27,196 nt of DNA from Deltaproteobacteria bacterium (GTDB lineage: Bacteria > Desulfobacterota > DSM-4660 > Desulfatiglandales > HGW-15). Shown here piece after piece: positions 1-27,196 of this stretch; the first letter of the stretch is position 1, and every line of letters begins with the position of its first letter. A model generated the notes under the pieces. That model saw only the letters and a program-made list of their open reading frames with translations. It did not search any database and was not told where the DNA came from. The position numbers and the translations under genes were made by a program. The stretch is from positions 1 to 27,196 of the forward strand of contig JAFDIC010000015.1 in the NCBI GenBank assembly GCA_019308525.1, read 5' to 3'.

Positions 1-774
1 CTTGAAGCTACAGGGCAGGAAGGACGCGCACTTTCCGCACACGTGTGTTGAGCCGGGAAGATCTCTAAAGTAATCCAGCACCTTCCTGTTTTCGACCAGC
101 CGATCCCAGCAGGTCCTCCGCATGAATTGAGATTCCTCGAGGGCAGAAACGGGGCAGGCCTGAATGCATTTCCCGCAGGGATTACCAGCCTTCAGGAGAC
201 AAGCCTGGTCCTTCTCTGTAAGGGGGTGGTCTCCGAGAGGCGCCTCGGTAACCAGGCTGCCAAGACGACCCGCGCACCCGGCCGGCGTGATCAGCAGGCG
301 GTTTGTCCCGAAGCGGCCGAGGCCGGCGAAATGTCCGAGATGCTTATGGGACCAACGGGCCATAAGCTTGACCTCGTCGAAATTATGGGTGGCCGGGGTG
401 AGGGCCGAGCGGTATCCATGTTTTGCCAATAGGTCCGAGAGGCCCTGGCTCAAACGACTGATCAATTCATTGGTTTCCACATAGGCGACACCCCAATTCC
501 TGCAGGGACGATCTCCCTGTCGGTTCTCTTTCACCAGTTTCTTGCTGAAGGGAACAAAAAAGACTATGACAGATCTGGCAGATGATAACAACTCCTTCGG
601 GAGCAAATGATCTTGAGCCGCTACCATGCGCAGATGGTCGAAGCGACTATCTACGGTGGCAGTCACAAGAAGGGGAGCGCGCCACCAGACACCCGAGGCC
701 CTTGCCTGTTTTTCTGCTTCAACATGCCTTTCGGCAAAAACCCTTAAATCATTGATGGATAAGTTCCTGGGCAT
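1..774 (-). CDS. QueG-like 4Fe-4S protein, 3' end cut by the window edge
   Basis: The minus strand is open from an ATG at 774 through base 1, giving the first 258 residues with no stop. Residues around 140-165 read GLGRFGTNRLLITPAG, which resembles the GLGxxGKNxLLI(N/H)P segment of epoxyqueuosine reductase (QueG) relatives. This is followed by CGKCIQACP at about 202-210, a classical 4Fe-4S motif, a further Cys near 223, and CGKC near 248, consistent with a two-cluster ferredoxin domain. The protein is therefore a QueG-like, double-[4Fe-4S] redox protein, probably cytoplasmic since no signal peptide is visible. Whether it acts in queuosine synthesis is unclear, because many QueG-like proteins in anaerobes have other or unknown roles. 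FolE2, which makes the precursor shared by folate and queuosine, lies nearby on the same strand, but 234 bp separate this gene from the AICAR transformylase gene. The C-terminus lies outside the window. Confidence 0.75.
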   Translation of the reverse strand, partial: MPRNLSINDLRVFAERHVEAEKQARASGVWWRAPLLVTATVDSRFDHLRMVAAQDHLLPKELLSSARSVIVFFVPFSKKLVKENRQGDRPCRNWGVAYVETNELISRLSQGLSDLLAKHGYRSALTPATHNFDEVKLMARWSHKHLGHFAGLGRFGTNRLLITPAGCAGRLGSLVTEAPLGDHPLTEKDQACLLKAGNPCGKCIQACPVSALEESQFMRRTCWDRLVENRKVLDYFRDLPGSTHVCGKCASFLPCSFK

Positions 775-1008
775 GATCAAATGCTCAAAGCTTGAATTGT
801 GAATTGATTTCCTCAGGCTGCGCTTGTCTCAGCAGTTGATCCCTTTGCCTCGATTAATGCCTGCAAGAATATTGCCGCGGGCGTAACGCGACAGGCCAAT
901 GATCAAGTCTACTTCTCCATCCTCGAACATTCATACCTGCCGGAGACCATCAATTACTGCCTCCCAATGCTTTTCGAAGATTTCACCCTCTCAATGGTTT
1001 TCCACAGG

Positions 1009-2304
1009 TCAGTGCTTGAATGCCCGCTGGCCCGTGAACACCATGGTCACCTTTGGATCCGCCTCGTTACAGGCCTGGATGGATTCAAAGTCCCTCAGCG
1101 ATCCTCCGGGCTGGACAATGGCCCTTATTCCCTCCTTTATAGCCACATCCACGCCGTCCCTGAAAGGGAAAAACGCGTCGGAGACCATGGTTGCACCAAC
1201 AAGGCCACCCTTTGCCTCCTTTGTTTCCCTGTCTATCTCTTGTATCAACCCCTTCTCTTTTTCTCCCTTCTTCACCAGGAGTTCCAGGTCTTTGTACCCC
1301 ATCCCGTGTCTCCTGAAACAGAGCGCATCCGCATACTTGGTATAGGCCTTGAATATCGCTATCTCGGCAACACCCACCCGGTCCTGCTCGCCTGTGCCGA
1401 TTCCCACGGTCACCCCGTCCTTGACGTAGATGACAGAGTTTGAAGTAATCCCTTGCTCCACCTGCCAGCCAAAGAGCATGTCCTCGTACTCCTCCTCCGT
1501 AGGTTCCCTCTCGATCCTGTATGCCCTTCCCTTGTATTCAGCGCTGGCGAGGGTGAAATCCTCCTTGGACCTGATCCGGTTGAGTGGAGATTGTTGAACT
1601 ATTATTCCCCCGTCTATCAGGCTCTTGAAGTCCACGAACCGTGCTTCCCTGTAAGATGAAAGGTCCTCAATCCTGCTTATCCTGATGATCCGGAGGTTTG
1701 CCCTCTTTGCCAGGATCGGGATCGTGCCCTCTTCGAAATCCGGGGCGGCAACCACCTCCAGGTAATTCTCCGAAATCATCTCGGCCGTGCCCCTGTCTAC
1801 GGGTTGATTAAAGAGGGCGCAACCACCAAAGGCCGCGATACGGTCTGCCATATTTGCCCGCTGGTAGGCCTCGGCTAGGTCTGATCCATAGGCCACTCCG
1901 CAAGGATTGTTGTGCTTCACTATGACCACGGCAGGCTTCCTGCTGAGATATCTCATAATATTGAGGGAGTTATCGATATCCGTCAGGTTGATCTTTCCGG
2001 GGTGCTTACCGCTCTGGATCATATCCTCCTCGGTTATGGCCGAAACAAGCCCCCTTTTGGGCTCAATGAACTGGCATCCCCCCAGGAGCAGGTTGCCGTT
2101 TACCAGCTCGTAGAGAGCGGCCTCCTGCCCCGGGTTTTCACCATAACGAAGCCCTTTCTCTATGTACTCGCCGCTCTTTTCGTCTCTGATCTTCCAAGCC
2201 CTCTTTCTGTAGATCAGGGTCTGGTCACCAAAGGAGACCCTCATCTCCTGTGGGAAGTGGTCATCCATGACCGTCCTGTACATCTTTTTCAAATCATCAC
2301 TCAT
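1009..2304 (-). CDS. purH: Stand-alone AICAR transformylase (PurH C-terminal domain)
   Basis: This 431-residue protein corresponds to the formyltransferase half of bifunctional PurH. It transfers a formyl group from 10-formyl-tetrahydrofolate to AICAR in the penultimate step of IMP synthesis. Visible motifs are LRYGENPGQ (52-60), the catalytic KHNNPCG (130-136), SDAFFPFRDGVD near the end and the typical C-terminus FTGQRAFKH. The N-terminal IMP cyclohydrolase domain is absent and not encoded nearby, so the ring-closure enzyme must lie elsewhere. Such split arrangements are known in anaerobic bacteria and archaea. An upstream in-frame start at 2397 exists, but the ATG at 2304 is preceded by TTGGAGGACGTTC, a Shine-Dalgarno site at the right spacing, and begins the conserved sequence, so I chose it. 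It lies 123 bp downstream of folE2 on the same strand; both relate to folate and one-carbon metabolism. Some authors call stand-alone versions PurV. Confidence 0.9.
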   Translation of the reverse strand: MSDDLKKMYRTVMDDHFPQEMRVSFGDQTLIYRKRAWKIRDEKSGEYIEKGLRYGENPGQEAALYELVNGNLLLGGCQFIEPKRGLVSAITEEDMIQSGKHPGKINLTDIDNSLNIMRYLSRKPAVVIVKHNNPCGVAYGSDLAEAYQRANMADRIAAFGGCALFNQPVDRGTAEMISENYLEVVAAPDFEEGTIPILAKRANLRIIRISRIEDLSSYREARFVDFKSLIDGGIIVQQSPLNRIRSKEDFTLASAEYKGRAYRIEREPTEEEYEDMLFGWQVEQGITSNSVIYVKDGVTVGIGTGEQDRVGVAEIAIFKAYTKYADALCFRRHGMGYKDLELLVKKGEKEKGLIQEIDRETKEAKGGLVGATMVSDAFFPFRDGVDVAIKEGIRAIVQPGGSLRDFESIQACNEADPKVTMVFTGQRAFKH

Positions 2305-2427
2305 GAACGTCCTCCAAAATATTCCACGATAGGTGCAAGGCAGAAGGGCAAAGGAAGAGCTTGCTCCTGGGCTGAATAATTTCCCCAATGCAGGCAATTC
2401 AAACCATTCTCTCTTCCGAAGCGTCTC

Positions 2428-3198
2428 TCAACCTTTAAGCCGCTCTATATATGCATAGGCGCTATGGTTGTGGATGGATTCAAAGTTCTCCGTCTCAACG
2501 GCGAACCAGGTAATGTTTGGATCCTCATCCAGCTTTAGTGCTATATCCCTTACCACGTCCTCCACGAACTTAGGGTTCTCATAGGCTCGTTCCGTAACGA
2601 ATTTCTCATCCTCCCTCTTCAGCACGGAGTAGACATCACTGGAGGCCGAGTCCTCCACCAGCTTGATGAGATCCTCAATCCACACGAACTTCTTGAAACG
2701 CACCTTGAGCCTTACGATTCCCCTCTGGTTGTGTGCCCCGAATTCGCTTATCTCCTTGGAGCACGGGCAAAGGGTCGATATCGGGACCTCGATCATGGTA
2801 ATCAAATCACTGCCCTCGTTCAATGAACCCTTGAAAGTGCAATTGTATTCCATCAATCCCTCACTGCCCGTGACCGGCGCAGACTTTCTTATGAAGTAAG
2901 GAAATGTGATTTCCATGTGGGCACTCTCGGCATTAAGACGTTCCTTCATCTCCTGGAGGATACTGGAGAAGTTCTGAAGCGAGATTTGCTGGCTGTTCTC
3001 GTTCAGGATCTCCACGAATCGGCTCATGTGGGTCCCCTTGTAATGCCTGGGGAGATTGACATACATATTGATCTTGGCCACGGTCTGCTGGCTGCCCACG
3101 TTCTTGTCAAGGACCGTGATAGGGTACCGTATTCCCTTCACTCCCACCTGGTCTATGTCGATATTGCGGCTATCCTTCGTGTTCTGAATATCTTCCAT
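2428..3198 (-). CDS. folE2: GTP cyclohydrolase FolE2 (type IB)
   Basis: The 256-residue product matches the FolE2/MptA family (COG1469), which converts GTP to 7,8-dihydroneopterin triphosphate, the entry step to folate and also to queuosine. Supporting motifs are KGIRYPI near residue 21, NLPRHYKGTHMSRF (48-61), and STLCPCSKEISEFGAHNQRG (141-160), which carries the active-site Cys and metal-binding His of the family. Length is normal for FolE2 (about 250-300). An in-frame GTG at 3231 would add 11 residues, but the ATG at 3198 follows GAGGAAAAC at proper spacing and starts the typical N-terminus, so it is preferred. FolE2 enzymes are metal-flexible and often replace the zinc enzyme FolE. The gene sits upstream of the AICAR transformylase gene, which uses a folate cofactor, and the two are probably co-transcribed. 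Confidence 0.92.
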   Translation of the reverse strand: MEDIQNTKDSRNIDIDQVGVKGIRYPITVLDKNVGSQQTVAKINMYVNLPRHYKGTHMSRFVEILNENSQQISLQNFSSILQEMKERLNAESAHMEITFPYFIRKSAPVTGSEGLMEYNCTFKGSLNEGSDLITMIEVPISTLCPCSKEISEFGAHNQRGIVRLKVRFKKFVWIEDLIKLVEDSASSDVYSVLKREDEKFVTERAYENPKFVEDVVRDIALKLDEDPNITWFAVETENFESIHNHSAYAYIERLKG

Positions 3199-3438
3199 GT
3201 TTTCCTCGACTTGATTACAATTTAGCCTCACCGGGAGGGGTTTGCTTCTCGTAACTATAGGCCATCATGTAGTAATTTTGAGCTTCAAAGTCAATATTAA
3301 CCTGTAGCAGCACGCATTTTATACCTTGATTTTCTCCCCCCCAGAAGTTAATTTAAGGGGGCTACGAGTCGCAAAGGACGACCCAATTCTTCCTTTCCGC
3401 GCTGGGGGCAGGAGGCCTTCGCGCGGTTTCTCTCCTGT

Positions 3439-3492
<54 letters not shown>

Positions 3493-3515
<23 letters not shown>

Positions 3516-3701
3516 GCGTTTTTCATGAAAACCGCATGGTGGGTGGCTGGGCCTCCATTCTTATCCCTCGTACTTCAAGCACAAAAACAAGATGGCCTGA
3601 ATAGCTCGAGACCTGGGTTTGGTATCACGCTCCGGGCGGGTAAAGCAATCCCCAAGGGGCCTGTGCGTCCAAGGCGCATTCAAATCCCTTCGCCCCGACC
3701 A
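3493..3701 (+). repeat. Direct duplication of the tRNA-Pro 3' end (att-like)
   Basis: The final 23 nt of the tRNA (3493-3515, from the T-loop TTCAAAT through the encoded CCA) are repeated exactly at 3679-3701. Bases on both sides differ, and no second complete cloverleaf can be folded in front of the second copy. A tRNA plus a second exact copy of its 3' end is the footprint left by tyrosine-recombinase integration, where the element supplies the new 3' end and the old one is displaced. Only 164 bp separate the copies and no integrase is present, so any element has been deleted or was very small. Confidence 0.7.
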
Positions 3702-3788
3702 CTGTGTCTTGTAAGAACCAGAAGCTGGGCACACGAATCTGTTTCCAGGGGGCGAGGGGGCCTAATGCCGGCAGCTCACAACCGCCGC

Positions 3789-3856
3789 GCCTGTCGTGCG
3801 GAAGGTGCCGGGAGTTCTGTCCAGAGGACGCGGTGGAACCATCAGCGGGAATGTGA
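3789..3856 (+). pseudogene. Copied tail of a ferredoxin-domain gene
   Basis: Read in frame this segment gives CGRCREFCPEDAVEPSAGM followed by TGA. It is the last 20 or so codons of a gene almost identical to the FMN/ferredoxin fusion gene ending at 9796. By my alignment 3796-3856 and 9736-9796 match at 56 of 61 positions, and the match stops abruptly about seven bases further upstream. No start codon or upstream domain remains. The differences at the end (SAGM versus SMGI) suggest that it came from a related but not identical paralog. It sits in the debris zone behind the tRNA 3'-end repeat. Confidence 0.75.
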
Positions 3857-4179
3857 GTCCTGCCGTTCCGGTCCCACCCACAGGCGAGTTGCCCGTTGCT
3901 CAGCAGCATCGCCAGATTATGTTTTTCTTGACACATAAGGGTGAGTAAACTAGTTTAGGCCTCAAAGAGGTATTCGTTTCGCATCATTTTCTGGCAAGGA
4001 CATAGCGCACTTACTCCGACCCCAGAAACGGAGTTCCCACTATTCTGCCTATTGTAGAGCAGTGGGAGAAGGAGAAAGGTGATGTCCTGGCAAGAGCCTG
4101 GATCCTGTCAATAACATTACTACCATGATAAATCTAGGGGGGTTTTGAACTTCAACTACTTACTCGAAAGGAGACTAAG
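3857..4179 (+). promoter_or_regulatory. Leader region of the TRAP operon, possible sigma-54-like site
   Basis: No convincing gene is present in this stretch. CTGGCAAGGACATAGCG at 3991-4007 has the GG-N10-GC spacing of a sigma-54 -24/-12 promoter, although the -12 half is poor (TAGC instead of TTGC). It lies about 170 nt before dctP. A short open segment before 4126 reads SDPRNGVPTILPIVEQW and may be remnant coding sequence that I do not recognise. The dctP ribosome-binding site GAAAGGAG closes the region. Confidence 0.25.
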
Positions 4180-5235
4180 ATGAAGAGGAATTGTTTGTTG
4201 GTGTGGCTAGTTGGCGTTTTTACCATTCTTGCTTTCACAATTCTCCTTTTTGCTTTGCCGGCGGCATCCGATGCCAGGGTATACCGTATGAAGATTCAAT
4301 CGGGATATCCCAGAGGTGACCTATCCATGGAGACGTTGAAGGTGTTTGCCAAGGCTGCTGAGAAAAGAAGCAATGGTCAGATCAAGATCCAGGTTTTCGC
4401 TGATCCCGAGCTGGTCCCGGTAGAAGAACTGTTTGGAGCTACAAAAAAGGGTACCCTGGACATGCTTCATTGCATGGGAGCTTACTGGGGAGGAATACTC
4501 ACGGTGGGTGAAATCGAGTTCGGCCTGCCTTACATGTACAATATCCCTGGGAACAAGAGCTACGATGAGAGTGCGATGATGGTGCGCAATTTCTTCTTCA
4601 AACGGGGCTTCATCGACCTTCTGCGTGAGGAATACGGGAAGCACGGTCTCTATTATCTTGATATGCACCATTATGGCCCGACCTTTACCATGGCTACGTC
4701 CTGCATCAGGACCCTGGAGGATTTCAAAGGGAAGAAATTCCGAGTCGAGGGAGCCTGGCACGATTACTACAATATGCTGGGGGCGAGGGGGACCGCTCTC
4801 AGTGGTACAGATGCTTACATGGGGCTGAAGCTCGGGACCATTGATGCTTCCCAGTGGGATGTGAGCTGTGTGACCGGTCTAAAATGGCATGAAGTCGCCC
4901 CCTATCGAATCCTTGGGGGCCAGAACGAAGTCCAGCCAGGACATATTCTAGTCAATATGAAACGGTGGCAATCCTTGCCGGATAACCTTAAGAGCGCCCT
5001 TGCAGGAGCCGCTGAGGATTATTACTATGCACTCCACCAGGTCTACAAGGGAGAACTGGAAAAATATAATGAGCTTGTAAGGAGTGGCAAGATCAAGGAA
5101 TGCAGGATTACTGAAGAGGCTGATAAGGCCCATCGAGAAGCGGCTTACAAGATATGGGCGGAGACGGCAAAAAGAGATCCAGCGGCAGCCAAGGCTATCG
5201 AGATGGTCAAGGAGTGGAGAAAGACACTGCAATAG
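4180..5235 (+). CDS. dctP: TRAP transporter solute-binding protein (DctP family)
   Basis: The 351-residue protein begins with a Sec signal peptide: basic MKRN, a hydrophobic run to about residue 27, and a likely cleavage after LPAASDA. The mature part has the DctP fold signature. There is a substrate-facing N-terminal lobe (residues 35-130), and DFKGKKFRVEG near 185-195 contains the conserved Arg that binds the substrate carboxylate in this family. The C-terminal helix is rich in Lys and Glu. It would capture an organic acid in the periplasm and deliver it to DctQM. GAAAGGAG lies 6 nt before the ATG, so translation should be strong. The membrane subunits follow on the same strand after a 301-bp spacer with a hairpin. 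The substrate cannot be read from sequence; TRAP systems carry dicarboxylates, keto acids, aromatic acids and sugar acids. Confidence 0.92.
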   Translation: MKRNCLLVWLVGVFTILAFTILLFALPAASDARVYRMKIQSGYPRGDLSMETLKVFAKAAEKRSNGQIKIQVFADPELVPVEELFGATKKGTLDMLHCMGAYWGGILTVGEIEFGLPYMYNIPGNKSYDESAMMVRNFFFKRGFIDLLREEYGKHGLYYLDMHHYGPTFTMATSCIRTLEDFKGKKFRVEGAWHDYYNMLGARGTALSGTDAYMGLKLGTIDASQWDVSCVTGLKWHEVAPYRILGGQNEVQPGHILVNMKRWQSLPDNLKSALAGAAEDYYYALHQVYKGELEKYNELVRSGKIKECRITEEADKAHREAAYKIWAETAKRDPAAAKAIEMVKEWRKTLQ

Positions 5236-5293
5236 GCTGCCTTTCTCGTCAAAGCTTGTAAGTGAACAAATACTTGCTGCTATTCGATATTCT

Positions 5294-5324
5294 GCATGGG
5301 AGCGATGGCGCCGTGCTCCCATGC
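5294..5324 (+). repeat. Perfect 10-bp hairpin between dctP and dctQ
   Basis: GCATGGGAGC (5294-5303) and GCTCCCATGC (5315-5324) form a perfect stem around an 11-nt loop that contains the palindrome GGCGCC. No T-tract follows, so it is not a classical terminator. A stable hairpin just behind a binding-protein gene could protect the dctP part of a processed mRNA and raise its level over the membrane subunits, as known for other binding-protein-dependent operons. The rest of 5236-5536 shows no gene that I can support. Confidence 0.6.
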
Positions 5325-5536
5325 GGCCTCCAGTGGTTCTCCGTACTTACCGAAGAGCGGTGTGCAGCGGGTGTCTTTGCTTTAGAGGAGCCGAAGATCG
5401 TTCAGAAACAGGCCGATGATTTTCATCTTCGTTGGACGAAGGAAAGTTCATCCCGGCCTTCTTGTACACACTCCCAAATGAGAACTAGGTGTTGTGCGGC
5501 GTTTTCCACGAATGGGCTTCCCAGAAAGAGGGTTGA

Positions 5537-6058
5537 GTGAGAAGGATGCCAGGACAAATTCAGAAAATCTTCAACCTGATTGACTCCATAACCGAAAAGA
5601 TAAACAAGCCTGCCAGCCTGCTGGTCATGGTTATCATGGGTTGCATATCTTTTGAAGTGATATCAAGATATGTCTTCAATCGTCCGACAAACTGGGTATG
5701 GCCCATAAGCAGGCAGCTTTTTTCCCTTTTCATACTTGTCTCCGGTGTATATGCCATGGCAAGGGAAGACCATATCAGGATTGAGATAATCTATGATTTT
5801 TTCCCTGCGTGGATGAAACAGTTTGTGCGAATACTTTCGATCTTTTGCATCCTTGTATTTCTCGGTGTATTGGTATGGCAATCCGCATGGATGGCCTGGG
5901 ATTCAATTTTGACCGGAGAAACGAATCCGGGTTCCTTTCGCATCCTCCCCCTTTACCCGATCAAGAGCCTGATCCCCATATTCTCATTCCTGTTTCTTCT
6001 TCAGGGGGTTTCAGTGCTCTGTCGGCGTAAGAAAAGCGACAAGAAACAGGAAAATTGA
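5537..6058 (+). CDS. dctQ: TRAP transporter small permease subunit (DctQ family)
   Basis: The 173-residue protein has four hydrophobic segments typical of DctQ: about residues 26-48, 53-76, 95-118 and 138-157. A basic tail (RRKKSDKK) follows. The motif FEVISRYVFNRPTNWV near residues 39-54 matches the conserved SRYxFNxPxxW segment after the first helix. DctQ forms an inner-membrane complex with DctM and is needed for sodium-driven uptake of the ligand brought by DctP. The start is probably the GTG at 5537, preceded by AAGAGGGTTGA. The ATG at 5546 sits directly against GAGAAGG with no spacer and is less likely. A small open frame follows at once, then dctM. Confidence 0.9.
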   Translation: MRRMPGQIQKIFNLIDSITEKINKPASLLVMVIMGCISFEVISRYVFNRPTNWVWPISRQLFSLFILVSGVYAMAREDHIRIEIIYDFFPAWMKQFVRILSIFCILVFLGVLVWQSAWMAWDSILTGETNPGSFRILPLYPIKSLIPIFSFLFLLQGVSVLCRRKKSDKKQEN

Positions 6059-6059
6059 T

Positions 6060-6263
6060 GTGCCATATCTGATCGAGAAGGATAGGGCTGGCATGGGCCG
6101 GATAAGATTACTCTGGAAAGGGAATTGGTTCCTTGAAAGGGGGTTGCCCAAGGCCTTGTCAAAGATCAAACTTGGTCCCTGCCAAGTCTTTTCACGAGAT
6201 GCAATAGAACTCCTCTTGGACATTGTAAGCACAAGCGGACAAAAGGTAGCTACAATTTCATGA
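6060..6263 (+). CDS. Possible small protein between dctQ and dctM
   Basis: A 67-codon frame starts with GTG one base after the dctQ stop and ends in an ATGA overlap with dctM, an arrangement typical of translational coupling. The ATG of dctM has no good ribosome-binding site of its own (AAAGG is 13 nt away), which makes coupling attractive. The predicted peptide is basic (RLLWKGNW, KALSKIKLG) and has no transmembrane segment or known domain. DctQ and DctM genes are usually adjacent, so this 200-bp insert could also be non-coding. I do not recognise the product. Confidence 0.3.
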   Translation: MPYLIEKDRAGMGRIRLLWKGNWFLERGLPKALSKIKLGPCQVFSRDAIELLLDIVSTSGQKVATIS

Positions 6264-7561
6264 GTACTGAGCTGGTTACAGGTCTTTTGTTTGGAGGTCT
6301 TCTATTCCTTCTTGCCTTGGGAATTCCAGTCACCTTCGCTCTGGGCTGCATAAGTGTAATTATCTCCTTTCTACTGGGAGGGGTGAATGACCTGTACATG
6401 GTCGCTACGACCACCTACAGGGAGATAGCCGATCCGAGCCTCATCACCATCCCGATGTTCGTGGTCATGGGGAATTTCCTGGTGCATTCCGGCATTTCCG
6501 ATCGCTTATTCACGGCACTAAACTACTGGCTTTCCGGGTTGCGAGGGGGACTGGCAGTCGTAACCATTGCTGTATGCGTGGCCCTCGCCATGTGCGGTGG
6601 TTTCGGGCCTGGAATCCTGACTATGGGCGTCATTGCAGTGCCCGCCATGCTAAAGCAGTCATACGACAAGAGCCTGGCCCTGGGAAGTGTCATGGCCGGA
6701 GGTGTTCTGGGGAGCATTATTCCGCCAAGTATCATCATGATCATTTTTGCCTATATTTCAAGGGCTTCGGTAGGAAGGCTATTCTTTGGAGGCGCCATAC
6801 CCGGTTTTGTTACCGGGTTTCTGTACATGCTTTATGTATTGATCCGCTCCTATCTCCAACCGCAATTGGCTCCCCGATCCAGAGTAGATATAGATTGGAA
6901 ACTCAGGTGGAGGTCTCTAAAGGAAATATTCTTTCCTGCCCTATTGGTTGTCCTGGTACTGGGCTCCATCTTTTTTGGCATGGCAACACCTACGGAGGCA
7001 GGGGCGGTAGGGGCGTTGGGATCGTTTCTGATCTGCGTGATCTACCGGAGACTCACCTGGGAAGTTATCGTCAAGGCTTGCCGGGAAACCATGCGAATAA
7101 GCGGTATGGCCTTATGGATACTGGTGGCGGCAACACTTTTCGGGGTCGTTTATACCAGCGCCGGCGCCCAGGATATGGTTATGGAGATAGTCGGTTCGCT
7201 GCAAATCAATCGCTGGATCATCCTCGCCGTTATGCAGATGATACTGCTCATATTCGGCATGTTTATGGATGATTTCGCGGTGATTACCATCTGTGCCCCT
7301 ATTTTTGTCCCTATTGCCAGGTTGCTGGGTTTTGACCAGATATGGTTTTCCATAGTGTTCGTTCTCAACATGCAGGTGGCATACCTTACGCCACCCTTCG
7401 GGTGGTCCTTGATACTGATGAAGGGCGTTGCACCTCCTGAGATATCCACCAGGGATATCTGGAGGTCCGTCCCACCCTTTGTAGGCATCCAATTGATCGT
7501 GTTGGTACTCACTATGGTTTTTCCCCAACTGGCTCTATGGCTGCCTAACAGGATGTTTTAG
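6260..7561 (+). CDS. dctM: TRAP transporter large permease subunit (DctM family)
   Basis: The 433-residue, very hydrophobic protein has about 11-12 membrane segments and normal DctM length. Family signatures include LALGIPVTFALG (19-30), DPSLITIPMFVVMGNFL near residues 58-74, the conserved GGFGPGILTMGVIAVPAML around 114-132, GSIIPPSIIMIIFAY, MATPTEAGAVGALGS and GMFMDDFAVITICAPIF. It forms the sodium-coupled channel of the TRAP transporter, working as an elevator-type carrier in the inner membrane. Its start overlaps the stop of the preceding small frame (ATGA). It ends the transporter operon; no intrinsic terminator is evident behind it. Confidence 0.95.
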   Translation: MSTELVTGLLFGGLLFLLALGIPVTFALGCISVIISFLLGGVNDLYMVATTTYREIADPSLITIPMFVVMGNFLVHSGISDRLFTALNYWLSGLRGGLAVVTIAVCVALAMCGGFGPGILTMGVIAVPAMLKQSYDKSLALGSVMAGGVLGSIIPPSIIMIIFAYISRASVGRLFFGGAIPGFVTGFLYMLYVLIRSYLQPQLAPRSRVDIDWKLRWRSLKEIFFPALLVVLVLGSIFFGMATPTEAGAVGALGSFLICVIYRRLTWEVIVKACRETMRISGMALWILVAATLFGVVYTSAGAQDMVMEIVGSLQINRWIILAVMQMILLIFGMFMDDFAVITICAPIFVPIARLLGFDQIWFSIVFVLNMQVAYLTPPFGWSLILMKGVAPPEISTRDIWRSVPPFVGIQLIVLVLTMVFPQLALWLPNRMF

Positions 7562-7685
7562 GTTCGTCTGAGATTTCTTTCAATCCTCAAACATTTTGTG
7601 AAAAGATATTGGTTTGAATCGCCCCATGTAGAGACGGGCCCAGGAAGCCATAATTCGACCTTCCACCACTGCTGAAAAGGATTGA
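7562..7685. other. Gap behind dctM with no recognisable feature
   Basis: I see no gene, terminator hairpin with T-run, or repeat here. It is the start of an 830-bp stretch of decayed sequence that runs to the BrnTA module. Confidence 0.5.
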
Positions 7686-7943
7686 GACGGATCATTCAGG
7701 GATATTTCATGCACCCTGCGCTGCGGCCACGTTCCGGTCGGGGATCTTCCCCGTCAATGGATATTGGATTTCTTTGGGAGATTATTCACAGGGGATGAGG
7801 CAGAGAGCTCATTACATTTTTGGGATGCTGCTGCTTCCTGTATCCATAAACTTTACCCGGAAGAGCTAATGGATGGAATTGAGGATGCTTACAGTCAGGG
7901 TATGATATGGCCGGGAAGGAGCACACAAAGGTTCAGACCATAG
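7686..7943 (+). pseudogene. Remnant of a DUF1186-like gene
   Basis: This open stretch without a start codon encodes DLPRQWILDFFGRLFTGDEA, then FWDAAASCIHKLYPEELMD and GIEDAYSQGMIWPG before a TAG. The order of motifs (a helix ending in FxRxLF, then W-D-A near a Cys, then LYPEEL, then IxxAYxxGxIxPG) resembles the C-terminal part of the helical-repeat DUF1186 family as I remember it. The N-terminal half and any ribosome-binding site are absent, and the frame is closed by stops on both sides, so it is not a working gene. The function of the family is unknown. Confidence 0.45.
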
Positions 7944-8007
7944 ATATCCTTGTGGTTCTTCGAGGGGCTATGGAATCGGAGGAATCCTGTTGATTGGTCT
8001 GCCGTAG

Positions 8008-8150
8008 ATCTGCGAAAAGGCCACAATAGGAGATTTGGGTCCTCCAGCTCTTTTGAAGGCGCGAGAGGAGTACAAGACTAAGTTTCCTCAAAGGGCTGAG
8101 GAAGTAGATGGATGGGACGATATTCAGTTTCTGAATAAGAGCAGGCTCAC
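8008..8150 (+). pseudogene. Unrecognised coding-like fragment
   Basis: An open stretch after a TAG encodes GDLGPPALLKAREEYKTKFP followed by QRAEEVDGWDDIQFLNKSR, which has the amphipathic, charge-rich composition of real protein. No start codon or ribosome-binding site is present. The frame stays open to 8214, but its last part lies antisense to the transposase remnant, so the real homology probably ends near 8150. I do not recognise the family. It may be a shifted continuation of the DUF1186-like remnant upstream or an unrelated gene. Confidence 0.3.
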
Positions 8151-8153
8151 GAT

Positions 8154-8393
8154 TCAGGGAAGAATTACAAATTCTGCAATAAATTCGCTGCTCCCCAGTA
8201 CACGATCGTCTTAGTGGACCTTTTCTCCCGCCCTTCTCAAGGAAAGCACCTGCGACCAGCCTCCCACACTTCTCACAAGTCCCCCACCCACCAACTCAGT
8301 CCGTTTCCCCTGGGCAACCCCTTGTTTCACAAAAGACCGGTATCCTTCTACGTCCCCCTTTCCACAAGAATCGATCGCGTCCCATGAAAGGCA
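8154..8393 (-). pseudogene. C-terminal remnant of an IS200-like (Y1) transposase
   Basis: On the minus strand the frame directly following the brnA stop reads SFVKQGVAQGKRTELVGGG, then LVRSVGGWSQVLSLRRAGEKVH, an in-frame TAA at 8211-8213, then DDRVLGSSEFIAEFV. The pattern ELVGGGLxRSxGGWxxVxxLRxxGxxxxxDxRILGxxxFV is the C-terminal region found in many Y1_Tnp / REP-associated tyrosine transposases. The catalytic N-terminal Y1 domain is missing and a stop interrupts the frame, so the gene is dead. A second fragment of the same family lies at 27067-27156 in the opposite orientation. Confidence 0.65.
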
Positions 8394-8651
8394 TCATTCC
8401 TGGGCTGCACGGTGCAATTCTTCCCGGATTATCTTTCGCAAAACAGCCTCATCAACGGGCTTTTTCTGCTTGTCAAGATGCTCTCTGAGGGCCTCGTTGA
8501 TCATTGTTTGATAGCCGTATCCTGCCCTGTCAGCGCGCGCGCGAAATTCCTCAAGAACATCATTGTCGATGAAGATGGTGATTCTGGTTTTTCCTTTCTG
8601 AGGAACAACCGCGCCTCTTCTTGCTTTCTCAAAATTGTATTCCTTCTTCAT
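8394..8651 (-). CDS. brnA: BrnA-type antitoxin (CopG/RHH fold)
   Basis: This 85-residue protein has the BrnA layout. The N-terminal part is flexible and basic, then KTRITIFIDNDVLEEFRARA (21-40) forms the ribbon-helix-helix strand and first helix, and GYGYQTMINEALREHL completes the DNA-binding domain. The C-terminal tail (DEAVLRKIIREELHRAAQE) would bind and cover the toxin. In the family BrnA neutralises the ribonuclease BrnT and the complex represses its own promoter. The start ATG at 8651 lies inside the 3' end of brnT, a 23-nt overlap in the usual toxin-first order, with GAGAAAGG just upstream. The TGA stop is directly followed, in the same frame, by the transposase remnant, so that junction marks an old insertion edge. 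Confidence 0.9.
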   Translation of the reverse strand: MKKEYNFEKARRGAVVPQKGKTRITIFIDNDVLEEFRARADRAGYGYQTMINEALREHLDKQKKPVDEAVLRKIIREELHRAAQE

Positions 8652-8907
8652 AGGCCTTTCTCTCTCTTTGCGTGGCTCGCCGGGCGGAGATCAACCGAAT
8701 ACCTCCCTCGCGATAGGTGTAAACGACGACCACGACACGGTTCAGAGCGTCTGCACCAACAGACAGAAACCGCTGTTCGCTTTCTTCGGTCTCGTCTTCG
8801 ATTGTCAGCGCCATGGGATCAAAAAGCACAGCCTCTGCATCGGAAAACCGGATCTTATGCTTGCGGAAGTTAGAATCTGCTTTCGCTGCATCCCAGGTTA
8901 TTTTCAT
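8629..8907 (-). CDS. brnT: BrnT-type ribonuclease toxin
   Basis: The 92-residue product matches BrnT (DUF497). It begins MKITWDAAKADSNFRKHKIR, where WD..K...N..KH is the family hallmark, then FSDAEAVLFDP, an acidic loop with ExR (SEQRFLSVG), the strand VVVVYTYREGG, and IRLISARRAT near residues 70-79, which holds the catalytic Arg/Ser/Arg region. BrnT is a RelE-like RNase that blocks translation. A longer frame begins at 8985, but the ATG at 8907 starts the conserved domain and lies just after a strong promoter, so it is preferred. No Shine-Dalgarno sequence is visible before it, and the transcript may be leaderless. The gene forms an overlapping pair with brnA. Confidence 0.92.
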   Translation of the reverse strand: MKITWDAAKADSNFRKHKIRFSDAEAVLFDPMALTIEDETEESEQRFLSVGADALNRVVVVVYTYREGGIRLISARRATQRERKAYEEGIQF

Positions 8908-8913
8908 CGTGTA

Positions 8914-8942
8914 ACTATACATATACTGTATGCATATGTCAA
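8914..8942 (-). promoter_or_regulatory. Sigma-70 promoter and operator of brnTA
   Basis: On the minus strand TTGACA (8942-8937), a 17-nt spacer and TATAGT (8919-8914) form a near-consensus promoter. The inverted repeat ACATAT-N9-ATATGT (8919-8939) spans the spacer and overlaps both promoter elements, a good site for autorepression by the BrnTA complex. The expected transcription start falls at or within a few bases of the brnT ATG at 8907. Confidence 0.75.
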
Positions 8943-9181
8943 GATAAATGATGTAAGCTAGCTCAGTTGGACCAGGAACCGTCATGTCTCTCTATGGTGG
9001 CCAAGGGTTCGATAGGTGTGTCGGAGGGGAGGTCATCTTTTCAACACGCGGTTACTACTGCGGCGGCGACTCGAGACCAGTCTCCCGTCCTCCCCGGTAG
9101 AAAGCCTACATTCTATCTTGGTGTTTGTCATTGAATGAGGCAAACCGGTGAGATAGGATAGACTGAGAAAGGAGGATGACA

Positions 9182-9796
9182 ATGGATGAGACAACGCAGA
9201 AGGCATTTGAACTCCTGAGAAAAGTCAAGTCCGTCACCATTGCCACGACAGATAATGGATTTCCTGATGCCCGAATTACCGACGTAATGCTTGCCAGAGA
9301 GGAGGGCCTTTATTTCATCACGGCAAGGGGAAAACACTATTATCGCCAGATCAAGGAAGACAACAAGGTTGCGATCTGCGGGATGGATGAAAACTACGTG
9401 GCAGTGCGGGTCCTAGGTGACATCCGTTTTTGTGAAGACAGGGCAGTGGTGGACGAAATCTTTGAAGCCAACCCCGTGATGAACGATCTCTACCCCGGGG
9501 AGAAGCGGGACATCCTTGAAGGGTTTCATCTTTACAGGGGCAAGGGAGAGATCTTCGACCTATCCACAGAGCCACCGAAGCGGGAGAGGTTCGCCTTTGG
9601 AGGAGAAAGCGTAAGCCCTCCAGGCTACAGGATAACAGACAAATGCACGGCATGCGGTATATGCTTGGATGCATGTCCGGTGGGCGTGATTTCAGAAGGT
9701 GATGTGTACCTTATTGATGGGAGTCATTGCCTGGAGTGCGGAAGGTGCCGGGAGTTCTGTCCGGAGGACGCGGTGGAACCATCCATGGGAATATGA
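9182..9796 (+). CDS. FMN-binding split-barrel protein fused to a 2[4Fe-4S] ferredoxin
   Basis: This 204-residue protein has two parts. Residues 1-135 resemble the pyridoxamine-5'-phosphate oxidase-like FMN-binding barrel (TIATTDNGFPDARITDVML, ITARGKHYYRQIKEDNKVAI). Residues 150-200 are a ferredoxin with CTACGICLDACP (Cys 155, 158, 161, 165) and CLECGRCREFCP (Cys 183, 186, 189, 193), enough for two [4Fe-4S] clusters. It is likely a cytoplasmic flavin/iron-sulfur electron-transfer protein or reductase; substrate and partner are unknown. The ATG at 9176 touches the GGAGG, whereas the ATG at 9182 has the ideal 6-nt spacing, so 9182 is chosen. The final 20 codons recur as a fragment at 3789-3856. 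It stands alone between two toxin-antitoxin pairs. Confidence 0.85.
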   Translation: MDETTQKAFELLRKVKSVTIATTDNGFPDARITDVMLAREEGLYFITARGKHYYRQIKEDNKVAICGMDENYVAVRVLGDIRFCEDRAVVDEIFEANPVMNDLYPGEKRDILEGFHLYRGKGEIFDLSTEPPKRERFAFGGESVSPPGYRITDKCTACGICLDACPVGVISEGDVYLIDGSHCLECGRCREFCPEDAVEPSMGI

Positions 9797-9839
9797 CCCA
9801 TAGGGACGTGCTTTCGCAAATCAGTGTCCCAGCACCCAG

Positions 9840-10265
9840 TCATATACAAAGGCCTTCTCCTTTTGCTGCAACCTTGAGCCTCCTGTCAAAGGATAGGATT
9901 GTAATTTCAGGTAAATCTTTCTGAATAGTCTTTGCTGTTCCCAAGTGCCAGAGGTCCGCGCCTCGTAAGGGCCATTTTTGGGCCAGTTCTTCAATGATTT
10001 CCCATGCTGGAAAAGCATTGAGACGACGCCATGGTCCCCGGGCGAGAACCTCAAGGGCAGCATCTATCAGGATATCAGCCAAAGCGCCTTCCCTCCTTAT
10101 CCTGGAGGCAACTGCATGGGTCTCCACGTAGGACAATGAAGACATGAGATGAAAGGCGTCTTTATTTGCCCATTTCAGTGCCTTATCGCTGTGTTGATCC
10201 CGGAATAAGACAGACAGTATTGCCGATGAATCCCAGTACAGTACAGTGTAATCTCCTTTACTCAT
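9840..10265 (-). CDS. PIN-domain ribonuclease toxin (VapC-like)
   Basis: The 141-residue protein has the PIN-domain pattern of acidic residues: Asp12 in LYWDSSAIL, Glu48 in SYVETHA, Asp104 in RGADLWHLGTA and Asp127 in ILSFDRRL. These hold the metal ions used for RNA cleavage. VapC-like toxins cut tRNA or rRNA and stop growth when the antitoxin is lost. Length and motif spacing are normal and nothing looks disabled. The gene overlaps the end of the Phd-type antitoxin gene by 8 nt, which supports co-translation from one operon. The target RNA cannot be deduced. Confidence 0.9.
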   Translation of the reverse strand: MSKGDYTVLYWDSSAILSVLFRDQHSDKALKWANKDAFHLMSSLSYVETHAVASRIRREGALADILIDAALEVLARGPWRRLNAFPAWEIIEELAQKWPLRGADLWHLGTAKTIQKDLPEITILSFDRRLKVAAKGEGLCI

Positions 10266-10548
10266 CTTCCCTGTCCCTTTGAAGCAACCTTTGAGCGAGT
10301 TCGTCAGGCAGAGGAATCGGAGGGGGTATTTTCACCGGTTTTTTCCTCTTGAATGCTTCAATGATTCCCCTGTATTCCAGGTCCTTTATGCGATCTTTCA
10401 AGGGGAGTATATTGTCCTGGATAGGGACTATCTTTCCAACCGGTCTGTTACGGTCCGTCAAGGTGACCTGTGCACCATGCTTCACCATCTTAAGCAGCTT
10501 GCTCAAATTTATCTTTGCTTCTCTTACCCCCACTTTGATTTCTTGCAT
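10258..10548 (-). CDS. Phd/YefM-type antitoxin of the PIN toxin
   Basis: The 96-residue protein opens with VGVREAKINLSKLLKMVKHG and VTLTDRNRPVGKIVPI, the characteristic Phd/YefM DNA-binding and dimerisation domain (residues 5-50). A Pro- and Lys-rich tail (KRKKPVKIPPPIPLPDELAQ) would wrap the toxin. The ATG at 10548 is 7 nt behind AGGAG; the GTG at 10551 would add one residue and is less likely. It precedes and overlaps the PIN toxin gene. As in related modules, it should repress its own promoter, where an inverted repeat is visible. Confidence 0.88.
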   Translation of the reverse strand: MQEIKVGVREAKINLSKLLKMVKHGAQVTLTDRNRPVGKIVPIQDNILPLKDRIKDLEYRGIIEAFKRKKPVKIPPPIPLPDELAQRLLQRDREDE

Positions 10549-10579
10549 CACGTCTCTCCTCTTGTGGTAATTGTGGTTC

Positions 10580-10608
10580 TTTATAAAATAGAACTATTGT
10601 AGTTACAA
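10580..10608 (-). promoter_or_regulatory. Promoter and candidate operator of the Phd/PIN module
   Basis: On the minus strand TTGTAA (10608-10603), a 17-nt spacer and TATAAA (10585-10580) form a good sigma-70 promoter about 32 nt before the antitoxin ATG. The inverted repeat AACTA-TTG-TAGTT (10592-10604) lies within the spacer and the edge of the -35 box and is a likely antitoxin binding site. Confidence 0.6.
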
Positions 10609-10705
10609 ACCATTTCTCTGTCAAGGGCTCATTCACGTTGACGGGGGGAGGAGAGGTGCCACCCTTTCCGGATCATGGCCGCTCTTGAGGGAGGTGAGCG
10701 GGGCA

Positions 10706-10728
10706 GTTGCCACGAGCTTCGAGGCAAC
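10706..10728 (-). terminator. Stem-loop at the 3' end of the UbiD gene
   Basis: GTTGCC (10706-10711) and GGCAAC (10723-10728) pair, and an inner CGA/TCG pair extends the stem beyond an A-A mismatch. It lies 8 nt past the stop of the UbiD-family gene. No T-run follows on the minus strand, so it is at best a non-canonical terminator or a 3'-end protecting hairpin. Confidence 0.4.
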
Positions 10729-10735
10729 ACAAGCA

Positions 10736-12058
10736 TTACAGATAATCCTCAAGGCGGATGTGATCAGAGTCGGGCACGACCTTCCTCTCGAATTCATCCC
10801 ATTGGTTTAGCGGTGCAGTGGCATCAATCCCCAGTTTTGATTGGTGAATATTGAAGGGGTCCCTGGGAAAGCCCAGGGCATTTTCAATGAGAAGAAGCCC
10901 CGTGTCCGGTCTGCTCCTGGTGTTCACGGCCCACCAGACGTCCTTGATATCAAAGACGTCTACGTCATGATCCACAACTATACAGTACTTGAGCCATGAA
11001 TAGATGCCAAAGGCGGCAGCGGCGACATTCTTGGCTTCGCCTTCGTGCCGTTTCTTGATGGAAATGGCGCATCCCAGGATGGTTGGTGCCAGGCTGAGGG
11101 CCTTGACATCAGCTACCTTGGATACGGCACCATATATCTTGGCCTCCCTTGAAAGTCCAAGGAGGTGGACATCTTCAAGGGAGCCTGCCTGTATGGTCTG
11201 GTAAATAGGGGCCTTCCTGTGGGTCATGGCGTGGACCTCAAGTACAGGGTTTTCCATGACCGGGACATAGTATTGCATAAAATCCCCAAAGGGCCCTTCC
11301 CCTTCACGAATGCCTGCCGAGACCGTCCCTTCAAGCACGATCTCCGCAAGGCCAGGGACTTCCAGGTCAACGGTTTCGCACTTGACAAGCTGCAAGGGCT
11401 CCATTCTCAGGGCACCTGAAAGCTCGAATTCATCGAATCCAAATTCCAGGGTGGTGGCGGCCGCCAGGAGCTCAAAGGGATGGTTCCCAATAGCAACAGC
11501 CACCTCAAGGTCTTTTTTCATCTTCTCACATTTTTCAAATATCAGGCCCAAATGCTGGGGAGGCATCATGCGAATACCCAATTTGTTTCGGCCCTTCAAC
11601 TGCATTCGGTTGATTGAGACGTTCCTTATGCCGGTTTCAGGATCCTTTGCAATCACGATGCCCGCGGTTACGTAAGGCCCTGCGTCTTTACCGCAGTGGG
11701 TCACTATGGGTAGCTCTCCGAGATCGACCTCTCCACCTTTCCTGGTGACCTCCTTTACAGGTCCACTATCTATGATCACAGGTCGAATCGGGTTTTGGGT
11801 CCGGCTTATCCACTCGTTGACAATTCCTTCAGGCCTGGTCCCAAACAAGAGGGCGAGCATATCCCTTGAACCAAGGATGTTATTGACCAGGGTGTATTCT
11901 GACGCCTTGACTTTCTTGAAATGAATGGCGTTTCCGATCTTCTCTGCCTGTTTCATGACGCCAGGGATCTCAAAACAGGGATCTGCTTCACGATTGGATA
12001 CCAACAGGTATCCTGCGGATTTCAGGTCTTCCAAGAATGATCTCAAATCTTCCTGCAT
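10736..12058 (-). CDS. UbiD-family decarboxylase
   Basis: The 440-residue protein has the UbiD layout: a short N-terminal domain (DLRSFLEDLKSAGYLL), then GPYVTAGIVIAKDPETGIRN, VSINRMQLKGRNKLGIRM with the conserved Arg that contacts the prenylated flavin, and EGEGPFGDFMQYY with the catalytic Glu. A C-terminal domain ends in NPLxxWDEF-like sequence. UbiD enzymes use prenylated FMN, made by UbiX, to decarboxylate or carboxylate aromatic and unsaturated acids. In anaerobes many act in aromatic degradation and not in ubiquinone synthesis. No UbiX is in the window and the gene stands alone between two toxin-antitoxin pairs, so the substrate is open. GGAGG lies 9 nt before the ATG. Length is a little below the 480-500 of E. 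coli UbiD but normal for the subfamily. Confidence 0.9.
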   Translation of the reverse strand: MQEDLRSFLEDLKSAGYLLVSNREADPCFEIPGVMKQAEKIGNAIHFKKVKASEYTLVNNILGSRDMLALLFGTRPEGIVNEWISRTQNPIRPVIIDSGPVKEVTRKGGEVDLGELPIVTHCGKDAGPYVTAGIVIAKDPETGIRNVSINRMQLKGRNKLGIRMMPPQHLGLIFEKCEKMKKDLEVAVAIGNHPFELLAAATTLEFGFDEFELSGALRMEPLQLVKCETVDLEVPGLAEIVLEGTVSAGIREGEGPFGDFMQYYVPVMENPVLEVHAMTHRKAPIYQTIQAGSLEDVHLLGLSREAKIYGAVSKVADVKALSLAPTILGCAISIKKRHEGEAKNVAAAAFGIYSWLKYCIVVDHDVDVFDIKDVWWAVNTRSRPDTGLLLIENALGFPRDPFNIHQSKLGIDATAPLNQWDEFERKVVPDSDHIRLEDYL

Positions 12059-12155
12059 ATTATTCGGTCCTCCATTGTGTTTTCCACCTTAATAACTACA
12101 ATATCACAATCAGCAGGATGAGGGATAGGGGAAAGGAGATGAAACCAAACTGATC

Positions 12156-12185
12156 TTGACATCGGTCCTAATTTGGTACTATAAA
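12156..12185 (+). promoter_or_regulatory. Sigma-70 promoter of the Phd/ParE module
   Basis: TTGACA (12156-12161), an 18-nt spacer and TATAAA (12180-12185) form a near-consensus promoter 18 nt before the antitoxin ATG. The short leader contains GGAGGTGATCAA, a very strong Shine-Dalgarno sequence. Confidence 0.7.
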
Positions 12186-12203
12186 GAAACTGGAGGTGAT
12201 CAA

Positions 12204-12485
12204 ATGAACATATCACAAGACATTAAGTCAATTACTTATCTCAAGGCAAGGGCAGCTGACTTGTTGAAGCAAATCAATGAAACCCGTCGCCCTGTCATTA
12301 TTACTCAAAACGGGGAACCCAGGGCTATTCTCCAGGACCCTGAGAGCTATGAGAATATGCGGAACGCTATCGGTATCCTTAAGCTGATCTCACAAGGTGA
12401 AGAGGAGATAGGAAGAGGAAGTTCCAAATCCCAGGAGGAGGTATTTGAGAGCATTGAGGACCTGTTGAAAGACAAAAGGAAATGA
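12204..12485 (+). CDS. Phd/YefM-type antitoxin of the ParE toxin
   Basis: The 93-residue protein contains SITYLKARAADLLKQINETR, then PVIITQNGEPRAILQDPESYE, the standard Phd/YefM N-terminal domain (residues 8-52). The acidic C-terminal tail (GEEEIGRGSSKSQEEVFESIEDLLK) would bind the toxin. The in-frame ATG at 12156 lies inside the promoter, so the ATG at 12204, preceded by GGAGGTGATCAA, is chosen. The stop overlaps the toxin start in an ATGA, which shows translational coupling. It probably represses its own promoter. Confidence 0.9.
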   Translation: MNISQDIKSITYLKARAADLLKQINETRRPVIITQNGEPRAILQDPESYENMRNAIGILKLISQGEEEIGRGSSKSQEEVFESIEDLLKDKRK

Positions 12486-12817
12486 GAAAAAAATATGACG
12501 TTGTGTGGTCAAATATCGCAGAGAATGACCTGAAGAACATTGTCGAATACATCGCCGAAGATAGCCCGTCCAATGCCCTAAAAATCTTTAAGAGCATAAA
12601 GCAAGCGGCTTTGAGACTCAATACCTTTCCCGAGAGAGGGAGAATAGTTCCCGAATTAAGGGACCAAGGGATACTGCAATACCGGGAACTGGTTGTCTTT
12701 CCATGGAGGCTCCTGTACAGAATATCAGAGCGGAGTGTTTTCGTGCTGTCACTTTTGGATTCACGACGAAACATTGAGGATATTCTGCTTGAGAGGCTTA
12801 CAGGCTCAAGAATTTGA
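12482..12817 (+). CDS. ParE/RelE-superfamily toxin
   Basis: The 111-residue product has the ParE fold signature: YDVVWSNIAENDLKNIVEYI (strand and long first helix), PSNALKIFKSIKQAALRLNTFPERGRIVPEL (second helix followed by FPxxGR), then the core strands YRELVVFPWRLLYRISERSVFVLSLLDSRRN, where W-R-L-L-Y-R and D-x-R-R are typical. ParE proteins poison gyrase, while RelE relatives cleave mRNA. The RR-x-I tail and FPERGR favour ParE, but the target is not proven. It is coupled by ATGA to the upstream antitoxin gene and appears intact. Confidence 0.9.
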   Translation: MRKKYDVVWSNIAENDLKNIVEYIAEDSPSNALKIFKSIKQAALRLNTFPERGRIVPELRDQGILQYRELVVFPWRLLYRISERSVFVLSLLDSRRNIEDILLERLTGSRI

Positions 12818-13082
12818 CTCAGGGAGAATTCTCCTCCAGGAACTCTTCCAAGGTTACCCTCTCCAAGGGCAAGGTGGCATGAGACCTTAATCACTTGGCG
12901 CGATAACAGATTAGGTTTTCCCCAGCGGGGCGGGATTGCATACTGGTTATGGGCAGTGGCACATCGCCACCGACCCGGGGATAACTTTCGCCCCGATACA
13001 CCGGATTCGTGGATCATGGACCATGTGGCGCGGACCTGGCAACCGACTCTTTTGAGTTGCTAACAGGGAGTGATAAGGAGGG

Positions 13083-14234
13083 ATGGGATCAAGGACGCCC
13101 ATTAAGCGTTTCGGGGAGATAACAGAGCAGGTCCTGAACGGTATCGTGCAGAGCATCGAGGCTGCTGTCATCCTGCATGATCGCAGCTTGAAGGTGGTGT
13201 TCGTGAATGATGCCTTTGAAAAGATTTTCGAGATAAGGGGGGGAGATGCCATTGGAAACTCCCCGATGGACTTCCTCCCTGAATTTGATAAGCGCCACAG
13301 GGAGGCTATCCTGGCCAGGCTCGAGACCACCCTCAGGACAGGCCGGAAGAGCCCCTACCATGAGTTCACGTACTGTTCCCCTTCCGGAAAATACCGCCAC
13401 TTGCTGGCCATATCCATCCCCATACTGGATGGGAAGAGAAACATAACCCATGTCATGTCACTCGTATACGACATCACCGGAAGGAAAAGGCTGGAGAGGG
13501 ACGCCGTCAAGGCGGCAAGGCTGTCTTCGGTTGCGGAGATGGCCTACACCCTCGCCCATGAGATCAACAATCCCCTCACAGGCATAAAGCTGGGTCTCTC
13601 TACACTTTCCGAGAGCCTTCAAAAGGAAGAAAACATCAAGATCCTCACCAGCGTGATGAAAGATCTCAACAGGATTCAGGAGATCGTCAACGCCTTCCTA
13701 AAGGCTAAGAGAGGCTCATCGAACCGGAGGAAAGAAAAAATCTCCATCCTGGAAGGAATAACTGAGGATGTGCTGTTTCATCTCTCCGGGCAAATTGATC
13801 GCCAGGAAATCACGGTAGATAGACGGTTTTGTGGGGAAGAGCGTTACATCCACGTGGATCGCGAAGGGATTTACAGGGTACTGCTGAACCTTTTTTTGAA
13901 CGCTATCCAGGCGATGCCCAGCGGGGGGAGCATTCGGGTCTCCAGCAGGATCATTTCCTCGGAAAGGGGCGGAAATCAGGATCAACTGGAGATTTCAATC
14001 GTGGATTCCGGCCCGGGGATAGACCCGAAAGACTCCAAGAAAATTTTCAAACCCTTTTTCAGCTCAAGGCCCGGGGGTACAGGGCTTGGTCTTTCAATCT
14101 CCAAAGATATCATCTCGGCCCATGGCGGGGCAATCAACGTGGAGGGAGTCCCGGGCCGGGGCACTGCTGTGCACATATATTTGCCCCTTACTGAGGATCC
14201 GGGTCCAAAGGGCCCGGCGTTGCCCAGCCCCTGA
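13083..14234 (+). CDS. PAS-domain sensor histidine kinase
   Basis: The 383-residue protein has no transmembrane segment, so it is a soluble sensor. Residues 20-135 form a PAS domain (IEAAVILHDRSLKVVFVNDA, then VMSLVYDITGRKRLE as the PAC end). Residues 145-210 form the dimerisation domain with the phospho-accepting His159 in LAHEINNPLTG. Residues 255-370 form the ATPase domain with the N-box LLNLFLNAIQAM (Asn273), DSGPGI (308-313) and GGTGLGLSIS (331-340). The signal bound by the PAS domain is unknown. A stop at 13071 prevents upstream extension. AAGGAGGG lies unusually close to the ATG, but the next in-frame Met is deep in the PAS domain. The NtrC-type regulator gene follows 45 bp downstream and is clearly its partner. 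Confidence 0.93.
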   Translation: MGSRTPIKRFGEITEQVLNGIVQSIEAAVILHDRSLKVVFVNDAFEKIFEIRGGDAIGNSPMDFLPEFDKRHREAILARLETTLRTGRKSPYHEFTYCSPSGKYRHLLAISIPILDGKRNITHVMSLVYDITGRKRLERDAVKAARLSSVAEMAYTLAHEINNPLTGIKLGLSTLSESLQKEENIKILTSVMKDLNRIQEIVNAFLKAKRGSSNRRKEKISILEGITEDVLFHLSGQIDRQEITVDRRFCGEERYIHVDREGIYRVLLNLFLNAIQAMPSGGSIRVSSRIISSERGGNQDQLEISIVDSGPGIDPKDSKKIFKPFFSSRPGGTGLGLSISKDIISAHGGAINVEGVPGRGTAVHIYLPLTEDPGPKGPALPSP

Positions 14235-14279
14235 GAGGACCAGGTTTTCTATATTCGACTCGAGGATGACTAATCCGTG

Positions 14280-15677
14280 ATGGAACCAGCAAAGAGCATA
14301 TTGATCATAGATGACGAAGAGAACATAAGGACTTATCTGGGCCGCTCCCTTTCCAGGGAAGGTTATGATGTGTCAACGGCAAAATACGGGAAAGAGGGGA
14401 TCAACCTCCTGCTCAGGAAACACATTGACGTGGTCTTACTGGACCTGAACTTGCCCGATATCAATGGCCTGGACGTATTGAGAGAGGTACGGGAAGTAGA
14501 TATCCAGTCAGTGGTGATCATAGTGACCGCTTACGGGGATATCAGCAGCGCCGTGGAGGCAATGAAATTGGGGGCCTATGATTATCTTACCAAGCCCTTC
14601 GAGGTGGAAGACATAAAGATCGTGATCAACAAGGCATTCAGGATCCTTGGACTTGAGAACAGGATAAGGCTCCTGGAGCAGCAAGTGGACAGGTACCAGT
14701 ACGGGGAGCTGATAACCCGGAGCAAGAAGATGTACGAGATCCTTGATTTTGCAGAACGAATAGCCGGCACGTCTGCAACGGTCATGATCTACGGGGAGAC
14801 CGGCGCGGGAAAAGAGCTGATCGCCTCGTTTATCCACAGAAAAAGCAAGAGGGCGAACAAGCCTTTTGTGACGATTGATTGCACGTCCCTGCCGGAAAAC
14901 TTGCTGGAAAGTGAGCTTTTCGGACATGAGAGGGGGGCTTTCACCGGGGCGACCAGGCTCAAAAAGGGGTTGTTTGAAATAGCCAACGAGGGCACTGTCT
15001 TCCTGGATGAAATAGGAGACCTGCCTCTCATACTCCAGTCAAAGATTTTGAGAATCCTGGATACAAGACAATTTCGTAGGGTCGGTGGAGAAAGGTATAT
15101 TGGCACAGACGTGAGAATAATCGCTGCTACAAACAGGGATCTCAAGCGGGCCGCAGAGGAGAAACGCTTCAGGAGCGACCTCTACTACAGGCTGAACGTC
15201 GTGCCCATACATTTGCCCCCATTGAGGGAGAGGCGTGAAGACATTTTTCCCTTGATCCAATACTTCATCCAGCTATTCAACAAGAAAATCGGGAGAAACA
15301 TTTCCGGCGTTTCAAACGAGGCCCTCAAGCAGCTCATAGAATACGACTGGCCGGGTAACATACGGGAGCTAAGAAATGTCATTGAGCACATGATGATCAT
15401 AAGCAGGGTGAATGTCCTGGGAGTTGAAAACTTGCCCACCGAGATCAGGGGACCTGAAGGTGTTGCGGTGCGCTCGAAAATCGTTGAGCAGACCAGCAGG
15501 GGCCGATTACCAGACTTCAGAGAGGCCAAGAAGGCTGTCATAGAAGACTTCGAAAAAAATTATCTCCTCAAGGTGTTGGATAAGAATGAATGGAATATTT
15601 CCCGGAGTGCGAGGGAGTTGAAGATGCACAGGAGCAGCTTCCAAAGGATGATGCGCAAATATGGCTTCCGGAAATGA
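14280..15677 (+). CDS. Sigma-54-dependent response regulator (NtrC/AtoC type)
   Basis: The 465-residue protein has three domains. The receiver (1-120) carries Asp11-Asp12, phospho-acceptor Asp55 in LLDLNLPD, Thr83 and Lys105 in TKPF. The AAA+ domain (about 145-380) has Walker A GETGAGKE (172-179), the sigma-54 contact loop GAFTGAT (219-225), Walker B GTVFLDEIGD (238-247) and the Arg-finger region FRSDLYYRLNV. The C-terminal Fis-type helix-turn-helix (about 425-462) ends LKMHRSSFQRMMRKYG. On phosphorylation by the PAS kinase it should activate sigma-54 promoters. The GTG at 14277 precedes the ATG directly; either may be used, and both lie far from the weak GAGG. The regulated genes are not shown by the sequence. 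Confidence 0.95.
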   Translation: MEPAKSILIIDDEENIRTYLGRSLSREGYDVSTAKYGKEGINLLLRKHIDVVLLDLNLPDINGLDVLREVREVDIQSVVIIVTAYGDISSAVEAMKLGAYDYLTKPFEVEDIKIVINKAFRILGLENRIRLLEQQVDRYQYGELITRSKKMYEILDFAERIAGTSATVMIYGETGAGKELIASFIHRKSKRANKPFVTIDCTSLPENLLESELFGHERGAFTGATRLKKGLFEIANEGTVFLDEIGDLPLILQSKILRILDTRQFRRVGGERYIGTDVRIIAATNRDLKRAAEEKRFRSDLYYRLNVVPIHLPPLRERREDIFPLIQYFIQLFNKKIGRNISGVSNEALKQLIEYDWPGNIRELRNVIEHMMIISRVNVLGVENLPTEIRGPEGVAVRSKIVEQTSRGRLPDFREAKKAVIEDFEKNYLLKVLDKNEWNISRSARELKMHRSSFQRMMRKYGFRK

Positions 15678-15858
15678 CGGGTCGGCGCTTCCCGGGATTT
15701 GGAGTTTCCTCGCGTTGCTCGGGAACAAGTGGGTCGAAGCCCCGATAGGTATTGGAGCATGTATCGAGTGCAACAATCTGTTGTCTCGTGTAAGGTTTTT
15801 CTCCATTTTTCGACTAGATTTTGGTACAAAAGGGCTAGCCTGGGGCGATGAAGAACAG

Positions 15859-16155
15859 ATGATAAATCATTGGATGTTTAGCTGCAAGGAAGTATCTCGG
15901 ATGATCTCTGAATCCATGGACAGGACCCTCCCTGTGCACCAGAGAACAGGGATTAGGGTACACCTCCTCATGTGCAAGTTCTGCTCCCGGTACCGGAAAC
16001 AGTTACTCTACCTGAGAAAGACCATAAGGTCTTTGTCCGCGCACGGTGAAGAAATTTACTCCTCCATGACTCTCTCAAGGGAAGCCAAGGAAAGGATTAG
16101 CTCGCTCCTGGAGAAACACCAGCAAGGCCTCCATGGCCGTTTGCCCGAAATCTAG
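15859..16155 (+). CDS. Small zinc-finger protein, anti-sigma-factor-like (zf-HC2 type)
   Basis: The 98-residue protein contains FSCKEVSRMISESMDRTLPV followed by HLLMCKFCSRYRKQLLYLR. The pattern C-x-E-V/A-x(n)-S-x-x-x-D-x-x-L...H-x-x-x-C-x-x-C is the zinc-binding domain of the zf-HC2 anti-sigma family. Typical anti-sigma factors continue with a membrane segment; here there is only a charged helical tail (SREAKERISSLLEKHQQGL). It is therefore a soluble member whose partner is unknown, and no ECF sigma gene is nearby. The longer frame from 15661 has no conserved content before 15859. The ribosome-binding site is weak and the ATG at 15874 is an alternative. It follows the sigma-54 regulator gene after 181 bp. 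Confidence 0.65.
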   Translation: MINHWMFSCKEVSRMISESMDRTLPVHQRTGIRVHLLMCKFCSRYRKQLLYLRKTIRSLSAHGEEIYSSMTLSREAKERISSLLEKHQQGLHGRLPEI

Positions 16156-16429
16156 CTGGTGATAGAGAATAGATCTATGAGACGATCCCGGGAAGGGATA
16201 GAAAACCCGCGTGTAAGGATCCTGCCTCTTGAACGACTCACCTACCAGAATGGGCCTGTAGAGACCTGCAAAGGGAAGCGCCATCTCAGCGAGGAGACAA
16301 ATATGCAGTGTTAATTCTCAGGAAATAGGAGTTTTACCCCATTCATTTCACGGGTTTTTCGGGGTACCTTTTGGCAGGGATACTGAAAAGAGAAAATGAA
16401 TCCCGGGGCCCATGGGAAGGAGAAAAGAA

Positions 16430-17199
16430 ATGTTCAACAGGAGAAATTACATAGTATCAATCACGTTGTTCGTGGCCCTTGTCCTGGCTTCAACCGACCA
16501 TCTCGGTAGGGCAGAAATGGGAAACACCATAGATCACGGTCTTTACGGCCAACTACTCAAGAGATATGTCGGGAGTAATGGAGAAGTTGACTACGGGGGG
16601 TTCAAAGCTGAGGAGGCCAAGCTTGATGGATACCTGAAAATATTGGAAGAGGTGGATACAAGGACCCTTGACCGGAATGAGCAACTGGCCTTTTACATAA
16701 ATGCCTACAATGCCTGGACCATAAAACTGATACTGGGCGCATACCCCGGAGTTGAATCCATCAAGGAACTGGGAGTTTCCTGAAAAGCCCCTGGAAGAAA
16801 AAAATAGCCAGGATCGAGGGCCGCGTGTTGAGCCTTGACAATATTGAGCATGATATCATCAGGCCTCGCTTCAGGGACCCCCGCATTCATTTCGCTGTGA
16901 ACTGCGCTTCGAAAAGCTGTCCCCCGCTCCGATCAGAACCCTATCGAGGCAAGGACCTGGAGCGGCAACTGGATGAGATGACCAAGGCCTTCATCAATGA
17001 CCAATCGAAGAACTATCTAAAAGGAGATACCCTTTACGCAAGCAGTATCTTCAAGTGGTATTCGGAGGACTTTCATGATGATGTGGTCTCGTTCTTCCTG
17101 AAATATGGACAAGGAGACCTCAAGAGGCGACTGAGCACTGCCAGGGGAAAGATAGGGGTGAAGTACGTGGACTATGATTGGACTTTAAACGGAAAGTGA
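16430..17199 (+). pseudogene. DUF547 secreted protein, interrupted by a 1-nt frameshift
   Basis: The first frame (from ATG 16430, with AAGGAG 7 nt upstream) has a signal peptide (MFNRRNYIVSITLFVALVLA). It then shows the DUF547 start YVGSNGEVDYGGFKA and LAFYINAYNAWTIKLIL, and stops at TGA 16781-16783 just after IKELGVS. The rest continues in the -1 frame from about 16774 as SFLKSPWKKKIARIEGRVLS, then LDNIEHDIIRPRFRDPRIHF, AVNCASKSCPPL and IFKWYSEDF, ending at 17199. One extra G in the run at 16771-16773 would restore ELG-SFLKSPWKKK exactly, so a single-base deletion or sequencing error is the simplest cause. No slippery site for programmed frameshifting is apparent. DUF547 proteins are often found beside mercuric-reductase-like genes, as here (23-bp gap). 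Function is unknown. Confidence 0.85.
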
Positions 17200-17222
17200 A
17201 AGGTGGATTGGAGGAGAATCCA

Positions 17223-18677
17223 GTGGCGAAATACGACTACGACATAGGCGTCATAGGCGCCGGAGCAGCGGGCCTGACCGTAGCTGCCGGAGCTGCCCAG
17301 CTCGGGGCAAAGACCCTCCTGGTAGAAAAGGAGCGGGCCCTTGGTGGCGATTGCCTCCATTTTGGCTGTGTTCCCAGCAAGACCCTGATCAAGACCGCAC
17401 ATGTTTATTACCTCATGAAGAGCACCAGGGATTTCGGCCTCCCTGCCATAGACCCTCCCCCGGTGAACTACCAGGATGTGGTAAGGAGGATTCGTTCGGT
17501 CATAGAAGCGATCCAGGAACACGATTCCGAGGAGAGGTTTTGTTCCCTGGGTGCCAAGGTTGTCTTTGGCATCCCGAGATTTGTGGATGAACATTCCATA
17601 GAGGTGAACAGCGATGCCCTTTCTGCAAAGACATGGGTAATCGCCACCGGTTCTTCTCCATCTATACCTCCCATAGAAGGTCTGGACAGTACTTCCTATA
17701 TCACGAACAAGGAGATTTTTTCCCTCGACCACCTGCCAGAGTCCATGATTATCCTGGGAGCGGGACCCATCGCAACCGAAATGGCGCAGGCGTTTTCCAG
17801 GCTGGGTTCGCAGGTGGACGTCATCCAGAGGAGCGGGCAGATCCTCAGCCGCGAGGACAAGGATATGGCGGACGATGTGATGATGGTCCTTGCCGGGGAG
17901 GGTGTACGGTTCCATCTGAACTCAACGGTGGTTTCGACGAGGGACGAGGGGAGGAAAAGGCAGGTAGTCTTCAAGGATCACCAGGGCAAGGAGAAGGTGG
18001 TCAGCGCCGAGGCGATCCTCGTTGCCATGGGCAGGGTCCCCAACCTGGAAGGCCTTGACCTAGACAAGATAGGGGTGGAGACCAGCAGGAAGGGGATCCG
18101 GGTCGATACAAGGCTCAGGACGACCCAGAAGCACATATACGCCGCCGGCGATGTTACAGGGGCATACCAGTTTACCCATGCAGCGGGATATGAGGGAGGC
18201 ATTGTCATCAGCAACGCTATTTTCCACCTGCCACGGAAGGCCAATTACACTTTTATGCCCTGGTGCACTTACACTGATCCGGAGCTCTCAAGCATAGGTA
18301 TGAATGAGAAGCGTGCCCGTGAGGCCAATATCGACTACTCCCTGTGGACGGAGGAGTTCAAGGATAACGACCGCAGTCAGGCAGAGGGGGAGAGGATCGG
18401 CAGGATCAAGATGATACTGGATGAGAAAGAAAAGCCCTTGGGTGTGCAGATCCTGGGCCCCAGGGCGGGAGAACTGCTCAGCGAGTGGGTGGCGGTATTG
18501 AACGGTAAGGTAAAGCTCTCAACCCTCGCCTCTGCGGTGCACCCTTACCCGACACTGGGGGAGGTCAACAAGCGCGTTGCCGGCAAGTATTTTTCCCCGA
18601 AGATATTCTCTGACAGGGTGAAGAAGGGTCTCAAGTTTTTCTTCCACCTCAAGGGAAGGGCATGCGAGACCCAGTAG
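17223..18677 (+). CDS. Mercuric-reductase-like FAD/NAD(P) disulfide oxidoreductase
   Basis: The 484-residue protein is a class I pyridine nucleotide-disulfide oxidoreductase. It has the FAD motif GAGAAGL (12-18), the redox-active pair Cys44/Cys49 in GGDCLHFGCVPSKT, the NAD(P) motif ILGAGPIATEMA, the second FAD motif AAGDVTG, and a C-terminal interface domain with HPYPTLGE. It lacks the terminal Cys pair of true MerA and the HPTxSE end of dihydrolipoamide dehydrogenase, so mercury reduction is not implied. This subgroup is common beside DUF547 and TVP38-like genes. The frame is open from a TTG at 17178, inside DUF547, but the GTG at 17223 has GGAGGAG 6 nt upstream and begins the conserved sequence. 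The natural electron acceptor is unknown. The pentose-phosphate genes follow closely. Confidence 0.88.
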   Translation: MAKYDYDIGVIGAGAAGLTVAAGAAQLGAKTLLVEKERALGGDCLHFGCVPSKTLIKTAHVYYLMKSTRDFGLPAIDPPPVNYQDVVRRIRSVIEAIQEHDSEERFCSLGAKVVFGIPRFVDEHSIEVNSDALSAKTWVIATGSSPSIPPIEGLDSTSYITNKEIFSLDHLPESMIILGAGPIATEMAQAFSRLGSQVDVIQRSGQILSREDKDMADDVMMVLAGEGVRFHLNSTVVSTRDEGRKRQVVFKDHQGKEKVVSAEAILVAMGRVPNLEGLDLDKIGVETSRKGIRVDTRLRTTQKHIYAAGDVTGAYQFTHAAGYEGGIVISNAIFHLPRKANYTFMPWCTYTDPELSSIGMNEKRAREANIDYSLWTEEFKDNDRSQAEGERIGRIKMILDEKEKPLGVQILGPRAGELLSEWVAVLNGKVKLSTLASAVHPYPTLGEVNKRVAGKYFSPKIFSDRVKKGLKFFFHLKGRACETQ

Positions 18678-18718
18678 GGAGATGCCGGTGGAGAGAATTC
18701 CGCAAAGGAGGTGTTTGG

Positions 18719-19630
18719 ATGCAGGTAGCAATGGTGGGACTGGGGCGGATGGGCATGAACATGGCCAGGAGGTTGTTGAGGGACGGTCACGAAGTCGTTG
18801 CCTATAACAGGTCACCGAGAAGGACGGAAGAAGTAGTGAAAGAGGGGGCCGTGGGTGCCTTCTCCCTTGAGGAGGTGGTCGAGAAGCTGTCAACACCACG
18901 TGCGGTGTGGTTCATGCTTCCCGCCGGACCTACGGTGGATGAATACATTCAGGGATTCAAGGGCCTCCTCTCGCCGGGTGACATTGTCATCGACGGGGGA
19001 AACACCCATTACAAGGATGATCTTGCTCGATCCAGATCCCTTGAAGAAAAGGAGATCCGGTTCATGGATGTGGGTGTAAGCGGGGGGATCTGGGGCCTGG
19101 AGGCAGGTTATTGTCTCATGATAGGGGGTGAGAAGAAGATCTTTGACCATCTCGAACCCCTGTTCAAGACCCTCGCACCGGAAGAAGGCTATTTGTACTG
19201 TGGCCCGGTTGGAAGCGGTCACTTCGTTAAGATGGTTCACAATGGAATTGAGTATGGAATGATGCAGGCCTACGCAGAGGGATTCGATGTCCTTGAGGCT
19301 TCTCCCTATGCCCACTTTCTCGATTATGCCGACCTTGCACACCTGTGGAACAGGGGAAGCGTAATTCGCTCATGGCTCCTTGAGCTCGCCGAGACCGCGT
19401 TCAGAAGAGACGGCAGGCTTTCGGAGATAAGGGGATACGTGGAGGATTCAGGAGAAGGGAGGTGGATGGTCAAGCAGGCGGTTGAGACCGGCGTATCCAC
19501 GCCTGTCATAGCCCTGTCCCTCATGCAGAGGTTCAGGTCGAGAAAGGAGGACACCTTTTCTGACAAGGTGCTTGCCGCCCTGCGAAAGGAGTTTGGAGGG
19601 CACAGGGTCGTAAGGGTGGTAAAGGAGTAA
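18719..19630 (+). CDS. gnd: 6-phosphogluconate dehydrogenase, decarboxylating (short form)
   Basis: The 303-residue enzyme oxidises 6-phosphogluconate to ribulose-5-phosphate and CO2. It has the dinucleotide motif GLGRMG (7-12), VIDGGNTHYKDD near 91-102, the substrate loop FMDVGVSGGIWGLEAGYCLM, and the catalytic segment GPVGSGHFVKMVHNGIEYGM with its Lys and Asn. Its length fits the short, dimeric-type Gnd (about 300) and not the 470-residue form. The ATG at 18719 follows AAAGGAGG at good spacing. It opens the oxidative pentose-phosphate gene run and lies 41 bp behind the flavoprotein gene. Short Gnd enzymes are often NAD-dependent, which I cannot confirm here. Confidence 0.93.
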   Translation: MQVAMVGLGRMGMNMARRLLRDGHEVVAYNRSPRRTEEVVKEGAVGAFSLEEVVEKLSTPRAVWFMLPAGPTVDEYIQGFKGLLSPGDIVIDGGNTHYKDDLARSRSLEEKEIRFMDVGVSGGIWGLEAGYCLMIGGEKKIFDHLEPLFKTLAPEEGYLYCGPVGSGHFVKMVHNGIEYGMMQAYAEGFDVLEASPYAHFLDYADLAHLWNRGSVIRSWLLELAETAFRRDGRLSEIRGYVEDSGEGRWMVKQAVETGVSTPVIALSLMQRFRSRKEDTFSDKVLAALRKEFGGHRVVRVVKE

Positions 19631-19727
19631 GGATGGCTGCCTCGGGGCAACAGAGATAGATGCTAGGCTATTTATCCACGAGGGGATTCAGGCATGGCTA
19701 AAGCCATAGGGGAGAAAAGGAGCAGTG

Positions 19728-21311
19728 ATGAAAAACAGCACCGAAGCAAGAGGAGACATCATCGCAACCAGGGCCATTACAAGGACGGATGATACCGGCA
19801 TTCCCGCTGAGCCCTGCCTGAGAGAAAAGGAAGCGGAGCCCTGTGATATTGTAATACTGGGTGCTTCCGGGGATCTTACTTCCAGGAAGCTGATGCCCGC
19901 CCTGTACAATCTCTTTGACAAGGGGGCGATCGGGACACCCTTTTTCATACTGGGTTGTGGAAGAAGCCAACTGACAGACGAGGAATTCAGAAAGAGGATG
20001 AAAGGGGCCGTACTTGATCACAGGACGGGGAACGGATCGAAGTGGGATTCCTTTGCATCATCCATCTTCTACCAGCCGCTCCAGTATGATGATGAAGCCT
20101 CCTTCAAGGCCCTGGCCCGCAGGCTGAAGGAACTGGACAGGAGGTTCAAGACAGAGGGTAACCGTATCTTCTACCTTGCAATTCCACCTTCCCTTTACGG
20201 TTGCAGTGCCGAGATGCTCGGAAGGGTGGGCCTGTCGAGGGAGAAGGAAGGCGGCAATGGGTGGACGAGGATAGTCGTGGAAAAACCCTTTGGCCGGGAT
20301 CTTGGTACGGCTATTGAACTGGACAGGTCTCTGCAGGAGTCATTTGAAGAAGACCAGATTTTCCGGATCGATCATTACCTTGCCAAGGAGACGGTTCAGA
20401 ATATATTGGTATTCCGGTTTGCCAACTCGATTTTCGAGCCTGTCTGGAACAGGAGATACATCGACTATATCGACATAACAGCGGCTGAGACCCTGGGGGT
20501 GGAACACCGGGCGGGGTACTACGAGGAAGCAGGAGTCCTGAGGGATGTGTTCCAGAACCACATGATGCAGTTACTTGCTCTGACTGCCATGGAACCACCA
20601 TCCCTGTTTGAAGCGGATCGTGTGCGTGACGAAAAGGCCAAGGTATACCGCTCCCTCAGACCCTTTCCCGTCCAGAGGGTCCAGGACTACCTGGTCTTGG
20701 GACAGTATATTGCCGGGACCATGGACGGAAAAAGGGTGGCCGGCTATCGAGAGGAACCGGGAGTCAAGGCAGACTCCCTCACCCCAACCTATGCCATGAT
20801 GAAGGTCTACCTGGATAACTGGCGCTGGCAGGGTGTCCCCTTTTACCTCATGTCAGGAAAGAGGCTGGCCAAGAAAAAGACGGAGATAGCGATACAGTTC
20901 AAGGAAGTTCCCCACTCCATGTTCCGCGTCATACTTGGAGAACATATATCCGCTAATCGTCTCATACTGGGCATCTATCCGGATGAAAGAATAACCCTGA
21001 CCTTTCAGACAAAGAGTCCGGGGACAAGGGTCTGCCTGCGCACGGTGACCATGGACTTCTTTTACCACCTGGGCTACGAAGGCCCTCTGCTGGACGCCTA
21101 TGAAAAATTACTCCTGGACTGTATGGAGGGCGACCGCATGCTGTTTCTTCGGCAGGACAGCGTGGAGCTTTGCTGGGCTTTCTTGACCCCGATACTCGAA
21201 GAATGTGAAAGCTGCGCCAACCGGGAGAGGAGGCTGTTTTTTTATGAACCTGGGAGCTGGGGGCCTGTGAAGGCTGAAGAGTTAAGGGGACAACACGCAT
21301 GTGATTTATAG
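19728..21311 (+). CDS. zwf: Glucose-6-phosphate 1-dehydrogenase
   Basis: The 527-residue enzyme oxidises glucose-6-phosphate to 6-phosphogluconolactone. Motifs are the dinucleotide loop GASGDLTSRKL (45-55), VVEKPFG (about 183-189) and the substrate-binding RIDHYLAKE (213-221) with the catalytic His further on. The C-terminal beta-sheet domain (VYLDNWRWQGVPFYLMSGKRLAKKKTEIAIQFK) is complete. The N-terminal 38 residues before the Rossmann fold are a little longer than usual. ATG 19728 is 5 nt behind AAAGGAG; the GTG at 19725 is an alternative. It is 97 bp behind gnd and 20 bp before the AhpD-like gene, all on one strand. Confidence 0.96.
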   Translation: MKNSTEARGDIIATRAITRTDDTGIPAEPCLREKEAEPCDIVILGASGDLTSRKLMPALYNLFDKGAIGTPFFILGCGRSQLTDEEFRKRMKGAVLDHRTGNGSKWDSFASSIFYQPLQYDDEASFKALARRLKELDRRFKTEGNRIFYLAIPPSLYGCSAEMLGRVGLSREKEGGNGWTRIVVEKPFGRDLGTAIELDRSLQESFEEDQIFRIDHYLAKETVQNILVFRFANSIFEPVWNRRYIDYIDITAAETLGVEHRAGYYEEAGVLRDVFQNHMMQLLALTAMEPPSLFEADRVRDEKAKVYRSLRPFPVQRVQDYLVLGQYIAGTMDGKRVAGYREEPGVKADSLTPTYAMMKVYLDNWRWQGVPFYLMSGKRLAKKKTEIAIQFKEVPHSMFRVILGEHISANRLILGIYPDERITLTFQTKSPGTRVCLRTVTMDFFYHLGYEGPLLDAYEKLLLDCMEGDRMLFLRQDSVELCWAFLTPILEECESCANRERRLFFYEPGSWGPVKAEELRGQHACDL

Positions 21312-21331
21312 AATGAAAGGAGGTATGGCTG

Positions 21332-21664
21332 ATGGAGACATATTACAAACCCGAGGATCTTCCCAAGTTCGAGGAGATCGGTAAAGAGGCCCAGGAACTT
21401 GCAAGGAAATTCTTTGATTACTACGGCGCGGTCTTTGCCGAGGGGGAACTGACAGAGAGGGAAAAGGCGCTCATCGCCCTTTCCGTTGCTCATGCAATCC
21501 AGTGCCCCTATTGTATCGACGCATTTACAAAGGCATGCCTCGAGAAGGGATCAAACCTTGCGGAGATGACAGAGGCCGTGCATGTAGTGACCGCTATCAG
21601 GGGCGGGGCTTCACTAGTACACGGAATACAGATGAGGAATGTTGCCGAAAAGGTGTCAATGTAA
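21332..21664 (+). CDS. AhpD-like protein, arsenosugar-associated peroxidase type
   Basis: The 110-residue protein belongs to the carboxymuconolactone decarboxylase/AhpD superfamily. It has LTEREKALIALSVAHAIQCP, with Cys58 and Cys61 in CPYC, and the flanking Glu and His of the AhpD proton-relay site, then a second helix with IRGGASLVHGIQM. A family of this length and start (METYYKPEDLPKF) is regularly found next to ArsS-type radical SAM genes and is named an arsenosugar-biosynthesis-associated peroxidase-like protein in current annotation. The direct neighbour here is such a radical SAM gene, so the assignment is supported by context. The reaction is unproven. An AAAGGAGG sequence ends 11 nt before the ATG. 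Confidence 0.85.
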   Translation: METYYKPEDLPKFEEIGKEAQELARKFFDYYGAVFAEGELTEREKALIALSVAHAIQCPYCIDAFTKACLEKGSNLAEMTEAVHVVTAIRGGASLVHGIQMRNVAEKVSM

Positions 21665-21766
21665 GGACCTCGGAAGAACATGACTCGGCTCTACCGAGGA
21701 GCCGGGAGATTGAACGCAGGGCCCTGGACCAAGGGACAAAAAGGGATGAAAAGGGGAGGAAAGGAA

Positions 21767-22786
21767 ATGCATCCCAAGAAATCATTGGAAAAGACGGGCG
21801 AGTTTGAGAGGGAGGGCCACCCTTCCAGGGACATGGAGCCCTTCTCCCAGACCCTGGCCAGGCATTCGCTGAGGCTTTCGAGGGAAGAGACCACCACGCT
21901 TCAGATAAACGTCGGGCTCCTTTGTAACCAGGCCTGCCGCCACTGCCACCTGGAAGCGGGGCCGGACAGGAGAGAAATCATGCCTTGGAAGACGGCCCAG
22001 GACGTGGTGGCCTATGCTGAGAGGAGCGGGTTTGAGGTCGTGGACATAACCGGCGGGGCACCGGAACTGAATCCGAACATCCACGAGCTTATCGAGGGAC
22101 TGTCACCCCTGACGCCCAGACTCATGTTTCGTTCCAACCTCTTAGCCCGAAACAACGAAAACAGGGAGGGTCTTTTGCACCTGCTAAGAGACCGCGGGGT
22201 GGTCATAGTGGCGTCCTTTCCCAGCTTGAACGAATCCCAGACAGATTCCCAGAGGGGTGAGGGCGTGTTTTCCAGGTCAGTCAGGGCGCTCCAGAGACTC
22301 AACAAGATGGGATACGGGAATAAGGAGACGGGCCTTGAACTCGACCTGGTATCCAATCCCACCGGCGCCTTTTTGCCTGAATCACAGAAGGAGACCGAAA
22401 GACGATTCAGGCAGGTATTGGAGAAAAGGTGGGGGATAGTCTTCAACAACCTTTACAGTTTCGCTAACGTGCCCCTGGGAAGATTTCGGAAGTGGTTATC
22501 CGATTCCGGGAACCTTGACGCCTATATTGAGAAGCTTTCATCCGGCTTCAATCCTTGCGCCATCGAAGGACTTATGTGCAAGACCCTGGTTTCGGTTTCG
22601 TGGGACGGGTACCTGTACGATTGTGATTTCAACCTTGCAAGGGGTCTCTATCTTGGAAACACAAGGATCCATGTCTCTGAGATGCCCGGTCCCCCGGAGC
22701 CCGGGAGTCCCATTGCCGTGGCGGACCACTGTTACACGTGCACTGCCGGGGCGGGTTTCACATGAGGCGGGGCCATCCAGACCTGA
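21767..22786 (+). CDS. arsS: ArsS-type radical SAM protein, probable selenoprotein (Sec at 22763)
   Basis: The protein has a radical SAM cluster motif CNQACRHCH (Cys53, 57, 60) and DITGGAPELNPN. Its C-terminal Cys-rich DUF3641-like domain contains NPCAIEGLMCKTLVSVSWDG, YDCDFN and HCYTCTAGAG. This is the ArsS family, which makes dimethylarsinoyl-deoxyadenosine in arsenosugar synthesis. Members end in CxxCxAGxGSS(C/U)GG. Here the frame meets TGA at 22763-22765 exactly at the C/U position (GAG-F-T-TGA-G-G), and reading through adds U-G-G-A-I-Q-T before a TGA at 22784. With Sec the length is 339 residues; without it 332 and the motif is lost. A short hairpin at SECIS distance follows. The start is ATG 21767 (GGAGG 7 nt before); an upstream ATG at 21680 has no conserved sequence. 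No Sec machinery or ArsM lies in the window. Confidence 0.85.
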
Positions 22787-22800
22787 GTTCAGGCAACACC
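22766..22800 (+). promoter_or_regulatory. Candidate bacterial SECIS element
   Basis: Just after the in-frame TGA, CCTG (22782-22785) pairs with CAGG (22790-22793) around the loop AGTT. The loop has G in its second position followed by T, as in the G-U loop read by SelB, and begins 20 nt after the TGA. The stem is short (4 bp, or 5 if the A-T pair closes), and the lower stem is not clear by eye. The real stop TGA at 22784-22786 lies within the hairpin. Confidence 0.5.
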
Positions 22801-22819
22801 AACTTCAAGGAGACCGTAG

Positions 22820-23542
22820 ATGTCATATGGGGGGCCTTTGCATATTATTGTGAAAGAAAACGCGGCAGAGGTTGCAAAGGCCGGGGCCGAACTGTTTATC
22901 AATGCCGGCAGGGAGTCCATAAGGGATTCCGGGGCGTTTCGGGTTGCCCTCTCGGGGGGGGCGACTCCAAGACAGATGTACAGGCTGCTGGCCGAGGATG
23001 GCTTTTCATCCCAGGTGCCCTGGGAGAAGACGCACCTTTTTTGGGTGGATGAGCGTTGCGTCCCCGTGGAAGATGAAAGAAGCAACTACGGAGCAGCAAA
23101 GCGGGATCTCCTGGATAGGGTCCCAATCCCCGCAGAGAACGTTCACAGGATGCCGGCCGAGCTGCCGCCCGAAGAAGGGGCGAGGAAATATCAGGCAATT
23201 CTTGAAGAGATCCTTCCCTTGAACCAGGAGGGGTTTGCGGTGTTTGACCTGGTCTTCCTTGGGACGGGAAAGGACGGGCACACGGCTTCCCTGTTTCCAG
23301 GCCAATCGACCCTTCAAGAGGAGAGGAGGATGGTGGTGACGGCAAGGGGTGGTGAGCCGGATGTGGACCGCCTGACTTTGACCTTGCCTGTCATAAAAAT
23401 CATCCGCGAGATATTCCAAGGTGACGGTCTTGGGCTTCCAGCCAAGAAGGTCGCTCCCAGGCAGGGAAGGCTTACCTGGCTGCTGGACCGGGAGGCGGCA
23501 GCCCTTGTCCTTTCAAAGGAAAACAATGGCAAAGACATGTAG
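22820..23542 (+). CDS. pgl: 6-phosphogluconolactonase, with an apparent internal deletion
   Basis: The 240-residue protein matches the DevB/Pgl family that hydrolyses 6-phosphogluconolactone. It has ALSGGATPRQMYRLLAE, WEKTHLFWVDERCVPVEDER, SNYGAAKRDLL, LVFLGTGKDGHTASLFPG and the end LPAKKVAPRQGRLTWLLDREAA. Family members normally have, after the LTLPVI strand, a stretch like NxAxxVxFLVxGxxKA before the helix leading to LPAxxV. Here LTLPVI joins directly to KIIREIF (near 23395), so about 18-20 residues, including a core strand, are missing in frame. Activity may be impaired or lost. AAGGAG lies 7 nt before the ATG. It follows arsS by 33 bp, and its end overlaps the glucokinase remnant. Confidence 0.85.
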   Translation: MSYGGPLHIIVKENAAEVAKAGAELFINAGRESIRDSGAFRVALSGGATPRQMYRLLAEDGFSSQVPWEKTHLFWVDERCVPVEDERSNYGAAKRDLLDRVPIPAENVHRMPAELPPEEGARKYQAILEEILPLNQEGFAVFDLVFLGTGKDGHTASLFPGQSTLQEERRMVVTARGGEPDVDRLTLTLPVIKIIREIFQGDGLGLPAKKVAPRQGRLTWLLDREAAALVLSKENNGKDM

Positions 23543-23648
23543 GGAAGATCTTGTACTGGCCGGCGACATCGGAGGGACGAAGACCAGGCTCGGAATCTTT
23601 GCGCCCGGGAAAGGGCCGAGAATATGTCGAAACTTCATGAGCTATTGA
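23526..23648 (+). pseudogene. glk: Glucokinase N-terminal remnant
   Basis: The frame starts at ATG 23526, with AAAGGA 5 nt upstream and a 17-nt overlap with pgl. It encodes EDLVLAGDIGGTKTRLGIF, the phosphate-binding DIGGTKTRLG motif of bacterial glucokinases. After about 33 codons (APGKGPR) the homology ends, the frame reads into the transaldolase start and stops at 23648. A normal glucokinase has 310-350 residues, so about 90% is deleted. The intact start and ribosome-binding site show that this was once a coupled operon gene. Confidence 0.85.
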
Positions 23649-23818
23649 AATTGGGACAATCCGTTTGGTACGACTATATTCGCAGATCGTTTATGCAGTC
23701 GGGTGAACTCCAGGCCCTGATGGCCCACGGGTCGATGGGTGTTACATCCAACCCCACCATTTTTCACAGGGCAATAGTGGGGAGCGCTGACTATGATCAA
23801 GAAAGGTGGACCAGATGA
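23624..23818 (+). pseudogene. tal: Transaldolase N-terminal remnant
   Basis: ATG 23624 opens a 64-codon frame. It encodes LLKLGQSVWYDYIRRSFMQS, then GELQALMAHGSMGVTSNPTIF and IVGSADYDQ, the well-known N-terminus of long-type transaldolases. It stops after ERWTR, well before the Schiff-base Lys, so it cannot be active. In related bacteria this transaldolase is fused to glucose-6-phosphate isomerase in one protein of about 950 residues. Here about 300 codons of transaldolase are gone, the junction is out of frame, and the isomerase half has a start of its own. Confidence 0.85.
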
Positions 23819-25542
23819 AGATGGGAAACAGGAGATATCAGTTCGCACTTGGAGGATTTGAGGCCGAGGTTGGTGAGGGGATGAAGAAGATGCGCCAGGA
23901 AAGGGTAATGTCCAGGATCTGGGCCCACGATCACACCCTCTGGAAGGATGACCCTGCTGAGATCGCCAATCGCCTGGGCTGGCTCCATAGCCCCGAGACA
24001 ATGGTGGAAGCGATCCCAGGGCTAATGCAATTCGTGGAAGGGATCAAGGGGCAGGGTTACACCCGGGCCCTCCTCCTGGGAATGGGCGGATCAAGCCTGG
24101 CCCCTGAGATGTTCAGTCGCATCTTTGGAGCTGAAGAGGGCTACCTGGACCTGTTCGTCCTGGACAGCACGGATCCAGGGGCCGTACTAGCGGCGGAACG
24201 GAGACATGATCCTCGAAGGACCCTCTACATTGTTTCTACCAAATCAGGCGGGACCATCGAGACCCTCTCCTTCATGAAATATTTCTACAACAGGGCAAAG
24301 GATGCGCTGGGGGAGGAAGGTGCGGGGGCTCACTTCATAGCGATCACCGATCCGGGGAGCAGCCTCCAGTCCATGGCGGAAAGGCTCGGGTTCTGCAGGG
24401 TCTTTTTGAACGACCCGAATATCGGCGGGCGTTACTCTGCCCTGTCCTATTTCGGTCTGGTCCCGGCAGCCCTTATGGGCCGTGACCTGGCGGTGCTCCT
24501 TGAAAGGGCGGGCACCATGGCTCGTAACAGCGAAGGGCCCAAGTCCCCTGTGAGGGGAAACAACTCCTCGGCCCTCCTGGGTGCTGCAATGGGGGAGCTG
24601 GCGAACAGGGGACTGGACAAGCTCACCCTGGTTACATCCCCCGGGATATCAGCCTTCGGCGCGTGGGTGGAGCAATTGATAGCTGAGAGCACGGGAAAGG
24701 AAGGAAAGGGTATCTTGCCTGTTCAGGGTGAAGACTTGAAAGAGCCTCAATTCTATTCCAGGGACAGGGTCTTTGCCTACCTCAGGCTGGATGGGGATAG
24801 TACCCATGACACCAAGATAGAAGCCCTCCGCAAGGCAGGATTTCCCGTCTTTGAGTTCAACTTGAAGGATCCCTATGATATTGGCGGAGAGTGCTTCAGG
24901 TGGGAAATGGCTACTGCGGTAGCCGGGTGGTTCCTGGGAATCAATCCCTTTGATCAGCCCAACGTGGAATCGGCCAAGGTGCTGGCCCGGAAAATGGTCG
25001 AGACTTACATCAGGGAAGGACGATTGCCGGAACCGGAGCCGGCCATCGAGGCAGCCGACCTCATGGTATACTCTGATTTCCCAGCCAGAAGTCCCGAAGA
25101 GGCCCTTGAAAAGTTCTTGTCCCTGGCACGTCAGGGTGAAGATGGCTTCAGGGGCAGGAGCTACGTTGCCATACAGGCTTTTATTGCGCCGGGAGAAGAG
25201 ACTGATTCCTTGCTCCAGGACCTTCGTACGTCTATCCAGACTGCTGAGCGCTTGGCAACCACCGTGGGATACGGCCCCCGCTTCCTCCATTCCACGGGGC
25301 AACTCCACAAAGGGGATGGGGGCCGGGGCCTGTTTATCCAGATTACGGCCGACATACCGGTTGATCTGCCGATTCCCGATGAGGCGGGGAGTGAGAAGTC
25401 ATCCATCAGCTTTGGAGTGCTCAAGATGGCACAGGCCCTGGGTGACCGCCAGGCCCTGCTGGATGCGGGGCGAAGGGTGATTCGATTCCATTTCAGGGAC
25501 AAAGACGCGGGATTAGAGAGACTGGCACGGGCCTTGGGATGA
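23815..25542 (+). CDS. pgi: Glucose-6-phosphate isomerase (former half of a Tal-Pgi fusion)
   Basis: The 575-residue protein interconverts glucose-6-phosphate and fructose-6-phosphate. It starts with the linker-like MKMGNRRYQFALGGFEAEVG and RIWAHDHTLWKDDPAEIANRLGWL known from bifunctional transaldolase/Pgi proteins. The isomerase core follows: LLLGMGGSSLAPEMF, VSTKSGGTIETLSFMKYF, GRYSALSYFGLVPAALMG, and GAWVEQLIAESTGKEGKGILP with the catalytic Glu. No core segment seems missing. ATG 23815 is placed behind AAAGGTGG; GTG 23806 and ATG 23821 are alternatives. It seems to have become a separate protein by deletion of most of the transaldolase part. rpiA follows after 21 bp. Confidence 0.9.
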   Translation: MKMGNRRYQFALGGFEAEVGEGMKKMRQERVMSRIWAHDHTLWKDDPAEIANRLGWLHSPETMVEAIPGLMQFVEGIKGQGYTRALLLGMGGSSLAPEMFSRIFGAEEGYLDLFVLDSTDPGAVLAAERRHDPRRTLYIVSTKSGGTIETLSFMKYFYNRAKDALGEEGAGAHFIAITDPGSSLQSMAERLGFCRVFLNDPNIGGRYSALSYFGLVPAALMGRDLAVLLERAGTMARNSEGPKSPVRGNNSSALLGAAMGELANRGLDKLTLVTSPGISAFGAWVEQLIAESTGKEGKGILPVQGEDLKEPQFYSRDRVFAYLRLDGDSTHDTKIEALRKAGFPVFEFNLKDPYDIGGECFRWEMATAVAGWFLGINPFDQPNVESAKVLARKMVETYIREGRLPEPEPAIEAADLMVYSDFPARSPEEALEKFLSLARQGEDGFRGRSYVAIQAFIAPGEETDSLLQDLRTSIQTAERLATTVGYGPRFLHSTGQLHKGDGGRGLFIQITADIPVDLPIPDEAGSEKSSISFGVLKMAQALGDRQALLDAGRRVIRFHFRDKDAGLERLARALG

Positions 25543-25563
25543 TGAGCAGAGAAGGAGAGGTAG

Positions 25564-26304
25564 ATGGACGAGAGGTCATTGCTGAAGGAGAGGGCAGCCA
25601 GAAAGGCTGTTGAGTTCATTGAGTCGGGCATGGTCGTTGGGCTTGGCACGGGAAGCACCGTGCGTTACGCCCTCGACCGCCTCGGGGAAAAGATAAGGGC
25701 GGGGGAATTGAAGGACATCGTGGGCATACCCAGCTCCAGGGACACGGAAAAGAGGGCCAGGGAAGCAGGAATTCCCCTGACGACATTAGAGGAATGCAGG
25801 ATAATCGATATTACTATTGACGGGGCGGACGAGGTGGACCCCTCCTTGAACCTCATAAAGGGGGGTGGCGGCGCCCTGCTACGTGAGAAGGTGATAGCCC
25901 AGACAAGCCGAAGGACCGTCATCATGGTGGACGAGAGCAAGATGTCTCCCTGTATCGGGACCCTGTGGCACCTGCCTGTCGAAGTTATTCCCTTTGCCTG
26001 GCCGGTAGAGAAGGCCTTTATCGAGACCCTGGGCGCCGGTGTGACCCTCCGAAAGGCAGGCGATGAAAGAACATTTGAGACGGACCAGGGAAACTACATC
26101 CTTGATTGCAGGTTCGGCCCTATCAAGGAAGCAGAAAAACTGGCCCTTGAACTTTGCAAGAGGGCGGGTATCGTGGAACACGGGCTCTTCTTGGGGCTTG
26201 CCTCGGACGTCGTGGTGGCCGGCAAGGATGGCATCCGTCACCTCAAAAAGGGAGATTTGGGCGGCACCCCATTTTTTTCGCGGAAGGTTTCAAAGGGCAA
26301 TTGA
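25564..26304 (+). CDS. rpiA: Ribose-5-phosphate isomerase A
   Basis: The 246-residue enzyme converts ribulose-5-phosphate to ribose-5-phosphate. Signatures are VGLGTGSTVRY (25-35), the catalytic DGADEVD (86-92) and LIKGGGGALLREK (97-109), which binds the sugar phosphate. Length is slightly above the usual 220-230 because of a short C-terminal extension (KKGDLGGTPFFSRKVSKGN). GGAGAGGTAG precedes the ATG. It is the last gene of the pentose-phosphate run; no terminator with a T-run is visible in the following 90 bp. Confidence 0.95.
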   Translation: MDERSLLKERAARKAVEFIESGMVVGLGTGSTVRYALDRLGEKIRAGELKDIVGIPSSRDTEKRAREAGIPLTTLEECRIIDITIDGADEVDPSLNLIKGGGGALLREKVIAQTSRRTVIMVDESKMSPCIGTLWHLPVEVIPFAWPVEKAFIETLGAGVTLRKAGDERTFETDQGNYILDCRFGPIKEAEKLALELCKRAGIVEHGLFLGLASDVVVAGKDGIRHLKKGDLGGTPFFSRKVSKGN

Positions 26305-26396
26305 ATGCTAGGTGGGATTCTTAACATATTACCCTTCGCTATATGGCTCCAGTATTTGAATGATATCTAGCCAGAAAATCTCTAACACATTTTGTA

Positions 26397-26432
26397 TTGA
26401 CATTATGTTTTCTTGGATATACATTGTATATC
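26397..26432 (+). promoter_or_regulatory. Promoter and operator of mazEF
   Basis: TTGACA (26397-26402) is followed after 17 nt by TACATT (26420-26425). A perfect inverted repeat GATATAC-ATT-GTATATC (26416-26432) covers the -10 box. This is well placed for autorepression by MazE or the MazEF complex. The segment is clearly AT-richer than the operon before it. Confidence 0.7.
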
Positions 26433-26454
26433 ATAAGATTCAGGAGGCATGGTT

Positions 26455-26709
26455 ATGCAAAACAATAATATTGAATTGCAAATTGGAAAATGGGGCAATT
26501 CCCTTGGGATAAGGCTCCCTAAGCACATTTCAGAGGCTCTTCACTTGAAGCCAAAGGACAAGGTAAGTTGTGCCATTGAAAACGGAAAATTGGTTCTAAG
26601 GCCAGTACGTCTGGTCAAAAAGTATACACTTAAAGAATTGTTAGCCAAAGCAGAAGAACCCAGCGAAGAAATATCATGGGGCAAGCCTGAAGGAGAAGAA
26701 GTTTGGTAG
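26455..26709 (+). CDS. mazE: MazE-type antitoxin (AbrB fold)
   Basis: The 84-residue protein opens with IELQIGKWGNSLGIRLPKHI followed by LKPKDKVSCAIENGKLVLRP, the swapped-hairpin AbrB/MazE DNA-binding domain (residues 6-52). The acidic C-terminal tail (KAEEPSEEISWGKPEGEEVW) fits the segment that blocks MazF. ATG 26455 lies 7 nt behind AGGAGG; ATG 26449 is too close. It overlaps the toxin start by 7 nt. Confidence 0.93.
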   Translation: MQNNNIELQIGKWGNSLGIRLPKHISEALHLKPKDKVSCAIENGKLVLRPVRLVKKYTLKELLAKAEEPSEEISWGKPEGEEVW

Positions 26710-27038
26710 ACTACATCCCCAAACGTGGAGATTTTATCCGTCTCAATTTTCACCCACAAGCTGGGCATGAACAAACGGGGAGCAGACCTGCCTTAGTCTT
26801 AAGCCACACTTCATTTAATAGAAAGATGGGATTTGTTTTTGTTTGTCCCATAAGCACCACTAGACGCAAAAATCCATTTTATGTGCCGATTCCCGAATCT
26901 GAGAAAGTGACGGGAATAATAATGGCAGATCAACTACGATCACTTGATTATAGGGCGAGAAAAGCGGTCTTCATTAGCAAGTGCCCTGAGGTATTACTTC
27001 AAGAAGTCTTAATGCATGTAGAACCAATTTTGTTTTGA
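26703..27038 (+). CDS. mazF: MazF-type mRNA interferase toxin
   Basis: The 111-residue protein matches MazF: YIPKRGDFIRLNFHPQAGHE, then QTGSRPALVLSHTSFN with the Arg and Ser/Thr of the active site, VFVCPISTTRR, and VPIPESEKVTGIIMADQLRSLDYRAR ending the fold. MazF cleaves mRNA at short specific sequences. The start is a TTG at 26703, preceded by GGAG at 7-nt spacing and inside the end of mazE; no ATG exists at the N-terminus, and VDYIPKRGD is the expected family start. A rare start codon for the toxin favours excess antitoxin. The gene appears intact. Confidence 0.93.
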   Translation: MVDYIPKRGDFIRLNFHPQAGHEQTGSRPALVLSHTSFNRKMGFVFVCPISTTRRKNPFYVPIPESEKVTGIIMADQLRSLDYRARKAVFISKCPEVLLQEVLMHVEPILF

Positions 27039-27066
27039 GTCCTTGGAAAGTGGAAAGGGGGAAGTA

Positions 27067-27156
27067 GGTTCCGAAGCAACTTGCCGAGGAGAAAAGGTCC
27101 ACTCAGACGATCCTGTACTGTGCGTATTCCAGGGACGTAGATTCGTAATTAAATAA
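27067..27156 (+). pseudogene. Second fragment of the IS200-like transposase C-terminus
   Basis: In frame this reads GSEATCRGEKVHSDDPVLCV and then FQGRRFVIK before TAA. The 33 nt at 27088-27120 match the minus strand of 8196-8228 at 31 positions, with GEKVH-S-DD here where the other copy has a stop. Upstream the similarity fades quickly, so only the last 25-30 codons remain. It follows mazEF as the other copy follows brnTA. Confidence 0.5.
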
Positions 27157-27196
27157 GTCGTTCTTAAGTCTTCCTGACGAACGAGGCGTTTGGAGT

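Follow-up and report, generated by a model that had tools for sequence, protein, structure and literature searches.

A predicted selenocysteine codon near the end of an arsS-type radical SAM gene, with the putative stop codon inside its candidate SECIS hairpin

Introduction

Where does a gene end when two in-frame TGA codons follow each other closely, and does the first of them mean stop or selenocysteine (Sec)? This question is raised by a locus in a stretch of 27,196 nt (hereafter, the window; contig JAFDIC010000015.1 of assembly GCA_019308525.1, from a Deltaproteobacteria bacterium), where HCYTCTAGAGFT directly precedes the in-frame TGA at 22763-22765, followed by six codons for GGAIQT and by a second TGA at 22784-22786. 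The reading that we hold to be very probable is that of an ArsS-type radical SAM enzyme with one Sec near its C-terminus, UGA 22763 being decoded by means of a SECIS element and the second UGA serving as the stop. What points to it is comparison with relatives, which bears on the position of the codon, the exchange between Cys and Sec, the coding character of the extension, a hairpin common to the family and the sel genes of the relatives' genomes; Sec insertion in the window's own organism is what we infer. The features at issue, all on the forward strand, are the following:

21332..21664, + strand: gene for an arsenosugar biosynthesis-associated peroxidase-like protein (TIGR04169, 187.3 bits, cut-off 120)
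21767..22786, + strand: predicted arsS-type selenoprotein gene (TIGR04167, 364.5 bits; 339 residues, of which Sec would be the 333rd)
22763..22765, + strand: TGA predicted to be read as selenocysteine (79 readable places, 62 with TGA and 17 with Cys)
22766..22783, + strand: six codons, GGAIQT, from the putative Sec to the probable true stop (coding-type substitution pattern in 56 sequences, ratio 0.195)
22784..22786, + strand: probable true stop codon TGA, within the candidate SECIS hairpin (T and G paired, A the first base of the loop)
22782..22793, + strand: candidate apical SECIS hairpin CCTG-AGTT-CAGG (marginally within published bSECIS limits; covariation in the family)

The gene, its product and its surroundings

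The arsS product matches TIGR04167, whose NCBI name is arsenosugar biosynthesis radical SAM (seleno)protein ArsS, above the cut-off of 300 curated by NCBI and over positions 2-297 of the 303 in the profile, and it also contains PF04055 (Radical_SAM) and PF12345 (DUF3641), both above their cut-offs. Its translation includes CNQACRHC, which we take to be the radical SAM CxxxCxxC motif, and the C-terminal motif CxxCxAGxG..(C/U)GG appears in the window as CYTCTAGAGFT-U-GG. In arsenosugar biosynthesis a radical SAM enzyme adenosylates arsenic, according to a passage of PMC12159101 that cites Cheng et al. 2021; this passage, together with the family name, is the basis on which arsenic adenosylation is predicted as the function of the window's ArsS.

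The start of the gene is probably ATG 21767, since a protein with 87% identity (P0003) runs for 332 residues from an initial MHPR to GFT; the frame is open already from ATG 21680, further upstream. As for the other end, among the best 120 of 8000 protein matches (the window's own included) all stop one codon before the Sec, 118 of them ending in AGxGFx and two in SGxGFT. These ends could be taken in favour of an ordinary stop, according to which the enzyme would finish at ...AGAGFT and the motif behind the TGA would be the leftover of a Sec- or Cys-containing ancestor, a reading to which we give very little credit; standard gene calling yields exactly such ends, and the database proteins are its product. 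It had been claimed from the sequence that gene calling would shorten the protein by seven residues and that the codons right behind the TGA encode the conserved GG, and both points are borne out: read-through adds U and the six residues GGAIQT, which lie before the stop at 22784.

The gene for the TIGR04169 protein is located upstream of arsS and is, judging from a tblastn relative somewhere in 73 of the best 80 loci, a frequent neighbour of ArsS. Both genes lie within a pentose-phosphate set (18662-26304) in the order gnd-like, zwf, [TIGR04169, arsS], pgl, pgi-like and rpiA; relatives of gnd, zwf and pgl were seen in 6, 9 and 6 of the best 80 loci, many of which are short. Elsewhere, the window encodes a PurH-like protein (1009-2397, reverse strand) whose match to the PurH model is confined to the C-terminal part (206-511 of 511), a MazE/PemK-like toxin-antitoxin pair (26449-27038) and a Phd/YefM-type antitoxin (12156-12485). 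In addition, a DUF547 gene (16412-17199) changes frame at about 16770-16790; its two halves share a frame in all 10 loci in which both were found. A recent mutation or an error in a single base is the likely cause.

Selenocysteine and cysteine among relatives

A contig scan confirmed at least 580 relatives, the best 80 loci of which were kept, giving 81 places together with the window. At the position of interest 62 of these have TGA and 17 have Cys, and the remaining two (L049 and L061, as concluded from match ends and lengths) run off their contig before the motif. The motif was read by script in 77 places, namely 60 with TGA (the window included) and 17 with TGC or TGT, while L021 and L047 have a deviating motif that the script pattern missed and are both of the TGA type by eye. 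The placement of TGA 22763 at the family's Cys/Sec position, as proposed in the preliminary description, thus agrees with the 79 readable places. Behind the TGA, all 62 TGA-type places hold a short peptide, mostly GG[AS]I.., so that homologs ending at the same codon without the extension, which the same description had named as a case against its own proposal, are absent from these 62 places (window included). In the 17 Cys-type homologs, 11 of them from Bacteroidota and six from other lineages, the Cys codon is followed by GG (16) or AG (1).

Is FT ahead of the codon, in place of SS, an anomaly of the window, as was first thought? The counts say otherwise: FT precedes the TGA in 59 of the 60 script-tallied TGA-type sequences and FS in one, which makes FT the normal form with Sec, and ahead of the Cys there are 12 SS, four FT and one FS.

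These comparisons also bear on two other explanations. An original Cys codon (TGC or TGT) could have been turned into TGA by a mistake in sequencing or assembly, and the frame break in the DUF547 gene does indicate that single-base errors or mutations may occur on this contig; yet TGA occupies the same codon in 61 other loci and the window has the AGTT hairpin at 20 nt, a trait of the TGA-type genes that is mostly absent from the Cys-type ones, which leaves an error with a minimal probability. Equally improbable is an organism-wide reassignment of UGA to Trp (or another residue), in favour of which nothing was found: relatives without the TGA have Cys there, not Trp, and the second TGA closes the frame after 18 nt, with codons behind it that vary almost freely. 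These two points, the Cys homologs and the second TGA, led to its rejection.

Regarding the history of the exchange, a tree of 76 rows was built (L067, too short, and L021, L047, L049 and L061 were left out), on which five switches between Sec and Cys are required, no fewer than four of them forced by well-supported branches, with bootstrap values that are not quite settled. The window groups with the Sec forms and falls into no well-supported subset of them. Since selB is present in genomes with the Sec form as well as in genomes with the Cys form, the exchange between the two in an arsenic enzyme offers natural material on what Sec does in ArsS. Two of the MAGs carry two Sec-type arsS genes each (L025 with L037 and L009 with L014; records JACRDE01 and JAUVVS01), where mixed bins are possible because the contigs of the second MAG differ in coverage (86 and 289).

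Sec machinery in the relatives' genomes

Would the organisms carrying these genes be able to insert Sec? Through 37 of the best 80 loci, 37 genomes were reached and searched for selB and tRNA-Sec, together with 14 control genomes. Matches to selB above the cut-off were found in 25 of the 37 (20 of 22 with the TGA type, five of six non-Bacteroidota with the Cys type and none of nine Bacteroidota, which have the Cys form) and in two of the 14 controls; only such matches were used, since weaker ones occur in all 37 genomes and all 14 controls. For tRNA-Sec, matches above the gathering score of 47 were obtained in 22 of the 37 genomes and five of the 14 controls. Two weak ones were not counted (G002, with 50.3 bits and 77 nt, and G036, from Bacteroidota, with 49.3 bits), and at 71 bits or more there are 20 genomes: 14 of 22 of the TGA type, six of six of the non-Bacteroidota Cys type and none of nine Bacteroidota. 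The two TGA-type genomes with no selB above the cut-off (G008 and G011) have a full-length tRNA-Sec at 75-76 bits, and selB or tRNA-Sec was found in all 22 of the TGA-type genomes searched. Misses of tRNA-Sec are no proof of absence, given that 85 candidates were scored per genome and that most genomes are MAGs. Outside Bacteroidota the residue cannot be told from the Sec genes, because the Cys form occurs there in Sec-capable genomes.

Coding character of the codons behind the TGA

In the 56 sequences compared over the six codons behind the first TGA (L025, L046, L050 and L057, with longer extensions, were left out), pairwise single-base differences amount to 3045 synonymous and 1495 non-synonymous, and the possible changes in the same codons to 861 and 2163, respectively, which gives a ratio of 0.195; only single-base codon differences were counted, multi-base ones being left out, and the pairwise comparisons are not independent. 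The pattern argues that the codons behind TGA 22763 evolve as coding sequence. In the sixth codon the third base hardly varies, which fits its position in the hairpin stem. This synonymous bias, along with the compensatory changes in the family hairpin described below, stands against an ordinary stop at 22763, as does the retention in the window itself of GGAIQT, the loop AGTT and the 20-nt spacing.

The candidate SECIS hairpin

The hairpin with loop AGTT that the preliminary description had noticed behind the TGA is present, formed by CCTG (22782-22785), the loop (22786-22789) and CAGG (22790-22793), with 20 nt from TGA 22763 to the loop and 16 nt to the stem, and both position and hairpin recur across the family. 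The bacterial SECIS (bSECIS) model, in the portions of PMC13188914 consulted here, comprises a loop of 3-9 nt, a stem of 4-16 bp, a distance from UGA to loop of 16-37 nt, a G among the first two loop bases, with G or U next in most cases, and an energy of at most -7.5 kcal/mol. The window passes marginally, with a stem of 4 bp, the loop AGTT, a spacing of 20 and -7.9 kcal/mol over 43 nt. The same limits are passed by 48 of 60 TGA-type sequences (12 fail), by four of 17 Cys-type sequences and by 38 of 165 other TGA frame ends, these being the ends of open frames of at least 200 codons on the + strand of the loci and the window, and hence of candidate genes only.

On its own, the 4-bp hairpin of the window is weak and no better than chance, a point in favour of the ordinary stop. 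Its score is equalled in 15 of 100 shuffles; for the 18-nt hairpin, 16 of 200 shuffles fold as well, and for longer stretches 140 to 171 of 200 do, and in a fold of 40 nt the hairpin lies outside the best structure. Since the folding of the single sequence does not set the window apart from shuffles, the case rests on the family. A search of 22680-22900 against Rfam at a permissive threshold gave no family up to E = 5, which says little for a bacterial SECIS.

At the level of the family, the mean hairpin score is 9.2 for the TGA type (n=60) versus 5.4 for its shuffles, and 3.9 for the Cys type (n=17) versus 4.6. Base pairing was evaluated in 51 sequences, leaving out nine with a TAG stop or a longer extension (L025, L037, L046, L050, L053, L054, L057, L058 and L059). 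In them, pair 4 is formed in 49 (as C-G, T-A or G-C) and pair 5 in 40 (as A-T, G-C, G-T or T-A), with none of 2000 shuffles as good for either; the loop length (4 or 5) was picked per sequence for best pairing, a step that the shuffles lack, and the shuffles ignore kinship among the sequences. Pairs 4 and 5 display compensatory changes, both sides varying. The signal is weaker at pairs 6 and 7 (equalled by 23 and nine of 2000 shuffles) and absent at pairs 8 to 10 in the 51 sequences, and the three innermost pairs hardly vary in them and are uninformative for covariation. Pair 5 of the window is A-C, and is unpaired.

A separate observation concerns a Cys-type arsS from a Syntrophobacteraceae MAG (L063, 5931-5985), which retains, where the SECIS would lie, a hairpin of 5 bp (AGACC/GGTCT); it is perhaps the relic of a former Sec gene.

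The second TGA as the true stop

The true stop in the 60 TGA-type sequences is TGA in 52, TAG in eight and TAA in none. Among 273 further long frames in these loci the counts are 134 TGA, 55 TAG and 84 TAA, so that TGA is in excess at the true stop (Fisher p = 4e-8 when relatedness is ignored). In the set with six-codon extensions (n=56; 51 TGA and five TAG) the stop is situated at one common place. Among the 51 TGA-stop sequences of the pairing set, the T and the G of this stop are both base-paired within the apical stem, a feature that would account for the lack of TAA. L025 differs, its stop being situated behind the hairpin region.

Could the second TGA be a further Sec codon? This was rejected; within the 600 bases covered per locus, 58 of 60 loci have a third stop, at a distance of 3 to 130 codons downstream of the second. 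Codons 11 to 13 behind the first TGA are near-random, with an entropy of 1.85 to 1.98 out of 2 bits. Genes of the Cys type finish at a similar point, by TAA, TAG or TGA. The second TGA is therefore a stop, as the codons behind it soon vary almost freely and the Cys forms end nearby.

Taken as a mechanism, UGA 22763 would be decoded by tRNA-Sec and SelB with the aid of the short SECIS hairpin and its AGUU loop 20 nt downstream, and the ribosome would next, presumably in this order, open the hairpin and terminate normally at the second UGA within it. The Sec would take the place of the Cys of the C-terminal CxxCxAGxG(FT/SS)(U/C)GG motif, where either residue might hold the arsenic substrate or serve redox turnover while the adenosyl group is transferred to arsenic. 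A further idea, which we consider unlikely, is that in this family the termination codon is built into the SECIS: two codons, usually both UGA, 18 nt apart and with opposite meanings, of which the second lies, L025 being at least one exception, within the hairpin that recodes the first. SelB, while bound there, would hide the genuine stop up to the insertion of Sec, thus coupling Sec insertion and termination, for example through a SelB-dependent delay of release. A literature search on SECIS and termination codons returned nothing to the point by title, and was too narrow to claim absence. In any case, a stop codon inside a SECIS is a small, testable point about recoding.

Comparison with known systems

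How much of this is new? In the literature search, TIGR04167 was found in two reviews, and no paper was found joining ArsS with selenocysteine and radical SAM, or arsenosugar biosynthesis with selenoprotein; DUF3641 was not found in the papers among the matches listed. The family is already tabled, in the portions of PMC13188914 and PMC9312934 consulted, as a predicted selenoprotein, 'Radical SAM domain protein', with GxxU and the accession AAR34688.1. What the finding adds is the correction of one gene end and a view of how regularly standard gene calling cuts the ArsS family.

The nearest named relatives among the best 80 loci come from Desulfobacterales or Deltaproteobacteria, with at most 69% identity. 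The Cys-type ArsS proteins share with the window the family and the CxxCxAGxG..C motif, but differ in having a Cys codon, in the SS that precedes it in 12 of 17 and in a hairpin score that is not above that of shuffles. When compared with the bSECIS in what PMC13188914 gives of it, the window is alike in its 4-nt loop with G second and then U, its 4-bp stem and its 20 nt from the UGA, and differs in that the stem is at the lower limit and that the gene's own stop codon would form part of the hairpin. With respect to TIGR04167 (rSAM_SeCys, ArsS), as far as these sources describe it, the window is alike in family, in the C-terminal G-F-T-U (that is, GxxU) and in the neighbouring TIGR04169, and differs in nothing essential. 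The arsS of the window is accordingly a new member of a known selenoprotein family, for which the claim of being selenoproteins has already been published.
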